Positions 1 to 64,000 of a stretch of DNA of 64,000 nucleotides are shown piece after piece. Below the pieces are notes generated by a model that was given only the letters and a program-made list of their open reading frames with translations, ran no database searches and had not been told where the DNA came from. Each line of letters begins with the position of its first letter. The stretch's first letter is position 1. The position numbers and the translations under genes are program-made. Origin of the DNA: Desulfosporosinus youngiae DSM 17734 (GTDB lineage: Bacteria > Bacillota > Desulfitobacteriia > Desulfitobacteriales > Desulfitobacteriaceae). The stretch spans positions 1,054,001 to 1,118,000 of the forward strand of contig NZ_CM001441.1 in the NCBI RefSeq assembly GCF_000244895.1, in the 5' to 3' direction.

Positions 1-177
1 GTGGAACTTAAGATCAATTATTTGCGTGCAATAAGTGAAGGAACTCTTTGGGGCGAAGGAAAGGTGATCAAAAAAGGCAGAAACCTTGTGGTTGCCCAAG
101 GTGAAATAAAGAACGATACAGGTGAAATACTGGCCATAGGCACTGCGACATTCATGGTCAAGCAAATGACTCGATAG
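1..177 (+). CDS. PaaI-like hotdog thioesterase, C-terminal part
   Basis: The frame is open from base 1 and ends at TAG 175-177, so only the last 58 residues are present. The segment GTLWGEGKVIKKGRN followed by GEILAIGTATFMV is typical of the last strands of PaaI/YbgC-type hotdog acyl-CoA thioesterases, which hydrolyse aromatic or short acyl-CoA esters in the cytoplasm. The catalytic helix region lies outside the window, so the substrate cannot be judged. A terminator-like hairpin follows at 198-238 and separates it from birA. Confidence 0.7.
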   Translation: MELKINYLRAISEGTLWGEGKVIKKGRNLVVAQGEIKNDTGEILAIGTATFMVKQMTR

Positions 178-197
178 TTCACGACTACGTGAAAAGC

Positions 198-238
198 GTG
201 ACAAGGGGACATGAAAAGCTGTTCCCTTGTCACTTTTA
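198..238 (+). terminator. Hairpin terminator after the thioesterase gene
   Basis: GTGACAAGGGGA (198-209) pairs with TTCCCTTGTCAC (222-233) with one interruption and is followed by TTTTATA. The arm sequence resembles the larger hairpin in the bioY leader (1376-1420), so it may belong to a dispersed repeat family as well as acting as a terminator. Confidence 0.6.
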
Positions 239-261
239 TAATATCAAGGGGGTGAAGATAA

Positions 262-1242
262 ATGGCTATGCGCGAAGCAGTATTGCAGGCCTTAAAAGAA
301 AAAAATGGAGAATGGCTTTCGGGAGAAATGTTAAGTGAAAGCTTAAAAGTATCTCGCACGACCGTCTGGAATCAGATTAAAGCGTTGCTCGCAGAGGGAT
401 ATGAAGTGGAATCATCCCCTAGAAAGGGCTATCGCCTTAGTTCTCCTCCGGATATACTGTCACCTGCGGAAGTTTGTCCCGGATTGACAGCGGAGGTATT
501 TGGCCGGAAGGAGTATTTATATTACCAGGAAATTGATTCTACTAATAGCCAAGCCAAAGCATTAGCCTCCAAAGGGTACCCTGAGGGAACCCTGGTAGTT
601 GCGGATATGCAGACGGCTGGGCGGGGGCGCCGCGGGCGGAGTTGGTACTCTCCGGGAAGCCAGGGTATATATATGTCCATAATTCTGCGGCCGGTCTTAC
701 CATTGAAGGAAATTTCCCGTATATCTCTCTTAGTCGCTGTGGCTGTAGCCGAAACACTGGCAGAGGAACTAAATTTGCCGGCCTGCATTAAGTGGCCTAA
801 CGATATATTAATAGACAACAAAAAAATTGCGGGTATCCTGTCCGAAGTGGTAACTGACATGGACGGTATAGAATACATCGTCGTCGGAATCGGTTTAAAT
901 ATAAACAATCAACCGCAGGACTTTCCCAGCGATTTTCGTACGCCCGCTACCTCTGCGATGGCTGAAGACCGGTGTCTCGTTTCCCGGGTCAAGGTACTCC
1001 AAGGTCTGCTGGCAAGGTTAGAAAGCCATTATTTAGACTTACTGGCAGGCAGGTTTGCAGGCACCCTTGAAAAAGGGAAAAGTCTGTCGGTAGTAATCGG
1101 ACAAGAGCTAAAATTAGATACAATTAATGGTGTTCTTCAGGGTCAGGCCGTCGATATTGATGATCATGGATTTCTCCTGCTTCGGGATCAATCGGGCATT
1201 ATCCACACTATAATGTCTGGTGAGATAACAATCCTATCTTAA
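262..1242 (+). CDS. birA: Bifunctional biotin ligase / biotin repressor BirA
   Basis: This 326-residue protein joins biotin to the acceptor lysine of carboxylases and decarboxylases through biotinyl-5'-AMP, and represses biotin genes when loaded with the adenylate. Residues 3-60 form a winged helix (VSRTTVWNQIKALLAEG), as in class II BPLs. The catalytic domain has the biotin/ATP loop GRGRRGR (120-126) and the KWPNDI motif. The start at 262 follows a GGGGG ribosome site. A matching operator lies 34 bp downstream of the gene, in front of bioY, so BirA probably regulates the neighbouring uptake operon. A second ligase without HTH is encoded at 5961-6764. Confidence 0.95.
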   Translation: MAMREAVLQALKEKNGEWLSGEMLSESLKVSRTTVWNQIKALLAEGYEVESSPRKGYRLSSPPDILSPAEVCPGLTAEVFGRKEYLYYQEIDSTNSQAKALASKGYPEGTLVVADMQTAGRGRRGRSWYSPGSQGIYMSIILRPVLPLKEISRISLLVAVAVAETLAEELNLPACIKWPNDILIDNKKIAGILSEVVTDMDGIEYIVVGIGLNINNQPQDFPSDFRTPATSAMAEDRCLVSRVKVLQGLLARLESHYLDLLAGRFAGTLEKGKSLSVVIGQELKLDTINGVLQGQAVDIDDHGFLLLRDQSGIIHTIMSGEITILS

Positions 1243-1275
1243 TCCCAATTCTCAATAAATCGGGCACTGGTGATA

Positions 1276-1329
1276 TGTCAACCTAATATTGGATTTATGG
1301 TTGACAATGAAAATGGATAACATTATAAT
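1276..1329 (+). promoter_or_regulatory. BirA operator overlapping the bioY promoter
   Basis: TGTCAACC (1276-1283) and GGTTGACA (1299-1306) form a perfect 8-bp inverted repeat with 15 bp between the arms, matching the known geometry of BirA operators (TGTTAACC-N15-GGTTAACA type). The right arm contains TTGACA (1301-1306), which with TATAAT (1324-1329) at 17-bp spacing is a perfect consensus sigma-A promoter. Holo-BirA binding here would cover the -35 element, giving biotin-dependent repression of bioYMN. Confidence 0.85.
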
Positions 1330-1375
1330 TATGGCAAGATATACCGTTACTCAAAACTATGAAATTCAAGAGTCA

Positions 1376-1420
1376 CAGGGGACTTGCGACAGGGGAAAGT
1401 TTTCTGTCGCAAGTCCCCTG
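1376..1420 (+). repeat. Perfect 17-bp hairpin in the bioY leader
   Basis: Arms 1376-1392 and 1404-1420 are exact reverse complements (17 bp, core GGGGACTTGCGACAG) around an 11-nt loop. It lies between the promoter and the bioY start and has no T-run, so it is not a standard terminator. Similar G/C arms occur in the hairpin at 198-233. It could be a REP/MITE-like intergenic repeat or a leader structure. Confidence 0.7.
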
Positions 1421-1447
1421 TCGTCTTATGGAGAGGAGATTAAGAAG

Positions 1448-1984
1448 ATGGATGAAACTAATAATTCTTTACGGCGCATGGTCTACGCCGCTATGTTCGG
1501 GGCCTTGACGGCAATCGGTTCCTTAATAGTCATCCCCTTGCAGCCATTGCCCATTACCCTGCAGACGCTTTTTACAGGTTTGGCAGGGGTTCTGTTGGGT
1601 GGGGCTACAGGTGCGTTGAGCCAGATCGTTTACGTACTTTTGGGTGTAATCGGTTTACCCGTCTTTGCCGGTGGTAAAGCTGGTCTTGGGACGCTGATGG
1701 GTCCTACCGGCGGTTACCTGATTGGCTTTATTATAGGAGCTTACGTAATCGGTAAACTCGTTGAAGCAAGGAAGGAACCGGGTTTAGTATGGTTAGGATT
1801 TTCCTTGGTTGTAGGAAATCTAGTGATTTATGCCTTAGGAGTTGCACAGCTTTCGTTTGTTGCACACTTATCCGTAGCAAAGGCCTTGATGGTAGGTGTA
1901 GTACCTTTTATAATTGGTGATCTTCTCAAGCTAGTGGCTACTGTTTTGATCTCCCTTAAATTACGTAATATTATTAAACGATAG
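1448..1984 (+). CDS. bioY: Biotin-specific ECF transporter S component BioY
   Basis: This is a 178-residue integral membrane protein with about six hydrophobic segments that binds biotin for the ECF transporter. The hallmark region is visible: PLQPLPITLQTLFTGLAGVLLG near residues 29-50 (shown in part), then GGKAGLGTLMGPTGGYLIGF. I chose ATG 1448, preceded by GGAGAGGAG, because an upstream in-frame extension from 1289 would run through the promoter and hairpin. It is first in the operon with bioM and bioN and sits behind the BirA operator. Confidence 0.93.
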   Translation: MDETNNSLRRMVYAAMFGALTAIGSLIVIPLQPLPITLQTLFTGLAGVLLGGATGALSQIVYVLLGVIGLPVFAGGKAGLGTLMGPTGGYLIGFIIGAYVIGKLVEARKEPGLVWLGFSLVVGNLVIYALGVAQLSFVAHLSVAKALMVGVVPFIIGDLLKLVATVLISLKLRNIIKR

Positions 1985-1993
1985 GGAGCGGTC

Positions 1994-2878
1994 ATGATCA
2001 TGAAAACTATGATTAGAGTCCATAACCTGACTTATACCTATGAAAAAGGACGCCCCCCTGTCCTTAAAGATATTAATCTTCAGATAGGTGAGGGAGAGTA
2101 TATTGCAATTATCGGTCCCAACGGTTGTGGCAAGACCACTCTCATTCGGCATTTTAATGCCTTACTGCTTCCTTCAGCCGGTGAAGTACAGGTCGGTGAG
2201 TTCAATACCAGGGAAACGAAGCACCTTCGGGAAATCCGGCGTAAGGTCGGTATGGCCTTTCAGAATGCCGATAATCAGATCGTCGGTATGAGCGTGGAGG
2301 AAGACGTAGCCTTCGGTCCTGGTAATTTAGGGTTGCCGTCTGCAGAAGTACGGCGGCGGGTAGACCAGGCTCTCGCTACGGCAGGTTTAACCGAGCTGCG
2401 GACCCGGCCTCCGCATACCCTTTCCGGAGGTCAGAAACAACGTTTAGCTTTGGCTGGCTTGCTGGCTATGGAACCTGAATTTATCGTGCTTGATGAGCCT
2501 ACTGCTTCTCTGGACCCTGAAAGTAAAAAGAAAGTATCACAATTATTAAAAACATTAAATTCCCAGGGGATAGGCATTGTCCATGTGACCCATAGTATGG
2601 ATGAGGCAACTTTAGCTGACCGGGTGCTGGTACTGGATCAGGGTGAATTGGTTGCTGATGGAAATCCAAGGGATATATTGAGCAGGGTGGACTGGCTTAA
2701 ATCACTCGGTCTGGCCCCGACCTATATTACTGAATTGATGTGGCGGCTGCATCAGGCAGGAATAGACGTGAATACCAGTATTTTTACAATTGACTCTGCG
2801 GTCGAGGAAATTGCTTCCCTACTGAAGCATCACAAGAATTCTTCCAGTCGAGCTAAACTACCCGGGAAGGTGATGTAA
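1994..2878 (+). CDS. bioM: ECF transporter ATPase (BioM/EcfA type)
   Basis: This 294-residue ABC ATPase would power biotin import. Walker A GPNGCGKTT is at 41-49, the Q-loop at NADNQ (91-95), signature LSGGQ at 143-147, Walker B FIVLDEPT at 163-170, and a switch histidine in VTHSMDEAT. It starts 9 bp after bioY and is followed directly by the EcfT gene. Only one ATPase gene is present, as in dedicated BioMNY systems, unlike the paired EcfA1/EcfA2 of shared group II systems. BioM is therefore inferred from context; sequence alone says CbiO/EcfA family. Confidence 0.9.
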   Translation: MIMKTMIRVHNLTYTYEKGRPPVLKDINLQIGEGEYIAIIGPNGCGKTTLIRHFNALLLPSAGEVQVGEFNTRETKHLREIRRKVGMAFQNADNQIVGMSVEEDVAFGPGNLGLPSAEVRRRVDQALATAGLTELRTRPPHTLSGGQKQRLALAGLLAMEPEFIVLDEPTASLDPESKKKVSQLLKTLNSQGIGIVHVTHSMDEATLADRVLVLDQGELVADGNPRDILSRVDWLKSLGLAPTYITELMWRLHQAGIDVNTSIFTIDSAVEEIASLLKHHKNSSSRAKLPGKVM

Positions 2879-3655
2879 ATGTATAGACTTGGGCAATACA
2901 TTTATCTTGAATCACCGGTGCATAGACTGGATCCCCGGGTTAAAATCATAGCTGTGATAGCACTTAGTATTATTATTTTTCAAGTAAATGTTGTTGGACT
3001 CTTAGTTGTCAGCGGCATGGTACTTGCGTTATCGCTGCTTGCCCATCTTTCCACGGGGGCGGTTTTAAAAACGGTTCAGCCGGTACTGCCCCTTTTTTTC
3101 ATTCTATTCTTACTGTATATCTTTTTCACCCAAGGGAGGCCATTGCCACCGTTTCCTATTGGCCCGGTGCAGATCAGTTACGAGGGCTTAAATCTGGGAA
3201 TTGTACAGGTCTGGAAGTTTCTGCTGCTAGTGTTGGCTGCATCGATTTTGACTATGACCACCATGCAATCGGAGATTACTATGGGCTTGGAACGACTATT
3301 GCGGCCCATAAGGGTTATTGGAATATCCTCTCATGATATAGCCATGTTGATATCTCTTGCTCTAAGGTTTATGCCAACGCTGCTCGATGAGATGAACAGT
3401 ATCAGCCAGGCACAATTGGCTCGGGGCGCTAATTTCAATCCCAGTCGTTTGAGCGGGAAAATTAGGGCGATCGGTTACCTGGCAGTGCCTTTGGCTGTGA
3501 ATGTCTTTCGACGGTGTGATGAGCTGGTGGATGCTATGGAGGCTCGAGGATATCAGCAGGGCCACCGTACCTATTTGCGCGAGCTAATCTTAACCCCCGG
3601 CGAATACGGTTTAATACTGGGGATTATCGCTGCATTGATAGTGGTCGTGGTATGA
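2879..3655 (+). CDS. bioN: ECF transporter transmembrane component (BioN/EcfT type)
   Basis: This 258-residue membrane protein is the coupling subunit linking the ATPase to BioY. It has several hydrophobic segments and the two Ala-Arg-Gly motifs characteristic of EcfT coupling helices (LARGANFNP and MEARGYQQG). Its start codon follows the bioM stop without a gap, which indicates translational coupling. A strong terminator follows at 3657-3698. Confidence 0.9.
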   Translation: MYRLGQYIYLESPVHRLDPRVKIIAVIALSIIIFQVNVVGLLVVSGMVLALSLLAHLSTGAVLKTVQPVLPLFFILFLLYIFFTQGRPLPPFPIGPVQISYEGLNLGIVQVWKFLLLVLAASILTMTTMQSEITMGLERLLRPIRVIGISSHDIAMLISLALRFMPTLLDEMNSISQAQLARGANFNPSRLSGKIRAIGYLAVPLAVNVFRRCDELVDAMEARGYQQGHRTYLRELILTPGEYGLILGIIAALIVVVV

Positions 3656-3656
3656 A

Positions 3657-3698
3657 AAAAACGCCAAAAACGTCCCGGTCGGGAGGTTTTTGGCGTTT
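3657..3698. terminator. Bidirectional terminator between bioN and the sigma-54 regulator
   Basis: AAAACGCCAAAAAC (3657-3670) pairs perfectly with GTTTTTGGCGTTTT (3685-3698), with a 14-nt loop that itself contains CCCGGTCGGG-type pairing. A/T runs on both sides allow it to serve both convergent genes. Confidence 0.9.
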
Positions 3699-3702
3699 TC
3701 CA

Positions 3703-5805
3703 TTAACACAGGCCGTACTTGCCAAGCTTTTCATAAAATGCCGAACGGCTCATTTTAAGGAGGCGGGCAGCGGCACTTTTGTTGCCATTCGCTTTTTTGA
3801 GAGCTACTAAAAGCATTTCTTTATCAACATCGTTTAAGACTGCCCGATAGGAAGATGGTTCATAGGCTTTTTGATTAAATTGAAAGATCTGAGCAGATAA
3901 GTGTTCGATGCCTATTTCACCTTCCCAGACATAATTAGCAGCCCGCTCGATGGCATTTTCAAGTTCTCTTATATTACCTGGCCAGGAATAAATAAGTAAA
4001 GCATCCCGAGCAGCCTTATTGATCCCCACGACGTTTGCTCCTAAGATTTCGTTATATTTAGTAATAAAAACTTCGGCTAAAGGTATTATGTCTTCGGAAC
4101 GTTCCCGGAGTGAAGGGAGGCTGAACTGGATTACATTAAGACGATAATAGAGATCTAGTCGAAAGGTTCCCTCTTTTATAGCTTCCCGTAGATCTTTATT
4201 AGTGGCGGCTATAATACGAACATCCACTTTTTCAGGACTGACTCCGCCGACCTGCATAAATTCTTTATCCTGCAATACCTGCAAAATCTTGGCCTGGATC
4301 GACAAAGGCATGTCGCCAATCTCATCAAGAAAAATTGTTCCCTCGTGGGCTTGGGTGAAATATCCGATTTTCCCCTTCTTGGAGGCTCCGGTAAATGAAC
4401 CTGGAGTATACCCAAAGAGTTCGGATTCTAACAGAGATTCTGGGATAGCTGCGCAATTAACTTTTACGAAGGGATGATTTGCGCGGGGGCTGGCGGCATG
4501 GATCGCATGGGCAAACATATCTTTACCGACACCGCTTTCACCTGTCAGCAGAACCGTTGAACTGCTGCGTGCAATACGCTGGGCGTCCTTTTTCATTTTT
4601 GTAAAGGCCGGATTTTTGGAAACCAAGTTATCAAAACTGTTCCCATGCTTTTCAAGTTCATCGCGATAATACTGGATTTGTTGCCTTAAAGAAAGCCATT
4701 TGCGGGCTATTTCTTCAGTGAGTCTGTTATCATCAAGATAGATTGTACTGACGACCCCCACAGTCCGGGTCTCATCATCGATAACTTTGTTAATCGGTAT
4801 ATGTGAAACTATGCAATTTCTATCCTTAATACTGCACACTTCGACTTCAGCGACTCCAGTTTTACTTACCTCAGCGGGAACTGCGCTTGATAAAAGTTTT
4901 TTAATCGGCATTCCTGCCATTTCTTCCGTTGTATTTCCGATTAGCCGGCAGCCGCTCGCATTAACATATTTAACAGATCCGGAAATGTCCGAAACAAAAA
5001 CACCATCAGAGGTAGCATTTAGAACACCGTCCAGATTGGTCTGTAAATCCTTAACTATTTCCAGTTCCCGGGCCATTTCCTCCATATCGGATATATCTAC
5101 AAACGCTATTTTTGTACCAATCTGGATATCATTTGCAAGGATCGGTACTTGGCTGACAATGACCGGAAGGGATTGGATTATTTGCTTTACCCCACGGTTA
5201 CGCCCATTAAACAGCTTAAGATCAGGAAGCACATGTTCTAGGAGTAACCCTTTGACTTCAGAGGAGTTAAACCCAAACATCGTTTCTGCAACAGGATTAA
5301 TCCGTAGAATTTTGCCGGTATTATCGATGACGATAATTCCTTCATAATCAGCATTGAATATAGACTCAAGTAAAACGTGAGATGTGATAATTACTTTTTG
5401 ACTTCCCCGAAGATATTCTGCCGTGCCTATCATACCAACCGGCTTGTTTTCATGATCAACCGCTACCACATAATCAACGAGGCTCTTGCTGGTGCGTACA
5501 GCCATTGACATGTCATCATAGCATAGGTCGGATGATATGGAGACTGGCTGATAAATAATATAAGGCGTGCAAGGATCATCTAAACTTGAGCCATCCAGCA
5601 GTGCCCTATATAATCTTTTTTTAGGAAAAACCCCAGTCAGCTTGCCATCATTATCAACAACCGGCAGAGTATCCAGCCTGGAATCTTGATAATGTTGGAC
5701 TACAGTCCTTAGGGAATCGTCCGGATGAAGAACAATAAAGTTTTTACTCATCATTTGTTTAACGGTGAGCCATGATGTGTAATTTAAGTTTTCAGGAACC
5801 ATCAT
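3703..5805 (-). CDS. Sigma-54-dependent activator with CBS pair and two PAS domains
   Basis: This 700-residue enhancer-binding protein would open sigma-54 promoters. From the N-terminus it has a CBS pair (about 12-130), PAS (about 145-235), PAS (about 260-350), the AAA+ domain with GESGVGKD (422-429) and the sigma-54-contact loop GSFTGA (469-474), and a Fis-type HTH at the C-terminus (NKSAAARLLKMSRSAFYEKL). I place the start at ATG 5805, because the ribosome site GGGAGGAG lies inside the longer TTG-started frame (5829). CBS and PAS domains suggest sensing of adenylates, CoA esters or another small ligand. The four -24/-12 promoters in this window are natural candidate targets. Confidence 0.92.
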   Translation of the reverse strand: MMVPENLNYTSWLTVKQMMSKNFIVLHPDDSLRTVVQHYQDSRLDTLPVVDNDGKLTGVFPKKRLYRALLDGSSLDDPCTPYIIYQPVSISSDLCYDDMSMAVRTSKSLVDYVVAVDHENKPVGMIGTAEYLRGSQKVIITSHVLLESIFNADYEGIIVIDNTGKILRINPVAETMFGFNSSEVKGLLLEHVLPDLKLFNGRNRGVKQIIQSLPVIVSQVPILANDIQIGTKIAFVDISDMEEMARELEIVKDLQTNLDGVLNATSDGVFVSDISGSVKYVNASGCRLIGNTTEEMAGMPIKKLLSSAVPAEVSKTGVAEVEVCSIKDRNCIVSHIPINKVIDDETRTVGVVSTIYLDDNRLTEEIARKWLSLRQQIQYYRDELEKHGNSFDNLVSKNPAFTKMKKDAQRIARSSSTVLLTGESGVGKDMFAHAIHAASPRANHPFVKVNCAAIPESLLESELFGYTPGSFTGASKKGKIGYFTQAHEGTIFLDEIGDMPLSIQAKILQVLQDKEFMQVGGVSPEKVDVRIIAATNKDLREAIKEGTFRLDLYYRLNVIQFSLPSLRERSEDIIPLAEVFITKYNEILGANVVGINKAARDALLIYSWPGNIRELENAIERAANYVWEGEIGIEHLSAQIFQFNQKAYEPSSYRAVLNDVDKEMLLVALKKANGNKSAAARLLKMSRSAFYEKLGKYGLC

Positions 5806-5960
5806 AATGCTATTCTCCTCCCGTAGCAAAAGAGTACTTACATATGCTGGGTCTTTTTGATTATACTATAGATTCATGCCGTATAAAATGAATATTCTGT
5901 AAATGGCTGTTTGTTTAAGGAAATCATCAATGATATCAACAGGAAATATCGTGGGCATTA

Positions 5961-6764
5961 TCAATTGTTTCGAAGACTGACATCCTCTGCAAGGAACTCC
6001 TGCAACGATCCGTCGGATAAGCGCACGATAAGTCCGCCTTTTTCACTTACATCGACGGCCAATCCATCAAGGGAACCATCCCTTTTATTAATGGAAACCT
6101 TTTTTCCTATAGTTACATTGTTCTCGAGCCATTTACTGCGGAGATAGGGATGCCCTTCTTTCATAAAGCTTTGCAGATGTTCGTCCCAACTGGTAATAAA
6201 CTGTTTAAGCAGGCTTATTCGTGAAACTCTTTGGCCCAGTTCTATGCTGAGAGAAGTGCCGGTGTCCTTACAATCGGGAGGAAGTTGGTCTGTATTTAGA
6301 TTCACATTTAAGCCTAAACCTATGATTACGTGCTCAACATTAGTTCTCGAAAAACTAGTTTCCGCGAGTATACCACATACCTTTTTGTTGTTGATATAAA
6401 TATCATTAGGCCATTTAATTCCAGCTGTACAACCGGTGACCTTTTTAATGGTTTCTGCGACAACGACTGCCGTCAATAGAGTGAGCTGAGGTATAAATTG
6501 CACGCTTATTTTAGGCCTCAACAGCATGGACAGCAAAAGTCCTTTGCCAGGCGGGCAGAACCATTTGCGCTGCATCCTGCCGCGACCGGCGGACTGAGTT
6601 CCGCTGATAACTATGGTGCCTTCTCTTGCTCCAGATTTAGCCATTTGCTTGGCAATACTGTTAGTGGAGCTTACCTCTCGATATATATGAAGTTCCTTGC
6701 CTAAAAGGTTAACGTGCTTATGAGGTAGCCAAGTCTCGTCATGGCTATGTACATTTTTCGGCAA
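5961..6764 (-). CDS. birA: Monofunctional biotin-[carboxylase] ligase (second BPL)
   Basis: This 267-residue class I biotin protein ligase has SSTN near residue 33, the GRGRMQRKWF adenylate loop, KWPNDIYINNKK, and a small C-terminal beta domain. It has no N-terminal winged helix, so it should biotinylate but not repress. The TTG start follows AAGGAGG at 9-bp spacing. It is divergent from the acyl-CoA dehydrogenase gene, with an intergenic region carrying a sigma-54 promoter. Its role may be to charge the nearby decarboxylase biotin carrier (13615-13827); that is inference. Confidence 0.92.
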   Translation of the reverse strand: MPKNVHSHDETWLPHKHVNLLGKELHIYREVSSTNSIAKQMAKSGAREGTIVISGTQSAGRGRMQRKWFCPPGKGLLLSMLLRPKISVQFIPQLTLLTAVVVAETIKKVTGCTAGIKWPNDIYINNKKVCGILAETSFSRTNVEHVIIGLGLNVNLNTDQLPPDCKDTGTSLSIELGQRVSRISLLKQFITSWDEHLQSFMKEGHPYLRSKWLENNVTIGKKVSINKRDGSLDGLAVDVSEKGGLIVRLSDGSLQEFLAEDVSLRNN

Positions 6765-7016
6765 AACCTTGATCCTCCTTAGGATTTAATGGGTAATTGA
6801 AATAAAAATACCATCTCTTATATCTTCCGTCAATTAGTAAAGATAAACTTGGGCTGACCTTAGGCAAATGTGTTCATAAAACCGGAAAGAATGTACGGTT
6901 AACCAGACAATTATATTGACCTATCAGAATTTACTTAAACGTTAAATCACCTGGGGAATTTAATATTTTTGATGAGTACAGGCATTGTCGGTTATCTTAT
7001 GAAGTTAATCACAAGT

Positions 7017-7032
7017 TGGCACATATATTGCA
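7017..7032 (+). promoter_or_regulatory. Sigma-54 promoter before acyl-CoA dehydrogenase 1
   Basis: TGGCAC-ATATA-TTGCA matches the -24/-12 consensus (TGGCAC-N5-TTGCW) exactly. It lies 152 bp before the dehydrogenase start. The rest of 6765-7183 shows no convincing gene; a 60-codon frame from 6969 spans the promoter and has no ribosome site. Confidence 0.85.
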
Positions 7033-7183
7033 TTGTTTTACATCAATTGATGGAGGTGAAATCGCAGAGCCGGTATTATTTCTGTACTATCGGAAAGTGT
7101 AAACTTTTTCTTAATGTACTGATATTCCCGTGGTTACGCCGAAAGCAATAACGTGACATATTAATATAAGGGAGTGGAGAACA

Positions 7184-8341
7184 ATGCATTTTGGATTAAC
7201 TGAAGATCAACAAATGATACAGGAAATGGCTCGTAACTTTGCTCTGAAAGAAATTGCTCCTTTTGTTGAACAGGATGAAGAGAACCATTTTTATCGTAGA
7301 GAAATCCTGACCAAATTGGGAGAATTAGGTTTGTTAGGCTGGAGTATACCTGAGGAGTACGGCGGAAATGGTATGGGCTGGATGGAAGCTGTTCTGGCCC
7401 TGTATGAAATCTCTAAGGTTCATACTTCCTGGAGACTGAGCGTCAGCGGTAACTGCTGGGGTCCTGCTATGACGATCAATCACTATGGCACTGAAGAGCA
7501 AAAGCAAACGTATATTCCCGGTTTGGTGGCTGGTACGTCAGTCGGAAGCTTTGCTATAACCGAAGCTAATAGCGGTTCGGATGTAGCTAGTATGAAAACC
7601 TTTGCCGAGGATAAAGGGGACCACTGGTTGATTAATGGTTCCAAAATGTGGATTTCCGGAGGACACACTTCTGATGTCGGACTTCTCTATGCCGTTACTG
7701 AAAAGGGAGCAGGCTCTAAAGGACTGTCCTGTTTTATTATTGACTACAATAACACTCCTGGCGTTACTAGAATTCCTATTCACACGAAAGTCGGAATGTG
7801 GCCTGCACCAACTTCGGAATTAGTGTTTGAAAACGCAGTAGTTCCGAAAGAAAACCTCTTAGGACCACTTAACAAAGGTTTCCAAATTTGCATGTGGATG
7901 TTAAACAATACTCGCATGGGTTGCGCTACCGGTTCAGCGGCCTTGGCTGCAGCTTGCTTAGAGGGTGCAGTACAATATGCCAATGAACGTACACAGTTTG
8001 GCAAACCCATTGGTAAGTATCAAATGATTCAGGCGCAACTGGCTGAAATGAAACTAGAAGATGAAGCCGCCAAATATCTTGTTTATCGCGCTGCATGGCT
8101 GAAAGATAATAATCTGCCCAGTCAGCAAGCAACATCAATTGCTAAGCTATATGGCTGTATGGCAGCTGTTCACGGTGCCAATATGGCTATGAAGATTTAC
8201 GGATCCTATGGTTATTCAACGGAATATCCGTGTGGAAGATGGCTTCGTGATGCCAAGCAGTTTGAAACTCTCGAAGGAACTTCCAACATTCATATGCAGA
8301 TTATCTCTGGTATTGAACTTGGTTACCAGCCTAACCGCTAA
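7184..8341 (+). CDS. Acyl-CoA dehydrogenase (paralogue 1)
   Basis: This 385-residue flavoprotein oxidises an acyl-CoA to the 2-enoyl-CoA. The N-terminal helical domain, beta domain (SFAITEANSGSDVASM, the FAD-binding stretch) and C-terminal helical domain are all present. The catalytic base is the Glu in FETLEGTSNIH, the position equivalent to Glu376 in MCAD (Glu368 in BCAD). It is nearly the same protein as the one at 19107-20264. With glutaconyl-CoA decarboxylase nearby, a (non-decarboxylating) glutaryl-CoA dehydrogenase is a plausible role, but substrate specificity cannot be read from the sequence. It has its own sigma-54 promoter. Confidence 0.93.
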   Translation: MHFGLTEDQQMIQEMARNFALKEIAPFVEQDEENHFYRREILTKLGELGLLGWSIPEEYGGNGMGWMEAVLALYEISKVHTSWRLSVSGNCWGPAMTINHYGTEEQKQTYIPGLVAGTSVGSFAITEANSGSDVASMKTFAEDKGDHWLINGSKMWISGGHTSDVGLLYAVTEKGAGSKGLSCFIIDYNNTPGVTRIPIHTKVGMWPAPTSELVFENAVVPKENLLGPLNKGFQICMWMLNNTRMGCATGSAALAAACLEGAVQYANERTQFGKPIGKYQMIQAQLAEMKLEDEAAKYLVYRAAWLKDNNLPSQQATSIAKLYGCMAAVHGANMAMKIYGSYGYSTEYPCGRWLRDAKQFETLEGTSNIHMQIISGIELGYQPNR

Positions 8342-8376
8342 TGACTAATTATTATTTCCGAGCTTTGGCAAAAAAA

Positions 8377-8405
8377 TGCAAGCCCTTGCAGTGCAAGGGC
8401 TTGCA
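8377..8405. terminator. Palindromic hairpin after acyl-CoA dehydrogenase 1
   Basis: TGCAAGCCCTTGCA and TGCAAGGGCTTGCA are 14-bp perfect inverted arms separated by one base. The right arm is followed by AAATTAATT and not by a clean T-run, so it may be an RNA-processing or stabilising element between the dehydrogenase and hbd, and not a full terminator. Confidence 0.6.
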
Positions 8406-8506
8406 AATTAATTATAAATAAAATAAAGTTTTAGCTAAGGGAAGGTTAGTCGTTATAAAATGTTTGAATATTTCAACCTTAGAAAATTTAAAATGGAGGG
8501 GTAATT

Positions 8507-9352
8507 GTGAAAACAATCATGGTCATAGGGGCCGGACAGATGGGAGGCGGAATTGCCCAGGTAGCTGCTCAAGCAGGCTATTCTGTCATTCTTAATGATA
8601 TTAAGGATGAATTTGTCCTGAGAGGTCTGAGCATCATCGATAAAAATCTCAGCCGCAGTGTTGAAAAAGGGAAACTGACCGCGGAAGATAAAGAGACTAT
8701 TTTAGGCCGCATCACTAAATCAACCTCGTTGCAAGATGCAGCAGCTGCAGACCTGGTCATCGAAGCAGCCGTGGAAAATATGGCAATAAAATCCCAAGTG
8801 TTTTCTCAACTTGACGTCATTTGTCCGGAACACACAATACTTTCCACCAATACATCTTCGCTGCCTATCACTGAAATTGCAGCATTCACTAAACGACCCG
8901 ACCGAGTCATTGGTATGCATTTTATGAATCCCGTTCCGGTTATGAAGCTTGTTGAAGTTATTCGCGGCTTGGCAACCAGCGACGAAGTCTATAAAACAAT
9001 TGAAACCTTAAGCATAGATATGGGCAAAACCCCGGTAGAAGTCAATGATGCTCCTGGATTTGTGGCCAACCGGGTCCTCATTCCTATGCTCAATGAAGCC
9101 ATCTTCACCCTCAATGAGGGTATCGCTACCGTAGAATCTATTGATAATGTCATGAAGTTAGGCATGAATCATCCAATGGGCCCCTTAGCTTTGGCAGATC
9201 TAATCGGGCTGGACACCGTCTTATCCATAATGGAAGTTTTGCATGAAGGTCTGGGTGATAAGTATCGCCCATGCCCATTACTCCGTAAATACGTCAAAGC
9301 AGGCTGGCTGGGACGGAAATCAGGTCGTGGTTTCTATAACTATCAGGTCTAA
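8507..9352 (+). CDS. hbd: 3-hydroxybutyryl-CoA dehydrogenase
   Basis: This 281-residue protein interconverts 3-hydroxybutyryl-CoA and acetoacetyl-CoA with NAD(P). The N-terminus has the Rossmann motif [13 protein letters not shown], and [13 protein letters not shown] carries the catalytic His. The C-terminal domain ends with [10 protein letters not shown], typical of the family, and its length is standard (about 282). A GTG start follows GGAGGGG. The thiolase gene follows 70 bp later, giving the last two steps from crotonyl-CoA to acetyl-CoA. Confidence 0.95.
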
Positions 9353-9422
9353 GATCTGCTTAACAACCATTTACCATTCGAGGTTGAGAAGGTATTGAAT
9401 ATCTATGAGGGGGATGACTATC

Positions 9423-10601
9423 ATGAGAGAAGTTGTTATCGTAAGTGCTGTTCGTACGCCCGTAGGTTCTTTTTTAGGGGCATTAGGTCAACTGGCGGCG
9501 GCTGATTTAGGGGGTATTGTCATCAAAGAAGCCATTAAAAGAGCTGGTATTACCCCTGATCAGGTTGATGAAGTTATTATGGGTAACGTGATACAAGCTG
9601 GACTGGGACAAAATACTGCTCGCCAAGCGTCACTTAAAGCGGGAATACCTCAGGAGGTTCCTTCATGGACCCTTAACAAGGTCTGTGGATCTGGAATTAA
9701 GTCTGTCGTTTGTGCTGCACAGGCCATTATTGCCGAAGATGCTGAGATTGTGGTAGCAGGTGGGATGGAGAGCATGTCTCTGGCACCCTATGCGCTCCCC
9801 AAAGCACGTACCGGGTATCGTATGGGTAATAACAGTATTATTGATACTATGATTATTGATGGCTTAACTGATGCAATGAACAATATTCATATGGGTTTAA
9901 CGGCTGAAAACATCGCTGACCAGTTTGGTTTTTCACGCGAAGAACAAGATCAATTTGCATTATCCAGTCAAAATCGTGCAGAAGCAGCGATTAAAGCAGG
10001 AAAGTTTGCAGAGGAAATTGTACCTGTGTCTATTCCACAACGTAAAGGAGATCCCATTGTTGTCTCTCAGGATGAATTTCCACGTTTTGGTGCTACCTAT
10101 GAAGGTCTGGCTAAGCTGAAAGGCGCTTTCAAAAAAGATGGAACAGTTACTGCAGGGAACGCATCGGGGATTAATGACGGAGCCGCTGCTGTCGTCGTAA
10201 TGTCTAAATCTAAAGCTGTGGAGCTTGGTTTAACACCTTTAGCTACTATCACTTCGTGGGGTTCAGCCGGTGTCGATCCCTTGATTATGGGGACAGGCCC
10301 TATTCCGGCAAGCCGTAAAGCCTTAGAAAAAGCCGGTCTTAAAATCGAAGATATTGATCTTGTGGAGGCAAACGAGGCTTTTGCTTCCCAGGCGTTAAGT
10401 GTGGTTAAGGAGTTAGAACTGGATAGGGCGAAAACGAATGTAAACGGCGGAGCGATTGCTATTGGTCATCCTGTGGGTGCTTCCGGAACCCGCATTCTCG
10501 TCACTTTATTGCATGAAATGAAACGTACAAATGCTCATCGGGGCTTGGCTACACTATGTATCGGCGGAGGACAAGGGATCGCCCTGATTGTAGAACGTTA
10601 G
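9423..10601 (+). CDS. thlA: Acetyl-CoA acetyltransferase (thiolase)
   Basis: This 392-residue thiolase II cleaves acetoacetyl-CoA with CoA to two acetyl-CoA, or runs in reverse. The nucleophilic Cys lies in [11 protein letters not shown], the His in [10 protein letters not shown], and the second Cys in [12 protein letters not shown] 9423 follows GAGGGGG at good spacing; an upstream in-frame ATG at 9405 overlaps that ribosome site and is less likely. It is probably cotranscribed with hbd, and a terminator follows. Confidence 0.95.
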
Positions 10602-10640
10602 GATATTAAGCGAGCCTATAAACCAGCGTAAGATAAATAA

Positions 10641-10683
10641 GAAAGGAAGGGGAGATCTGCGTGCAGAGCCCCTTCTTTTCTAT
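10641..10683 (+). terminator. Terminator after the thiolase gene
   Basis: GAAGGGG pairs with CCCCTTC around an inner CTGC/GCAG stem and is followed by TTTTCTATTT. Confidence 0.8.
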
Positions 10684-10691
10684 TTGCTTGT

Positions 10692-10760
10692 CAGGACATT
10701 GTTCATAATATTGTGTCCTGTATTCCTTTTGTTATCATGTGTCCTGGAAACACAACAGTA
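10692..10760 (+). promoter_or_regulatory. Candidate sigma-54 upstream activator sites
   Basis: CAGGACA (10692-10698) and TGTCCTG (10714-10720) form an inverted repeat with 15 bp between arms. A third TGTCCTG is at 10740-10746, followed by AAACACAACAGTA (10748-10760), which is repeated exactly upstream of the decarboxylase promoter (11761-11773). These sites lie about 200-265 bp upstream of the 10957 promoter, a usual distance for enhancer sites. Confidence 0.5.
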
Positions 10761-10956
10761 CAAGAAACTATTTACATTTAAAAGATAAGTAGGATTAATA
10801 TGGTAGTTGAATTGAGTCGGAAATAAAAAATAGTCCAATTTTTAGGTTAGTATGATAGAAATAATTGAGTTTAAAGGATGGTTTTCTTATAAAACAAAAA
10901 TTCAGATTTTTATTGAAGTGCTGATTATTAATCTTCAAATAGGTTCTTGATGAAAC

Positions 10957-10972
10957 TGGCATACGTATTGCA
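10957..10972 (+). promoter_or_regulatory. Sigma-54 promoter before the zinc-ribbon gene
   Basis: TGGCAT-ACGTA-TTGCA differs from the -24/-12 consensus at one position only. A long leader of about 250 nt separates it from the gene at 11229; I see no gene in that leader. Confidence 0.8.
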
Positions 10973-11228
10973 TTATTTGTTGAATATTCCTAGGTGCCAA
11001 ATAACCAACAAATCAACCCAGTATACTTAGATAAGAATGGTAATCAAATTTAATTACGCACATTATAAATCATAAAATATACTAATTCGGCGAAGGCAGC
11101 ATAAAGATATGAATTATGATTCAATTTATCAGTTTGTACTTGTCTTGTTTTAGTATCTTATAGCGATTTATTGATATATTATAATTTCGCTTAATTTAGA
11201 CGGGAGTTCTGAAAAGGAGTTGTCTGGG

Positions 11229-11618
11229 ATGTATCAAGTTCAAAGCAAAGAAGTTAACTGCAGAGTCTGTGGCAAGTCAGTTTTAGAAAATGCTTATCAT
11301 TGTCCGCATTGTAGTGTTGGCGCTCCAGGAATTCAGAGCAGATGTCCTAAATGTAAATCGGAGAACTATGTCTATCATAAATATGGCTATGCCTTTATGC
11401 GTGCTCTCTTAGCTACTTGTATTTGCGGCCCCCTCGGTCCCATCTTTGGTTTTGTAGGCTATAACAGAACTGAATGTATCTGTCTGTCCTGTAATCAAGG
11501 ATGGTTTCCCTATCAAAAGGATGAACTACTCGGCCCCTTTAACACCTTTGTTGGCGAAGAAGGAAAAATGAGCAGAAAGTTCAAGAAGATCCCAGCTAGC
11601 ATCTCAGCCCAGTTGTAA
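11229..11618 (+). CDS. Multi-zinc-ribbon protein, function unknown
   Basis: This 129-residue protein carries at least four CxxC/CxC knuckles: CRVC, CPHC, CPKC and CICLSC. Between the third and fourth is a hydrophobic Gly-rich stretch (MRALLATCICGPLGPIFGFVGY) that could be one membrane segment; it is quoted here only in outline. ATG 11229 is chosen because AAGGAG lies 8 bp upstream; a TTG at 11220 overlaps the ribosome site. Its own sigma-54 promoter and place between thiolase and decarboxylase suggest a role in the same regulon, but I do not recognise the function. Confidence 0.75.
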   Translation: MYQVQSKEVNCRVCGKSVLENAYHCPHCSVGAPGIQSRCPKCKSENYVYHKYGYAFMRALLATCICGPLGPIFGFVGYNRTECICLSCNQGWFPYQKDELLGPFNTFVGEEGKMSRKFKKIPASISAQL

Positions 11619-11649
11619 GAGCATCCTTGCAGGGCAAGCAGAGATAAAT

Positions 11650-11694
11650 AAGGACGTATGGGCAGCGCTTTGAGCTTACCATACGTCCTTTATT
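11650..11694 (+). terminator. Terminator after the zinc-ribbon gene
   Basis: AAGGACGTATGG (11650-11661) pairs perfectly with CCATACGTCCTT (11679-11690) and is followed by TATTAATCTT. Confidence 0.8.
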
Positions 11695-11720
11695 AATCTT
11701 ATGTTTCTTTATTGATGTCT

Positions 11721-11773
11721 TTGTCCATTTGTCCATTATAAACAGGCGAATCTGTACTGAAAACACAACAGTA
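11721..11773 (+). promoter_or_regulatory. Candidate upstream activator sites of the decarboxylase operon
   Basis: TTGTCCAT occurs twice in direct tandem (11721-11728, 11729-11736), and AAACACAACAGTA (11761-11773) repeats a 13-bp sequence also present at 10748-10760. They lie about 160-210 bp upstream of the sigma-54 promoter at 11931. Confidence 0.45.
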
Positions 11774-11930
11774 AATGTGATCTCACCCCTTCAAAAAGCT
11801 TGAACAAGTAATAAAGAAAGATATTTCTGAAATTACATGAAATTCCTTTAATTAATATTTTAACGTATTCCTTAAGTATGGCAGAGTTTATAGTAGTTTA
11901 AACGGGTCAAGCAAATTTGATCTTGGAAAC

Positions 11931-11946
11931 TGGCATGCATATTGCA
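11931..11946 (+). promoter_or_regulatory. Sigma-54 promoter of the glutaconyl-CoA decarboxylase operon
   Basis: TGGCAT-GCATA-TTGCA is a near-consensus -24/-12 element, 221 bp before the first small gene of the operon. The intervening leader holds no gene that I can support. Confidence 0.82.
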
Positions 11947-12166
11947 TTAATATATTTGCAAGAAATAGAGTGGTTCTTTAAAAGGCGTTGGAACTGATTG
12001 GTTGCAGGAGGTGAAAAAATAATATTAGTTTGCTTATGGCAGGGATGAGCTTAATCAGATAAACCTATAGGGCTATTGATTTAGTACTTATAGTTTGTTT
12101 AACCAACAGACAGTCTGAATGATCAAGGTTAAGTAAAGGAATTGAGAGCCAGGAAGGGGGGGGAAT

Positions 12167-12307
12167 ATGTCATTGCCGCTCGTTACGTTTATTTCAGGAG
12201 TATCAGGGGTCTTTATAGTCATGGTTTTCTTGCAGATAATGGTTAGCTTGAGCTCTAAACTTGCTATTGCAATCGAAAAGAAAAATGAATCTGCTAAACA
12301 AAATTAA
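12167..12307 (+). CDS. gcdD: Small membrane subunit of glutaconyl-CoA decarboxylase (delta/OadG-like)
   Basis: This 46-residue protein has one N-terminal hydrophobic segment (ISGVSGVFIVMVFLQIMV) followed by a charged tail. It starts after a very strong AGGAAGGGGGGG ribosome site, and its stop is 20 bp before the beta subunit. Its position and shape match the delta/gamma (OadG-like) anchor that ties the carboxyltransferase to the membrane subunit. Known GcdD proteins are about 107 residues, so this one is much reduced, closer in size to the epsilon subunit of methylmalonyl-CoA decarboxylase. Confidence 0.65.
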   Translation: MSLPLVTFISGVSGVFIVMVFLQIMVSLSSKLAIAIEKKNESAKQN

Positions 12308-12327
12308 TAAATAAGTAGGTGTCACAA

Positions 12328-13440
12328 ATGGAGCTTTTCCAAAACATGTGGACTTCGATGGCATTCGATAACCTCTACTGGGGTAATATTGTTATGTGGG
12401 CTATAGCGTTCGTATTTATCTATCTGGCTATTAAGAAGGGCTTTGAACCCCTGCTTTTATTACCGATAGCATTTGGTATTCTTTTAGTTAATCTTCCCTC
12501 AGATATTATGACGCCTAATCAAGGACTACTTTGGCGTTTCTACCATTATGGCGAAGAGTGGGCTATTATTCCTCCCCTAATCTTCCTAGGGATAGGAGCA
12601 ATGACCGATTTTGGTCCGGTTATTGCCAATCCTAAGACGCTGCTCCTTGGTGCAGGAGCTCAAGGTGGAGTATATGTTACTTTCTTTGGAGCACTGGCCC
12701 TGGGCTTCAATGTTGACCAAGCAGCTGTTATCGGAATTATCGGCGGTGCTGACGGCCCGACAACGATTTTTCTGGCCTCAAAACTGGCACCGGAAATGAT
12801 GGGTATCTGCGCGGTAGCTGCCTACTCCTACATGGCTCTGGTACCGGTCATCCAACCTCCGGTCATGAAATTATGTACCACTGAAGCTCAGAGAAAGATC
12901 CGCATGAAATCCTTACGTAAGGTATCCAAACTGGAAAAAATATTTTTCCCAATTATTACAGTCGTAATTATTACTTTGGTTGTACCGGATGCAGCAGCAC
13001 TGATGGGTATGTTCTGCTTTGGTAATCTACTGAGAGAATCTGGGGTAGTCGATCGTCTGAGTCTTACGGCTCAAAATGAGTTGATGAATATCGTTACTAT
13101 TTTTTTAGGAATATCCGTTGGTGCAACAATGCCGGCCGAGGTGTTTTTAAGTCCTAAGGTTATCGGTGTATTTGCATTAGGCTCGGTGGCATTTGCTGCC
13201 GCTACGGCATGCGGTATAGGGTTGGCACACCTTATGAACTTGTTCTTAAAAGAAAAGATCAATCCATTAATTGGTGCGGCAGGTGTTTCAGCGGTTCCTA
13301 TGGCAGCTCGGGTAGCTCATAAATTGGGTTCAGAAGCAGATAAGAAGAACTATCTTTTAATGCATGCCATGGGGCCAAATGTAGCCGGTGTTATTGGCAC
13401 TGCAGTGGCGGCAGGTATGTTCATTAGCGTTTTAAAGTAA
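12328..13440 (+). CDS. gcdB: Glutaconyl-CoA decarboxylase beta subunit (Na+ pump)
   Basis: This roughly 370-residue polytopic membrane protein belongs to the OadB/MmdB/GcdB family. It decarboxylates carboxybiotin and couples this to Na+ export. The conserved region [17 protein letters not shown], with the essential Asp of family motif DGP, is visible, as is the C-terminal [20 protein letters not shown] 12328 with AGGTG upstream is preferred; a GTG at 12319 is the alternative. It sits between the small subunit and the biotin carrier in one operon. Confidence 0.92.
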
Positions 13441-13516
13441 GCCAAAGTTGTTCTAAGTTAAGGTGATTATCCGAAAGTCTGCAGAATCATTAACTAAGTC
13501 AAAAAGAAAAGTTTAT

Positions 13517-13546
13517 CCGGTTAAAGGTATAATGACAATTAACCGG
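13517..13546 (+). other. Inverted repeat between beta subunit and biotin carrier
   Basis: CCGGTTAA (13517-13524) and TTAACCGG (13539-13546) form a perfect 8-bp stem with a 14-nt loop in the 174-bp gap. It has no T-run and may adjust transcript stability within the operon. Confidence 0.5.
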
Positions 13547-13614
13547 TGCAGAGGATAATCCTTTAATGTTAGATATAATTATTAATTAATAAAGGTATAA
13601 GGAGGAAAAATAAA

Positions 13615-13827
13615 ATGGCAAACATCGAAAGCCCAATGGCAGGTAAAGTATTTCAAATTCTCGTTAATGTAGGAGACACTATTGCTGAAGATGATGAAGT
13701 AATCATTCTCGAAGCGTTAAAAATGGAGAATCCTGTTTATGCCCCCGAAGGCGGCGTCGTAAAAGAAGTCCAGGTTAAAGAAGGCCAGCAAGTTGGCGAA
13801 GGGGATGTCCTCGTAGTTTTGGAATAG
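13615..13827 (+). CDS. gcdC: Biotin carrier subunit of glutaconyl-CoA decarboxylase
   Basis: This 70-residue single biotinyl domain has EALKMEN with the biotin-accepting Lys36. Position 35 is Leu in place of the usual Met (EAMKM). The family version in Acidaminococcus has a long Ala/Pro linker before the domain; here it is absent, so the protein is just the swinging domain. GGAGG ribosome site. It accepts CO2 from the alpha subunit and delivers it to the beta subunit. It is the likely substrate of one or both BirA proteins. Confidence 0.93.
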   Translation: MANIESPMAGKVFQILVNVGDTIAEDDEVIILEALKMENPVYAPEGGVVKEVQVKEGQQVGEGDVLVVLE

Positions 13828-13850
13828 TTTTTTGAGAAAATATGAGCTAA

Positions 13851-13882
13851 CTTGGAAGTTGAGTGAGAATTCAACTTCCAAG
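13851..13882 (+). other. 12-bp hairpin between biotin carrier and alpha subunit
   Basis: CTTGGAAGTTGA and TCAACTTCCAAG pair perfectly with an 8-nt loop and are followed by ATGTTTTA. It is either a weak terminator or an attenuating element that lowers alpha-subunit transcripts relative to the carrier. Confidence 0.55.
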
Positions 13883-13959
13883 ATGTTTTACACCTAAAGA
13901 GTTTAAATGCGATAGTTCTACGGGTTATGTATTACTATTGCAATTAAAAGGAGTGGTTG

Positions 13960-15750
13960 ATGGTGAGTGAATTTGGCTATTCGATGCCTAGATATTTCGA
14001 GAAAATGGATGATTTGGGTAAGCCTTTAAAAAAGGTTAATGCCAAGAATGTCGATGAACTGTTAGCCGTTGAAGCTGAAATCGATGCTGAGGCAGAACGG
14101 ATTAAAAACGGCGGAAAGCCGACTGAAAAGGTCAATGCCAGCGGAGAGTGGACAGCATGGCAGCGAATTGAGTACTTAGTCGAACCAGGTACTTGGTGTC
14201 CGCTGCATACGATCTATGATCCTGCCGCCAATGAAGAAGGCACGACCGCGGTGATCGATGGAATTGGCAAAGTTAACGGCCGATGGGTGGTGGTGATCGC
14301 CTCGGATAATAAATATTTGGCAGGTGCCTGGATTCCGGGACAGGCTGACAATATCACAAGAGTCACTGACATAGCCAAGAGGATGAATCTTCCGTTGGTT
14401 TGGATCTTGAACTGCAGTGGTGTTAAACTGAGCCATCAAGAAGAAGTATATCCGAATCGAATCGGCGGAGGGACGCCTTTCTATCGCCATACCGAACTGG
14501 AGCAAATGGGTCTGCCGGTCATCGTAGGTATCTACGGAACGAATCCAGCCGGCGGCGGATATCATAGCATCAGCCCTACCATTTTGATTGCTCATGAAAA
14601 AGCGAACATGGCTGTTGGTGGTGCCGGAATTGTTGGGGGTATGAGCCCGAAAGGTTATGTGGATGAAGAAGCCGCCCAGGCCTTAATCGATGCTACTCGC
14701 GGCTTTAAATCAACTCCCCCGGGAAGAGCCGTGATTCACCACAGAGTGACGGGTTTCTTCCGGGAAGTAGCAGAAAGTGAAGAAGGGGTTCTGGACAAGA
14801 TTAAAAAGTATGTAGGGGCGCTGCCCGCCTATAACCCGGAATTCTTTAGAGTAGCTGATCCAGCCAAACCTAAATTCTCAGGTGAAGATCTGCGTACGAT
14901 CGTTCCCACCAATCAAAGGAGAGGATACGATATTTACGAAGTCTTAGCCCGCCTCTTTGATAACAGCGAGCATAAGGAATACAAGCCGGACTTTGGCTTG
15001 GAGATGTACACTGGAATCGCCAAAATCGATGGATTACTGTGCGGCTTTATTGCGAACAAACAAGGGGTCTTAAAAAACTACCCGGAATATACCAAAGAGT
15101 ATATCGGCATTGGTGGTAAACTGTATCGTCAGGGCCTGATCAAGATGAGTGAATTTGTGACTCTGTGTAATCGTGACAAACTGCCGATTGTCTGGATTCA
15201 GGATACGACGGGTATTGATGTTGGGGATATTGCGGAATCGGCCGAACTCCTAGGGTTAGGGCAGTCGTTGATTTATTCTATTCAAAATACAGATATTCCA
15301 CAGATGGAAATCACACTTAGAAAAGGTACTGCTGCTGCTCACTATGTACTAGGCGGACCACAAGGCGGCAAAACCAATGCCTTTAGTATTGGGACCGCAG
15401 CTACAGAGATCAACGTCATGCATGGAGAAACGGCTGCAGCAGCTATGTATTCACGTCGATTGGTGAAAGATCAAGATAGTGGCAAACCCTTGGATGGTAC
15501 TATTGCTAAAATGAATGACCTGATTAAAGCTTACAGGGAAAAATCGAAACCGGCCTTCTGTGCTAAGAAAGGTTTTGTGGATGAAATTGTAAAGATGCCG
15601 GAACTGCGCAACTATATTAAGGCATTCGTAGGAGGAGTCTATCAGAATCCAAAAGCGATTTGCCCAATCCATCAAATGATTATTCCAAGGGTTATTAAAG
15701 ATCACATGGATGTCTATGTGAATAAGAGCACGGCAAGAGATAGTGAATAG
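13960..15750 (+). CDS. gcdA: Glutaconyl-CoA decarboxylase alpha subunit (carboxyltransferase)
   Basis: This protein of about 596 residues transfers the carboxyl group of glutaconyl-CoA to biotin, releasing crotonyl-CoA. Its length and sequence follow GcdA (about 587), not the shorter MmdA (about 510-525). Characteristic stretches include SMPRYFEKM, GTNPAGGGYHSISP, AVGGAGIVGGMSPKG and WIQDTTGIDVG. The two crotonase-like halves carry the oxyanion-hole glycines. ATG 13960 follows AAAAGGAG. It is last in the operon and is followed at once by a 27-bp hairpin terminator. Confidence 0.93.
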   Translation: MVSEFGYSMPRYFEKMDDLGKPLKKVNAKNVDELLAVEAEIDAEAERIKNGGKPTEKVNASGEWTAWQRIEYLVEPGTWCPLHTIYDPAANEEGTTAVIDGIGKVNGRWVVVIASDNKYLAGAWIPGQADNITRVTDIAKRMNLPLVWILNCSGVKLSHQEEVYPNRIGGGTPFYRHTELEQMGLPVIVGIYGTNPAGGGYHSISPTILIAHEKANMAVGGAGIVGGMSPKGYVDEEAAQALIDATRGFKSTPPGRAVIHHRVTGFFREVAESEEGVLDKIKKYVGALPAYNPEFFRVADPAKPKFSGEDLRTIVPTNQRRGYDIYEVLARLFDNSEHKEYKPDFGLEMYTGIAKIDGLLCGFIANKQGVLKNYPEYTKEYIGIGGKLYRQGLIKMSEFVTLCNRDKLPIVWIQDTTGIDVGDIAESAELLGLGQSLIYSIQNTDIPQMEITLRKGTAAAHYVLGGPQGGKTNAFSIGTAATEINVMHGETAAAAMYSRRLVKDQDSGKPLDGTIAKMNDLIKAYREKSKPAFCAKKGFVDEIVKMPELRNYIKAFVGGVYQNPKAICPIHQMIIPRVIKDHMDVYVNKSTARDSE

Positions 15751-15813
15751 TAGCCCATTCTATAAATAAAAGCGAGCTGTTTAGCGGCTCGCTTTTATTT
15801 ATAGAATGGGCTA
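15751..15813. terminator. Exceptionally long perfect terminator hairpin after gcdA
   Basis: Arms 15751-15777 and 15787-15813 are exact 27-bp reverse complements with a 9-nt loop. The inner part AATAAAAGCGAGC/GCTCGCTTTTATT acts as a bidirectional terminator. It begins one base after the gcdA stop codon. Confidence 0.9.
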
Positions 15814-15861
15814 AACTTCTAATTGACTGGTTTTTAGGTATGCCTTAAATAAAGTATGGAA

Positions 15862-15893
15862 AACTGGACAATATGTACGAAGAACTGGACAAT
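15862..15893 (+). promoter_or_regulatory. Tandem upstream activator sites of the transporter promoter
   Basis: AACTGGACAAT occurs at 15862-15872 and 15883-15893, exactly 21 bp apart (two helical turns). The core TGGACA is the complement of the TGTCCA seen upstream of the decarboxylase promoter. The sites lie about 135-165 bp before the sigma-54 promoter at 16026. Confidence 0.6.
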
Positions 15894-16025
15894 TTAAGTA
15901 AAAATGATCTTTGAGGATTGTTTGTTCATAATAGTTTGAACATTTCAGTTGCATAGAACGCTCAAATTTCTAGATGTTTAGTGAAAAAAATTTTCTGATT
16001 TCTATTTACTGTATGAAGCGAATTT

Positions 16026-16041
16026 TGGCATGATTATTGCG
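16026..16041 (+). promoter_or_regulatory. Sigma-54 promoter before the ion transporter
   Basis: TGGCAT-GATTA-TTGCG is a near-consensus -24/-12 element, 65 bp before a small ORF and 148 bp before the transporter start. Confidence 0.8.
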
Positions 16042-16090
16042 ACATGTAATATTATGAAAAATGAAAAAGTGGATTTTGGAGGGAGGTATT

Positions 16091-16171
16091 ATGGCAAATC
16101 CAAGGCTTCAAGTTAAAAAGTCTTATATTAAAGTTATAAGTGTGATGATTTTAGCTTATAAAGGAGGATAA
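16091..16171 (+). CDS. Possible 26-residue leader peptide
   Basis: This short reading frame (MANPRLQVKKSYIKVISVMI, then six more residues) starts after a strong GGAGGGAGGTATT ribosome site. Its end overlaps the transporter's own ribosome site. It may be a translational leader; the only support is the ribosome site and position. Confidence 0.35.
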   Translation: MANPRLQVKKSYIKVISVMILAYKGG

Positions 16172-16173
16172 AA

Positions 16174-17448
16174 ATGCAGGCTTATACAGCGATTATTGTC
16201 TTTATCATTGTTTATGCTTTAATTCTCTCAGAAAAAGTTCATCGAACGATTGCCGCTTTACTTGGAGGTATGTTACTTATTCTTTTAGGAGTGTTAACAC
16301 AAGAAAAAGCAATTGAACATATCGATTGGAATACTCTAGGGCTATTGGCTGGTATGATGATTGTGGTGGGGATTACGCGCCGCACAGGAGTTTTTGAGTA
16401 CTTAGGTTTAAAGGCAGTTCGGTTGGCCAAAGGGGAACCGAGTCGGATCCTGATTTATTTGGCCAGCGTCACGGCCTTACTCTCGGCGTTCCTTGATAAT
16501 GTTACAACAGTTTTACTTATTGTTCCGATCGTTTTTAGCATTAACGAAAAACTCAAACTCAACATTATTCCTTTTTTAATAGCAATGATATTTTCCAGTA
16601 ATGTTGGTGGGACAGCTACTTTGATAGGGGATCCTCCCAATATTATGATTGGAAGCCAAACACATTTAGGATTTATGGATTTCATGATGAACTTAGCACC
16701 CGTGGTCGTCGTCATCCATATTGCAACAATGGCAGTTTTTTATATAATATACCGTAATAAAATGAACATTTCGAATGAGCTTAAAGCAGATCTCATGAAG
16801 ATCGAACCTCTAACGGCAATCAAAGATTCAGCTCTTTTAAGAAAGTGTCTGGTTGTACTCAGTCTCATTCTAATCGGTTTTTTCACACATCAATCCTTAG
16901 ATTTAGAATCTGCGACGATTGCTTTATCAGGTGCCTCTCTCTTGATGTTTATTACTAGGGAAGATCCGGAAGAAGTATTATTGACCATTGAATGGCCTTC
17001 GATTTTCTTCTTTATTGGTCTCTTTATTGTAGTAGGTGGTCTGATTGAGACCGGGATTATTAATAGCATGGCTCAGTGGGCCGTTACGGCTACTGCCGGA
17101 AACTTTACTTTTACAGGGATGCTGATTTTATGGTTTTCTGCTATAGCTTCTGCCTTTGTCGATAATATTCCGTTTGTGGCTACGATGATTCCCCTGATTC
17201 ACCAAATGGGCTCATTAGGAGGACTTTCGCCAACTGACTTAGAACCTCTCTGGTGGTCATTATCGTTGGGAGCCTGTTTAGGGGGCAACGGAACACTCAT
17301 TGGAGCTTCAGCTAATGTTATTGTCGCAGGTATGGCCGAGAAAAATGGAGTCCACATCCGTTTTATTGGGTTTATGAAATTTGCGTTTCCCTTAATGCTG
17401 CTTTCAGTTTTTATTTCGATGATTTATTTGCTCATGTTTTATTTTTAA
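16174..17448 (+). CDS. SLC13/ArsB/NhaD-type ion transporter
   Basis: This 424-residue membrane protein has about 11-12 hydrophobic segments. The two family repeats are visible as LSAFLDNVTTVLLIVPI and ASAFVDNIPFVATMIPL, each followed by a GGTATLIGDPPNI or GGNGTLIGASANV loop. This is the ion transporter superfamily containing NhaD antiporters, ArsB and dicarboxylate carriers. In this setting Na+/H+ exchange or dicarboxylate (glutarate) uptake would both make sense next to a Na+-pumping decarboxylase; sequence alone does not decide. Confidence 0.85.
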   Translation: MQAYTAIIVFIIVYALILSEKVHRTIAALLGGMLLILLGVLTQEKAIEHIDWNTLGLLAGMMIVVGITRRTGVFEYLGLKAVRLAKGEPSRILIYLASVTALLSAFLDNVTTVLLIVPIVFSINEKLKLNIIPFLIAMIFSSNVGGTATLIGDPPNIMIGSQTHLGFMDFMMNLAPVVVVIHIATMAVFYIIYRNKMNISNELKADLMKIEPLTAIKDSALLRKCLVVLSLILIGFFTHQSLDLESATIALSGASLLMFITREDPEEVLLTIEWPSIFFFIGLFIVVGGLIETGIINSMAQWAVTATAGNFTFTGMLILWFSAIASAFVDNIPFVATMIPLIHQMGSLGGLSPTDLEPLWWSLSLGACLGGNGTLIGASANVIVAGMAEKNGVHIRFIGFMKFAFPLMLLSVFISMIYLLMFYF

Positions 17449-17569
17449 CATCGGTTCCTTTTCTGGAGTGTAGGATCAAATCTATCAGGGCATTAGATAG
17501 ATGATCATAGGGATTAGTGCATCTATTTATTTCCGGCAGAATCTGAATATAAACAGAGGAGATGAAAAA

Positions 17570-18412
17570 ATGAACCGAAATACTGAAAATAGCCATTTGC
17601 TTTATCAGAGAGATGGTTTTTTAGCAAGAATCATACTCAATAGACCGGAAAAGTATAATGCCTTTTCCTTGCCAATGATCCAGAAATGGGCTGAAGCACT
17701 ACAGGATGCACAAGAAGATCAAACCATAAGGGTGATTGTGGTGACTGCCAACGGTAAGGCTTTTTCAACGGGTGGTGATGTCGAAGCCATGTCAAAAGGA
17801 ACGGGATTCATCGGCTGTGATGAGGAAGGTGTGACATGGGGTGATAAAGCCATTGATCGCAAACGGGCTTTGACGAACTATATTCATAAAATTGCGTTAA
17901 CATTAGAAATGATGGATAAACCTGTGATTTGTGGTATTAATGGAATGGCAGTAGGAGCGGGCCTTGATATGGCTTTAATGTGCGATATTAGAGTCGCCGC
18001 AGAAGATGCCCGGCTGTCCGCAGGTTATGTGAAAGCAGGTATAGTGCCGGGTGATGGAGGTGCCTTCTATTTGCCGCGTTTGGTAGGAGTTGCTAAGGCT
18101 TTAGAATTCCTATGGACGGGAGATTTTATCTCAGCCCATGAGGCCAAAGAAATGGGTATGGTTAACAAAGTCGTTCCTGCTCTGGAATTAGAACAAGCTA
18201 CCTTAGAGTTGGCTGGGAAAATTGCCGACTCCCCTCCAGTATGCGTTCAAATGATTAAGCGAGCAGTGTATTCTGCTCAACGAACGAACGACTTGCGGAC
18301 GGCATTAGATCTAATTTCTTCACAAATGGCGATTGTTTCCGAAATGTCCGACCATAAAGAAGGATTAGCTGCGCTCAAAGAGAAGCGCAAACCGATTTTT
18401 ACGGGTAATTAA
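17570..18412 (+). CDS. Crotonase-family enoyl-CoA hydratase/isomerase-like enzyme
   Basis: This 280-residue protein has the crotonase fold signatures FSTGGDVEAM (oxyanion hole) and NGMAVGAGLDMALMCDIRVA. At the two classical hydratase glutamates it has Asp133 and Tyr153, and an extra Asp162 in PGDGG. That pattern is closer to dienoyl-CoA isomerase/hydratase-type members than to standard crotonase. The start ATG 17570 follows GAGGAG; an upstream in-frame ATG at 17501 lacks a ribosome site. It could act on a conjugated dienoyl-CoA, or still hydrate crotonyl-CoA; no other hydratase is in the window. Confidence 0.85.
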   Translation: MNRNTENSHLLYQRDGFLARIILNRPEKYNAFSLPMIQKWAEALQDAQEDQTIRVIVVTANGKAFSTGGDVEAMSKGTGFIGCDEEGVTWGDKAIDRKRALTNYIHKIALTLEMMDKPVICGINGMAVGAGLDMALMCDIRVAAEDARLSAGYVKAGIVPGDGGAFYLPRLVGVAKALEFLWTGDFISAHEAKEMGMVNKVVPALELEQATLELAGKIADSPPVCVQMIKRAVYSAQRTNDLRTALDLISSQMAIVSEMSDHKEGLAALKEKRKPIFTGN

Positions 18413-18640
18413 ATAATAATTTCATTATGAATTCCATACTCCTTTTTCTCAAACCAGATGAGGGTTAACTATTAGTTTCTGGATTATCGGAAAGAAATGC
18501 AATAGGAAGAATTATCCTGTATTTGATTTATTAATCATGAGAAAACGTTAAGGACCCTTGAAATAGCAGTTAAAGTAAAGCACGTTGGCGTGAAATCAGG
18601 AACATTAAGACAACAATAGAATGTCATAATAATCCATGTT

Positions 18641-18673
18641 TGAGACACCCATTTTTTGAAAATGGGTGTCTCA
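18641..18673. terminator. Perfect hairpin after the crotonase-family gene
   Basis: TGAGACACCCATTTT (18641-18655) pairs with AAAATGGGTGTCTCA (18659-18673). It lies 230 bp after the stop codon. The remainder of 18413-19106 holds an inverted repeat GTTCCTT (18703-18709)/AAGGAAC (18725-18731) with a 15-bp spacer, and otherwise nothing I can assign. Confidence 0.6.
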
Positions 18674-19106
18674 CGTATTGTCTATGCTAAAGCTTAACGT
18701 TTGTTCCTTACCAGATGTTTTAGCAAGGAACGAATACGTCACAAAGGTTATTCAGATAGTTCGTTGTATATTCTCAAAACTACATATTTAATTGTCAATC
18801 GTACACCTTTGGAAATTAAAATTTCCTATTGCGCAGGTGCATATATTATTGAAATATTCAGACTAGTGGGATAATGTGATTCATAATAATTAGTAATTAA
18901 TTATGCGCAGTCGCAAGAGATTGAGAAGACCTTCGTGAGTTAATTATGCAAATAAGCATAATTGCTTATAAAGTTTTTAAGGTGTTGGATATAGTCAGTT
19001 AATTGAGATGAGGTGATATATGTAGACCAGCTAATTTTCCTATTATGCTCACAAGGAGGCCATGAAGGTTGAGCAAACTACATGGACGATTGGGAGGGGG
19101 ACACAA

Positions 19107-20264
19107 ATGGATTTTGGATTAACCGAAGAACAAAGAATGGTTCAAGAGATGGCTCGTGATTTCGCTGAAAAGGAAATTGCTCCCTTTGTTGAAGAAGATG
19201 AGGAAAATCATTACTATCGCAGAGAGATCTTATCAAAGATGGGCGAGTTGGGACTATTAGGGTGGAGTATCCCAGAAGAGTATGGTGGAAATGGCATGGG
19301 TTGGATGGAAGCCGTTGTAGCTTTATACGAAATAGCAAAGGTTCATACTTCCTGGAGGCTAAGTATCAGCGGCAATGTTTGGGGACCGGCGATGACGATT
19401 AATGAATGGGGGACTAAGGAACAAAAACAAACCTATATACCACGGTTAGTAAGCGGCGACGCTGTAGGCAGTTTTGCAATGACTGAAGCCAATACCGGCT
19501 CTGACGTAGCTAGTATGAAAACCTTTGCCGAAGACAAGGGCGATTACTGGTTAATGAACGGTTCTAAAATATGGATATCAGGAGGTCACACCAGCGATAT
19601 AGGACTTGTTTATGCGGCAACGGAAAAAGGCGGAGGAACTAAAGGAATCTCTTGTTTTATCATTGATTACAATAATACTTCGGGTATTACAAGAATTCCA
19701 ATTCTCAAGAAAGTGGGCATGTGGCCTGCTCCGACTTCCGAACTAGTGTTTGAAAACGCAGTGATTCCAAAAGAAAATCTCTTAGGTCCACTTAATAAAG
19801 GTTTTCAGATTTGTATGTGGATGTTGAATAATACTCGTATGGGCTGCGCTGCAGGTTCGGCGGCACTTTCTGCGGCCTGTTTGGAGGGAGTGGTTCAATA
19901 TGCCAATGAGCGCACCCAATTTGGTAAACAAATTGGAAGATATCAAATGATTCAGCAGCAGATTGCGGAAATGAAATTAGGGGATGAAGCGGCTAAATGT
20001 CTTGTGTATTGGGCCGCTTGGCTCAAAGAAAACAAATTGCCAAGCCAACAAGCAACATCGATCGCAAAACTATTCGGATGTAATGTAGCAGTTCATGCAG
20101 CAAACATGGCCATGAAAATCTATGGTTCCTATGGTTATTCTACTGAATATCCTTGCGGGAGATGGCTTCGTGACGCGAAGCAGTTTGAAACCCTTGAAGG
20201 AACATCCAATATTCACATGCAGATAATTTCTAAAATCGAACTTGGCTACCAGCCAAACAGGTAG
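19107..20264 (+). CDS. Acyl-CoA dehydrogenase (paralogue 2)
   Basis: This 385-residue protein is colinear with, and very similar throughout to, the one at 7184-8341. It keeps the FAD stretch SFAMTEANTGSDVASM and the catalytic Glu in FETLEGTSNIH. ATG 19107 follows GGGAGGGGG and matches the paralogue's N-terminus; a start at 19062 would add an unrelated 15-residue extension. Unlike paralogue 1 it has no recognisable -24/-12 promoter, so it is probably regulated differently. The CBS/PAS/AAA+ regulator gene follows about 100 bp later. Confidence 0.93.
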   Translation: MDFGLTEEQRMVQEMARDFAEKEIAPFVEEDEENHYYRREILSKMGELGLLGWSIPEEYGGNGMGWMEAVVALYEIAKVHTSWRLSISGNVWGPAMTINEWGTKEQKQTYIPRLVSGDAVGSFAMTEANTGSDVASMKTFAEDKGDYWLMNGSKIWISGGHTSDIGLVYAATEKGGGTKGISCFIIDYNNTSGITRIPILKKVGMWPAPTSELVFENAVIPKENLLGPLNKGFQICMWMLNNTRMGCAAGSAALSAACLEGVVQYANERTQFGKQIGRYQMIQQQIAEMKLGDEAAKCLVYWAAWLKENKLPSQQATSIAKLFGCNVAVHAANMAMKIYGSYGYSTEYPCGRWLRDAKQFETLEGTSNIHMQIISKIELGYQPNR

Positions 20265-20361
20265 TCGTTATGACGAACTGCATATTAGATATGTTGAGTG
20301 TCTCGGAATCATTTAGTAAAAGGGATTAGTGATATCAAGTTTTTATCGGGAGGAAAATAAT

Positions 20362-22473
20362 TTGCTGCGTGTCGGCCAAGTAATGTCACGGCTTTCTGCA
20401 TGTCTTTATAGTTATCATACTATTGGGGATGCATTAACCTTAATACGGGATAAAAAGGTGACTGGATTACCGCTGCTCAACGATAAGGGTCGTTTGTTGG
20501 GTATGGTCACCAAAGAGCAGATTTTTGAAAAGGGTCTTGAAAAGTTCAAAGCGGAGAATAAGGCAGTTGATTATTTAACAACAAGCTTCCTTCCTCTAAA
20601 GGAAGATGCCTTGTTGGAAGATGTTAAGGATTTGCCGTTTGATATTTACCCGGTGTTGAATAACCAAGAGGAAATTACCGGAGTGGTGAATAAATACTCG
20701 TTGGTTCAGGCTTATCTTCAACAGGTTCAATTACGCAGTCAAGAACTTGAGGCGGTGTTTGACTCAGCGCACAATGGAATTTTGGCTATTAATAAACAAG
20801 GAATTATAACATCCATTAACCCAGCGGCCGAAAGGCCAACCCGTTCGAACAAAAAGGAAGCGGTTGGGCGGTTTTTAAACGATATTATTATCCCAACAGG
20901 TCTCCTAGATGTTGTTCGAAGTGGAATACCTGAATTTGGGGCTAAATTCCAAGTGGGTCGCAGATTGTATATTTCTAATCGTACCCCGATTGTTAAAGAC
21001 GGGGAAGTGGTAGGAGCGGTCGGAGTTTTCCAAGATGTTTCCGAGATAGAAAAAGTACTGCAGGAACTGAGAAGCGTTAAGCAGCTTAACGAAGAACTCC
21101 AGACGATTATTGCTTCTTCCTATGATGGGTTAATCATATGTGATCGACAGGGTGAAATTCTGCGCTGCAACCCTGCGGTGGGAAGAATATTAGAAGTCTC
21201 TTGGGCTGATCTGGTGGGGAGACCGTTTAAAGACCTCGTGGATAGAGGTGTCTTTCAAAATAATATTATCCATCTCGTTAAAAAACAGGCGGGGCTTGTA
21301 AGTCTTTTGGAAAGACCATTTGCAAAGCATACTCTGGTTATTACAGGAAATCCAGTCTATGGTGATGAAGGGGAAATTGTAAAGATTGTCATTAACATAA
21401 GAGATATGAGTGAGCTGTTATTTTTGCGGGAAGCCCTTGAGGAAAGCAGACAACTCTCTGAAAAATACCAGTCGCTAATCGCTCAGATGAGGAATAATCA
21501 CGAAAACGGTAACGAGTTGAGGTCCTGTTCCGTTATCATGAACAATGTCATGGACCTAGCCACTAGGGTAAGTCAAGTAGATTCACCCGTCGTATTAATA
21601 GGGGAGCAAGGAGTGGGCAAGGAAGACATTGCTAAACTAATTCATTTTAACAGCAAACGTTCCAAAGGTCCCTTTTTCAAACTGAATTGCGGATCCCTTC
21701 CGAATCATTTATTAGAGATTGAGTTATTTGGCCAAGGAATCTCTGCGGATAATGGAAATACGGGAAAAGCCGGGGTCTTCCAGCTGGCAGAAAAAGGATG
21801 TGTTTATCTTGAAGAGGTTGATAAAATGCCTCTAAATCTACAAAGCCGTCTGCTTAGGATACTTCAGGATAAGACAATACGAATTCCGGGTGAAAGGGAA
21901 ATTGTTTCCGTAGATGTAAGAATAATTGCCAGTACAATTAGACCTTTGAAGGATTTAGTGGAAAAGTGTCTTTTCCGAGCAGACCTCTATTTTAGTCTTA
22001 ATGTAGTTCCTATCAAAGTTCCAGTCCTGCGGGAGCGCAAAGAAGATCTTATTCCCCTTGTTCATTTCTATCTGGAGAAGAACAATAAGCGCCATGGATT
22101 GGAAAAGGTTTTTTCTCCGAAAGCATTTCAACTATTTTTAAACTATCCTTGGCCAGGCAATATCCGAGAGATGGCAAACCTCATAGAACGTCTGGTAGTT
22201 ACTTCTAACCAAAAGATTATTTCTGCAAGAGAAGTTGACCTCGTCCTTTATCAAAAGGAACAAAGCCCGCTTAGTTCGGTCACAGTAGCCGGAGTAATTC
22301 CCCTTAGGAAAGCGATCGATGAACTGGAAGAAAAGCTAATTAGGTTAGCAATGAAACAGTATGGAACAACTGTCAGAGCTGCAGAGGCTCTAGAGGTTAA
22401 TCAGTCCACAGTAGTGCGGAAGTTAAAGAAGTTAAAAACTATGCGGGAGGATGACGCACTGTCAGATATCTAA
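20362..22473 (+). CDS. CBS/PAS/AAA+ regulator of the sigma-54 activator family lacking the GAFTGA loop
   Basis: This roughly 703-residue protein has a CBS pair, two PAS domains, an AAA+ domain and a C-terminal HTH (VRAAEALEVNQSTVVRKL). Walker A GEQGVGKED is kept, but the sigma-54-binding GAFTGA loop is replaced by ISADNGNTGKAG, and Walker B reads VYLEEVD instead of the usual LDE. It may therefore act without sigma-54, as TyrR does, or as a repressor. TTG 20362 with GGGAGGA upstream is the preferred start; GTG 20329 is the alternative. It lies between acyl-CoA dehydrogenase 2 and the TRAP transporter, its likely targets. Confidence 0.87.
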   Translation: MLRVGQVMSRLSACLYSYHTIGDALTLIRDKKVTGLPLLNDKGRLLGMVTKEQIFEKGLEKFKAENKAVDYLTTSFLPLKEDALLEDVKDLPFDIYPVLNNQEEITGVVNKYSLVQAYLQQVQLRSQELEAVFDSAHNGILAINKQGIITSINPAAERPTRSNKKEAVGRFLNDIIIPTGLLDVVRSGIPEFGAKFQVGRRLYISNRTPIVKDGEVVGAVGVFQDVSEIEKVLQELRSVKQLNEELQTIIASSYDGLIICDRQGEILRCNPAVGRILEVSWADLVGRPFKDLVDRGVFQNNIIHLVKKQAGLVSLLERPFAKHTLVITGNPVYGDEGEIVKIVINIRDMSELLFLREALEESRQLSEKYQSLIAQMRNNHENGNELRSCSVIMNNVMDLATRVSQVDSPVVLIGEQGVGKEDIAKLIHFNSKRSKGPFFKLNCGSLPNHLLEIELFGQGISADNGNTGKAGVFQLAEKGCVYLEEVDKMPLNLQSRLLRILQDKTIRIPGEREIVSVDVRIIASTIRPLKDLVEKCLFRADLYFSLNVVPIKVPVLRERKEDLIPLVHFYLEKNNKRHGLEKVFSPKAFQLFLNYPWPGNIREMANLIERLVVTSNQKIISAREVDLVLYQKEQSPLSSVTVAGVIPLRKAIDELEEKLIRLAMKQYGTTVRAAEALEVNQSTVVRKLKKLKTMREDDALSDI

Positions 22474-22741
22474 AATCAAAGTAGGCGCTATCGGAAAAGA
22501 TGTGATAATGATTGAGAAAAGGGAAAATTTTTTGAGCTAAATTATATGAAAATTCAAAACATTATAATATCAGATGATTTATTCTTTGTTGTTCAATATT
22601 TAAACGCCTATTTAACATAAAATCAGCTTCAATACTCCATGTTTATAAAGATTATAAACAAGAAGGGGGTGCGTAAGGACGCAAAATGGACAATAAAGTT
22701 TGTTTTAATCCCAGTTAAAATTTTAGAGGAGGGAAAATTCA

Positions 22742-23743
22742 ATGCGTAAAATTCTATGTTTAATAATGGTTATTGCTATAACTCTTGCAATGTCTGGGTG
22801 TGGAAGTCAAGGTGCCCAGGCTCCGGGTCAGGATACTGGAAAAGTTGAAAAAGTGAATATTGCCACGGGTACAACTTCTGGAGCTTATTATCCTATTGGA
22901 AATGCCATGGCTAAAATATGGACGGACAAGGTTCCCGGGATTAAAGCTTCGGCCCAGTCAACCGAGGCAAGTGCAGCGAACATGAACTTTTTGCAGCAAA
23001 AGGAAGTTGATGTAGCGTTCACAATGGCCAATGTTGCAGTATACGCTTATGAGGGTCAGGATACGTTTACAGGACGGCCTAACAAAGACCTGCGTGGTAT
23101 GACGTTTCTATACCCTAATGTGACGCAGATTGTAGTGCGTAAGGATTCCGGAATCAACTCGATTAAAGATCTTCAAGGAAAGAGATTTGCCCCAGGTGCC
23201 ACTGGGAGCGGAACAGTTACAAATTCCAAGGAAGTCCTGGATAGCTACGGCCTAAATTTCTGGGATAAGGATAACAGTAATGTTAAAGCTGACTATGTTG
23301 GATTTACTGAGGCAAGTGAACTATTGAAAAATAAGCAGGCGGATGCCGCGAATTTTTCAGGCGCAATGCCTTTAGCTGCGATCATGGATGTCTCCAACTC
23401 TATTGATATCAAGCTGATTTCTCTTGAACCGGAAATGATTAAGGCGATCATTGACAAATATCCTTTCTATTACGAATATGTCATTCCTAAAGGCACCTAC
23501 AAGGGGCAGGAGGAAGATGTGCACACTGTAGCATTAGCCAATCTATTAGTTACACGGGCTGATCTCAGCGAAGATCTCATCTATAAACTTACAAAAGGTA
23601 TTTATGAAAATTTACCTGATCTGTTAACAGCCCACGCGATCACCAGCAACATCAAGAAAGAAGATTCTAGTAAAGGAATGGGTCCTTTGCCGTTGCACCC
23701 AGGCTCGATTAAGTACTTCAAGGAAATTGGCGTGATGAAGTAA
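22742..23743 (+). CDS. TAXI-family TRAP transporter solute-binding lipoprotein
   Basis: This 333-residue protein has a lipoprotein signal peptide (hydrophobic core, then AMSGC with Cys20 as the lipid site). The mature part begins VNIATGTTSGAYYPIGNAMAKIW, the TAXI-TRAP hallmark (shown in part), and contains GATGSGT and FSGAMPLAAI. It captures a carboxylate-type substrate outside the membrane for the permease that follows at 17 bp. GGAGGG ribosome site. The 270-bp gap upstream holds no recognisable promoter or gene. Confidence 0.92.
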   Translation: MRKILCLIMVIAITLAMSGCGSQGAQAPGQDTGKVEKVNIATGTTSGAYYPIGNAMAKIWTDKVPGIKASAQSTEASAANMNFLQQKEVDVAFTMANVAVYAYEGQDTFTGRPNKDLRGMTFLYPNVTQIVVRKDSGINSIKDLQGKRFAPGATGSGTVTNSKEVLDSYGLNFWDKDNSNVKADYVGFTEASELLKNKQADAANFSGAMPLAAIMDVSNSIDIKLISLEPEMIKAIIDKYPFYYEYVIPKGTYKGQEEDVHTVALANLLVTRADLSEDLIYKLTKGIYENLPDLLTAHAITSNIKKEDSSKGMGPLPLHPGSIKYFKEIGVMK

Positions 23744-23759
23744 AAGGGGGTCAAGCTGC

Positions 23760-25754
23760 ATGAGTAACTTACAGGGAAAGAGTGGCGAGCAACAGATCGC
23801 TCCATTGTCAGCAGATGAAATTGCTTCAGAAGAAGTTGTACAGGAACTTTTGGAGAAATACGATAAAGAATCACAGATTCGAAAGTTTAAGCCAAAATCA
23901 AAACTCGCATTGCTAGTCTCTGCTATAGCTATTTCATTTTCTCTTTTTCATCTGTGGGTAGCAGGTTTTGGGGCGATTGAGGCCATTAAGTTACGATCCA
24001 TTCATTTGACCTTTGTCATGGTGCTGATTTTCCTGCTTTATCCAATCCGCAAGAAAGGGATGAAAGGCAAACCGGGAGTTTTAGACTGGGCTATGATTGC
24101 TCTTAGTCTAGTAGCTGGTCTCTATATGGTATTTGCCAACGAGCAATTAGCAATGCGTGGAGGTCTGCCAATTACTCGGGATTATATCATGGGCGCGTTA
24201 GGTATCTTTGTCGTTTTCGAAGCGGGACGTCGCTGTCTTGGAAAAGAGTTGCCGATCCTTGGCATAATATTTCTCCTTTATGCCTATTTCGGACAATACA
24301 TTCCAGGCTCCTTTGGACACAGCGGCTTCAGCCTGAAACGTATTATTGCCCACATGTACGTAGGTTCTGAAGGAATCTTTGGTGTAGCACTCGGTGTTTC
24401 GGCCACGTTTATTTTCCTATTTATACTTTTTGGTGCTTTCCTGGGAGAAACGGGGATGGCTAAATTGATTAATGATTCGTCAATGGCGTTAGCCGGAACC
24501 TCACCGGGTGGACCGGCGAAGGTCGCTGTAGTTGCCAGTGGGATTATGGGAACCATCAGTGGCAGTGCGGTTGCTAACGTAGCGACAACAGGTGCATTTA
24601 CCATTCCTTTGATGAAAAGCATAGGCTATAGACCCCATTTTGCCGCGGCAGTGGAAGCGGTTGCTTCCACTGGGGGGCAGTTCATGCCCCCGATCATGGG
24701 TGCAGCCGCATTTATCATGGCGGAGTTTTTGAATATTCCCTACAAAGATATTATGATTGCTGCTCTGATACCGGCTTTTCTTTACTACTTAGCTGTGTTT
24801 TCGATGGTTCATTTAGAAGCGATTAAGACTGGCTTGGTTGGCGTGTCCCGTGATAAGTTACCTATTATGAAACTGGTCATCAAGGAGCGGGGACATCTTA
24901 TATTGCCGCTTATAGCCATTGTTTATCTGCTTGTTCAAGGTGTTACTCCAACGTTTGCAGCTTTCTATGGGATTCTGGTCGCGATAGGGGCTAGTTTCTT
25001 GCGCAAATCAACTCGGATGAGTTGGCGCGGCTTTTTAATGGCTTTGGAAATGGGGGCTAAAGGCAGTATTAGTGTAGCTATTGCTACGGCGGTAGTAGGC
25101 TTTATCGTAGGAGTTTCCTCTCTGACTAGCCTTGGCATAACGCTTGGAGACAATATGCTGGCCTTTGCTCACGGCAACCTATTTGCAACCTTGGTACTGA
25201 CGATGATTACAGCCATAATTCTAGGCATGGGGATGCCTACCACAGCGGTCTATATCGTGGGCGCAACCATTGCAGCGCCTGCTCTTCTTAAACTGGGGGT
25301 TGCTCCTTTGGCCGCTCATCTGTTCGTATTCTACTTCGGCAATATCTCTAATGTGACCCCGCCGGTGGCCTTAGCAGCCTTCACAGGAGCTGGGATTGCT
25401 GGTGCAAGTCCAAGTAAAGTAGGGTGGGCCGCGGCCCGTTTAGCGGCAGCTGGGTTTCTGATCCCCTATATTTGGATCTATTCACCGGCTTTAATCGCAC
25501 AGGGGAGTATGGGGCAAATTCTAGGGGCGCTCTTAACTGCCACAGTAGGAGTTATTGCATTAGCCTGTGCAGTTCAGGGGTATATGCTGAAAACGACAAA
25601 TATTATCCAGAGAGGCCTATTGTTCGTGGCTGCTTTTGGCTTGATTAAGCCAGGATTAATTACAGATACAGTTGGTATTTCAATATTAATCATTGTGTTC
25701 CTCTGGCAACGATTCCAACGTAATTCAGTAAAGACTGAGAGTGTTAACGTTTAG
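23760..25754 (+). CDS. TRAP transporter fused permease (DctQM, TAXI type)
   Basis: This 664-residue polytopic protein combines the 4-TM small (DctQ-like) and 12-TM large (DctM-like) permease parts, as in TAXI systems. The conserved segment GTISGSAVANVATTGAFTIP and the matching region GMGMPTTAVYIVGATIAAPAL (quoted in part) identify the DctM domain. It imports the ligand of the upstream binding protein using a Na+ or H+ gradient, and a Na+ gradient would be provided by glutaconyl-CoA decarboxylase. Substrate unknown. Confidence 0.92.
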   Translation: MSNLQGKSGEQQIAPLSADEIASEEVVQELLEKYDKESQIRKFKPKSKLALLVSAIAISFSLFHLWVAGFGAIEAIKLRSIHLTFVMVLIFLLYPIRKKGMKGKPGVLDWAMIALSLVAGLYMVFANEQLAMRGGLPITRDYIMGALGIFVVFEAGRRCLGKELPILGIIFLLYAYFGQYIPGSFGHSGFSLKRIIAHMYVGSEGIFGVALGVSATFIFLFILFGAFLGETGMAKLINDSSMALAGTSPGGPAKVAVVASGIMGTISGSAVANVATTGAFTIPLMKSIGYRPHFAAAVEAVASTGGQFMPPIMGAAAFIMAEFLNIPYKDIMIAALIPAFLYYLAVFSMVHLEAIKTGLVGVSRDKLPIMKLVIKERGHLILPLIAIVYLLVQGVTPTFAAFYGILVAIGASFLRKSTRMSWRGFLMALEMGAKGSISVAIATAVVGFIVGVSSLTSLGITLGDNMLAFAHGNLFATLVLTMITAIILGMGMPTTAVYIVGATIAAPALLKLGVAPLAAHLFVFYFGNISNVTPPVALAAFTGAGIAGASPSKVGWAAARLAAAGFLIPYIWIYSPALIAQGSMGQILGALLTATVGVIALACAVQGYMLKTTNIIQRGLLFVAAFGLIKPGLITDTVGISILIIVFLWQRFQRNSVKTESVNV

Positions 25755-25883
25755 TGTTTATTAAACTCAAGCTTGAAGACGGAATTTATTAAGGTTATCT
25801 AACAGTCCGGACTTAATGGCCTGTCGGAACACTGGTGGGCTATTAAGTCAACTAGAGATTTAACGTTGGAAAGGAGTACAGGA

Positions 25884-28001
25884 ATGCGATATTTCATGGA
25901 CCCCACAGGTTTAGCTATTATAGGAGCCAGCCAGGATTTTAAGACGATAAACGGTAAAATTCTTAAGTATTTATTAAAGCATAACTATCAGGGACAGATT
26001 TATCCAGTCAATCCAAAGTACCAAGAAATTGCCGGGTTGGCTTGTTATGCTTCGGTGGAAGCAATTCCGGAACAAGTCGATTTAGCGCTAATTGCCGTAG
26101 CTGCAGCTCGGGTGCCCGGGATTTTGAAAGATTGCGGTACGAAAGGAATCAAAAGGGCTGTCATCTTTTCGTCAGGTTTTGCTGAAATTGGTGGGGAAGG
26201 AAAGAAGATTCAGGAAGACATTATCAAGGTCGCCCAAGAATTCCGGATGAGGCTGATTGGTCCTAACTGCCTGGGTATCCTGAATACGTCTACCGGGTTG
26301 ATTGCTTCTTTTAGTGCATCGATGGAACTGGATAGCATTAAGACAGGCCCGGTGGCTTTAGTATCTCAGAGTGGGGCAGTTGGTTTTATGCTTTTTAATT
26401 TATTGCAAGAGGCTGGGGTTGGGGTTAACTTTGTTGTCACCACGGGTAACGAAGCGGATGTGACTGCCAGTGAAGGTTTGGACTATGTCGTGGAAAACCC
26501 AAACACGAAAGTTATTCTTACTTATTTGGAAGGGTTAAGAGACGGAGAGTCTTTTAAAAGGACTGCTGAGAAAGCTGCAGAGCTCGGAAAGCCTATTATT
26601 GCTCTGAAAGTCGGGAATTCTGCCAGCGGTCAAAAAGCAGCTGCTACGCATACAGCAGCTTTAACTGGATCCGGGGCAGCTTATAAAAGTTTCTTTGATA
26701 AAATGGGCATTATTCAGGCCAAAGATAGTGATGATGTCATCGATTTAGCCCAGGCCTTCGTGCCGGGAAAATTACCGGAAGGGGCCAGGATAGGGATAGT
26801 AACAATGTCAGGTGGAGTCGGTATTTTGCTGGCTGATCGTTGCGAAGAATGGGGCTTGCAAGTACCACAATTAAGTCAAGCTTTACAGGAAGAAGTAAGT
26901 AAGGTCATCCCAGCCTTTGGTTGTGCTCAAAATCCTGTTGATGTAACTGCCCAATCCTTAAACCAGGGAGAAGAGTTCAAAAAGTGTTTAAAAATCCTTT
27001 TAGCGTCAGATGAACTGGATATGCTGATTGTAGCCATTACTATGGCTACTGGAAAATTGGCCGAAAAGATTGGCCAGGATATAGCCGAAGCGGCTTTGGA
27101 TACAGATAAGCCTCTAGTCGTCAGTTGGAGTGTAGGACAAGTAGCTAAACCGGGATTTGATGTTTTAATAGATGCGGGAATCCCCCTCTACCACTCTCCA
27201 GCCCGGGCAGCTAAAGTTATGGGAGCTTTATACCAATATGCTAATTTTAAACGTGAGTGGAAAACAATTATAGCAGAAGAAATTAACCTAGACAGACAGG
27301 CTAAAATTCAGTGTGCCCTAAGAGAAAGCGGCAAAGCTTTGAGTGAACACGCTACAAAAGAATTATTAGAACTCTATGGGCTCCCAGTGACGAAAGAATA
27401 TGTCACCAAGAGTGTGGAGGAAGCCATAGAAATAGCAGAAAAAATGGGTTACCCAGTTGTCATGAAGATTGATTCTCCTGATATTTTGCATAAAACTGAA
27501 GCTGGGGGAGTTGCCGTAAATATCAGTTCGGCAAAACATGTAGAAGTTAAATTTAATGAAATTATGGAAAAGGCCAGGGCTTATAATCCTCAAGCTAAGG
27601 TCAATGGAATTTTAATACAAGAACAAGTACCTTCAGGGGTGGAGGCAATTATTGGCCTTCAGAGAGATCCGGTTCTAGGCACGCAGATCATGTTTGGTCT
27701 CGGCGGAATCTTTGTGGAAGTGCTTAAAGACGTGGTATTAAAACCAACACCTTTAAGCCGTGAAGATGCTATTGAAGTGTTAAATGAGATCAAAGGTGCT
27801 GCTCTCTTAAACGGGGTCAGGGGCAGACAGGCGGTCGATAAAAAGGCTTTAGTTGAAATCTTGCTTGGTGTCAGTCAGTTAGCGGTAGAGGCTGGTGAAG
27901 ATCTGCTCAGCCTCGATATTAACCCAGTAACAGTTCTTCCTCAAGGTCAAGGTGCAAAGATTTTAGATGGAGTGCTGGTGAGTTCACGAGTGAAGAAATA
28001 G
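25884..28001 (+). CDS. acd: ADP-forming acetate/acyl-CoA ligase, fused alpha-beta
   Basis: This 705-residue protein converts acetyl-CoA (or another acyl-CoA) plus ADP and Pi to the acid plus ATP. From the N-terminus it has a CoA-binding domain (GASQDF), ligase-CoA domains with the phospho-His at H256 in ATHTAALTGS, and a C-terminal ATP-grasp domain (about 480-705; MGYPVVMKIDSPDILHKTEAGGV, in part). ATG 25884 follows AAGGAG; the TTG at 25866 overlaps it. It supplies substrate-level ATP for the pathway in this window. Confidence 0.93.
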   Translation: MRYFMDPTGLAIIGASQDFKTINGKILKYLLKHNYQGQIYPVNPKYQEIAGLACYASVEAIPEQVDLALIAVAAARVPGILKDCGTKGIKRAVIFSSGFAEIGGEGKKIQEDIIKVAQEFRMRLIGPNCLGILNTSTGLIASFSASMELDSIKTGPVALVSQSGAVGFMLFNLLQEAGVGVNFVVTTGNEADVTASEGLDYVVENPNTKVILTYLEGLRDGESFKRTAEKAAELGKPIIALKVGNSASGQKAAATHTAALTGSGAAYKSFFDKMGIIQAKDSDDVIDLAQAFVPGKLPEGARIGIVTMSGGVGILLADRCEEWGLQVPQLSQALQEEVSKVIPAFGCAQNPVDVTAQSLNQGEEFKKCLKILLASDELDMLIVAITMATGKLAEKIGQDIAEAALDTDKPLVVSWSVGQVAKPGFDVLIDAGIPLYHSPARAAKVMGALYQYANFKREWKTIIAEEINLDRQAKIQCALRESGKALSEHATKELLELYGLPVTKEYVTKSVEEAIEIAEKMGYPVVMKIDSPDILHKTEAGGVAVNISSAKHVEVKFNEIMEKARAYNPQAKVNGILIQEQVPSGVEAIIGLQRDPVLGTQIMFGLGGIFVEVLKDVVLKPTPLSREDAIEVLNEIKGAALLNGVRGRQAVDKKALVEILLGVSQLAVEAGEDLLSLDINPVTVLPQGQGAKILDGVLVSSRVKK

Positions 28002-28038
28002 ACAGCAAAAGGGCTGTTTGTAGAGGGGGAAACAGTCA

Positions 28039-28560
28039 ATGCCAAGATTGCCAGTGTTACCTTTAGAGGAAATGCCTGAAAAGACTCGGAAGATGATTTC
28101 AGGCGGAAAGTCTGAATTAAGTGTGCTGAATATTAACAAAATGATGGCTCATGCGGAAAATAGTGCCCGTCACTTTATGCGTTTGGGAAATTCACTGCTA
28201 ACCCAAGCAGAATTTGATGCTCGCCTGCGGGAACTGTCGATTCTTCGAATAGCCAGGTTGTGTGACTCGAAGTATGAGTGGCACCAGCACGAAATATTGG
28301 CCCGGCGGGTTGGCGTACCAGAAGAGCAGATTGATTCTTTAAGGTTAGATGGGGATCGATCAGTATTTAATCATCAGGAACTAGCTGTTCTCAGATACAC
28401 TGAGGAAGTCACAACGAATGTGAAATCCAGCCCAGAGGCTTTTGAGGAACTGGCCAAATTCCTAAGCCACCGGGAGTTAGCAGAATTAACCCTTACTATC
28501 GGATTTTACAACTTGGTTGCCCGATTCCTCGAAAATACAGAGGTGGAAATAGAAAGTTAA
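28039..28560 (+). CDS. Carboxymuconolactone decarboxylase/AhpD-like protein
   Basis: This 173-residue all-helical protein belongs to the CMD family. The core reads EWHQHEILARRVGVPEEQI, with the Glu and His typical of the family but without the AhpD CxxC pair, so a thiol peroxidase-reductase role is unlikely. It follows the acyl-CoA ligase by 37 bp, with GAGGGGG as ribosome site. Similar proteins often accompany aromatic or acyl-CoA degradation genes; the reaction is unknown. Confidence 0.8.
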   Translation: MPRLPVLPLEEMPEKTRKMISGGKSELSVLNINKMMAHAENSARHFMRLGNSLLTQAEFDARLRELSILRIARLCDSKYEWHQHEILARRVGVPEEQIDSLRLDGDRSVFNHQELAVLRYTEEVTTNVKSSPEAFEELAKFLSHRELAELTLTIGFYNLVARFLENTEVEIES

Positions 28561-28740
28561 TAACTATTATATGATCTACTATAGCAAGTATTAGACTCAA
28601 TACTTCTCCAGATAGTCCGATGCCCTTACATACTTCTATAGTTGAAATAGTCGAGATTATTGCAAAGCTCACACAAATTAGCATATAATATCATTGGTAC
28701 ATTAGGAGTAAGGACTTGAGAAATAGATTGGAGCGATTTG

Positions 28741-29187
28741 GTGTCTGGCAAGACCAATGATTTTTTAATTGTCAGTAAAAGTATTTTGCCCGAGGCTATT
28801 TTAAAAACTGCAATGGTAAAAGAACTCCTGGCAAAAGGAGATGCCGATACCATCAATGACGCTGTAGAACGTGTAGGGCTAAGCCGAAGCGCCTATTATA
28901 AATATAAAGATGGTGTGTTCCCGTTTTACGAGGCTAGCCATGAGAGGATTATTACAATTTCTTTAATTCTTGAGAACAAAGCGGGAGTGCTTTCTCACGT
29001 ACTTAACTTCATTGCCTCGGTCAAAGGGAATGTTTTGACAATTAATCAAGGGATTCCTCTGCAGGGAGTTGCCAACGTCTCAATTTCCATTGAAACTGTT
29101 GGTATGGCTGACACACCAGAGAATCTCTTGGCCGGACTTGGGGAAATCATTGGAGTAAGAAAAATTGAAGTCATTGGTCAAACATAG
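28741..29187 (+). CDS. pheB: ACT domain protein of the PheB/UPF0735 family
   Basis: This 148-residue protein has an N-terminal HTH-like part (LSRSAYYKYKDGVFPF) and a C-terminal ACT domain (ISLILENKAGVLSHVLNFIA) that binds amino acids. Length and order match PheB of Bacillus, linked to phenylalanine metabolism. GTG 28741 has GGAG at 7-bp spacing; TTG 28738 is the alternative. It is transcribed alone toward the tRNA. Confidence 0.85.
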   Translation: MSGKTNDFLIVSKSILPEAILKTAMVKELLAKGDADTINDAVERVGLSRSAYYKYKDGVFPFYEASHERIITISLILENKAGVLSHVLNFIASVKGNVLTINQGIPLQGVANVSISIETVGMADTPENLLAGLGEIIGVRKIEVIGQT

Positions 29188-29256
29188 GGTTGCGAATTCA
29201 GAGCGAATATGGTATCCTATAATAGCCTTCGAAAGAGGGTGATGAGTTAGATAAGT

Positions 29257-29333
29257 CGGGGCGTGGCTCAGCTTGGTAGAGCGCTACCTTGGGGTGGTAG
29301 AGGTCGCATGTTCAAATCATGTCGCTCCGACCA
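29257..29333 (+). tRNA. tRNA-Pro (anticodon GGG)
   Basis: This 77-nt cloverleaf has acceptor CGGGGCG/CGCTCCG, anticodon stem CTACC/GGTAG with loop TTGGGGT, T-loop TTCAAAT, discriminator A and encoded CCA (29331-29333). The integrase gene lies 116 bp downstream, so the 3' end is the probable attB/attL core of the prophage. Confidence 0.95.
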
Positions 29334-29355
29334 GTATTCATGCGGATCAGGAGTA

Positions 29356-29406
29356 TTTTTGTTAGGCAAGAAAAAGTATGAATGCCCAACAAATGCCTAA
29401 CAAAAA
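29356..29406. repeat. Candidate integrase arm-type binding repeats in attL
   Basis: AATGCCCAACA (29381-29391) and AATGCCTAACA (29392-29402) are tandem 11-bp repeats with one difference. An inverted copy TGTTAGGCA lies at 29360-29368, and the 13-bp arms 29356-29368/29394-29406 are perfect complements. Position between tRNA and integrase suits arm sites of a tyrosine recombinase. Confidence 0.6.
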
Positions 29407-29430
29407 TAGACCTTTGAAAGGTCTATTTTT
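29402..29430. terminator. Bidirectional terminator after integrase
   Basis: AAAAATAGACCTTT and AAAGGTCTATTTTT are 14-bp perfect arms separated by one base, with A and T runs on both sides. Confidence 0.85.
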
Positions 29431-29448
29431 AGTAAGCTTATCTTACAA

Positions 29449-30564
29449 CTAAGATGATTTTATTTCCTGCTCTTGGAGTTCGATGATTTTAGTATTAATT
29501 TGTTCTTTCTTTTTAACTCCTAGATGCTGGTATATGGCTTTCAAAACTCTAATATCGTGTCCTAGTCGCTCAGCTGCTAAATGATCTAGCACATCATTTT
29601 CGTACAGCCAAGTGGCGTGATAATGCCGAAGAAAGTGCAAACGAGTCTTCGGTATTTTTTTGTCCCTTACGAGCTTTGCAAGGTAGCTGGTGTAGCTGTC
29701 AGGACGCATTGGGAATATTAGCTTATCTTCCTTATCTTTCTTATCTGTTATTTCAACAATTTTTCGCTCTTTCTTTCTTAATGCAAAGCCATCTCGTATG
29801 ACTACTTTTATAAGGTCCATAAGATATGGAGGAGCAGCTACTGCTCGTAATCCGTTCTCTGATTTAGTGGTTTTAATTTGATATTCTCCCTGATCGTTTA
29901 TTACATAAGCCTCATCAATCCTGATAATATTACTCTTAAAGTCTAAGTCATTTGGTTTCAGTGCGAAAATCTCTTCTCTTCTTAAACCACACCAGCCGGC
30001 AAGAAGGATGATGGGTTCATCCCTGGTGCCGCGTACCGAGTCATGAATTGCTCTAAACTTTTCAGGGGTTGGAACGTCTGAATAGTCAACCTTATCTTCC
30101 TTTGGAAGCTTAATTTCCCTCATGGGACTCTTGTTTTTTAGAGCGTCGTAAAGGATAGGCCTGAGGCAAGACATTATTCTACGAGTACTTGTTTGCGATA
30201 TCTTACCAAGAAGTTCATTCTGCAGTTTTTTAATGTGTATTTCCTTTAAATCCTTGAATTTCATTTGCTTAAAAAATGGCCTGAAGTGATTTTTGAGATA
30301 TCCTTTGTATAAAACAGTAACAGTAGGACTATATTGATTGTTATGCATGTCAATCCAATTCTTAATATATTCAGAAATTCTAATGTTATCGACGTAGGTC
30401 AATTCTCCGTCTGCTATTTGTTGCTCAATCTCCCTTGCCGCAGCCTTACATTCTTTCATGGTCGGCTTTGTTACGTACTTGAAAAGTTGCTTACCATCCT
30501 CGTCACGACCTATATAGATCGTTGCCTGATACGTCCCATTGGGGCGTTTTTTTATGCTTGCCAA
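29449..30564 (-). CDS. int: Phage tyrosine recombinase (integrase)
   Basis: This 371-residue protein has an N-terminal arm-binding domain (KKRPNGTYQATIYIG), a SAM-like core-binding domain and a C-terminal catalytic domain. Catalytic residues are visible: Arg in AGWCGLRREEI, HxxR in LHFLRHYHATW, and Tyr in IYQHLG. The TTG start begins one base after the repressor stop and is preceded by GGAGGTG, which lies within the repressor's last codons. It would integrate the phage at tRNA-Pro, and its cotranscription with the repressor links integration to lysogeny. Confidence 0.93.
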   Translation of the reverse strand: MASIKKRPNGTYQATIYIGRDEDGKQLFKYVTKPTMKECKAAAREIEQQIADGELTYVDNIRISEYIKNWIDMHNNQYSPTVTVLYKGYLKNHFRPFFKQMKFKDLKEIHIKKLQNELLGKISQTSTRRIMSCLRPILYDALKNKSPMREIKLPKEDKVDYSDVPTPEKFRAIHDSVRGTRDEPIILLAGWCGLRREEIFALKPNDLDFKSNIIRIDEAYVINDQGEYQIKTTKSENGLRAVAAPPYLMDLIKVVIRDGFALRKKERKIVEITDKKDKEDKLIFPMRPDSYTSYLAKLVRDKKIPKTRLHFLRHYHATWLYENDVLDHLAAERLGHDIRVLKAIYQHLGVKKKEQINTKIIELQEQEIKSS

Positions 30565-31197
30565 TTATCGCACCTCCGAAATATATCGTATAGCTTTTCC
30601 TAGAATCCTGACCTCCTTCATTTCCTTTTTTGTATATATCTGATCGGGGTAGCTTGGGTTTTCTGCCCTTAAAATAACTGCCCCGTTCATTTTATAAACA
30701 CGTTTAAGTGTGGCATTTTCTCCATCAACAAGCACAGCAGCTATTTCTCCTGTTTCGACATCAGGTTGTTGGCGGATGAAAACTATCGAACCATCGAAAA
30801 TATAAGCGCCAGTCATACTATCTCCCTTTACTCGAAGACAAAAATCTACATCAAGGTTTTCTGACACAAATTCATAACCTTCAATATCTTCCTGTGCGGT
30901 TATTGGGACACCTGCAGCTATCGTTCCTAAAATAGGGATCTTTTTAACCACTTCTTTTGCCTCTGGATATTTTGATTCCCCGGCAATGCCCATTAGCCAA
31001 GAAGGACGTACTCCGTATTTTTCTGCAATTGCTTGAACTGTTGGAATCTTTGGGGCCATATCACCAGTAGTGTACCGAGAGATAGCCGATGGACTAAGGT
31101 GTAAGTACTCAGCCAAGCTATATGTAGTATCGTTGTTATCCTTCATAATCTCTAAGAGCCTTTGCCCAAATAAATCTTTGTTAAAATACCCACTCAT
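30565..31197 (-). CDS. CI-like repressor with S24 peptidase domain
   Basis: This 210-residue protein has an N-terminal XRE helix-turn-helix (YSLAEYLHLSPSAISRYTTGD) and a LexA/S24 C-terminal half. The self-cleavage site is likely Ala-Gly in GTIAAGVPI, the serine is in VKGDSMTG, and the lysine in ATLKRVYK. ATG 31197 is preferred; a GTG at 31215 overlaps its own GAAGGGA ribosome site. It keeps lysogeny by blocking the divergent cro promoter and would be inactivated in the SOS response. Confidence 0.93.
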   Translation of the reverse strand: MSGYFNKDLFGQRLLEIMKDNNDTTYSLAEYLHLSPSAISRYTTGDMAPKIPTVQAIAEKYGVRPSWLMGIAGESKYPEAKEVVKKIPILGTIAAGVPITAQEDIEGYEFVSENLDVDFCLRVKGDSMTGAYIFDGSIVFIRQQPDVETGEIAAVLVDGENATLKRVYKMNGAVILRAENPSYPDQIYTKKEMKEVRILGKAIRYISEVR

Positions 31198-31239
31198 TAA
31201 CAACCGTCCCTTCACACTGTTTCCCTGTCAGTTATTATA

Positions 31240-31257
31240 TTTCTAAACGCTTAGAAA
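31240..31257. promoter_or_regulatory. Palindrome in the repressor-cro intergenic region
   Basis: TTTCTAA-ACGC-TTAGAAA is an 18-bp inverted repeat just upstream of the repressor gene. It is a candidate operator for autoregulation, distinct from the TGAGAAACGCAA motif nearby. Confidence 0.5.
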
Positions 31258-31291
31258 AGCAATATTAATGTGCAATTTTTCTTTAAAAATA

Positions 31292-31351
31292 TTGCGAAAC
31301 TCATTGACACTCTTAGACAAGATGTTATAATTTAATTGCTGAGAAACGCAA
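31292..31351 (+). promoter_or_regulatory. Early lytic promoter flanked by two operator copies
   Basis: TTGACA (31304-31309) and TATAAT (31326-31331) with a 16-bp spacer form a strong promoter for cro. TTGCGAAACTCA (31292-31303) abuts the -35, and TGAGAAACGCAA (31340-31351) covers the start region. These share the outer sequence TGAG-N3-CGCAA in opposite orientation and are probable CI/Cro operators. Confidence 0.75.
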
Positions 31352-31375
31352 CGCCAGAAAAAGGGGGGAGACGAA

Positions 31376-31627
31376 ATGGCGAAATACCGAAAATATCCTG
31401 AACTTAATTCATTAAAAGGACGGATCAGAGAGAGAAACACTTCTTATCGTAAGCTTTCGGGGGAAATAGGCATGGCGGTTAATACACTTTCAGATAAATT
31501 GAATGGCTTTTACGCGTTGAGTATTCCTGAAGCGGAAGCTATTGCTATTGTTTTAGATATCCCGCCAGGTCAAATGGATAAATACTTTTTTCCCTCAATG
31601 TTGAGAAACGCAACAAATAGTGCTTGA
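31376..31627 (+). CDS. Cro-like small HTH protein
   Basis: This 83-residue protein has an HTH core (SYRKLSGEIGMAVNTLSDKL) and starts after AAAGGGGGGAG. It is the first gene of the early lytic operon and lies divergent from the repressor, the position of Cro. A third operator-like copy lies in its last codons (31602-31613). Confidence 0.85.
   Translation: MAKYRKYPELNSLKGRIRERNTSYRKLSGEIGMAVNTLSDKLNGFYALSIPEAEAIAIVLDIPPGQMDKYFFPSMLRNATNSA
31602..31613 (+). promoter_or_regulatory. Third operator-like copy TGAGAAACGCAA
   Basis: This is an exact copy of the 12-mer at 31340-31351, located inside the cro 3' end and upstream of the antirepressor gene. It could be a distal operator for looping by the repressor. 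Confidence 0.5.
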
Positions 31628-31665
31628 TTTGTGAAAAGGTTGGTTATTCAAGAGGGGAGGGGCGC

Positions 31666-32304
31666 ATGAGCAAGCTGGTCTTTCTCGAACCGAATTGCCT
31701 TAAGGCAGTACCTTATACGACCTCAAAAGTAATATCTGAATTCACTGGTGTTGGTCACAGACACATTAAAAAGCAAATCTCATTACACAGGCAACAACTA
31801 GAAACCTTTGGACTTTTGGTCGCATATGAGACAGAAAGTACCGGTGGCCGCCCGGAGGAAATTACACAACTTAATGAGCAGCAGGCAACATTACTGGTTA
31901 CATTTTTAAAAAACACGCCTGTTGTCGTGGAATTCAAGACGGAGCTCGTCCGCCAATTCTACCAGATGCGAACCGAACTTCAGATGCGACACCTATGGCG
32001 CGAAGGCATAAAACCCATACGCCGCGAGATGACGGACGTAATCCAAGAAAATCCTGATCACAGCAAATGGGATTTTAAGCTATACACTGACTTGGCCTAC
32101 AAGATCGTAACCAGCAAAACTGCCGCGCAGATACGCAAAGAGCGCGGTGCGCCCAAGAAGGCAAAGGCAATTGAGTACATGACCTCTGACGAAATGGAGC
32201 GTATTGCCAGGCTTACGAACAAGATCAGCGTTTTGCTTGAGCTGGGTAATGATTATTACGCGATCAAGGATATTCTCACCAAGAAGTACCTCAAGTCAGC
32301 CTAA
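31666..32304 (+). CDS. Rha-family phage antirepressor/regulator
   Basis: This 212-residue protein carries the Rha domain in its first half (TSKVISEFTGVGHRHIKKQI, then LNEQQATLLVTFLKNTPVVVEFK, in part, and LVRQFYQMR). The family occurs near the lysogeny switch of many phages. ATG 31666 follows GAGGGGAGGGG; the longer frame from 31624 lacks a ribosome site. The C-terminal half is basic and helical. Confidence 0.87.
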   Translation: MSKLVFLEPNCLKAVPYTTSKVISEFTGVGHRHIKKQISLHRQQLETFGLLVAYETESTGGRPEEITQLNEQQATLLVTFLKNTPVVVEFKTELVRQFYQMRTELQMRHLWREGIKPIRREMTDVIQENPDHSKWDFKLYTDLAYKIVTSKTAAQIRKERGAPKKAKAIEYMTSDEMERIARLTNKISVLLELGNDYYAIKDILTKKYLKSA

Positions 32305-32346
32305 AACCGAAAGGAGCAGATTGCGTAGGAAAGGGGGGGTGAATGA

Positions 32347-32550
32347 GTGAAAGAGGGAGCAGAATTAAAATCTCCTCAAGAGTCTCATATCTGGAACAGC
32401 GACAGTCCAGCACATGAAGCCCGTAAGGAGATTGCAAAAGAGGTTATTCAGCTATTCGCCGGCAAGGGCATGACCTATGACGAGTGTTATAAGGCACTCG
32501 AAGACACCAACGAAGCCCTAATGTACCGGTCTAGGTTTGTGGCTCTTTAG
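32347..32550 (+). CDS. Small early phage protein, 67 residues
   Basis: GTG start after AGGGGGGTGAATGA. The product contains a helical region resembling AKEVIQLFAGKGMTYDECYKAL, typical of short phage proteins with a helical hairpin. Function not recognised. Its 3' end overlaps the convergent gene at 32531-32764 by 20 bp. Confidence 0.6.
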   Translation: MKEGAELKSPQESHIWNSDSPAHEARKEIAKEVIQLFAGKGMTYDECYKALEDTNEALMYRSRFVAL

Positions 32551-32764
32551 GAGTGAGCTTGAACTCAAATTCCCACTTTTGCTCGTACTGTTGATAGTCC
32601 TTAATGAGCTCAAATAATTGATAGGCAACAGTATTGTCGAGTCTTGAGCTACATGCTTGGCAACGGATTTCAAAATTTCGCTGTTGCGCCGCCCTTAATT
32701 GAAGAGCTTTGAAATCCAGAGTCATGGTTGATCCGCAATCACATTTAAACGTCAAATTCATCAT
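32531..32764 (-). CDS. Small zinc-finger-like protein on the opposite strand
   Basis: This 77-residue product has CDCGS near the start and CQAC in the middle, a CxC...CxxC pattern of a zinc knuckle. AAGGAGGTGATA precedes the ATG at 32764, which is a strong reason to accept this minus-strand gene amid plus-strand early genes. Function unknown. Confidence 0.65.
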   Translation of the reverse strand: MMNLTFKCDCGSTMTLDFKALQLRAAQQRNFEIRCQACSSRLDNTVAYQLFELIKDYQQYEQKWEFEFKLTPKEPQT

Positions 32765-32859
32765 TATCACCTCCTTACGTCTGAATTTGGTTAGTCTGAA
32801 TACCTACCAACTTCGACAGAAAAGAGGAGAATCCTGTAACCGAAAGGAGAGAGCAAACC

Positions 32860-33165
32860 ATGCCCCAACTCACAGATCAACAGATCCTGGACTTATTCCA
32901 ACTCAAAGCCATGCCGAAGGTAGGGAGCATTAATATCAGTCAACGACAAGATTACTGTGGTATCCATGTTCACGGCACAACCGATGCCGATATGATGCCG
33001 ATCGTTAAAGCGGTCAAACGCATTGTCGGCGTAGAGGTGCAGTTATCGCCGATCCGAGACGGCCAAAACGGCGAGACTGTACAGTGGCTTAGACACGATA
33101 GCGACGACCTGAGTTTAACGATTTACTCCACGCAGACGTTTGACACACAAAAAATCCCTGCGTAG
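32860..33165 (+). CDS. Hypothetical early phage protein, 101 residues
   Basis: ATG follows GAAAGGAGAGAG. The sequence is soluble and of mixed composition (MPQLTDQQILDLFQLKAMPK), with no motif I recognise. Confidence 0.6.
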   Translation: MPQLTDQQILDLFQLKAMPKVGSINISQRQDYCGIHVHGTTDADMMPIVKAVKRIVGVEVQLSPIRDGQNGETVQWLRHDSDDLSLTIYSTQTFDTQKIPA

Positions 33166-33239
33166 AGCAGGGGGAGTGGTTAAAAGCCCCGACTTTTTAG
33201 AGATGTTTTGGACAAGCACTGCCGTAAAGGAGATACCAG

Positions 33240-33644
33240 ATGGATAAAGTGAGCCGAATCGAAATCCAAGCCACAAAGCACAGCAAAGTCTACGCAAAAA
33301 TTGATGGCTGCAAATTCAGCGTTGGCCTCATCAGCGACATAAACGATATATTCCCAGGGCATAAACCGAAAGACTGTAAACCATTTTACGAAATCGAGTC
33401 TCCTGTCATTAGTAGCGAAATGCCAGAATCCCTATATAGTCTGTTTGCTCAAAGACTTGAAACACCTACGGAATGGATACTTGGCAATGAGCTCGTCGGC
33501 ATAGATGATAAGCCGTACCGAGTGCCGACTTGTCCGACGTGTAAAGAGCCAACTTATGGCGAATCAAAATGTCCATTCTGTGGACAGGCCTTGACCGATC
33601 ACCGCCGCCGGTCCGGGCGGGAGATAGTGTGGGAGAGGGAGTGA
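33240..33644 (+). CDS. Hypothetical phage protein with C-terminal zinc ribbon, 134 residues
   Basis: CPTCKEPTYGESKCPFCG near the C-terminus is a CxxC-x9-CxxC zinc ribbon. AAAGGAG lies about 11 bp before the ATG. The N-terminal 90 residues are not recognised. Confidence 0.65.
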   Translation: MDKVSRIEIQATKHSKVYAKIDGCKFSVGLISDINDIFPGHKPKDCKPFYEIESPVISSEMPESLYSLFAQRLETPTEWILGNELVGIDDKPYRVPTCPTCKEPTYGESKCPFCGQALTDHRRRSGREIVWERE

Positions 33645-33649
33645 AGTCA

Positions 33650-33829
33650 ATGCCAGATCCTAACGATTTTCCCTGCGATATATGCGGCTACACGCTTACA
33701 TCCGAATCTTGTTTCTGCCCCGGGTGCGGGGTGCGACTTTGTCCGGGATGCGCGTTCGAAAATGATTGCGACGAATGGCAAGGGGATAGAGTTGAGAAAG
33801 TAGGTGAAACCCATGGACGAACGATTTAG
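33650..33829 (+). CDS. Small double zinc-knuckle protein, 59 residues
   Basis: CDICG, CPGCG and CPGC motifs show a cysteine-rich zinc-binding protein. ATG 33650, with GAGGGAG upstream, is chosen over the longer frame from 33569, which overlaps the previous gene out of frame. Confidence 0.6.
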   Translation: MPDPNDFPCDICGYTLTSESCFCPGCGVRLCPGCAFENDCDEWQGDRVEKVGETHGRTI

Positions 33830-34103
33830 AGATTGCCCTAAGGAATGCCCACTGGAAGACGCCGTGAACGAAGCCAGAGAAAAGGCCTGTGAAATCATCC
33901 GAAAGCTCGAAGCCGAGAAAGACCGCCTAAAGCTGCAGCTTGAAAATCTCAAAACAGCATGCAAAGAAACTGCTGAAATCCTTGGAGATATGGTTGACGT
34001 GGCGAATGCAACCGGGAGCGCTTATTTGTATCGAAGAGACACCGAAAATGTTTTGAGGGTAATAAAGGCATTGATGCCAGATGAAAGCGAGGTAAAACCA
34101 TGA
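33813..34103 (+). CDS. Hypothetical coiled-coil phage protein, 96 residues
   Basis: Residues 15-55 (NEAREKACEIIRKLEAEKDR and following) form a strongly helical coiled coil. It overlaps the previous and next genes by a few bases (ATGA at 34100), as in a packed phage operon. Confidence 0.6.
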   Translation: MDERFRDCPKECPLEDAVNEAREKACEIIRKLEAEKDRLKLQLENLKTACKETAEILGDMVDVANATGSAYLYRRDTENVLRVIKALMPDESEVKP

Positions 34104-34282
34104 AACCAAGCCTAGCAGAACTCATGCTCATGTCTAGCCTAGTCGAGCCATACGGCACAAGGGCAAGACTCAATAGCGAGCCTGTAAGCACCAAGCCCCG
34201 CAGCCTAACCGGTAAGCAGTGGGCAAGCCTCAAGGCCCGGCGCAGGATGGCACGGGAGTCACGGAAGCGGAATAGGGAGTGA
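34100..34282 (+). CDS. Small basic phage protein, 60 residues
   Basis: Overlaps the previous stop by ATGA. The C-terminal half is very rich in Arg and Lys (KARRRMARESRKRNRE), suggesting nucleic acid binding. Not recognised. Confidence 0.5.
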   Translation: MKPSLAELMLMSSLVEPYGTRARLNSEPVSTKPRSLTGKQWASLKARRRMARESRKRNRE

Positions 34283-34291
34283 GGTAAGCAA

Positions 34292-34552
34292 ATGATTAAG
34301 GTTTATCGCCTAGATACCGGTGATGCAAAAATGTGGGCAGCAGCGGAATCCATTGTGGGGGCATCTATGCTAATGCTCGACACCTACGACAATGCATTTC
34401 TCGAAGAGGGATTCGAAATAAAACCGGTTCCAGATGAAGAAATAGACGAAAATGATGTCCACGATGAGACAACAGGTCAAATGACTTCATGGAAATCAAT
34501 CATTGAGGAACCTGGTCGAAAATTCCCTTGCATTATTGGCGAATCTGATTAG
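34292..34552 (+). CDS. Hypothetical phage protein, 86 residues
   Basis: Acidic small protein starting MIKVYRLDTGDAKMWAAAES. GAGGTAAGC precedes the ATG. No motif recognised. Confidence 0.55.
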   Translation: MIKVYRLDTGDAKMWAAAESIVGASMLMLDTYDNAFLEEGFEIKPVPDEEIDENDVHDETTGQMTSWKSIIEEPGRKFPCIIGESD

Positions 34553-34564
34553 CGAGGTGAAACC

Positions 34565-34930
34565 GTGAGAGAGATTAAGTTCAGGGCGTGGATTGAGCCA
34601 AATATCGAGAAAATTCCTCCATACATGAGTAGTGAGCCCGAGTTCAACGGATATATTAACGATATTTTTTCAAGAGGTGGAGTTAAGCCGCTGGCTCCTT
34701 ACGGATCAAAAATAACTTATTTGCAATTTACCGGCCTTCGTGATAAGAACGGCAAGGAAATCTATGAGGGGGATATGTGCGACACTTACACGCGATGGGG
34801 TAAAGGGGTTGTTAGATTCGAAGGCGGAATGTTCAAGCTTAATGGAATGTCGCTTTGTACATTCATACCACGCTTAGAAGTCATTGGGAACATCTACGAA
34901 AACCCGGAATTGCTGGAGGTGACAACCTAA
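34565..34930 (+). CDS. YopX-family phage protein 1
   Basis: This 121-residue protein begins REIKFRAWI and contains YLQFTGLRDKNGKEIYEGD and VIGNIYENPELL, the defining stretches of the YopX family found in many Firmicute phages. The function of the family is not known. GTG start after GCGAGGTGAAACC. A second family member is encoded at 51275-51700. Confidence 0.85.
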   Translation: MREIKFRAWIEPNIEKIPPYMSSEPEFNGYINDIFSRGGVKPLAPYGSKITYLQFTGLRDKNGKEIYEGDMCDTYTRWGKGVVRFEGGMFKLNGMSLCTFIPRLEVIGNIYENPELLEVTT

Positions 34931-35140
34931 ATGCAAGCAAATAAAAAGGCCTGCCAGGCACGGCAATGCCCGACAGACACGTTAAAAATTACACTTAATC
35001 ATAGTATAGCACAATCTGCCGGGGATATACCAGTTAAACTCGATCCCATCGGAATAGACAGTTTCGCAGGCTCGGTCCGGTCGTTTCGGCTCTACATTAA
35101 AGCTCGGAGGATATTTATCGCTACTGGGATTATTGCGTAA
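34931..35140 (+). CDS. Possible small phage protein, 69 residues
   Basis: ATG begins one base after the YopX stop and is preceded by GGAGGTG. The product has no recognised motif and its composition is unremarkable, so it is only tentatively accepted. Confidence 0.4.
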   Translation: MQANKKACQARQCPTDTLKITLNHSIAQSAGDIPVKLDPIGIDSFAGSVRSFRLYIKARRIFIATGIIA

Positions 35141-35160
35141 ATAAGAGAGGAGAAATTAGA

Positions 35161-35733
35161 TTGAAAAAGTTTGAATTAACAAGTGAGTTTGTTGTAAATA
35201 TTTTCGGGATTAAACTTTTTAAAATCAAGGCGCTTATAAAGTTCGGTGACGTTGATGCTGGTGAACTAGGCGGTTATATCGAGAAGGAAGAAAACGTCGA
35301 TCAGTCCGGCAATGCTTGGGTGTCCGGCAATGCTCAGGTGTACGGCAATGCTTGGGTGTCCGGCGATGCTTGGGTGTACGGCGATGCTCAGGTGTCCGGC
35401 AATGCTCAGGTGTACGGCAATGCTCGGGTGTCCGGCGATGCTTGGGTGTACGGCGATGCTCGGGTGTCCGGCAATGCTCAGGTCGAAAAGTCAACCCACC
35501 TATTCCAGCTTGGAGCCCTTGGCTCACGTGATGGATTTACAACATTTTTCAGAGTTAAGGCCGGTCAAATCCACGTGGTTTGTGGTTGCTTCTATGGTGA
35601 TATCGACAAATTCGAAGAGGCTGTGCATAAAACTCACGCAGGAACCAAGCACGAGAAAGCATATATGCTGGCAATTGCGCTGGCAAAGTCGCAAATCGAA
35701 TTGGATGAGGTCACCGAAACTGCAGAGGAGTGA
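35161..35733 (+). CDS. Hexapeptide-repeat (left-handed beta-helix) phage protein
   Basis: This 190-residue protein has ten successive six-residue units of the type [S/Y]-G-[N/D]-A-[W/Q/R]-V (DNA 35305-35484), predicted to form a short left-handed beta-helix. The N-terminal part (about 1-45) and C-terminal part (after 110) are ordinary globular sequence. TTG start after GAGAGGAG. Similar repeats occur in phage-borne YdcK-like proteins; a transferase role is not supported. Confidence 0.8.
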   Translation: MKKFELTSEFVVNIFGIKLFKIKALIKFGDVDAGELGGYIEKEENVDQSGNAWVSGNAQVYGNAWVSGDAWVYGDAQVSGNAQVYGNARVSGDAWVYGDARVSGNAQVEKSTHLFQLGALGSRDGFTTFFRVKAGQIHVVCGCFYGDIDKFEEAVHKTHAGTKHEKAYMLAIALAKSQIELDEVTETAEE

Positions 35734-35739
35734 GGCCTT

Positions 35740-35976
35740 ATGCTGGTCCCAATTTGTTTATGCGGACAAGTTATCCGCTTTGAGCCTGGTCAAACGGTAA
35801 CCTTTTGTAAAACCCCTGGCTGCGGAGTCGTGCAGGAAAAGCTCAAAGACGGCTACTTAGCACGCGGAACGACTAGGAATTTGTATACCCCTATTTTCAC
35901 TAAACCAAATCACTATGAACGATACATGCGTTGGAGAAATACGCATCCCAGGCCAAAAAGGAGGAGGTGGCAATGA
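35740..35976 (+). CDS. Small zinc-binding phage protein, 78 residues
   Basis: CLCG near the start and CKTPGCG about 15 residues later suggest one zinc site. The C-terminus is basic (RPKRRRWQ). GAGGAGTGAGG lies upstream. Function unknown. Confidence 0.55.
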   Translation: MLVPICLCGQVIRFEPGQTVTFCKTPGCGVVQEKLKDGYLARGTTRNLYTPIFTKPNHYERYMRWRNTHPRPKRRRWQ

Positions 35977-36206
35977 GCATATACGAACGATTTTTAGTCC
36001 ACCTGCAGACCTGCGGAGGTTGCACCGGATTAAGAAATGTTAGTCGCTGCCGATATGCCCTAGCTTGCTCTCAGGTGGAGCGTTTGGCCCGTAAAGGAGT
36101 TGTCAAAAATTCAGAGGATTTTACTGATCTTGATTATCTTAGCATTACCAAGCCTGCAAAGCTACGAACCACAGCCCCGGGTACCGGTCCTTGTGAAACA
36201 GATTGA
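35973..36206 (+). CDS. Small cysteine-rich phage protein, 77 residues
   Basis: ATG 35973 overlaps the previous stop (ATGA) and is preceded by AAAGGAGGAGGTGG. The product carries CGGC and further Cys residues. Its last third overlaps the 3D-domain gene in another frame, as phage genes often do. Confidence 0.55.
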   Translation: MSIYERFLVHLQTCGGCTGLRNVSRCRYALACSQVERLARKGVVKNSEDFTDLDYLSITKPAKLRTTAPGTGPCETD

Positions 36207-36561
36207 CCTGGTTGAGTTAGTACCTAAACCCAGTGCGCGGGTTAAACCCAAGGTTAGCCGAAGTAAACCTCAGGTCGAGCGCTGGGTGGTAACCGTGACA
36301 GCGTACACAAAAAATGACAGAGGCATGAACGGCCGCGGTGTGACAGCATCCGGCGAACCAGTCCAGGAGGGCCGGACCATTGCGGCTCCTGAGAGTATCC
36401 CGTTTGGTACCCAGATCCATATCCCCGGGCTTGGGAATTACACGGTCACAGATCGTGGGGGAGCTATAACCGAGGATAAGCTGGACCTGTATATGGAGAG
36501 TCGGGAGGATGCTTTGCAGTTTGGAGCGCAGGAGTTCGAGGTCCTAATTAAATATCAGTAA
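36100..36561 (+). CDS. 3D-domain protein 1 (cell-wall-active, MltA-like fold)
   Basis: The product of up to 153 residues has an N-terminal hydrophobic segment (RILLILIILALPSL) and a C-terminal 3D domain. The three conserved aspartates lie in VTDRGG, EDKLDLYM and the flanking region (TVTAYTKNDRG begins the domain). 3D domains act on peptidoglycan. The annotated TTG has no spacing from its AAAGGAG, so the real start may be the ATT at 36109 or TTG at 36130. A second 3D protein lies at 49047. Confidence 0.75.
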   Translation: MSKIQRILLILIILALPSLQSYEPQPRVPVLVKQIDLVELVPKPSARVKPKVSRSKPQVERWVVTVTAYTKNDRGMNGRGVTASGEPVQEGRTIAAPESIPFGTQIHIPGLGNYTVTDRGGAITEDKLDLYMESREDALQFGAQEFEVLIKYQ

Positions 36562-36575
36562 GGAGGTAAAGCGAA

Positions 36576-36995
36576 TTGCTACAACAATTAACCAGGGAGA
36601 GGATTCAGGCACTTGTACATCATCCTGATTTTACTGGATCCGTTTCTATCGCTGACAAAAAAATTTTTCATAAGGATAGAAATGGGGCTCCCGCATTTTA
36701 TGTTGATGTGAATATCCACGGTGGACAAAATGTGTTGAACACGATTGCAGAGGCATTGCCAGATTTGACCATAACGGATATTCGGAAGTATCACGTAGAT
36801 CATAGTGATTTTTATTCCTTTGGTGATATAGCAGATGGAGTTATAGAAAGTGCAAGGGTTAGTATCTGGGCCGAATACGGGGAAGTACAAAAAGAAAAGG
36901 ACTCTGCGCCAACAGAGACCCACATGGAAATTAGTCAATCCAATTATATAACTGAAAGCGAGGTTATAGCAAATGCGCGAACAATTAATAGTTGA
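36576..36995 (+). CDS. Hypothetical phage protein, 139 residues
   Basis: TTG start after AAGGAGGTAAAGC. Soluble alpha/beta sequence (FHKDRNGAPAFYVDVNIHGG) without a motif that I recognise. It precedes the recombination cluster and overlaps the next gene by 23 bp. Confidence 0.6.
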   Translation: MLQQLTRERIQALVHHPDFTGSVSIADKKIFHKDRNGAPAFYVDVNIHGGQNVLNTIAEALPDLTITDIRKYHVDHSDFYSFGDIADGVIESARVSIWAEYGEVQKEKDSAPTETHMEISQSNYITESEVIANARTINS

Positions 36996-37299
36996 ATTAA
37001 CGGCTTTGAAACAATCCATAGTAGCTGCTAATTCTGAGGTATATCTGGCTGCTCGTGAGCTCGTGAATGCTAAGGATGAGCTTCGACTTACGGAGAATTC
37101 TCTTATAGTCGACGGTCTTATTGACGGTAAGAATGCTGAAATTAGATCAGCACAAATGTATGCAAACACAGTTGTTGACCGTCAGAACGTAGCAGACGCA
37201 GAGGATTCCCTGGAATCAGCAAAGATGACTCTCAATAACCTTCAGACGGAGTTGAGAATTACCTTGGCCCTCGTGGAACTGGTTAAGGGGGTAGCGTAA
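36973..37299 (+). CDS. Hypothetical coiled-coil phage protein, 108 residues
   Basis: Almost entirely helical with heptad-like spacing (AARELVNAKDELRLTENSL and later LESAKMTLNNLQTELRITL). It overlaps both neighbours and shares a stop/start (TAATG at 37299) with the next gene. Probably part of the recombination operon. Confidence 0.6.
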   Translation: MREQLIVELTALKQSIVAANSEVYLAARELVNAKDELRLTENSLIVDGLIDGKNAEIRSAQMYANTVVDRQNVADAEDSLESAKMTLNNLQTELRITLALVELVKGVA

Positions 37300-38345
37300 T
37301 GTCAAACCAATTAGCGGTATTTCAATTGCCAGATATCAAGCGCAACGGTGATACCTTCGGTCAATTAGAACGGGTTGAAGCCATGATAAACGTGACCAAG
37401 GATCTGTATCAGATATCACTTCCAAAGGCAGATAAACCTGCTGAGTACGGTATTATGGCACCTGGTTACGCCAAAATGAATCAAGTTGTGAATGTATCTT
37501 TCGTTGGGGTCCAGGTATTAGAAAATACACGTGATATCGTGAGCGTCATTGTTGGAGGAATTTATTACAATGCCAGCGGAGAGAGGGTACAGGAGACGGA
37601 TGTCGTAACGCTGAACTTTCCGTTGCTTCACGAGGCAATGAGATTGAAGGCTAAAGATCTTAAAGGCCATTATGTCTGGGAAAACAAGCAAAAGAAATGG
37701 GTTAATTATCAGGAGTGTTCAACTGAGATTATCTATCAAGATGGAAAGCCTGTATTTACTCTCAAGCTTGACCCTGAGATTGAAATGAATATCTACCAAA
37801 AGATTCTCCACCTGAGGGAAATGGGAGTAAAAAAAGCGATAACAGTTGCTAAGAATCGGATTATTAAGCGGGCAACAGGTGTATTTAAAGTTGAACTACC
37901 ATGGGAAATGCATATAGTCACTAAGGATGACTATGGAACTAAGGCTGTTCTCAAGGAAGAGGTCCATATTCCTGTAGTCGGATATCGTTCACCAGCGACA
38001 AATTCCCAAGTCGAAGCAGCTATAAAACAATTGTTTGGCGGAAAGCAAGGGGCAAAAGACATAACACCAGTCATGGACCAGGACGTTCAAGAAGATATTC
38101 TTCATGAAGTTAATACAGATATCCATGTGGACCCTGATCTTGATGAAATGTTACACGTTGAAGATCAAGTTGAGGATACAGAACAAGAATCAAAAATTAG
38201 TTGCGAGGGCGATGATTGCGGAAGGGTAATCGAATCTACTGAGAAGTTCACAGATGAAGCAATTGCAAGTTTTTCAAAACGGAAATATAACAAAGTCCTT
38301 TGTCTAGAGTGTCAGAAAAAAGCAACAAAGAAGGGGGCCAAGTAA
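37299..38345 (+). CDS. Putative phage recombination-associated protein with C-terminal zinc finger, 348 residues
   Basis: The protein precedes SbcD/SbcC directly. Near residue 180 it has KKAITVAKNRIIKRATGV, which resembles the A-xx-R-A-xx-R-ATG signature in several phage DNA-annealing/ssDNA-binding families. The C-terminus carries CEGDDC...CLEC, a zinc site. By position it may be a single-strand annealing or DNA-binding partner of the SbcCD nuclease; I am not sure of the family. Confidence 0.5.
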   Translation: MSNQLAVFQLPDIKRNGDTFGQLERVEAMINVTKDLYQISLPKADKPAEYGIMAPGYAKMNQVVNVSFVGVQVLENTRDIVSVIVGGIYYNASGERVQETDVVTLNFPLLHEAMRLKAKDLKGHYVWENKQKKWVNYQECSTEIIYQDGKPVFTLKLDPEIEMNIYQKILHLREMGVKKAITVAKNRIIKRATGVFKVELPWEMHIVTKDDYGTKAVLKEEVHIPVVGYRSPATNSQVEAAIKQLFGGKQGAKDITPVMDQDVQEDILHEVNTDIHVDPDLDEMLHVEDQVEDTEQESKISCEGDDCGRVIESTEKFTDEAIASFSKRKYNKVLCLECQKKATKKGAK

Positions 38346-39500
38346 ATGAAACTCTTACACTGCGGTGACATACACCTTGGTTCAGGCCTCCAGTATGGTA
38401 AAGACGATGAAAGCGGGATGAATTCCCGACTGAGAGATTGGCTTGAGACTATGGTTAAGATTAAAAATATAGCAGTCGAACAAGATGTTGATGCTGTAGT
38501 ATTCGCTGGTGATGCTTTCAAGGACCGTAAGCCAACCCCACAATTATTAAGCTATTTCATTAGTTGGCTAAAAAGCTTTAATCCAATTCCAGTGGTTATG
38601 ATTGTTGGGAATCATGATCTAAATGGTGATGGAAGCATAGGACCAGTTGACCTAATAGGGTCCCTTGGAATTGCCTATACAAGTAATAAACCTGAGATTC
38701 TAAAGGTCCCAACCAAGTCGGGGATACTCCAGGTAGTCACGATGCCAACGTTCTCAAAATCTACTTTCCTTCAACAAGACGAATTTAAAGATACTCCAAT
38801 TGATGAACTTAACTCCATCATGGCCGATAAAGCAGGACAGATCATTCGCTATCTGGCTGATCAACTCGATCCAAAACTTCACTCGATTTTAACTCTCCAC
38901 GGTACGGTATCAGGATCCATAAATGGCAGTGAGCGTTCTATGATGATGGCTCAGGAACCTATCTTTGCACTCCATGATGTAGCCCTTCCACAGTTTGATT
39001 ACGTGGCCCTGGCGCACGTGCATAGACACCAGGTTATCTACACCCCACCAGATCAACCTCCAGTCGCATATTCGGGGTCAATTGAGCGGGTAGACTTTGG
39101 TGAAATGGAACCAAAGGGCGTAATTATAGCAGATCTAGAATTATACAGCCTGGAATTTGTCGACCTGAACACACGTCCATTTGTTCAAATCAACTTGACC
39201 CCGGATGATATTCCAGACGTGACTGGAGCTGTAGTCAAGGTCACAATCAAAACTGATGTCGATACTGCTAAATCAATAAGCGCAGCTCAAATCACAAAAC
39301 AGCTTTATGCTGCGGGTGCCAGTTTCGTGGCCGGAGTGCAAATCGAAGTCGAGCGAGAGACCCGAGCAAGAGATGCCGAAATGACTGAGCACGTGTCTAT
39401 CCCAGAGGCTATAGGGAGGTATTTTGAGCAACAACCGGACCTTAAGTCTCGAAAAGAACGACTGATGACGAAGGTTGGAGAACTGGAGGTAGTAGCATGA
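38346..39500 (+). CDS. sbcD: SbcD/Mre11-type phage nuclease subunit
   Basis: This 384-residue metallophosphoesterase has the motifs GDIHLG, FAGDAFKD, VGNHD, LTLHG and LAHVHRHQ, the Mn-binding set of Mre11. With SbcC it forms an ATP-dependent nuclease that opens hairpins and processes ends. The start immediately follows the previous stop, and its own stop overlaps sbcC by ATGA. The gene corresponds to gp47 of T4-type phages. Confidence 0.93.
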   Translation: MKLLHCGDIHLGSGLQYGKDDESGMNSRLRDWLETMVKIKNIAVEQDVDAVVFAGDAFKDRKPTPQLLSYFISWLKSFNPIPVVMIVGNHDLNGDGSIGPVDLIGSLGIAYTSNKPEILKVPTKSGILQVVTMPTFSKSTFLQQDEFKDTPIDELNSIMADKAGQIIRYLADQLDPKLHSILTLHGTVSGSINGSERSMMMAQEPIFALHDVALPQFDYVALAHVHRHQVIYTPPDQPPVAYSGSIERVDFGEMEPKGVIIADLELYSLEFVDLNTRPFVQINLTPDDIPDVTGAVVKVTIKTDVDTAKSISAAQITKQLYAAGASFVAGVQIEVERETRARDAEMTEHVSIPEAIGRYFEQQPDLKSRKERLMTKVGELEVVA

Positions 39501-41803
39501 GACCATTATCAATGGATCTAAGTAACTTCAGGTCCTACTTAAGTGAATCAATTGAGCTTACAGCTTTAAAAGTTGCCCTAATTAACGGGCGGAACGGAAA
39601 CGGAAAATCAACGTTGATTGATGCGATAACATTTCCATTATTCGGTCGCGGATCGGCAGACAAGATAGACGATTATGTAACTCTTGGAAAGACCGATATG
39701 TCAGCAGCATTGAGTTTTGAACTCGGAGGAAATACGTACCGTGTTATCCGAAACAGGACCACGAATGGACGTGGTAAATCCAGTCTGGAGCTTCAACAGC
39801 TTATTAATGGCGAATGGGAAAGTAAATCTGGAGCGACAGCTCCCGAGACGGAAGAGCGCATCCGGAAGTTGCTTCGGATGGATTATGAGGGATTTATAGC
39901 TTCAGCCTTTGTCGTTCAAGGTGAAGCAGATAAGTTTTCCAAGCAGAAACCGGCTGAGCGGAAGGCAACATTAGCAAACATTCTTGGATTGGATGCTTAT
40001 TCAGAATATGAGTCCCAGGCGAAAGAAAAAGCGAAGGGGACCGAAGTAGACCTGAAAGTCGTTAGAAATCAAGTTCAGGAATTAGAGACCAGAACTGCAA
40101 ATAAACCAACTTTAGAGGCACAACTTGTCACTGTAGAAGCTGAAATAGTAAGCATTGAAGACCAGTTAAAAGAAAAGGAGACTGCTCTAAACCAACTCAT
40201 AGAGAAGAGAGCTAACCTTCAGGCTGCAGAGATCAGAATCATGGATATCAACACTCAAATAGCTGGAATTCAAAAGGAGATTAACGACTTAAATAATCAG
40301 ATTCCGTTACTTGAGAGAAAAACATCAGACGCAAATAAGCTAAAGGACCAGATTCCATCGCTTGAAAAGAGAATCTCTGATACCGAAAAACTCACAGCTA
40401 ATAAAGACAAAATTATATCATCTGCCAATGAAGCTAAGGTAGTCAGAGGTCAAATATCAGAACAGGATGAAACAGCTGCTGCAAATTCAGAATTAGAGCT
40501 TGAGAGAAGTAAAATCCAGACTGAAGTTACAAAGATCGATGGATTAATTTATCAGGGAAAGTCCAAACTCGAAGCAAATATCCAGAACTTCAAGATTCAG
40601 ATCAAGAACGCGAAACAACAAGCAAAGCCGCTTGAAGGCCTTGAATGTCAAAACCCTACTTGTCAACTTATTAAAGGAGCAGTGGAAGCCAGAGATAAGA
40701 TTCCTGGGTTAAATAAACAGCTCGAAGAGGAGACCATAAAACTCGATACCGGTAATTATGCCGATGAACTGAAGCAACAAAAAGAAGCTTTGAAATCAAA
40801 ACTTATGGAAATTGATATTCAGATTGAGATTCTCGAATATGACCAAAAATCACATCAAGATCTCAAGATTAAATTAGTCGACCTCGAACGTTATGAGCGC
40901 CTAGCTCCTGCCTTGGAAAATGCAGAGGAATCCAAACGGTTAGCACAAGATCAAATTGATCAAATCCACACAACAATTAAGGAAAAACAAGATGATATTA
41001 CTGAGCAAATAAATCAGATCAATATTTTAATTAAAGCAAAGCAAGATGCCATAACCGGTTTTGAATTAGACAAAATGTCACTTGAAGATGATGCGAAAGA
41101 ATCCGTGGAAGTATCCCTTAACATAACAACTCTTGAATCCCAAATACGTATTCTCAGGGAGAAATTGGGCAACCAGCAAGCTGCTCGAGGTGCTATCAGA
41201 AAGTCAATCGATGAGCTCACTGAACTCGATGTCAAACTTATTGATTCAAGAACAAAATTAGACTCGTTAGCGGCTGATCTTACGGATTGGAATGATATTG
41301 CAAGAGCATGTGGCAAGAACGGAATACAGGCTGTGATTATTGAAAACTCCATTCCGGAAATTGAGCGAGAGGCAAATAATCTTCTGGCCAGGATGTCATC
41401 AGGAAGGTTCTCCCTAGAACTCTTAACTCAAAAGCCAAGTAAAACAGCTAAGGTCACGGAAACACTTGATATCAAAATCTCTGACTCAGGATTAGGAGTT
41501 AGGCCATACGAAACATATTCTGGGGCAGAAAAAATGATGATTGATCTGGCTATCAGGATCTCTTTAAGCAAGCTTTTAACCCGTAGGGCAGGTGCAACTA
41601 TACGGACACTGGTTCTTGATGAAACGAGTTCGGCATTGGATGCACAGAACCGGAGTCAGTTCCTTCAGATCGTGAATACCCTCAGAGAGGACTTTGATTT
41701 AATTTTAGTTATCAGTCATCAAGAGGATGTCCAGGATGCTTTTGATCAAAGAATAGAGGTTTACCGGACGGATGAAGGATCGAAGGCAAGGGTGATAGCA
41801 TGA
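39497..41803 (+). CDS. sbcC: SbcC/Rad50-type phage ATPase subunit
   Basis: This 768-residue SMC-like protein has Walker A NGRNGNGKST near residue 30 and long coiled-coil arms. A hook in the middle reads CQNPTC (C384 and C389), then signature YSGAEKMM and Walker B LVLDETSSALD. The hook has four residues between the cysteines where Rad50/SbcC normally has two (CxxC). The protein is shorter than bacterial SbcC (about 1,050), as is usual for phage gp46 relatives. Confidence 0.92.
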   Translation: MRPLSMDLSNFRSYLSESIELTALKVALINGRNGNGKSTLIDAITFPLFGRGSADKIDDYVTLGKTDMSAALSFELGGNTYRVIRNRTTNGRGKSSLELQQLINGEWESKSGATAPETEERIRKLLRMDYEGFIASAFVVQGEADKFSKQKPAERKATLANILGLDAYSEYESQAKEKAKGTEVDLKVVRNQVQELETRTANKPTLEAQLVTVEAEIVSIEDQLKEKETALNQLIEKRANLQAAEIRIMDINTQIAGIQKEINDLNNQIPLLERKTSDANKLKDQIPSLEKRISDTEKLTANKDKIISSANEAKVVRGQISEQDETAAANSELELERSKIQTEVTKIDGLIYQGKSKLEANIQNFKIQIKNAKQQAKPLEGLECQNPTCQLIKGAVEARDKIPGLNKQLEEETIKLDTGNYADELKQQKEALKSKLMEIDIQIEILEYDQKSHQDLKIKLVDLERYERLAPALENAEESKRLAQDQIDQIHTTIKEKQDDITEQINQINILIKAKQDAITGFELDKMSLEDDAKESVEVSLNITTLESQIRILREKLGNQQAARGAIRKSIDELTELDVKLIDSRTKLDSLAADLTDWNDIARACGKNGIQAVIIENSIPEIEREANNLLARMSSGRFSLELLTQKPSKTAKVTETLDIKISDSGLGVRPYETYSGAEKMMIDLAIRISLSKLLTRRAGATIRTLVLDETSSALDAQNRSQFLQIVNTLREDFDLILVISHQEDVQDAFDQRIEVYRTDEGSKARVIA

Positions 41804-42006
41804 AACAGCTAAAGCCGGGTGACTTCGTAAAAACCCCTTTAGGGAAAGGATTCGTAAAGAAACGTTATGGAGGAGTATATCTAGTCCAGCACGGCGGCTG
41901 TAGATTTGCTTTCAGAGCAGATGAGATAACTGTGCTACAAACGAGAGAGGACCGAGCACAAAACGGTCCTCACAAACCCCATAAGCTAAAAGTGTCACAA
42001 AGTTGA
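41800..42006 (+). CDS. Small beta-rich phage protein, 68 residues
   Basis: Overlaps sbcC by ATGA. The first 50 residues (LKPGDFVKTPLGKGFVKKRY, then YLVQHGG) look like a small SH3/KOW-type barrel, which often binds nucleic acid. Not further recognised. Confidence 0.55.
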   Translation: MKQLKPGDFVKTPLGKGFVKKRYGGVYLVQHGGCRFAFRADEITVLQTREDRAQNGPHKPHKLKVSQS

Positions 42007-42107
42007 CCATATAGTTTTTACCCTTTTTAGCCTTAAATATAGGCAATCTTTACACTTTATGCGAGTTATTTAGGTTTAATGACAAGTTTGAGGAGGTTTA
42101 TTTAAAA

Positions 42108-42314
42108 ATGGCTGAGATAAATGACCCCATAAAATGTGCTTACTGCGGTAAAGAGAAACAACCCGGGGAAATGATGGAGGCAACAATTTTCACCCGCGAA
42201 CGCAAGTGGAATAAGCGGAAACGTAAGAACGAGTCTTATGTTACCAAGCAGAAAAAATGGTACTGCAAGGGGACAAACTGCCACATTAACGATCAGATGG
42301 CCCATGATGGTTAA
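42108..42314 (+). CDS. Small zinc-finger phage protein, 68 residues
   Basis: CAYCGKEKQPGEMM at the start and WYCKGTNCH at the end give a CxxC...CxxxxC zinc site. GAGGAGG lies upstream. The next gene starts 2 bp after its stop. Confidence 0.6.
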   Translation: MAEINDPIKCAYCGKEKQPGEMMEATIFTRERKWNKRKRKNESYVTKQKKWYCKGTNCHINDQMAHDG

Positions 42315-42316
42315 AT

Positions 42317-43564
42317 ATGGGCAAGAAAAGACAAAGCAAATATAAATACTCCCAACTCCAAAAAATGTGGGAGCTACCTCTTGAATTTAAACTCAATGTC
42401 GCAAGAAAAATAATTCGTGACACATTCAAGCAGGGCAAAAAAATAGCTCTTGCTTTCAGCGGAGGAAAAGACTCAACCGCTTTATGGCATTTAATCCGCG
42501 AAACTTGTCCGGAGCAAGCCAAAGACATGGTTGTAATTTTCGGCAATACCGGTGTTGAGTATCCAGAGAGCCTATCATTTGCTCGGAAGCTCGGTAAGGA
42601 GTGGGGCGGCGAGAACTTTCACGAAACAAAGCTTGATCGGCTGAAGATCCCACGGCTGAAATATGAAGCCCAAAAAGAAGTCTGGTCGCTGATCGAGGAA
42701 AGCGGCGAAGTCAGCAAATACCTGAATAAGAAAGGCCGTTTGCTTTCGACTGATAAGCTGAATGAAGCTGTAACGCCTGAGATGTGGGAAGATTTTCGTC
42801 GCAGGAAACTCGTTTGGGAAGCCGGGACGCTGGTCAGCTTTTGGTTCATCGCGGAGCAGTATGGGTTCCCGATTCTCGGTAAAGATGCTACTAAACTTGA
42901 TGCGCCCCGGATCAACATTAACGTATTTCTAAAGTACAGTTCGGAACAGTCGAAGGGGAACGAAAAGTATTACGGGATTCTCAGAAAATTCCCCGACTTG
43001 CGCATCTCTCATTCATGCTGTGTTTTTATCAAAGAACGGCCTTCGCAAAAACTTCAAAAGAAACTCGGCTGCGATACGCTTTTCAGGGGGCTTTTAGCAA
43101 GCGAATCGCGCCGCCGGACATTCACCTTTCTCGACTATGGATTTCTTTACAGGACAGCTGACGGCTATCTATATTCTAACCCTCTGTCAATTCTCACTGA
43201 TGAGGATATCTGGGAGTACATTCGGTCCAGAAATTGCCCATATGCACCTCTGTATGACCTGACGGATGCTGACGGTAATAAACTCTTCGAGCGCAACGGC
43301 TGCTATACCTGCGGGACTGGCCTGGCGTATGAAGGAAATAATCTAGAAATCCTACGTAAGCACTACCCCAACAAATGGCAGGCACTTATGAGGTATGGCA
43401 TGGCAAAGGAAATTAAGACATTCGCCTGTGCGATCAGTGATGACATAAAGCTGAACGCTCTAGAGCATGACTGGTTGCTTGATATGCGGCCCTGCGCATT
43501 CGATAGGCTGACGCCGAAGAAAAACCTTCTCGAAGACCTGCAGTATGGGACATTGTTGTTTTAA
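42317..43564 (+). CDS. PAPS-reductase-family (PP-loop) phage protein
   Basis: This 415-residue protein has the PP-loop SGGKDSTALWHLI that binds and adenylates with ATP, and cysteine groups CCVFIKERPSQK and CYTCGTGL in the C-terminal half. It belongs to the N-type ATP pyrophosphatase/PAPS reductase class, which includes DndC-like sulfur-transfer enzymes. In a phage this may serve nucleic acid or nucleotide modification; there is no dnd partner next to it. Function remains open. Confidence 0.8.
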   Translation: MGKKRQSKYKYSQLQKMWELPLEFKLNVARKIIRDTFKQGKKIALAFSGGKDSTALWHLIRETCPEQAKDMVVIFGNTGVEYPESLSFARKLGKEWGGENFHETKLDRLKIPRLKYEAQKEVWSLIEESGEVSKYLNKKGRLLSTDKLNEAVTPEMWEDFRRRKLVWEAGTLVSFWFIAEQYGFPILGKDATKLDAPRININVFLKYSSEQSKGNEKYYGILRKFPDLRISHSCCVFIKERPSQKLQKKLGCDTLFRGLLASESRRRTFTFLDYGFLYRTADGYLYSNPLSILTDEDIWEYIRSRNCPYAPLYDLTDADGNKLFERNGCYTCGTGLAYEGNNLEILRKHYPNKWQALMRYGMAKEIKTFACAISDDIKLNALEHDWLLDMRPCAFDRLTPKKNLLEDLQYGTLLF

Positions 43565-43672
43565 AGCATAAAGCTTGGACAAGAAGTCTCTCCAGAGGAA
43601 ATCCACCCAGCTCTCAAGCCCCATCAAAGAGACGCGGTAATTTGGGCCGTTGAGATAGTTTCAAAATCATAG
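43565..43672 (+). pseudogene. Remnant of an SNF2-like phage helicase N-terminus
   Basis: The frame directly after the previous stop reads IKLGQEVSPEEIHPALKPHQ and then RDAVIWAVEIVSKS before TAG. The PHQRD(A/I)V-x-WAV stretch is the start of the phage SNF2/DEAD helicase that often stands at this place in related prophages. The downstream helicase motifs are missing, so I read this as a deletion scar. Confidence 0.45.
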
Positions 43673-43691
43673 AAGAGTGGAGGTAAATTAA

Positions 43692-44459
43692 ATGGTCTAT
43701 GTATCAGATGTTTGCTGCGAAGAATGCAAGAATTACGAAGATATTTCGGGTGTTTATTGTGCCGGTTGTATCCATAGCGATTATCTAATCAATAACTATG
43801 AACCGGCATCTCCCGAGCTTATGGCAAAGCGTGAGGCAAAGCGTGAGGCGATGCTTAGAAAGCAGTTTTTAGATCTCATACCAAAAGATGAAGTTGTATT
43901 TGAATTAAAAACAGAGTTCAAGGAGGCATTCGAAAAAGCTTGGACATTTGTTCCCGACTATAGTCTTGAAAGGTTTCAGTTTTTCTTTGTGAGTTGCTTT
44001 GACAGTTTTATTATGGCAACCGATACTCACCGGCTAATTAAAATCTGGACTTCAGTTCCTAACGAATTGATCGGTAAGGATGTCATCTTTGATAAAGACG
44101 AAGGAAAGTTTTTTATTCGTCGCAAGATTGGAAACCAAGCAATCGATTGTGCGCCAGTATTTGATAATGGTCAAGTTCAGGAATTTTTAGACCAGGCTGA
44201 ACGTGGCGAAGTTATCAAGAACTACAAGGCCTGCCTGCCAATTGAAGATGGTAAAAAGCAAGAAGATGAAGAGACTCCGATATATGTTTTGTTTAACAAA
44301 AATATCGCTATAAACAAAGTTTGGGTTGAAGAACTTCTTGCTATGTTCACGGATTTAGAGGAAATAACAGTGCATTTTAAAGGTCCATTAGATGCAGTAA
44401 AGTTTTCAAATAGTGATGATATCGAAGCCCTAATTTTGCCGATGCGGGTAGAGTTATGA
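43692..44459 (+). CDS. Putative phage sliding-clamp-like protein with N-terminal zinc finger
   Basis: This 255-residue protein has CCEECKNYE and CAGC near the N-terminus (zinc site). The later part reads FFVSCFDSFIMATDTHRLIK and ends VHFKGPLDAVKFSNSDDIEA then LILPMRVEL. The 'DTHRL' segment and the last strands ending LxxPxR resemble DnaN beta-clamp domains (STDGHRL...LVMPMRL). It may be a divergent DNA-polymerase clamp; the N-terminal clamp domain is not evident. Confidence 0.5.
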   Translation: MVYVSDVCCEECKNYEDISGVYCAGCIHSDYLINNYEPASPELMAKREAKREAMLRKQFLDLIPKDEVVFELKTEFKEAFEKAWTFVPDYSLERFQFFFVSCFDSFIMATDTHRLIKIWTSVPNELIGKDVIFDKDEGKFFIRRKIGNQAIDCAPVFDNGQVQEFLDQAERGEVIKNYKACLPIEDGKKQEDEETPIYVLFNKNIAINKVWVEELLAMFTDLEEITVHFKGPLDAVKFSNSDDIEALILPMRVEL

Positions 44460-44493
44460 TTTTGAGTTTAGAAAATGGTAAGTGGTTATTTTT

Positions 44494-44895
44494 ATGAACA
44501 AAATTGAGGAAGTGTTTTTTAATGCCTACAACATAATTGAGAAAACCGGGGAAACAGATATATCTTACAATCTTGAATCACAAGTTGTTGTCGGTATATA
44601 TAAGGTTGATTTTGTTTATGGATGCTGCGCTATAGAAATAGACGGCCATGAGTATCACAAAACCAAAGAGCAGCGCGAAGTTGATTACAAGAGAGAAAGA
44701 TATTTACTGAGACACGGCTATACTCCAATTCGCTTTACGGGTACTGAAGTGTTTTTAGACGCAAAGAAATGTGTCTTGGAAATGTTGGAGTTAGGCGAGT
44801 CGATTAATATTAGGGACCATACCTATTGGTTAGCCTGCAAGGAACACGGCATTAACACTGTTTGGTGGTCTCCAATGGTGGATCGGAGTGATTAA
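44494..44895 (+). CDS. DUF559/VSR-like PD-(D/E)xK endonuclease-fold protein
   Basis: This 133-residue protein contains YKVDFVYGCCAIEIDGHEYH followed by RYLLRHGYTPIRFTGTEVF, the D-x(n)-ExD pattern of small Vsr/DUF559 nuclease folds. It may nick or resolve phage DNA. Start at ATG 44494 is tentative; GTG 44482 is possible. Confidence 0.65.
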   Translation: MNKIEEVFFNAYNIIEKTGETDISYNLESQVVVGIYKVDFVYGCCAIEIDGHEYHKTKEQREVDYKRERYLLRHGYTPIRFTGTEVFLDAKKCVLEMLELGESINIRDHTYWLACKEHGINTVWWSPMVDRSD

Positions 44896-45642
44896 ATGGC
44901 AAGCCGAAATGCAAAAGGACGAATGATCTACTGGAAAATTTCATATTGCAAGCAACTTGCCAGGTGTTCCACCTTCTCTAAACTCCTTTTTACTTGGCTG
45001 ATACCTAACACGGATGACCTAGGGCGCATGGAAGGTGACCCCGAAGTAATCAAAGGCATGATTTTTCCGTATGAAGAGAAGGTTTCGGTTAAACAGATAC
45101 GGGAATCACTGGAAGAATTAGCCTTCGAAAAGCTCATTTTGTGGTATTTGGTTGATGATAACATGTATATTCAATTCCCAAATTTCTCAATATACCAAAA
45201 TTTGCGTAAAGATAGGCAGTACAAGAGTGATTACCCGGACCCTGTTGATGTTGACATGACAAGTCATGACAAGTCAGGACTTGTCGGACAAAATCTGCGT
45301 GAAGGTAAGGAGAAGGTAAGGAGAAGTGAAGGAGAAGGTAAGGAGAGCGAAGCAAAACCTGTCAAAAAAATATTTGGTGAAAAAGTTCTTCTCTCTGATG
45401 ATGAATACCAAAAACTTGTTACTCAACATGGAGAGCAAGAAGTAAATTATATGATTTCCATTCTGGATAACTGGTACCTAACAAAGGGTAAAAAACCAAA
45501 TAAGTCAGATTATCATACGATGGTTGGTACTGGATGGGTTCTTAAAAGGTTTAAAGAAGAACAACCGAAGATAGGGAATAAGACTCCAGGTGATAAGACG
45601 CCTGGTAAAACTTCGGGTAAGTACGAGAACTTTTATCTGTGA
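44896..45642 (+). CDS. DnaD-like phage replisome organiser
   Basis: This 248-residue protein starts directly after the previous stop. An N-terminal winged-helix region (CSTFSKLLFTWLIPNTDDLGR) resembles phage replication initiators, followed by a charged linker (EGKEKVRRSEGEGKESEAKP) and a DnaD-like helical C-terminal segment (GEQEVNYMISILDNWYLTKG). It would load the host helicase at the phage origin. The linker DNA (45296-45355) is a purine-rich run of GGTAAGGAGAA-type repeats. Confidence 0.8.
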   Translation: MASRNAKGRMIYWKISYCKQLARCSTFSKLLFTWLIPNTDDLGRMEGDPEVIKGMIFPYEEKVSVKQIRESLEELAFEKLILWYLVDDNMYIQFPNFSIYQNLRKDRQYKSDYPDPVDVDMTSHDKSGLVGQNLREGKEKVRRSEGEGKESEAKPVKKIFGEKVLLSDDEYQKLVTQHGEQEVNYMISILDNWYLTKGKKPNKSDYHTMVGTGWVLKRFKEEQPKIGNKTPGDKTPGKTSGKYENFYL

Positions 45643-45654
45643 GGAGGACAAGCC

Positions 45655-46545
45655 GTGAGTGAAAAATCTGGTCAACACACATTCAAGATATTCCAAGATT
45701 CAGCATCGATCAATTTCTATAACGGAATTAAAGTTGCAGACAGATGGAGTAAAAAGCAGCCTCATTATCCGATTCTGAATAGGGTTCTAAATTTCATGAA
45801 GGATAGAGGTTTTCAAGTCGGTAGAGATCCGCGAATTGAAAAGCATTACAAAATATTAACTAAGGATCACTGGTACGGCCACAAGGGCGATTTGGAATTT
45901 AAAGCTGAGCGATATCCTGTGGGATGGAAGATTGAGTTCTTTCAGAACATCGTCTTTGAGAATCCACATGGTGGGGAGCACGACTTTGATAAATATGAAA
46001 AGATGCCATACCTCATTAAGCTTCTGTTTTTGAATGAATGCCGACATATTGCAGAATTACTTGTCAACCTGGGTTACGAAAACCAAAGCAAGCCCGTATA
46101 TAAGCTGTCTGAAGATCGTATCAAAGAACACATTGTCACGTGCACCATTGGCGTTAAGTTTAAGGATCCGTCCGAATTTAATCTAGGAGATTATGTCTGC
46201 TCAAGCTCCAAATATTCATACAACATTACTGACCGAGACGGCAAGGTTATCCAGAACGGACAGATCAAATATATCCGGTATTTCGATGGCAGACTACGGC
46301 GCGGAAGAGTTTACCACAATATTAACAATATGTGGTGGATCGTATTTAACAAATTTGATTATTCGAATTGGGCATGCTTCGAGTTATTCGATCCAACGCC
46401 AGAAGATTATAAAGCTAGGCGTCTCAAAAAGGACCGGAAACCTAAAGCATATCTGGACCGTAAAGAAAAGCTCCAAGAGGCAAGCACCAGGGAGTTAATC
46501 AATGAGCTTAAAAGACGCGGGAGTCGAACAAATCATGAGCACTAA
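45655..46545 (+). CDS. Hypothetical phage protein, 296 residues
   Basis: GTG start after GAGGAGGACAAG. A soluble protein with many Tyr/Trp (WYGHKGDLEFKAERYPVGWK) and a basic C-terminus (KDRKPKAYLDRKEKLQEAST). It occurs between the replication protein and the methyltransferase in this phage; no motif gives a function. Confidence 0.65.
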   Translation: MSEKSGQHTFKIFQDSASINFYNGIKVADRWSKKQPHYPILNRVLNFMKDRGFQVGRDPRIEKHYKILTKDHWYGHKGDLEFKAERYPVGWKIEFFQNIVFENPHGGEHDFDKYEKMPYLIKLLFLNECRHIAELLVNLGYENQSKPVYKLSEDRIKEHIVTCTIGVKFKDPSEFNLGDYVCSSSKYSYNITDRDGKVIQNGQIKYIRYFDGRLRRGRVYHNINNMWWIVFNKFDYSNWACFELFDPTPEDYKARRLKKDRKPKAYLDRKEKLQEASTRELINELKRRGSRTNHEH

Positions 46546-46768
46546 CTATCGTGAAGTCCTCAATCCTAATCAAGCAAAGGAAATGGGCCGATTCCTAAGG
46601 CTAATGATCTGGGCATGGGACGAGGCAACCGAGGTAGGAGTTAAGCCTAATGTGGATGGTTTTATCAAAGAGTGGCGTGGCATTCCAACTACCGTAGAAG
46701 AAAAGAGACAACGTGCCCGAAGGAAACAAGCAGATTACAAGAAGAGAAAAAGAGCAGTTGGGGGATGA
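46502..46768 (+). CDS. Small phage protein, 88 residues
   Basis: Overlaps the previous gene by 44 bp. Helical, with a basic C-terminus (KRQRARRKQADYKKRKRA). A later ATG at 46535 is also possible. Function unknown. Confidence 0.5.
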   Translation: MSLKDAGVEQIMSTNYREVLNPNQAKEMGRFLRLMIWAWDEATEVGVKPNVDGFIKEWRGIPTTVEEKRQRARRKQADYKKRKRAVGG

Positions 46769-48659
46769 GGATATTAAGGAGTTCAAAGTATTAAACTTAT
46801 TTGCCGGAATAGGAGGAGGAAGTTTAGGGTTCCAACAAGCTGTAGGTGAATGGAAAGGTCTGCAGGGCAAGTTCCGGACATTAGCAGGCATCGACGTGGA
46901 TCCCAAAGCTTGTGAGGACTATGAGTATATAACTGGAAGCAAAGCAGTTTGCATGGACCTGTTTGAGCGCAGGGACTATATCGACTTCCATGGCCATGAG
47001 CCATCACCCGAGTGGAGAGAGGTTACTCCGGAGGACATCATGGTTGCCGCCGGGGGAGAATGTCCAGATGTAATATTTCTCTCTCCTCCCTGCAAAGGCT
47101 TCAGCGGATTACTACCGAAGGCTTCGGCGGACACCGCTAAATATCAGGCACTTAATCGGTTAGTCACGAGGGGAATATTCTTGGCGTTAGAAGCTTTTAG
47201 AGAGGACCTTCCGGCCGTGATTCTTCTGGAAAACGTCCCGCGAATAAGGACCAGGGGAGAAAAGCTGCTTAATACCATAAAAGGTTTACTCCAGTCTTAC
47301 GGCTACGTAACTGACGATAGAGACCATGATTGCGGAGAGATCGGCGGGCTAGCACAGCATCGAAAAAGATACCTTCTCATTGCTAGAAATAAGGCTAAGA
47401 TGGATTCGTTTATCTACCAGCCGACTAAACAGCGTGTAAGGGCGATTGGAGAGGTTATTGGACCATTACCGCTACCAGGCGCTGAAAGCATGGGGCCATT
47501 ACACCGACTCCCAAAACTTCAGTGGAAAACTTGGGTTAGATTGGCGCTAATCCCAGCTGGTGGGGATTGGAGAGATCTTGAGAAGATTGCACCAGAAGAA
47601 TATCGGCTTGAACACATTCCTCGAGGTGGCGGATCCTTCGGAGTTCAACAGTGGGATGAACCTGGACATACGGTCACTGGAAGAGCGAAGGCTAACGGAT
47701 CCACGGCATCAAACATTGCCGATCCACGGTTGACAGAACGAGAAGGTAGGCACCCGGGAGTTTATCGGGTAGTAAAGTTTGACGAACCCGGACCATGTGT
47801 AACGGGGACAAGGTTTGGGAGCGGAGCTATTGCAATATCAGATCCTCGGACAGGATTCAAGGGCAGCACCCACACGGCCATTTACCAAGTAAACAAGTGG
47901 GAGAAGGAAGCAAGTACCGTAACGGGGGCGCACAGACCGAATAATGGAGCTATCTGTATTGCTGATCCTAGAGTGGGCGGAGGGTATTCAAATAAGCGCA
48001 AAGTTCTCGAGTGGGAACAGCCTGCTTCGACAGTGACTGGAACGGCAGATATTCAATCCGGAGCTCAATCGGTCGCAGATCCACGTCTTGGATGCAAACC
48101 ACGTTCCGGGATGATGGGAGTACAGAAATGGGATGAGCCTGGGAAAACGGTTATTGGAGCTGGTGATATACATTCTGGGGCATCTGCCATCGCGGATCCA
48201 AGAATAAATTTCAAATCACGTCCAAATCTCTATGGAGTCGCTGAATGGAATGAACCTATATCAACCGTTACTGGTTCGGCGAGTGTTACGAGTTCAAATG
48301 CTGTTGCCGCTGTAGCAGATCCGAGAATTCCGGGTGACAAAGAAACATTAGATCCACCTCCCATTATTATTTCACTTGATGGTACTTGGCACAGGCCATT
48401 AACAACACTGGAACTGGCGGCACTGCAGGGTCTTCCTGTGATAATAAACGGAAAACCCTTAACGCTAGCTGGTAACTCAGACCAAAGATGGCGGGAGGCC
48501 ATCGGAAATATGGTACCACCACCTGCGGGCAGAGCCATGGGAGAAGTAGTGTTACACGCTCTTTTAGTTGCATCTGAAAATGCTTGGGAGATGAGCGCGA
48601 ACGATATATGGGTAAGACCAAAAACTTGGGAAGAAATTAGAACAAATTTTGATGCTTAG
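46713..48659 (+). CDS. Phage DNA cytosine-5 methyltransferase with repeated central modules
   Basis: This roughly 648-residue protein has C5-MTase motif I LFAGIGGGSLGF (29-40), motif IV SPPCKGFSG with catalytic Cys127, motif VI LENV (172-175), motif VIII QHRKRYLLIA, motif IX PLTTLELAALQGLP and motif X GNMVPPPAGRAMG. Between VIII and IX there are six copies of a 39-40 residue unit (DNA about 47636-48330), each with W-x-E-P-x-x-TVTG ... SGA-x-x-IADPR. No restriction enzyme gene is adjacent, so it probably protects phage DNA from host restriction. The GTG start lacks a good ribosome site; TTG 46758 is an alternative. Confidence 0.9.
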   Translation: MPEGNKQITRREKEQLGDEDIKEFKVLNLFAGIGGGSLGFQQAVGEWKGLQGKFRTLAGIDVDPKACEDYEYITGSKAVCMDLFERRDYIDFHGHEPSPEWREVTPEDIMVAAGGECPDVIFLSPPCKGFSGLLPKASADTAKYQALNRLVTRGIFLALEAFREDLPAVILLENVPRIRTRGEKLLNTIKGLLQSYGYVTDDRDHDCGEIGGLAQHRKRYLLIARNKAKMDSFIYQPTKQRVRAIGEVIGPLPLPGAESMGPLHRLPKLQWKTWVRLALIPAGGDWRDLEKIAPEEYRLEHIPRGGGSFGVQQWDEPGHTVTGRAKANGSTASNIADPRLTEREGRHPGVYRVVKFDEPGPCVTGTRFGSGAIAISDPRTGFKGSTHTAIYQVNKWEKEASTVTGAHRPNNGAICIADPRVGGGYSNKRKVLEWEQPASTVTGTADIQSGAQSVADPRLGCKPRSGMMGVQKWDEPGKTVIGAGDIHSGASAIADPRINFKSRPNLYGVAEWNEPISTVTGSASVTSSNAVAAVADPRIPGDKETLDPPPIIISLDGTWHRPLTTLELAALQGLPVIINGKPLTLAGNSDQRWREAIGNMVPPPAGRAMGEVVLHALLVASENAWEMSANDIWVRPKTWEEIRTNFDA

Positions 48660-48672
48660 CGGGAGGAAGATT

Positions 48673-49023
48673 ATGAAAAGGAGCACAACATACGCAGCGG
48701 ACGGTAAATATCCTCCAGAAGTACAACAAATGATGGCGGAAACAACTCGTTGTCTAAATTGCGGTAAAATATTAAGTTTGCTGCAACGTAAAGATGGAAG
48801 AAGAAACCGCGGATATTGCACATTGGAATGCTATTTCGCAAAGCCTCCTAAACTCGCATATGCCGAAAAAGAATACGGGGCTGCGGCAAAAGAAGTAATA
48901 CTCAAAATGCTAAATGATGGGGCAAGTGTCGTTGCAACTGCAGAAAGATTGGGAATTAGTAAACCACGTTTCTATGATTGGATGCGGAAAATGAATATTA
49001 AAAAGAAAGTGGTGTGGGGATGA
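48673..49023 (+). CDS. Zinc-finger and HTH phage protein, 116 residues
   Basis: CLNCGKIL...CTLEC is a zinc site, and the C-terminus is a helix-turn-helix of the resolvase/Fis type (VVATAERLGISKPRFYDWMRKM). ATG 48673 follows GCGGGAGGAAG. It may be a transcriptional regulator of late or adjacent genes. Confidence 0.7.
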   Translation: MKRSTTYAADGKYPPEVQQMMAETTRCLNCGKILSLLQRKDGRRNRGYCTLECYFAKPPKLAYAEKEYGAAAKEVILKMLNDGASVVATAERLGISKPRFYDWMRKMNIKKKVVWG

Positions 49024-49046
49024 AAAACTCACATGAACAAGGGTAA

Positions 49047-49865
49047 TTGCTCTTAGTAGCAATTCTTTTAACGCATCTAGCGATGCAGACATTTACGGCC
49101 ACAGCGTATTGCCTTGAAGGTCCTACAAAGCACGGAGAACCTGCAGGTATAGGCATAGTGGCTGTAGACCCCAAAGTAATCCCATTAGGTACCAAATTAA
49201 TTATCGAGGGCATAGGTGAAGTAATTGCCCTTGATACCGGCAAAGACATCAAAGGGTATCGAATTGATATCTGGATGGAGACCAAGGAAGAGTGTATCGC
49301 GTTCGGAAGACAGCCCGTTAAGGTCTCAGTAATACAAGCGAACAACCGTCCTCCACCAATGGCTCGGGGAACCGAGCTTAATGATGAGAGGAGGGTAACT
49401 GATGGCAGACAGCAGTTGGGCGGAAAAGATGAGGAGCTACGAACGGGAGATAGCCAATATTCAAGTACCGGCAGAACCGGACAAAACGGATATAACACGA
49501 TTAGAGAGCTTGATCGATACCCTATATTCCAAGGCTCGGTTCGACCTAGCAAGAGCAAAAACAGCTTTCGAGCGAACAAATCGTCTCTGGAAGGATACAA
49601 AGACGGAATCCTACCTGCTTGCTACAGGTACCCAAAAAGAACGCGAGGCTATGTCCATCCAATTTGCAAGAAAGCGGAAGGTTGGAGACTCAGACTTAAC
49701 TATCGAAAGCGCTCTAAATATTGCCGAGGAAAGATATTTCTACATGGAGGCAGTAGTCGACATTTTGAGAGGGAAGCACAACTCGCTAGTGATAGCTCTG
49801 GGGGCAGCGAAGCTGGAGAAGGACCTGACGAGATAGGTGATTTTCGTATAGGAGGTTATGTATGA
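49047..49865 (+). CDS. 3D-domain protein 2 with an abnormal out-of-frame extension
   Basis: The first 105 residues form a 3D domain after a short hydrophobic start: FTATAYCLEGPTKHGEPAG, VDPKVIPLGTKLII and ALDTGKDIKGYRIDIWMETK, with three aspartates. It is expected to cleave peptidoglycan glycan strands or to help lysis. After VSVIQANNRP the frame runs on for about 150 codons through the gene at 49402-49836 in another frame, giving low-quality sequence. A single-base shift would give TAA or TGA near 49397-49402. I infer loss of the original stop codon; TTG 49047 is the tentative start. Confidence 0.6.
   Translation: MLLVAILLTHLAMQTFTATAYCLEGPTKHGEPAGIGIVAVDPKVIPLGTKLIIEGIGEVIALDTGKDIKGYRIDIWMETKEECIAFGRQPVKVSVIQANNRPPPMARGTELNDERRVTDGRQQLGGKDEELRTGDSQYSSTGRTGQNGYNTIRELDRYPIFQGSVRPSKSKNSFRANKSSLEGYKDGILPACYRYPKRTRGYVHPICKKAEGWRLRLNYRKRSKYCRGKIFLHGGSSRHFEREAQLASDSSGGSEAGEGPDEIGDFRIGGYV
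49402..49836 (+). CDS. Helical phage protein, 144 residues
   Basis: ATG follows GAGAGGAGGGTAACTG. Largely coiled coil (RSYEREIANIQVPAEPDKTD and FDLARAKTAFERTNRLWKDT). It is the true gene of this stretch, since it has the strong ribosome site and a normal composition. The 3D-domain frame overlaps it entirely. Confidence 0.65.
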   Translation: MADSSWAEKMRSYEREIANIQVPAEPDKTDITRLESLIDTLYSKARFDLARAKTAFERTNRLWKDTKTESYLLATGTQKEREAMSIQFARKRKVGDSDLTIESALNIAEERYFYMEAVVDILRGKHNSLVIALGAAKLEKDLTR

Positions 49866-50770
49866 ACGACAAGGTAAGGAACCTTATTAGGGCAGTTGCC
49901 ATGAATGATATACGGGAAGCAAAGCAATGGGTAAAAGTTATCACTGAAAGCGACAGTACTAAGTCCAATAGACCGTTTTGCAAATATATTCTAAATCAAC
50001 TCCAAGTATCATCGCTCAACTTAATGGAATTACCCCATGACATAAAAGGTATTCTGCTCATGGAAGATGTTTCAATGACATTCAATGAAAACAGATATTT
50101 CCTCTCGGAACGTGAAGATGCGGTCACAGAAGAAGTCCTGGGAATGTACGAGACAAGTCAAAAGCTATCAGAAATGGGCATTCGGTATCTTAATTCGTTG
50201 ATGCTTCACGGAGAAAGTGGAACAGGAAAAACACTCTTCGGAAGATATCTAGCCTATATGATCGGTTTACCGTTTGCTTATATGAATTTTTCAAACGCCA
50301 TCAGTAGTTACTTAGGCAGCACAGCCAAAAACATCAACAAAGCCTTTGAATTCATCGGAAACCATAAATGTGTTTTTATGATTGATGAGGTCGATGCCAT
50401 TGGGATGAAAAGAGGCAAGGAAGATGTAGGGGAAATGGCACGGGTAACTATAGGACTCATGCAAGCATTGGACTGCGTCAGGAATGATACTGTGCTTATA
50501 GGTGCCACTAATCGCCTAGATATGATTGATCCGGCACTATTGAGACGGTTCACGATGATTCATGAAGTCGCAAAATTTTCCGAGCAAGAAATGTTCCTGA
50601 TGGTAAGCAAGTTCTTGGATGACGTAGGTGTAAAGTACAGTGACATTAACATCATAGACTATTGCGGAAAATCACTGAACAGTCAAGCTCTTGTGATGAA
50701 TGACGTTATAAGGGCAATAGCGAAATCGATACGAAATAATACTGAGTTTAGATTAATGACGGAGGGATAA
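49862..50770 (+). CDS. AAA+ ATPase, phage
   Basis: This 302-residue protein has Walker A GESGTGKT, Walker B VFMIDEVDAIG, sensor 1 IGATNRLD and arginine finger LLRRF, the pattern of FtsH/spastin-type AAA ATPases. The N-terminal 95 residues are phage-specific. It could remodel phage or host complexes. GGAGG ribosome site. Confidence 0.85.
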   Translation: MNDKVRNLIRAVAMNDIREAKQWVKVITESDSTKSNRPFCKYILNQLQVSSLNLMELPHDIKGILLMEDVSMTFNENRYFLSEREDAVTEEVLGMYETSQKLSEMGIRYLNSLMLHGESGTGKTLFGRYLAYMIGLPFAYMNFSNAISSYLGSTAKNINKAFEFIGNHKCVFMIDEVDAIGMKRGKEDVGEMARVTIGLMQALDCVRNDTVLIGATNRLDMIDPALLRRFTMIHEVAKFSEQEMFLMVSKFLDDVGVKYSDINIIDYCGKSLNSQALVMNDVIRAIAKSIRNNTEFRLMTEG

Positions 50771-50772
50771 AA

Positions 50773-51282
50773 GTGAATAGAAAATTTATCCGTCTAGTTA
50801 CCGAAAACCCTCAGGGTAATTACCAATACCTTCACAATATGACGGTTATCAAAGACAAGGAAGTCTTCCTTCGCGATTTTGAAGGAGAAGGAGATCTAAG
50901 CCTAGTCGATTACTGCAAAAGGGAATGCATGGAAAGGTGTAATACCGATATTGATGCCTCTGTTGAAGAATTCGGAGAGCACATGGACTGCGGTTGCCCT
51001 ATAACACTTATCTATCATATGGCAGTAGGACATGCCGAACTCAGAAATAGGTTAGGCCAATACGAATCTTCTGGATTGTCTCCTGAAGACCTAAAGGAAA
51101 GAACCTGCGAATGGTCGGAGGATGATGAAGGGAATTGGAGTTGTTCAAAATGCACTGCTGTAGTTATATTTGCCGAGGATGGTCCTAGCGAAAATCGTAT
51201 GAGTTTTTGTCCAGAGTGCGGTAGGAAGATAATAAACATTAGCCTTTGGAAAGATGAACTATTGGAGGATGAACATGAGTAG
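50773..51282 (+). CDS. Phage protein with cysteine clusters, 169 residues
   Basis: Begins 3 bp after the AAA gene (GAGGGATAAAA ribosome site, GTG start). It carries CKRECMERCN and CGCP, and a C-terminal zinc ribbon CSKC...CPEC. Function unknown. Confidence 0.6.
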   Translation: MNRKFIRLVTENPQGNYQYLHNMTVIKDKEVFLRDFEGEGDLSLVDYCKRECMERCNTDIDASVEEFGEHMDCGCPITLIYHMAVGHAELRNRLGQYESSGLSPEDLKERTCEWSEDDEGNWSCSKCTAVVIFAEDGPSENRMSFCPECGRKIINISLWKDELLEDEHE

Positions 51283-51700
51283 GGAGATTAAGTTTAAAGC
51301 GTATATCAAGTCTCTAAAGTGGCTAGTACCCGTAGAAAGAATATGCTTCGATTGTGAGACGGTTGAGGTTGACTTAACTGATGGAAATGGAGATACGGCA
51401 GAATATGAGTTTGATGAAATTGAACTCATGCGGTACACAGGGCTTAAGGATAATAACATCGGGCATGACAGAAAGGAAATATTTGAAGGCGATAGAGTTA
51501 AAGCTACTAACAAAAACGGTTGGACCAGAGAGTTTGAAATAATCTGGAACGAAGATCTAGCAAGGTTCATGGTGTGGTGTGGTAGTCAGCCCAATATTTC
51601 ATTTGACCTAACTTGTGACACGATTATCGACTTTCGTGTTGTGGTAATCGGAAATATCCACGATAAAGAAGTTGTTTTGGAGAAGCCAACATGCTTATAA
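51275..51700 (+). CDS. YopX-family phage protein 2
   Basis: This 141-residue protein begins SREIKFKAYI and contains MRYTGLKDN, EIFEGDRVK and VIGNIHDKEVV, the YopX hallmarks. ATG 51275 follows GGAGGATG. It is more divergent from the YopX protein at 34565 than a recent copy would be. Confidence 0.85.
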   Translation: MSREIKFKAYIKSLKWLVPVERICFDCETVEVDLTDGNGDTAEYEFDEIELMRYTGLKDNNIGHDRKEIFEGDRVKATNKNGWTREFEIIWNEDLARFMVWCGSQPNISFDLTCDTIIDFRVVVIGNIHDKEVVLEKPTCL

Positions 51701-52059
51701 CAATCTCTGGCCGTCCTATTCCGGCAGTCAGAATGACAGGCAGAGGGAAATATGTTAAGCCGGAGGCGGCTAGGTACCTTGCTTATAAAGAGCAGATAGG
51801 ATGGTTGGCATTAAGCCAAACCAAAGAACCAATTATCAATCCTGTATCCGTAAATGTCAAAGTATTCTTACATGGAAAATCTTCACTTATGGGTAATGAT
51901 GGAGATGTCGACAATTATCTAAAGTCAGCCTTGGACGGCTGTAACAAGATAGTCTGGCTTGATGATCGGCAGGTTAACAAAGCTACGGTTGAAAAGATAC
52001 CTTGTCGACATGCGAAAGATGAACGGATGGAAATTGAGGTTTTGGAGGTTGGGGAATGA
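51691..52059 (+). CDS. rusA: RusA-family Holliday junction resolvase
   Basis: This 122-residue protein contains GDVDNYLKSALDG and WLDDRQVNK, holding the catalytic aspartates of RusA, and a characteristic Lys before the C-terminal strand. It resolves four-way junctions in phage DNA. Overlaps the previous gene by 10 bp and the next by ATGA. Confidence 0.9.
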   Translation: MLITISGRPIPAVRMTGRGKYVKPEAARYLAYKEQIGWLALSQTKEPIINPVSVNVKVFLHGKSSLMGNDGDVDNYLKSALDGCNKIVWLDDRQVNKATVEKIPCRHAKDERMEIEVLEVGE

Positions 52060-52481
52060 AGGCTATATCACTAATGCAGCCATGGGCATCACTTGTGGCA
52101 ATAGGTACCAAGAAAATTGAAACTAGAAGTTGGTCAACCGAGTATCGTGGGCAATTAGCAATTCATTCAAGTAAGGGGTTTAAAAAATACCTCAGACAAT
52201 TATGTTGCGAAGAACCCTTTAAAACGGTGCTTAATAAAGCTGGGTTAAGCTTAGATAACCTACCACTTGGAAGAGTAGTTGCAACTTGTAAACTTGTTGA
52301 TTGTATCGAAATGACTCCTGAATTTATTGACCGGGTTAAGTCAGCTAAAGGCCATGAGTATGATTTTGGGGAGTATGCGGTAGGTCGGTATGCTTGGATA
52401 CTGGAGGATATCAAGGCCCTGGATAATCCGGTGCCGGCTAAAGGTAAATTGAGTATTTGGAAATGGGAGGGCAAATCATAG
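52056..52481 (+). CDS. ASCH-domain protein
   Basis: This 141-residue protein starts AISLMQPWASLVAIGTKKIE and contains TRSWSTEYRGQLAIHSSKG and VGRYAWILEDI, the ASCH core. ASCH proteins are linked to RNA binding or RNA-modification-associated regulation. Located in the late part of the early operon. Confidence 0.85.
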   Translation: MKAISLMQPWASLVAIGTKKIETRSWSTEYRGQLAIHSSKGFKKYLRQLCCEEPFKTVLNKAGLSLDNLPLGRVVATCKLVDCIEMTPEFIDRVKSAKGHEYDFGEYAVGRYAWILEDIKALDNPVPAKGKLSIWKWEGKS

Positions 52482-52630
52482 TGGATCTTAAGAAATCGAT
52501 AATGGTCTGCAAATGCCGGAAATGCAAAGGACAAGCTTGCCAATGCAAAGATTGTGAACTTAGTGGCGAGTGCAAATATCCACTAATCGACGAGTGCAGG
52601 TGGGAAAGGATCGGAGGCAAGAAGGCATGA
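52481..52630 (+). CDS. Cysteine-rich micro-protein, 49 residues
   Basis: GTG 52481 overlaps the ASCH stop (TAGTG) and has GGGAGG upstream. The product has eight cysteines in CKCRKCKGQACQCKDC and ECKYPLIDEC, likely zinc binding. Confidence 0.5.
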   Translation: MDLKKSIMVCKCRKCKGQACQCKDCELSGECKYPLIDECRWERIGGKKA

Positions 52631-52725
52631 GCGATAAATGCCCAGACTGCGGAAATCGGACCGTTAACGGCGGTGGTTGCGCACAATGCATTAATACAAG
52701 CTGTGGCTGGAGTGCCTGCGGGTAA
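52627..52725 (+). CDS. Cysteine-rich micro-protein, 32 residues
   Basis: ATG 52627 overlaps the previous stop (ATGA) and is preceded by GGAGGC. The product (SDKCPDCGNR, then GGCAQC and CGWSACG) is a mini zinc ribbon. The following HNH gene starts one base after its stop. Confidence 0.5.
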   Translation: MSDKCPDCGNRTVNGGGCAQCINTSCGWSACG

Positions 52726-53127
52726 GTGCCAAGCCCTAGCAGTTTGCTTCAAAATGCCTATAAAAAGGTAGATGAAAGGGATGGTGGCGTTTGCCTCCAT
52801 CCCGGGTGCGGAAGTTCATACAATACGAATCACCATCACATTGAATTGCGTTCTGAAGCCAGAGACAGAATCGCATGCGTGGAAAACATAGTCACCCTTT
52901 GCTATGCACATCACCAAGGTAGAGAAGGACCTCACGAATCTGCAAACTGGCGAGAGCACTGGAAGCAATGGCAGATGAAAATGTACCCATACTACATGCC
53001 GAAAGTTGAACAAAATGAAATGGAGAGATTGAGGCTCAGACGCTTCACAGATCCAGAAGTAATACTAAGACTAGATGAGCTTGAAGAGAAATGGCGGAGG
53101 TGGAATGAATGTCGGATCAAGGTGTAA
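52726..53127 (+). CDS. HNH endonuclease family protein
   Basis: This 133-residue protein contains CLHPGCGSS...HHHIELRSEARDR...CVENIVTLCYAHHQG, the zinc-stabilised HNH fold. Phage HNH proteins at the edge of late genes often assist terminase. Start is GTG 52726. Confidence 0.85.
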   Translation: MPSPSSLLQNAYKKVDERDGGVCLHPGCGSSYNTNHHHIELRSEARDRIACVENIVTLCYAHHQGREGPHESANWREHWKQWQMKMYPYYMPKVEQNEMERLRLRRFTDPEVILRLDELEEKWRRWNECRIKV

Positions 53128-53384
53128 AGAATTCGCGAGAAGATATTTTACAGCAAATTGCCTATCAAAGGCAAGAACTTGAAAAGTATCTTGATAAAGC
53201 AATAGTTATTGAAGCTGAAATAAACGCTTTAGAAGCAAAATTTTATAGCCAAGGAGAGTCATTAGACAACCCTATGGCCTGCTACAACCCAATTATATTT
53301 GCTCAGAAAAAATGTGAGGAGTGTAGGCAATATCGAAGGTGTGTCTATAGGGGCAAGGCAGACTACGGGAGGTTTAAGTTATGA
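53109..53384 (+). CDS. Hypothetical coiled-coil phage protein, 91 residues
   Basis: Overlaps the HNH gene by 19 bp. Helical N-terminal half, then a cysteine group (CEECRQYRRC). Not recognised. Confidence 0.55.
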   Translation: MSDQGVKNSREDILQQIAYQRQELEKYLDKAIVIEAEINALEAKFYSQGESLDNPMACYNPIIFAQKKCEECRQYRRCVYRGKADYGRFKL

Positions 53385-53764
53385 ATTGCCCAAATGGAAT
53401 AAGGCAATGCCCAAACGGATGGACAGACTGTGAATTATGTGCTCATTGGAAAAACAAAGTCTGCACATATGTTCCAGAAGAAGAGCCTGAGCCGGAACCA
53501 GTATGTGAGCTTGAAGAAGATGAGCTTGCAACAGATCTTGGTGTAGATATCCCGCACGTCAGGGGAACGTGGGCTGAGCGGTTTTTAGCCCTGCCGCCTG
53601 ATGAGGCCCTTGAGCAGTTTTATTCCAAGCATCCGCCGAATTTGCATCATAAGGAACCCTTGCCGTTAGATGGTGGGATAGTACCAGGCGGTGGAAGTAA
53701 AAGCAGAAACCATAAGAAGCCTGAAAAAAAAACACCTGAGTATATGAAATTTCTTGGGATGTAA
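53381..53764 (+). CDS. Hypothetical cysteine-rich phage protein, 127 residues
   Basis: ATGA overlap with the previous gene. The first 30 residues have six Cys (CPNGIRQCPNGWTDCELC), followed by an acidic linker (PEEEPEPEPV). Function unknown. It is the last early-strand gene before the structured RNA region. Confidence 0.55.
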   Translation: MNCPNGIRQCPNGWTDCELCAHWKNKVCTYVPEEEPEPEPVCELEEDELATDLGVDIPHVRGTWAERFLALPPDEALEQFYSKHPPNLHHKEPLPLDGGIVPGGGSKSRNHKKPEKKTPEYMKFLGM

Positions 53765-53782
53765 TCTTTTAGCATAACATTA

Positions 53783-53812
53783 TTGACTGAAATTGACTAG
53801 TCGTGATATACT
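53783..53812 (+). promoter_or_regulatory. Sigma-A promoter upstream of the RNA region
   Basis: TTGACT (53783-53788) and TATACT (53807-53812) with an 18-bp spacer form a good promoter. The start would be near 53819, directly before the small hairpin CCTC-GTAA-GAGG and the terminator-like hairpin at 53827. Confidence 0.6.
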
Positions 53813-53826
53813 ACCTCGTAAGAGGC

Positions 53827-53858
53827 ACGCCCTGGATTAAGTCTAGGGCGTTTCTTTA
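53827..53858 (+). terminator. Terminator-like hairpin just after the promoter
   Basis: ACGCCCT (53827-53833) pairs with AGGGCGT (53845-53851) and is followed by TTCTTTAT. It may end the early operon or act as an attenuator for the following RNA. Confidence 0.65.
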
Positions 53859-53861
53859 TAT

Positions 53862-54068
53862 GCAAGGTGGCGGAATAGGTAGACGCTATAAATACGGGTT
53901 GAGTGATGGCAGGTGCATAAGCTTACGCTGTAAGACAAGTCGGGTAAATAGCTGGAAAGGTAGGACTGCCAATAAACTGTGTGAAAATCATAAAAACCCT
54001 ATATCCCTTCAAGGTGCCGACTAACACGCAGATAATCATATGTAAGGTGCAAATCCTTACCCTTGCTA
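53862..54068 (+). ncRNA. Structured RNA candidate with tRNA-Leu-like 5' and T-arm parts
   Basis: The 5' end GCAAGGTGGCGGAATAGGTA and the following GACGC match the acceptor/D-arm of tRNA-Leu (TGGCGGAATnGGnAGACGC). GCAAGG (53862-53867) pairs with CCTTGC (54061-54066), and GTAAGG (54042-54047) pairs with CCTTAC (54055-54060) around a T-loop-like TGCAAAT. The anticodon arm is replaced by about 155 nt. There TGGCAG (53907-53912) pairs with CTGCCA (53966-53971), ATAcGGGTT (53892-53900) with AACCCTAT, and AGTCGG (53938-53943) with CCGACT (54017-54022), a pseudoknot. It is neither an ordinary tRNA nor a tmRNA of normal size. No supported protein gene lies in 53765-54273. Confidence 0.4.
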
Positions 54069-54139
54069 TCAATCTGAAGACTAAGTAATGTTTATATACA
54101 ATAGTCATAGGAGAGGTAACTGCGCGCGCTTCTCCACGC

Positions 54140-54170
54140 AAAAGGCACTTCCTAAATGGGGGTGCCTTTT
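54140..54170 (+). terminator. Terminator after the structured RNA
   Basis: AAAAGGCAC (54140-54148) pairs with GTGCCTTTT (54162-54170). A further small stem GGAGA/TCTCC lies just before it (54110-54135). Confidence 0.8.
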
Positions 54171-54222
54171 CAATATGTCAAACTGACGAGTCTAGGCTCG
54201 AACTATATTTCCTCCTCTCGAT

Positions 54223-54254
54223 GAACGCCTCATAATTGGGGCGTTCAATTTTTT
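54223..54254 (+). terminator. Second terminator before the small gene at 54274
   Basis: GAACGCC (54223-54229) pairs with GGCGTTC (54240-54246), followed by AATTTTTT. Confidence 0.85.
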
Positions 54255-54273
54255 AAGGTGGGGTGATTCCGGT

Positions 54274-54465
54274 ATGTGTACGGTCGGTGAAATAGTTCGA
54301 TATAAACAGCCGGAGGTGTTACGAAGATTGGCTAATATAAAAGATGTTAAGAAACACCCAAAGTCTAAAAAAGTTAATATAAATGATCATGAAGCTGAGC
54401 AACTTATGCGACATGACGGATATGAACGTCGACGAGGGGGTATTAGGCAGACGAGGCGGGCGTAG
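54274..54465 (+). CDS. Small phage protein, 63 residues
   Basis: ATG follows GGTGGGGTGAT. Basic C-terminus (HDGYERRRGGIRQTRRA) of a type often repeated in small phage proteins. Function unknown. Confidence 0.55.
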   Translation: MCTVGEIVRYKQPEVLRRLANIKDVKKHPKSKKVNINDHEAEQLMRHDGYERRRGGIRQTRRA

Positions 54466-54677
54466 ATCTCGCGGCGGTGGTTTTTTGGGCACTAATCGCA
54501 TACCGCGGCATTCGATAAACAGTTAAATTGGATTTTTTTATGATTTTTTATTTTACACTTTATAGATATAGGGTTTTAGGCAAAAACCAGGCAGAATCAT
54601 GGTTTGAGCAGCACCTTAAGCATTTCAAAAAAATAATCATCGGGAAAATAAATTAATTTATGATCTGAAACGACACA

Positions 54678-54784
54678 AAAGCAATGCGGTTCGAGTCGAT
54701 TCTCCCCTGCATTGCTTTGCAATTTATTATTTTTAACTTCTAGTAATTGCCCCTCCGAGAATAGTTTTCTATCCAAGGAGGGGC
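54678..54784. terminator. Two hairpins in the 54466-54827 gap
   Basis: AAAGCAATGC (54678-54687) pairs with GCATTGCTTT (54709-54718), and GCCCCTCC (54749-54756) with GGAGGGGC (54777-54784). They lie between convergent genes and probably end the minus-strand pair at 54828-55302. The remaining gap (54466-54827) is AT-rich and holds no gene that I can support. Confidence 0.6.
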
Positions 54785-54827
54785 ACTTACTAAAGGCTAG
54801 TTAACACAATTTACTTAGAAAAAGTAT

Positions 54828-55124
54828 CTAAACAGGAAGTCTATAATGTAAATTAGGAGCTGATAATTGTTTGTGATTTCCCGGGTTAATACCAATAGGA
54901 CAAGTCGAGTCTTTGGGTGATCCAATAAAGATCTTAATCGTTTCATGTTGGGCAACTCCTTCCGAAGTGGAGTCTACTGAGTTGCCTTTAGTAATCGAAA
55001 TCCCCTCACATTGAGTATATAGCATAATCATGGAAGATATTCCATTTTCATTAATAAAATCAAAGGTAGGCAGGTAAAGGCGGGCGTGAATGGGGTAGAG
55101 GTAGTAATTATAATGCCTTACCAT
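54828..55124 (-). CDS. Hypothetical minus-strand phage protein, 98 residues
   Basis: Second gene of a two-gene minus-strand unit, overlapping the upstream gene by 17 bp. The product reads FDFINENGISSMIMLYTQCE then CPIGINPGNHKQLS. GAGGGAGG sits directly before the ATG with no spacer, so the start is uncertain. Confidence 0.45.
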   Translation of the reverse strand: MVRHYNYYLYPIHARLYLPTFDFINENGISSMIMLYTQCEGISITKGNSVDSTSEGVAQHETIKIFIGSPKDSTCPIGINPGNHKQLSAPNLHYRLPV

Positions 55125-55302
55125 CCTCCCTCTGGACTTTTGTCAATAGGTGTAGAGCAGCATCTTCTTCGGATTTTCCCCAAGAATCAATTTCGCGAAA
55201 ATCTATTTGTGATGTCGTTGATGCATGGTAAAGACCGTTTTTATATTCTATTGCACAAGTGATTGTTCCATAAGATCCAAAATCAAACTTTTTTGACTCC
55301 AT
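55108..55302 (-). CDS. Small minus-strand protein, HicB-like in outline, 64 residues
   Basis: ATG has AAGGGG 7 bp upstream. The beta-strand pattern GTITCAIEYKNGLYHAST followed by SWGKSEEDAALHLL is similar in outline to HicB-type antitoxin folds, but no HicA partner is seen. The pair with 54828-55124 may be an accessory (moron) unit. Confidence 0.5.
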   Translation of the reverse strand: MESKKFDFGSYGTITCAIEYKNGLYHASTTSQIDFREIDSWGKSEEDAALHLLTKVQREDGKAL

Positions 55303-55434
55303 TACAATACCCCTTTCAAGTTAACATCAAAAAGAGTATTGGACAAAAAAGTAAGAAAATCCTTCCGCCTGCCAACAAACACAAGCGGGATATTAATTCT
55401 TCAAGCCGAGGGAATTTAAAAAAGAGGTGGCAAA

Positions 55435-55995
55435 ATGAATGAAATATGCAGTGAGTGTTTCAAAAATAAAGAATGTGAAACCACTTGTGCCGCCTTCAAG
55501 GCTCTATATCGTCTTTGGGATGAGCAGAACGAGAAAGATAAAACAATTCTTATCCGGAACCTAAAAAGGCGAATGGGAATCCGTGATGCTGAGCCCAGCA
55601 GGAAATTGAGGTTACTTGCTACTAAAATCATAAATCGGTATCCTGAATTTAATTTTATCCGTGAGTGGAACATCAAAATAGGCTATGTGATTAGTCAGGA
55701 GCGTAAGAGTGGCGAGAAGATAACATTCGCCGATTGCAGGAAAGTGCAGGAAGTTTTTAAAGCTTACCTGCCATTTGATTTTATCATCACATTTTATGAG
55801 CGAAATACGAGTTTCTTAAACGAGAACCAACTGAAGATTTTGATGTTACATGAACTGCGGCACATTACAATGGGAGAACGAGGGCTTAAATTAAGGCCTC
55901 ATGACATAGAAGATTTTAAGGCAATTTTAGACGAGTACGGACTTGATTGGAATGACTTCGGGAAGGAGTTACCGGACATTTTAGGAGGTGATTGA
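55435..55995 (+). CDS. Phage metallopeptidase-domain protein
   Basis: This 186-residue protein has LMLHELRHITMGERGLKLRP, a zinc-protease HExxH-like motif (HELRH), typical of the phage metallopeptidase family beside small terminase. N-terminal Cys residues (CSECFKNKECETTC) may bind metal. AAGAGGTGG ribosome site. Confidence 0.85.
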   Translation: MNEICSECFKNKECETTCAAFKALYRLWDEQNEKDKTILIRNLKRRMGIRDAEPSRKLRLLATKIINRYPEFNFIREWNIKIGYVISQERKSGEKITFADCRKVQEVFKAYLPFDFIITFYERNTSFLNENQLKILMLHELRHITMGERGLKLRPHDIEDFKAILDEYGLDWNDFGKELPDILGGD

Positions 55996-55998
55996 CGG

Positions 55999-56406
55999 AT
56001 GAATGAGCACTTACAAAACTTAACAGATTACGAGCCCACTGAAAAGGAACGTAATCTGCTTGAGGTATTGGTAAATCCAGAATACAGAATGAAGTCAATC
56101 ACTGATGTTTGTAAACTAGCAAAATGCTCACGCCCAGTCTACTACGAAGCTTTTTCGAAACCCGGATTTGTAAGGTTATACGAGCAAAGATCAAGAGAAG
56201 TAGTTAAGCAGGCTCTTGGCCCGGTACTCAACACGTTTGTTCGTGAGGCATTACGGGGAAGCTTTCAGCACGGTAAGGTCATTTTGGAGATGGCTGGGGT
56301 TTATACAGATAACGTTAACATTAGCGCAAATATTGGCGTCCAGATCATAGACGATATCGGCGGCGGTGACGATGATGGCGATGACAGCAGCACCGACACA
56401 GGTTAA
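55999..56406 (+). CDS. Terminase small subunit-like DNA-binding protein
   Basis: This 135-residue protein has an HTH (SITDVCKLAKCSRPVYYEAF) and an acidic Gly/Asp-rich tail (GGGDDDGDDSSTDTG). It precedes and overlaps the large terminase gene by 41 bp, as expected for the DNA-recognition subunit. Confidence 0.85.
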   Translation: MNEHLQNLTDYEPTEKERNLLEVLVNPEYRMKSITDVCKLAKCSRPVYYEAFSKPGFVRLYEQRSREVVKQALGPVLNTFVREALRGSFQHGKVILEMAGVYTDNVNISANIGVQIIDDIGGGDDDGDDSSTDTG

Positions 56407-57664
56407 GCTTTCCGAAATTGTCACGTCGAAGTTTCAATCCTTCTGGAAAGCCTCCAATTCTCATAAATACCTTCGCCATGTGCTCAAAGGTGGTCGCGGG
56501 TCCGCGAAGTCCACCCACATTGCTTTAAAGCTGATCAAGGATATGATGAAGTACCCGGTCACAACTTTGTGCATCAGGAAAGTAGGTCGAACCCTCAATG
56601 AGTCTGTATTTGAGCAGCTTAAGGAAGCTATAGAACTTTTAGGCGTATCGGCTTACTGGAAGGAAACAAAGAACCCGCTGCAACTGACCTACCTCTCCCG
56701 AGGAAATAAGATCATTTTCCGAGGGGCCGATGATCCGTTAAAAATTAAATCGATCAAGGTGGCCAAATTCCCGATAGCTTTTATGTGGATTGAGGAGTTA
56801 GCAGAATTTAAAACTGAAGACGAGGTCTCCACCATCGAAAATTCTGTCCTTCGCGCAGAGTTGCCGGATGGTCTTTTTTATGCCTTTTATTATTCCTACA
56901 ACCCACCAAAGCGAAAGCAAAGCTGGGTGAACAAAAAGTATGAGTCCCAGTTTATCCCGGCCAATACTTATATCCATCATTCCAGTTATCTGGAGAATCC
57001 TTATATATCCAAGGCCTTCAAGGAAGAAGCCGAAGGGGTTAAATATAAAGGTAAGCTGGACAGTGACGGCATCTCGTTGAAGTACAAGTGGGAATATCTC
57101 GGGAAAGCCATTGGCTCTGGCGTTGTTCCCTTCGATAACCTGGTGTTCAGGACCATAACAGATGCCGAGATGAAGACCTTTGACAATATCCGGCAAGGGA
57201 TTGACTGGGGTTATGGCGTGGATGCGTTTTCCTTTGGCCGGTGGCACTTGGATAAAACCCGCCGGATCCTTTACGCCATGGATGAGTTGCACGGGGTGAA
57301 GATTAGCAACCGGGAAGCAGCAGATTGGATCAAGAAAAAAGGTTATGAGAATGACATGATCATTGCGGATAGCGCAGAGCCCAAGAGTATCGACGAAATG
57401 AAGGGCTACGGGATCCGGATTAAAGGGGCCAAGAAAGGTCCAGGGTCAGTGGAATACGGTGAGAAGTGGCTTGATGATCTGGAGGAGATTGTGATCGACC
57501 CCGTAAGGACGCCTAAGACGGCAAAAGAGTTCGAGGATATTGATTACATGGTCGATCCCGACGGAAATCCCAAGGCGAAGCTTGAAGAGACGAATAACCA
57601 CAGCATTGATCAGGCCCGCTATGCTTGTGAAGGCGACATGAAGAAACCTGGGGTGTCATTCTAA
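56366..57664 (+). CDS. Terminase large subunit (PBSX type)
   Basis: This 432-residue packaging ATPase/nuclease has Walker A GGRGSAKST (42-50), Walker B-like FMWIEELAEF and nuclease residues in DWGYGVDAF and the Asp of IIADSAEP. It cuts and pumps DNA into the prohead through the portal. The exact start among several ATG codons (56366-56381) is not settled. Confidence 0.93.
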   Translation: MTMMAMTAAPTQVKLSEIVTSKFQSFWKASNSHKYLRHVLKGGRGSAKSTHIALKLIKDMMKYPVTTLCIRKVGRTLNESVFEQLKEAIELLGVSAYWKETKNPLQLTYLSRGNKIIFRGADDPLKIKSIKVAKFPIAFMWIEELAEFKTEDEVSTIENSVLRAELPDGLFYAFYYSYNPPKRKQSWVNKKYESQFIPANTYIHHSSYLENPYISKAFKEEAEGVKYKGKLDSDGISLKYKWEYLGKAIGSGVVPFDNLVFRTITDAEMKTFDNIRQGIDWGYGVDAFSFGRWHLDKTRRILYAMDELHGVKISNREAADWIKKKGYENDMIIADSAEPKSIDEMKGYGIRIKGAKKGPGSVEYGEKWLDDLEEIVIDPVRTPKTAKEFEDIDYMVDPDGNPKAKLEETNNHSIDQARYACEGDMKKPGVSF

Positions 57665-57692
57665 TACGACGAGAAGGAAAAGAGGTGAGTCA

Positions 57693-57851
57693 ATGTTCGA
57701 AAGAAAAGAAAAAACTGCTGCGGACGCGATAGAAATAAGGGGCGAAAAATCAAATCTGTTTTATAAAATAATGGATTTTCTTCCAGACATACCGGAATGG
57801 TTGCCAGCAGCTATTTCAATAGCTGCGCTACTAATTGCCATAATGAAATAA
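57693..57851 (+). CDS. Small membrane protein, 52 residues
   Basis: ATG follows AAGAGGTGAGTC. One C-terminal hydrophobic segment (WLPAAISIAALLIAIMK) after a charged N-terminus. Its 3' end overlaps the convergent gene at 57811-58260 by about 40 bp. Function unknown. Confidence 0.55.
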   Translation: MFERKEKTAADAIEIRGEKSNLFYKIMDFLPDIPEWLPAAISIAALLIAIMK

Positions 57852-58260
57852 ACTCATTTTGAAAAGACTTCATCAAAGCTATAAGGGAAATTACGACAGG
57901 GAACGCACGCCAAAACCGTTCCTCATACTTACGACGTAATTCAGATTGCTTATCCAGTTCGTACTCTTGTAAAGCGGTTTTCCCTTTATCGGTTATATAA
58001 AAAAACCCTGTAGGTTTGTCGTATGAAAGCCCGTTATCATCTTTAACTAAGACATATTCTTTCTGGATATAGCTTGTATTTTCGATGGGGATACGGAAAC
58101 TATTGCTCACAGTGCGGTATTCTTGCTCGGCTAATAATTCTAGCCGATATTCAATAGAGTCTATTTCGGATGAAAAGCGATTAACAATCGCTGACTGTTC
58201 TACTTTTGTGGATTGATTAACATATTGCAATATTTTGTAATCTATTAAGGTTAGCGCCAA
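57811..58260 (-). CDS. Accessory (moron) winged-helix protein with C-terminal hydrophobic segment
   Basis: This 149-residue protein has an N-terminal winged-helix-like region (LIDYKILQYVNQSTKVEQSA) and a membrane-like stretch FPVVISLIALMKSF near residue 120. TTG start after AGGTGGG. It is inserted on the opposite strand between large terminase and portal, a typical place for lysogenic conversion genes. Confidence 0.65.
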   Translation of the reverse strand: MALTLIDYKILQYVNQSTKVEQSAIVNRFSSEIDSIEYRLELLAEQEYRTVSNSFRIPIENTSYIQKEYVLVKDDNGLSYDKPTGFFYITDKGKTALQEYELDKQSELRRKYEERFWRAFPVVISLIALMKSFQNEFISLWQLVAQLLK

Positions 58261-58338
58261 TTAAATCCCACCTAAACACATTTTTCAATTAAACTTCTAC
58301 AAAAACCTTAAACTTTCCTGCGAAAGCGAGGTGAACTA

Positions 58339-59820
58339 ATGCCAATCTCAGAGAATGAGCGCATAGCCACAATAATTAAAGCTGGATCCCGGACGGCGAT
58401 GAGCCTTGAGCAAATCATTAAGCTAGAGATTAGCGAATGGAAGGCATCAGAAGAATTAGGTTGGATGTACGTCGGGCAGAGGTATTATGCCAATAATCCG
58501 GATATCCTACGACGAAAGCGCTTGGTGATCGGCGAAGGCGGTCAATTGGTTGAGGATAAGAATTTAGCAAACAATAAGCTTGTTCATAACTTCCTAAAGA
58601 AGCTGGTAAAGCAGAAAGTCGGGTACCTTTTATCCAAGCCTCTATCTATTCAGACAGATAACACGGCATACCAAGAGCTTTTGCAGAAGTATTTTAACAA
58701 GGCCTTTCTACAAGCACTCAAGAACTTGGGTAAAGAGGCCATTATCAAGGGAAAAGCGTGGCTCCACATCTATTACAATGACCAGGGACTTCTTTCGCTT
58801 AAGCGAATCCCTGCAGAGGAGATCATCCCCCTTTGGCGTGATGCTGAACATACGATGCTTGATGCCCTGATACGGATCTATGAAGTAGAAACGTACCTCG
58901 GGATTACCAAAACGATTGTAACTAAAGTAGAGTTTTGGGATACCAGTGGCGTGAAGAGATATATTCTGTCCGATGATCAGCTTACACCCGATTTTGAACA
59001 GGGGGAATGGGATAGCCATTTCAAACTCCTAGTTAATAAAGCTGAAGATGGAAAGCCCAGGGAAAAGCTTTACAACTGGGAGCGCATTCCCTTTATTTGT
59101 TTTAAGTACAACGATGATGAGGTTCCTTTGATTAAAGATGTTAAGTCTCTCGTTGATGATTATGACAAGCGAAAATCAAGCAATTCCAACGATCTTGACG
59201 ATTTGCCCAATAGTATTTATGTGATCAAAGATTATGATGGTACAGATCTGGGCGAATTCCGGCATAACTTGTCCGTATATCGGGCTGTTAAGGTCACGGG
59301 GGATGGCGGGCTAGAGACCCGGAGCCTGGAAATCAATACTGAGGCCTACAAAAATCACATGGAGATGGACCGGAAGGATATTTACGAATTCGGACGCGGT
59401 GTGGACACCCAGTCTGACAAATTTGGGAATAGCCCTTCCGGTATTGCTTTAAAGTTCCTTTATTCGGACTTGGACATGGATGCTAACGATTTTGAGGCGG
59501 AATTCCAGGCCGGATTGGAGCAATTGAGATGGTTTATTGATCAGCATATCGCTAATACAGCAAGGCAGGATTTCTCGGAGGAAACCGTTGATTTTATCCT
59601 AAATCGCGACATCTTGATGAACGAAACGGATACGATCACGAATGCTAAGAATAGCGTGGGGATTATCTCTGATGAGACGGTCATATCAAATCATCCCTGG
59701 GTAACGGATGCCAAGGATGAATTAAAACGGGTTAAAGAAGAGAGAGAAGAAAGCCTTAGCGATTATCCGGGATTAGGGGGTGAGAATAATGTTGGAAAAG
59801 ATGACGGAAGCGAAGATTAA
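58339..59820 (+). CDS. Portal protein (SPP1 gp6 type)
   Basis: This 493-residue protein forms the dodecameric ring through which DNA enters. Visible landmarks are KLVKQKVGYLLSKPLSIQTD, GKAWLHIYYNDQGLLSLKRI, and the acidic C-terminal tail. Its place between terminase and MuF protein is standard. GCGAGGTGAACTA ribosome site. Confidence 0.92.
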   Translation: MPISENERIATIIKAGSRTAMSLEQIIKLEISEWKASEELGWMYVGQRYYANNPDILRRKRLVIGEGGQLVEDKNLANNKLVHNFLKKLVKQKVGYLLSKPLSIQTDNTAYQELLQKYFNKAFLQALKNLGKEAIIKGKAWLHIYYNDQGLLSLKRIPAEEIIPLWRDAEHTMLDALIRIYEVETYLGITKTIVTKVEFWDTSGVKRYILSDDQLTPDFEQGEWDSHFKLLVNKAEDGKPREKLYNWERIPFICFKYNDDEVPLIKDVKSLVDDYDKRKSSNSNDLDDLPNSIYVIKDYDGTDLGEFRHNLSVYRAVKVTGDGGLETRSLEINTEAYKNHMEMDRKDIYEFGRGVDTQSDKFGNSPSGIALKFLYSDLDMDANDFEAEFQAGLEQLRWFIDQHIANTARQDFSEETVDFILNRDILMNETDTITNAKNSVGIISDETVISNHPWVTDAKDELKRVKEEREESLSDYPGLGGENNVGKDDGSED

Positions 59821-60001
59821 TAGCCTGATCCAAAAGGCTTGTGATGGCCTGATAAACCAAGTTGAACAGGGGCTCATTGACAAGGAATCATTTGACGCAG
59901 TTTCCGGCTTGATTGAAGCCATCAATAATGAGAGCAGCCCTGAAAATGATACCAATATAGTGGGCTTCTGCGTTGATCCAGAAACGAGTGAGACCGAATG
60001 A
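59789..60001 (+). CDS. Small head-region protein, 70 residues
   Basis: Overlaps portal and MuF genes. ATG 59789 has GGGGGTGAG upstream. Helical (INSLIQKACDGLINQVEQGL). Probably a head-assembly accessory; not recognised further. Confidence 0.55.
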   Translation: MLEKMTEAKINSLIQKACDGLINQVEQGLIDKESFDAVSGLIEAINNESSPENDTNIVGFCVDPETSETE

Positions 60002-61794
60002 AGCCGGCAGAGTATTGGCAGAAGCGTTTTGAGCAGCTGGCCCAAAGTCAATTTGACAAGGCGGATGAGTATACAAAAGCCCTTCGCAAAGAATACGATC
60101 GGGCTATTCGATCTATCCAGCGTGACATAGAAGTTTTCTACCAGCGCTATGCCGATAACAATGGCATTGTCGATCTGGCCGAAGCAAAGCGGCAACTCAA
60201 CGCTAAGGAGCTAAAGGAGTTTCGATGGACACTTGAAGAATTCATGGAAAAGGCCAAAGATAATGCGGACGGTCGCTGGACGCAACAGCTAGACAATGCA
60301 TACTACCGTACCCGGGTCAGCCGTTTTGAAGCCCTACAAATGCAGATCAATCAACAAGTCGAGATGCTGGCCGGGAGTAAGCAGCAGGGTACCGGGGATC
60401 TCTTGGGTAGCGCCTATACTGACACGTATTACCGAACCCTTTTTGAGATTCAGTCAGGCACAGGCATAGGAGTCTCTTTTGCTCGTGTAGACCATAAAGG
60501 TCTGGAAACGGTCCTTAAAGCCAAGCTTGATGGAGCGAACTGGTCACAACGGATATGGAACGATCGAGACAAGCTGAAGCAAGAGTTGTACACCAAGCTA
60601 TCTCAATCATTTATTCGTGGTGATAGCATTGACCGAACGACTCAGGATCTGGCCAAGAGAATGAATGTGTCCTACTCAAAGGCTTACCGACTGGTGCAGA
60701 CAGAGACAGCATTTTTTGTTGAGCAGGCCACAATGAACAGCTATAGTGAAAGCGGTGTTGTTGATCGGTATGAATTTCTAGCAACGCTAGAACTTGGAAC
60801 CAAAAAGGGAGGCACATGTGAAATCTGTCAAGGACTTGACGGGAAAGTCTTTAAGATATCTGAGCAGGAAATTGGTATAAATAATCCGCCAATTCATTGC
60901 CATTGTCGTTGTACAACAGTCCCCTATTTCGACGATGATGAAGGTATCGGCGAGAGAATAGCCCGGGACCCGAAGACACGAGAAACCTATACCGTTTCTG
61001 AAAATATGACTTATCCTGAATGGTACAAGAAGCATGTTGTAGATAAGTATGGTCAAGGCCAAACTGAGATTATGCAGAAAAAGGCTGCTAATGTCTACTC
61101 GGATCAAGAGCAGTACGCTCGTTATAAAAAGATTCTCGGCAAAGATGCGCCGAAAACCTTTGATGACTTCAGGGATTTGAAGTATACTGAAGCTGAGAAG
61201 TGGGGCACCCTTAAGGCGGATTACCGAAAGCTGAATGCTTACGATAAGATTATTGCCAAGGAACCGGGCATAACCAAGGACTTGAAAGAAGTCTCTGAAG
61301 CTACTAAAACTGAAATGGTTGGGCTTGATTATCGGATCAAAAGCAAAGAATCCTACTTGCGCAAGGTCAACATGGATAGTAAGGAGAGCTTGAGCCCTCA
61401 GGTTATTGACAATACTATCTCAGGGACTAACGATGTGATCCGCTATACTTATCAGGCTCCCCATAGTAAGTTGGTAGGTCAATATGCCGTGGTGAATGAG
61501 GCGCTGGCTAAGAAAGGTTATTCTCTCGTAAAACTCAAGAACACCTGGCCGGTTAAGGCGAATCCCTACAAGGGCATTAACTGCACTTACCAATCTCCAA
61601 ATGGGCAAAAGTTTGAGGTTCAGTATCATACACCGGAAAGCTTTAAGCTCAAAAATGGAGAGATGCACAGCCTGTATGAAAAATGGAGGCTCATGAAGAA
61701 CAAGGCTGATCCCGAAGCCGTGAAGCTCTCAAGGCAGATGAATGAGCTATCCAAGAATCTTAAAGTCCCGGATGGAATAGAAACGCTGAGGTGA
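59998..61794 (+). CDS. MuF/gp7-like minor head protein with C-terminal RelA/SpoT-like toxin domain
   Basis: This 598-residue protein has an N-terminal head-morphogenesis domain: YSKAYRLVQTETAFFVEQAT and the cysteine/histidine cluster CEIC (274-277)...HCHCRC (300-305). After a linker the C-terminus (about 440-570) has RIKSKESYLRKV (446-457), NDVIRYT, YKGINC (524-529) and KFEVQYHT with Glu540, in the order of RelA/SpoT nucleotidyltransferase motifs (R-x-K, D-x-x-x-R, GY-x-x-x-H region, E-x-Q). MuF proteins carrying toxin tails form a known polymorphic toxin family. Overlaps the previous gene by ATGA. The following gene is the immunity candidate. Confidence 0.85.
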   Translation: MKPAEYWQKRFEQLAQSQFDKADEYTKALRKEYDRAIRSIQRDIEVFYQRYADNNGIVDLAEAKRQLNAKELKEFRWTLEEFMEKAKDNADGRWTQQLDNAYYRTRVSRFEALQMQINQQVEMLAGSKQQGTGDLLGSAYTDTYYRTLFEIQSGTGIGVSFARVDHKGLETVLKAKLDGANWSQRIWNDRDKLKQELYTKLSQSFIRGDSIDRTTQDLAKRMNVSYSKAYRLVQTETAFFVEQATMNSYSESGVVDRYEFLATLELGTKKGGTCEICQGLDGKVFKISEQEIGINNPPIHCHCRCTTVPYFDDDEGIGERIARDPKTRETYTVSENMTYPEWYKKHVVDKYGQGQTEIMQKKAANVYSDQEQYARYKKILGKDAPKTFDDFRDLKYTEAEKWGTLKADYRKLNAYDKIIAKEPGITKDLKEVSEATKTEMVGLDYRIKSKESYLRKVNMDSKESLSPQVIDNTISGTNDVIRYTYQAPHSKLVGQYAVVNEALAKKGYSLVKLKNTWPVKANPYKGINCTYQSPNGQKFEVQYHTPESFKLKNGEMHSLYEKWRLMKNKADPEAVKLSRQMNELSKNLKVPDGIETLR

Positions 61795-61798
61795 GATA

Positions 61799-62026
61799 AT
61801 GGACACAACTTATTATTATTTGACTGACCTGAATCAGGTTGGCAAGATAGAGGACTTTGTGCCGTATCTACATGACAAAGAAAAAGGCTGGATCGTGGAC
61901 AATGATAATCTGTTGATGGATAGGGTCATGGGATATGACGGAGACGGCATTGGAAGCTCGGACATGGTATTTAGAGCGGATGAAATTTCTGGAGCTAAGG
62001 CCATGCGATTAATTGAAAACGGTTAA
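61799..62026 (+). CDS. Candidate immunity protein to the MuF toxin tail, 75 residues
   Basis: Starts 4 bp after the MuF stop, with GAGGTGAGATA as ribosome site, so it is translationally coupled. Small, acidic and soluble (YYLTDLNQVGKIEDFVPYLH and DNDNLLMDRVMG). A terminator follows at once. Position and size fit an immunity protein; the sequence is not recognised. Confidence 0.5.
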   Translation: MDTTYYYLTDLNQVGKIEDFVPYLHDKEKGWIVDNDNLLMDRVMGYDGDGIGSSDMVFRADEISGAKAMRLIENG

Positions 62027-62028
62027 AG

Positions 62029-62060
62029 CCATCTATCGGTTTCGATAGGTGGTATTTTTA
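62029..62060 (+). terminator. Terminator after the immunity candidate
   Basis: CCATCTATCG (62029-62038) pairs with CGATAGGTGG (62043-62052), followed by TATTTTTATTT. Confidence 0.85.
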
Positions 62061-62083
62061 TTTCAGGAGAGGAGGGAGCAAAT

Positions 62084-62233
62084 ATGGAGGATTTTAGAGT
62101 TCTATCAAATCAGTTCACAAAAATTGTAATTGAAACCGATGAAGAAAACCCTAAAACCATTGCCGCAATCACAAATGAGGATGTAGATGTAAGCGATGGC
62201 TTTAGGGTAAGAATGACGCCAACATACGATTAG
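62084..62233 (+). CDS. Small acidic phage protein, 49 residues
   Basis: ATG follows GGAGAGGAGGGAG. Product begins EDFRVLSNQFTKIVIETDEE. Its last bases overlap the convergent gene at 62230. Function unknown. Confidence 0.5.
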   Translation: MEDFRVLSNQFTKIVIETDEENPKTIAAITNEDVDVSDGFRVRMTPTYD

Positions 62234-62463
62234 TGCTCGGTATCTTTGGGAGGATTGGGGTCCTTGCCGTAGCTGTCTTTTGACTGAATTCTACCGTTTC
62301 CGCCTTGAATAATTAATTCTGAGCCCTGATTCTTGGCAATGGCTTTGCCATAGTCAATGGCATCTTTTTTGTTTTCAAATTGTTTAGTATCGCGCTCGTT
62401 ACCTTCGCCATGAACGCCCCATTTTCCATTACCTCTGGGCGACACCCATTGATTTTTGCCCAT
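62230..62463 (-). CDS. DUF2188-family moron protein
   Basis: This 77-residue protein starts GKNQWVSPRGNGKWGVHGEG and has the DUF2188 segment FENKKDAIDYGKAIAKNQGS. AAAGGAG ribosome site. It has an extended -10 promoter on its own strand (revcomp of 62513-62521, TGGTATAAT). It stands alone on the minus strand between head genes, so it is probably expressed in the lysogen. Confidence 0.8.
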   Translation of the reverse strand: MGKNQWVSPRGNGKWGVHGEGNERDTKQFENKKDAIDYGKAIAKNQGSELIIQGGNGRIQSKDSYGKDPNPPKDTEH

Positions 62464-62527
62464 ATGAAAGTTCTCCTTTCCTAGATATTCAGCGAGTAAG
62501 TGCTGATAAGAAAATTATACCAGATTT

Positions 62528-62554
62528 GGCACCTGTGACGAGGTGTCTTTTATT
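62528..62554 (+). terminator. Terminator near the DUF2188 promoter
   Basis: GGCACCT pairs with AGGTGTC (one G-U) around GTGACG and is followed by TTTTATT. Confidence 0.65.
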
Positions 62555-62644
62555 ATGCCGCCATTTTGGAATTTTGGGCGTTAACTACAAAGTCATCACC
62601 GGACACGACCGGGTTAAAAGTGAAGATGAGAGGACGGATATAAA

Positions 62645-63286
62645 ATGACTAAAGAACAATTTGTCGCTTTAGGGTTGAGCGAAGAGCAAGCAGAGAAAGC
62701 CGCTCAGGCATCTCAGGAAGAGCTCAAAGGATATATTCCCAAGGTTCGTTTTGACGAGGTCAACGAGGCAAAAAAGAAATCCGAAGAAGCGTTGAAGGAA
62801 CGGGATGGGCAGCTGGCCGATCTAAAGAAGTCTGCCGGAGACAACGAAACCCTTAAAGGTCAAATTGAGCAGCTTCAAAAAGACAATAAGAAAAAGGAGG
62901 AAGAGTACCAGGCGAAGCTGCGGGACATGTCCATCTCGACGGCAATCAAGCTTTCTGTGGCCGGTGATGCTCACGACCCGGATTTAATTTCCACACTCCT
63001 TGATAAAACTAAAATTGAGGTTAATGAGGATGGGGCTATTAAGTCAGGATTAGACGATCAACTCAAAGCCCTGCGGGAAAGCAAGGCTTTTTTGTTTGTC
63101 GAGAAGAAGGATCCGGCAGACCCCCAATTCAAAGGGGCTCAACCTCATGAAAGTAAGAGGCATAAAAGCGGAGATGGTCAGGTCAATCCATGGAAGAAGG
63201 AAACCTTTAATTTGACGGAGCAAGGCCGACTCCTGCGGGATAATCCCGATCTAGCAAAGCAACTCCAGGCTATAGCTAAACAATAA
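62645..63286 (+). CDS. Phage scaffold protein (GP20 type)
   Basis: This 213-residue protein has an N-terminal part (FVALGLSEEQAEKAAQASQE) and a long charged coiled coil (KKSEEALKERDGQLADLKKS) typical of phage scaffolds. It lies directly before the capsid gene. Confidence 0.9.
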   Translation: MTKEQFVALGLSEEQAEKAAQASQEELKGYIPKVRFDEVNEAKKKSEEALKERDGQLADLKKSAGDNETLKGQIEQLQKDNKKKEEEYQAKLRDMSISTAIKLSVAGDAHDPDLISTLLDKTKIEVNEDGAIKSGLDDQLKALRESKAFLFVEKKDPADPQFKGAQPHESKRHKSGDGQVNPWKKETFNLTEQGRLLRDNPDLAKQLQAIAKQ

Positions 63287-63311
63287 AAATAACTTATGAG
63301 GTGATGTTAAC

Positions 63312-64000
63312 ATGCCAGCAACACGTATAGCGGACGTGATCGTCCCCGAAGTATTTAACCCTTATTTAATTCAACGCACAGCAGAACTTTCGGCCTTGGT
63401 GCAATCTGGGATTGTTGTTCCGGATTCGCAATTGGACGAACTTGCGGCAACCGGAGGAACCATCCTTAATATGCCGTTCTGGAACGACCTAACAGGTGAC
63501 TCTGAAATCCTTAGCGATACAACCCCTTTATCGGTAAATCACATTGTCGCTGCCAAAGATATGTCTCGATTGCATACCAGGGGCAAAGCGTGGGGGGCCA
63601 ACGACCTTGCCAAAGCTCTGTCTGGGGACGATCCCCTTCGGGCTATTGCTGATCTTGTGGCGGCATGGTGGAACAGGGATCGCCAGAAAATGCTGTTCAG
63701 TACATTGAAAGGTGTATTTGCAACGCCTAGTATGGCCGGCAACAAGCATGACATTTCCGGAGCTGCCGGCTCTGCTGCCGTCATTAGCGCAACCACGACC
63801 GTTGACGCCCAACAGAAGCTTGGAGACGCCGCCGACAAGCTTACAGCCTTCTCTATGCACAGCGCCGTTTACAGTAAACTGCTGAAGGACCAGTTGATTG
63901 AATGGCAGAAAGACCCTGTGACCGGCGCTGCTTTTGCCGCTTACCTGGGCAAGCGGGTTCTCGTGGACGATGGACACCCCAATGCAGCCGGTGTCTACAC
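63312..64000 (+). CDS. Major capsid protein, N-terminal part
   Basis: ATG after GAGGTGATGTTAAC. The 229 codons present begin PATRIADVIVPEVFNPYLIQ and include FWNDLTGDSEILSDTT, as in HK97-fold capsid proteins of SPP1-like phages. The frame is open to the window end, so the gene is cut by the window. Confidence 0.9.
   Translation, partial: MPATRIADVIVPEVFNPYLIQRTAELSALVQSGIVVPDSQLDELAATGGTILNMPFWNDLTGDSEILSDTTPLSVNHIVAAKDMSRLHTRGKAWGANDLAKALSGDDPLRAIADLVAAWWNRDRQKMLFSTLKGVFATPSMAGNKHDISGAAGSAAVISATTTVDAQQKLGDAADKLTAFSMHSAVYSKLLKDQLIEWQKDPVTGAAFAAYLGKRVLVDDGHPNAAGVY

Follow-up and report, generated by a model that had tools for sequence, protein, structure and literature searches.

In tRNA scaffolds engineered for RNA production, a foreign RNA is inserted at the site of the anticodon arm for stability. 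In tmRNA, a tRNA-like core carries a pseudoknotted insert in place of the anticodon arm. GOLLD and ROOL are phage RNAs of unknown function located near tRNA islands, and GOLLD linkers are reported to hold tRNAs in some cases (PMC12286853). The tRNA-Other of Bacillus cereus is a pseudo-tRNA outside translation that was proposed to be the tRNA-like part of a larger RNA; as presented in an excerpt of that study, it has a Trp anticodon, adjoins a chromosomal island and is not described as a phage family with exchanged inserts (PMC3399842). Here, we describe a phage RNA family in which a tRNA-Leu-derived frame carries highly variable inserts. The engineered scaffold is man-made, and this family would be its natural counterpart. 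A full-text literature search, with most subscription journals and most preprints lying outside its coverage, found no description of the family. To our knowledge, exchanged cargo on a tRNA-derived, tmRNA-like plan has no parallel.

The RNA studied here is encoded in a stretch of 64,000 nucleotides of the Desulfosporosinus youngiae DSM 17734 genome (NZ_CM001441.1, positions 1,054,001 to 1,118,000; hereafter the window), on the + strand at window positions 53861-54067, within a prophage, and is single-copy in its genome. It retains the acceptor, D arm and T arm of a tRNA-Leu, and a 155-nt pseudoknotted insert stands in place of the anticodon and variable arms (Table 1). The original prediction, made from the sequence alone, had placed the acceptor, both arms and the insert at these same coordinates; its statement that the D arm is close to that of tRNA-Leu and that no anticodon arm is present was borne out, the D-arm sequence being near-identical. 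The discriminator is A73. Folding without constraints yielded all three helices of the core, those of the acceptor and of the D and T arms, but its total energy was not better than that of shuffled sequences (z = 0.24), so that the support for the structure comes from comparison and not from energy. An ordinary tRNA-Pro(GGG) is located at 29257-29333 of the window.

Table 1. Features of the RNA locus (window coordinates).
Feature	Position	Strand	Evidence
Candidate promoter, TTGACT-18-TATACT	53783-53812	+	Consensus scan, 10/12 matches; TG ahead of second hexamer; chance level in shuffles
Leader terminator-like hairpin	53827-53857 (stem 53827-53851, T-rich tail after)	+	11 pairs, 6 G-C
Putative tRNA-like carrier RNA with insert	53861-54067	+	cmsearch, model R1 from 26 other members: 44.7 bits, E = 1.2e-10
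Acceptor stem, 5' strand	53861-53867 (partner 54061-54067)	+	Acceptor covariation across family
U8-G9 and D arm, TGGCGGAATAGGTAGACGC	53868-53886	+	Identical in 370/414 members, largely pattern-selected
Exchangeable insert, 155 nt, at anticodon/variable-arm site	53887-54041	+	Same type in 9 other distinct sequences
Helix f, 5' strand	53896-53900 (partner 53995-53999)	+	Weakest: 43.9% cells paired (MAFFT); by eye 8/10 sequences
Helix h, 5' strand	53903-53907 (partner 54035-54039)	+	74.5% cells paired; by eye 8/10 sequences, 35/40 cells paired
Helix c, 5' strand	53908-53912 (partner 53966-53970)	+	77.3% cells paired; by eye 10/10
Helix d, 5' strand	53922-53926 (partner 53960-53964)	+	62.9% cells paired; by eye 8/10, none assigned in L134 and L191
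Helix a, 5' strand GTCGG	53939-53943 (partner CCGAC, 54017-54021)	+	100% cells paired; pseudoknot with b
Helix b, 5' strand CTGTGTG	53977-53983 (partner CACGCAG, 54025-54031)	+	Crosses a; 74.3% cells paired
Hairpin g, CCT-TCA-AGG	54006-54014	+	67.9% cells paired; CCT/AGG, CTC/GAG, CCA/TGG
T arm: 6-bp stem, loop TGCAAAT with G55	54042-54060	+	TGCRAAT loop in 82/84 members chosen by D arm alone (at least 84 found)
Acceptor 3' strand (to 54067) and discriminator A54068	54061-54068	+	CCA not encoded
Downstream terminator-like hairpin	54140-54170	+	13-bp stem; stretch 54105-54176, z = -5.45
Second downstream terminator	54222-54253 (stem 54222-54247)	+	11 pairs, 6 G-C, T run after

ARAGORN, run at its default cut-off with introns of up to 3000 nt allowed, called no tRNA or tmRNA on this RNA, and none of the nine calls made at a 50% cut-off in the surrounding 800 nt had ends near 53861 and 54067. 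No Rfam 15 family reached its gathering score. At E values up to 10, four weak matches were obtained, all unrelated, and since no group I family was among them a group I intron in tRNA-Leu is not supported. The same holds for the group I-like phrases of the original prediction; TAACACGCAG is the 3' strand of insert helix b with its linker. RF00005, which describes functional tRNAs with an anticodon arm and cloverleaf, was not matched, and the TGCAAAT loop on a 6-bp stem departs from the TTCRANY loop and 5-bp stem of such tRNAs; together with the ARAGORN result, this does not support a working tRNA. In the same way, tmRNA is not supported, as RF00023 gave no match and ARAGORN no default call; the tmRNA matches at two family loci (L005 and L447) are neighbouring genes. 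GOLLD and ROOL, which are far larger and of other structure, had no Rfam match to the window RNA or to the member itself in 40 loci.

Comparative evidence for the tRNA-like core was obtained from an alignment of 26 members (A5). These were picked to have stems paired throughout, acceptors distinct from one another and an insert length of 46-58 nt, and the 100% of paired cells in A5 is therefore due to selection. Covariation was 0.709, compared with 0.153 +/- 0.020 in shuffled and 0.05-0.11 in slid versions. The covariance search suggested in the original prediction was performed with a model built from A5 (R1), which includes neither the window RNA nor its insert relatives: in the 64-kb window, the sole match was 53861-54067 (44.7 bits, E = 1.2e-10). 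On the whole genome, where stricter filters applied, the same member was split in two pieces (E = 3.6e-5 and 2.4e-4), and among 19 further loci a family member was found in 18, with 44-78 bits. In the set of 414 members described below, to which no acceptor filter was applied, all seven acceptor positions pair in 335, six in 59, five in 16 and fewer in 4. For each of the acceptor pairs 1-6, Watson-Crick pairing is seen in 75-91 of 95 distinct scaffolds (shuffled means 26-35), and several pair types occur per position, although this smaller set, unlike the 414, was required beforehand to have at least 5/7 acceptor and 5/6 T-stem pairs. Moreover, the D stem shows compensation in members selected by their T arm, TGGTGG..ACAC replacing TGGCGG..ACGC (GTG/CAC stems). 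The window RNA has the features by which the family is recognized, namely a 7-bp covarying acceptor, the D arm, a T arm with G55 and an insert at the anticodon site; in its own acceptor 6/7 positions are paired, with a T-T at the end. Conserved pairing in relatives and a match to a known group I or tmRNA family had both been named beforehand as points to check; the pairing is conserved and neither family was matched.

At least 414 distinct members, the window included, were parsed, with 404 distinct inserts. Beside the window, 335 members come from viral contigs, 67 from genomes and 11 from phage, plasmid or relatives' loci, among them SPP1; three (L080, L218 and L428) are parses spanning two genes and are still counted. 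As the members were mostly gathered by D-arm plus T-loop patterns, and also by insert-length scans, the constancy of those letters is partly selection, and sets chosen by one arm alone are a fairer test of arm conservation. When IMG/VR was scanned for the D arm only, at least 119 sites in at least 117 loci could be parsed; among the matches listed, 84 were members, 17, for the most part plain tRNA-Leu, had an ordinary T55 arm, and the other 18 include truncated or variant members. G55, which the parse does not require, was present in 82 of these 84 members (at least 84 found). With the T arm alone, at least 83 matches were found in new loci; among those listed, 65 have the full 6-bp stem, 45 of them with a paired acceptor upstream. 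Of the T55 sites treated as canonical (sets of 17 and 18), five are of unusual length (L079, L099, L120, L125 and L138). The L125 site, from 6159 onward, is a phage tRNA-Leu whose T arm is ordinary and whose CCA is encoded; its insert, of about 200 nt, resembles a real intron.

When 50,697 phage records were searched at high sensitivity, the D and T arms were matched in phages of several Gram-positive genera, and among the matches listed most sites were without an annotated feature. The loci fetched and confirmed by the model belong to phages of Enterococcus, Leuconostoc, Lactobacillus, Liquorilactobacillus, Weissella, Listeria, Brochothrix and Bacillus; the SPP1 and Lenus loci instead are part of the training set of the model. 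Four plasmid records also matched, of which the ones from Weissella and Paenibacillus larvae were retrieved and likewise confirmed. Scanning 84,980 named genomes yielded 73 loci; going by record titles, 66 are in Bacillota, one is in a 'Tenericutes' bin and 6 are in metagenome bins of other phyla, which are perhaps misbinned. Closer to the window, blastn against 59 related genomes gave short matches in three, two of which (G032 and G015) are other family members and one (G011) is not. In an order-level model search, 70 of 73 genomes had matches at E <= 0.001; G032 (60 bits) and G451 (44.2 bits) were clear members, and the remaining matches, among those listed, were of tRNA-Leu size (79-86 nt), except for two pieces of the window member itself (G000). 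A chromosome search with patterns for inserts of 36-66 and 50-80 nt, which cannot match the 155-nt insert of the window, found none in 29 genus genomes and 398 phylum genomes. Finally, Rfam on 40 loci placed no family on the member itself, except tRNAs nested in inserts (L348, L353 and L452), and identified tRNAs, two tmRNAs and one ROOL as neighbours. As far as sequence comparison goes, these searches establish a tRNA-like core conserved over many phages and prophages, with named hosts mostly in Bacillota. It seems that a widespread class of phage RNA has escaped annotation, a record of the classical laboratory phage SPP1 included.

The family resembles tRNA-Leu in its near-identical D-arm sequence, 7-bp acceptor and T54/A58 T loop, but differs by the missing anticodon arm, G55 for U55, the 6-bp T stem, a variable discriminator and an insert of 23-192 nt (three misparsed rows excluded). 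It resembles tmRNA in having a tRNA-like core with a pseudoknotted insert replacing the anticodon arm, but has a full D stem and cargo that is not conserved. With R1, tRNA-sized host-genome sites were the next-best matches, with up to 39 bits, and an annotated tRNA-Leu scored 24 bits, which indicates that tRNA-Leu is the closest relative of the core. This would suit a tRNA mimic of leucyl-tRNA synthetase (LeuRS) or another translation factor, either charged or blocking the enzyme, in which the insert merely replaces the anticodon arm; LeuRS does not need the anticodon. However, A73 is a main LeuRS determinant, and the discriminator of the family is A in no more than 217 of 414 members and T in 124, whereas at T55 sites it is A in 16 of 18; this makes leucine charging unlikely as a general property. 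Moreover, CCA is encoded in 5/414 members only, and a mimic leaves the maintained and swapped inserts unexplained. We therefore consider such mimicry improbable.

The insert type of the window is found in nine other distinct sequences, including Enterococcus phage EFDG1. In a MAFFT alignment of the ten, a model of seven helices with crossing pairs had a covariation of 0.318, compared with 0.156 +/- 0.020 after shuffling (0 of 500 shuffles reach it) and 0.07-0.14 in slid versions, the latter comparison being biased in favour of the model because the helices were picked by eye. Moreover, 72.7% of cells were paired (59.8% in shuffles), and both sides had changed in 23 of 35 pairs (15.9 in shuffles). 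As the by-eye strands omit some sequences for helices d, f and h, the count from the MAFFT alignment is the fairer one. Helix a occurs as GTCGG/CCGAC, GTCAG/CTGAC and CACGG/CCGTG, both sides have changed in 6 of 7 pairs of helix b, and helix h closes the insert against the T arm. Covarying and crossing helices common to the window insert and its nine relatives indicate a maintained structure, and the pseudoknotted insert of the original prediction was thereby confirmed.

Across the family, the inserts are far more diverse. The 404 distinct inserts form 280 clusters (blastn, E 1e-3), of which 226 are singletons, so that constraint on the insert is shown for the window type only. Folding was slightly better than in shuffles (mean z -0.78 for 279 representatives), and pseudoknot candidates were detected in 23 of 277 inserts (11.1 +/- 3.2 in shuffles). 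The shortest insert, of 23 nt (L027), is hard to call as a functional domain. The words enriched in inserts are those of ordinary T arms, and internal T arms occur in 16 of 278 cluster representatives (shuffle mean 0.2). Anticodon-like hairpins were found in 22 of 277 inserts (9.5 +/- 3.7 in shuffles), some of which are T arms, so that the two signals overlap. Whole tRNAs for Lys(TTT) or Ile(GAT) are nested in the inserts of L096, L344, L353 and L356, with a complete tRNA-Ile(GAT) gene in the last three. The data do not support long antisense pairing to genes nearby: in 323 loci (fetched stretches of up to about 15 kb, except the window), no insert had an antisense match of 14 nt or more to its own locus, and matches of at least 12 nt were in small excess (7.4%, compared with 3.9% in shuffles).

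We then compared inserts between loci with similar surroundings, defined as pairs in which each 500-nt flank has a stretch at least 80% identical and at least 150 identical bases. Of 31 such pairs, 9 had inserts with an identity of about 1.0 and 21 had inserts below the 95th percentile of random pairs (0.61); one pair lay slightly above this limit. The 21 pairs with unrelated inserts, which represent 11 independent locus groups, show exchange of the whole cassette. In the 60 nt on either side of the exchanged inserts, median identity was 0.90 and 0.93; both flanks reached 0.85 in 10 of 21 pairs, and at least one was below 85% in 11. A later identity measure, normalised to the shorter sequence, is looser, and the random baseline applies only to the measure used for the 31 pairs. 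Of 54 clusters with several members, 36 combine one insert type with acceptors that differ in at least 3 of their 7 positions. Finally, two or three separate members are present at 10 of 401 loci, and the insert type differs in 12 of 12 pairs, two apparent 'same cargo' pairs having been traced to the L080 and L428 parses. To judge from these alignments, the cargo is hypervariable among phages, keeps its structure in the group of the window and is swapped whole at the same locus. The original prediction was right about a tRNA-Leu-derived RNA with a pseudoknotted insert, but did not recognise it as one of a family whose inserts are exchangeable.

Cassette swaps can also result from the usual mosaicism of phage genomes, in which diversity need not be selected for. 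Another explanation is a degenerate or intron-containing tRNA-Leu, as considered in the original prediction, or a functionless insert that drifts at a hot spot of recombination. Long inserts do exist at T55 tRNA-Leu sites such as L125, and the 226 single clusters would be in accordance with drift. However, the altered T loop and 6-bp T stem are recurrent, and a decaying tRNA is not supported, as hundreds of sequences have the altered scaffold in common. A canonical anticodon arm directly follows the D arm in 4 of 414 members, by an insensitive test that found it in 6 of 18 controls. Moreover, the flank-matched pairs are not graded in insert identity, the cargo of the window type covaries and a group I match to the window RNA is absent at E values up to 10. 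On this evidence, we hold degeneration or drift to be unlikely.

In contrast to the 402 members without extra loop inserts, 14 carry one between G18 and G19 and 9 between G55 and C56, the only two points covered by this parse; the parses of L561 and L372 are doubtful. In all nine T-loop cases the sequence resumes with CAAAT, and five share a recurrent hairpin of the ACTATACGAGT..ACTCGT type; this module, ACTAT(T)ACGAGT..ACTCGT or a near variant, was seen in L041, L045, L065, L077 and L372. A D-loop module starting with GAC(A) was observed between G18 and G19 in L150, L190, L191, L199, L215 and others, several copies having GGTAAA, and L191 combines a D-loop insert with an insert of the window type. 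In the tRNA elbow, the G18/G19 and G55/C56 points touch. The loop inserts thus lie at elbow-contact points, which fits D and T loops that likely meet in the family as they do in tRNA.

The surroundings of the RNA were also analysed. In the window, phage genes for a RusA-like resolvase (51691), an HNH protein (52726), TerS (55999) and TerL (56366) lie around it. The terminator-like hairpins that the original prediction had placed on its 5' side and at its end are both present (Table 1). The promoter sequence is present as well, but one such match is within expectation, the mean in shuffles being 1.6. The order of a promoter-like site, leader terminator, RNA, two terminators and TerS/TerL might suggest a cis-acting leader or antitermination element of the late operon, the folding of which sets read-through into the terminase genes. 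Proteins upstream and downstream were sampled (100 each, of which two long ones per set were omitted before the scan), and the 98 upstream ones include matches to the phrog_248 transcriptional activator (13) and the phrog_36 regulator (9), in line with such a role. The gene upstream shares the strand of the RNA in 288 of 326 loci, and the gene downstream does so in 236 of 327. Of 363 members, 56 have a terminator in the first 100 nt downstream (3-31 in the other nine 100-nt bins). However, only 17 of these members have a leader terminator in the 100 nt ahead of the RNA, the SPP1 copy sits between genes 9 and 11, inside the head operon, and the EFDG1 and Gut-P1 copies are placed among tRNA genes, so that we give little credence to a leader function.

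HNH, terminase and scaffold matches appear among the 98 sampled downstream proteins, in ones and twos each, as might be expected of a packaging RNA that, like pRNA, acts with the terminase. In EFDG1, Gut-P1 and Lenus, however, no terminase is among the annotated genes within 1.5-3 kb of the member, and unrelated inserts are present at loci with like flanks; we regard this role, also raised in the original prediction, as very improbable. Other RNA genes adjoin some members. In EFDG1 (L005, KP339049), a tmRNA gene at 1080-1427, missing from the listed annotation, is next to the member, which begins at 1430; the tmRNA ends at 1427 or 1430 depending on which of two programs is used. A tmRNA gene at 1505-1857 is 19 nt away from the member in L447, and in L084 a ROOL RNA (667-1248) lies 14 nt upstream of it.

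With moderate confidence, we favour a phage-encoded carrier RNA, derived from tRNA-Leu, in which an exchangeable structured cargo replaces the anticodon and variable arms. The tRNA-like core would allow excision from the phage transcript by host RNase P and the tRNA 3' processing enzymes, and would give the phage RNA tRNA-like stability and defined ends. From what is known of tRNA biochemistry, G55, the 13-bp stack of acceptor and T stem and the missing anticodon may keep the RNA out of translation. The cargo could then be the working end, binding a molecule of the host or of a competitor. Our best guess is that its target is a factor in phage defence or RNA degradation, which it would inhibit or draw away as a decoy; this would explain an exchange resembling that of other arms-race modules and the presence of tRNAs or tRNA pieces as cargo, and draws on analogy and on the minority of inserts with nested or partial tRNAs. 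The wider proposal, that phages of Gram-positive bacteria use a conserved tRNA-like chassis to present exchanged RNA decoys or inhibitors of host defence factors, is put forward tentatively and may well prove wrong.

A constant tRNA frame with swapped structured cargo would constitute a natural tRNA scaffold. Should the cargos be directed against host factors, public phage genomes would hold hundreds of ready-made RNA inhibitors, and a defence-decoy chassis, if true, would be the RNA counterpart of anti-defence protein islands.
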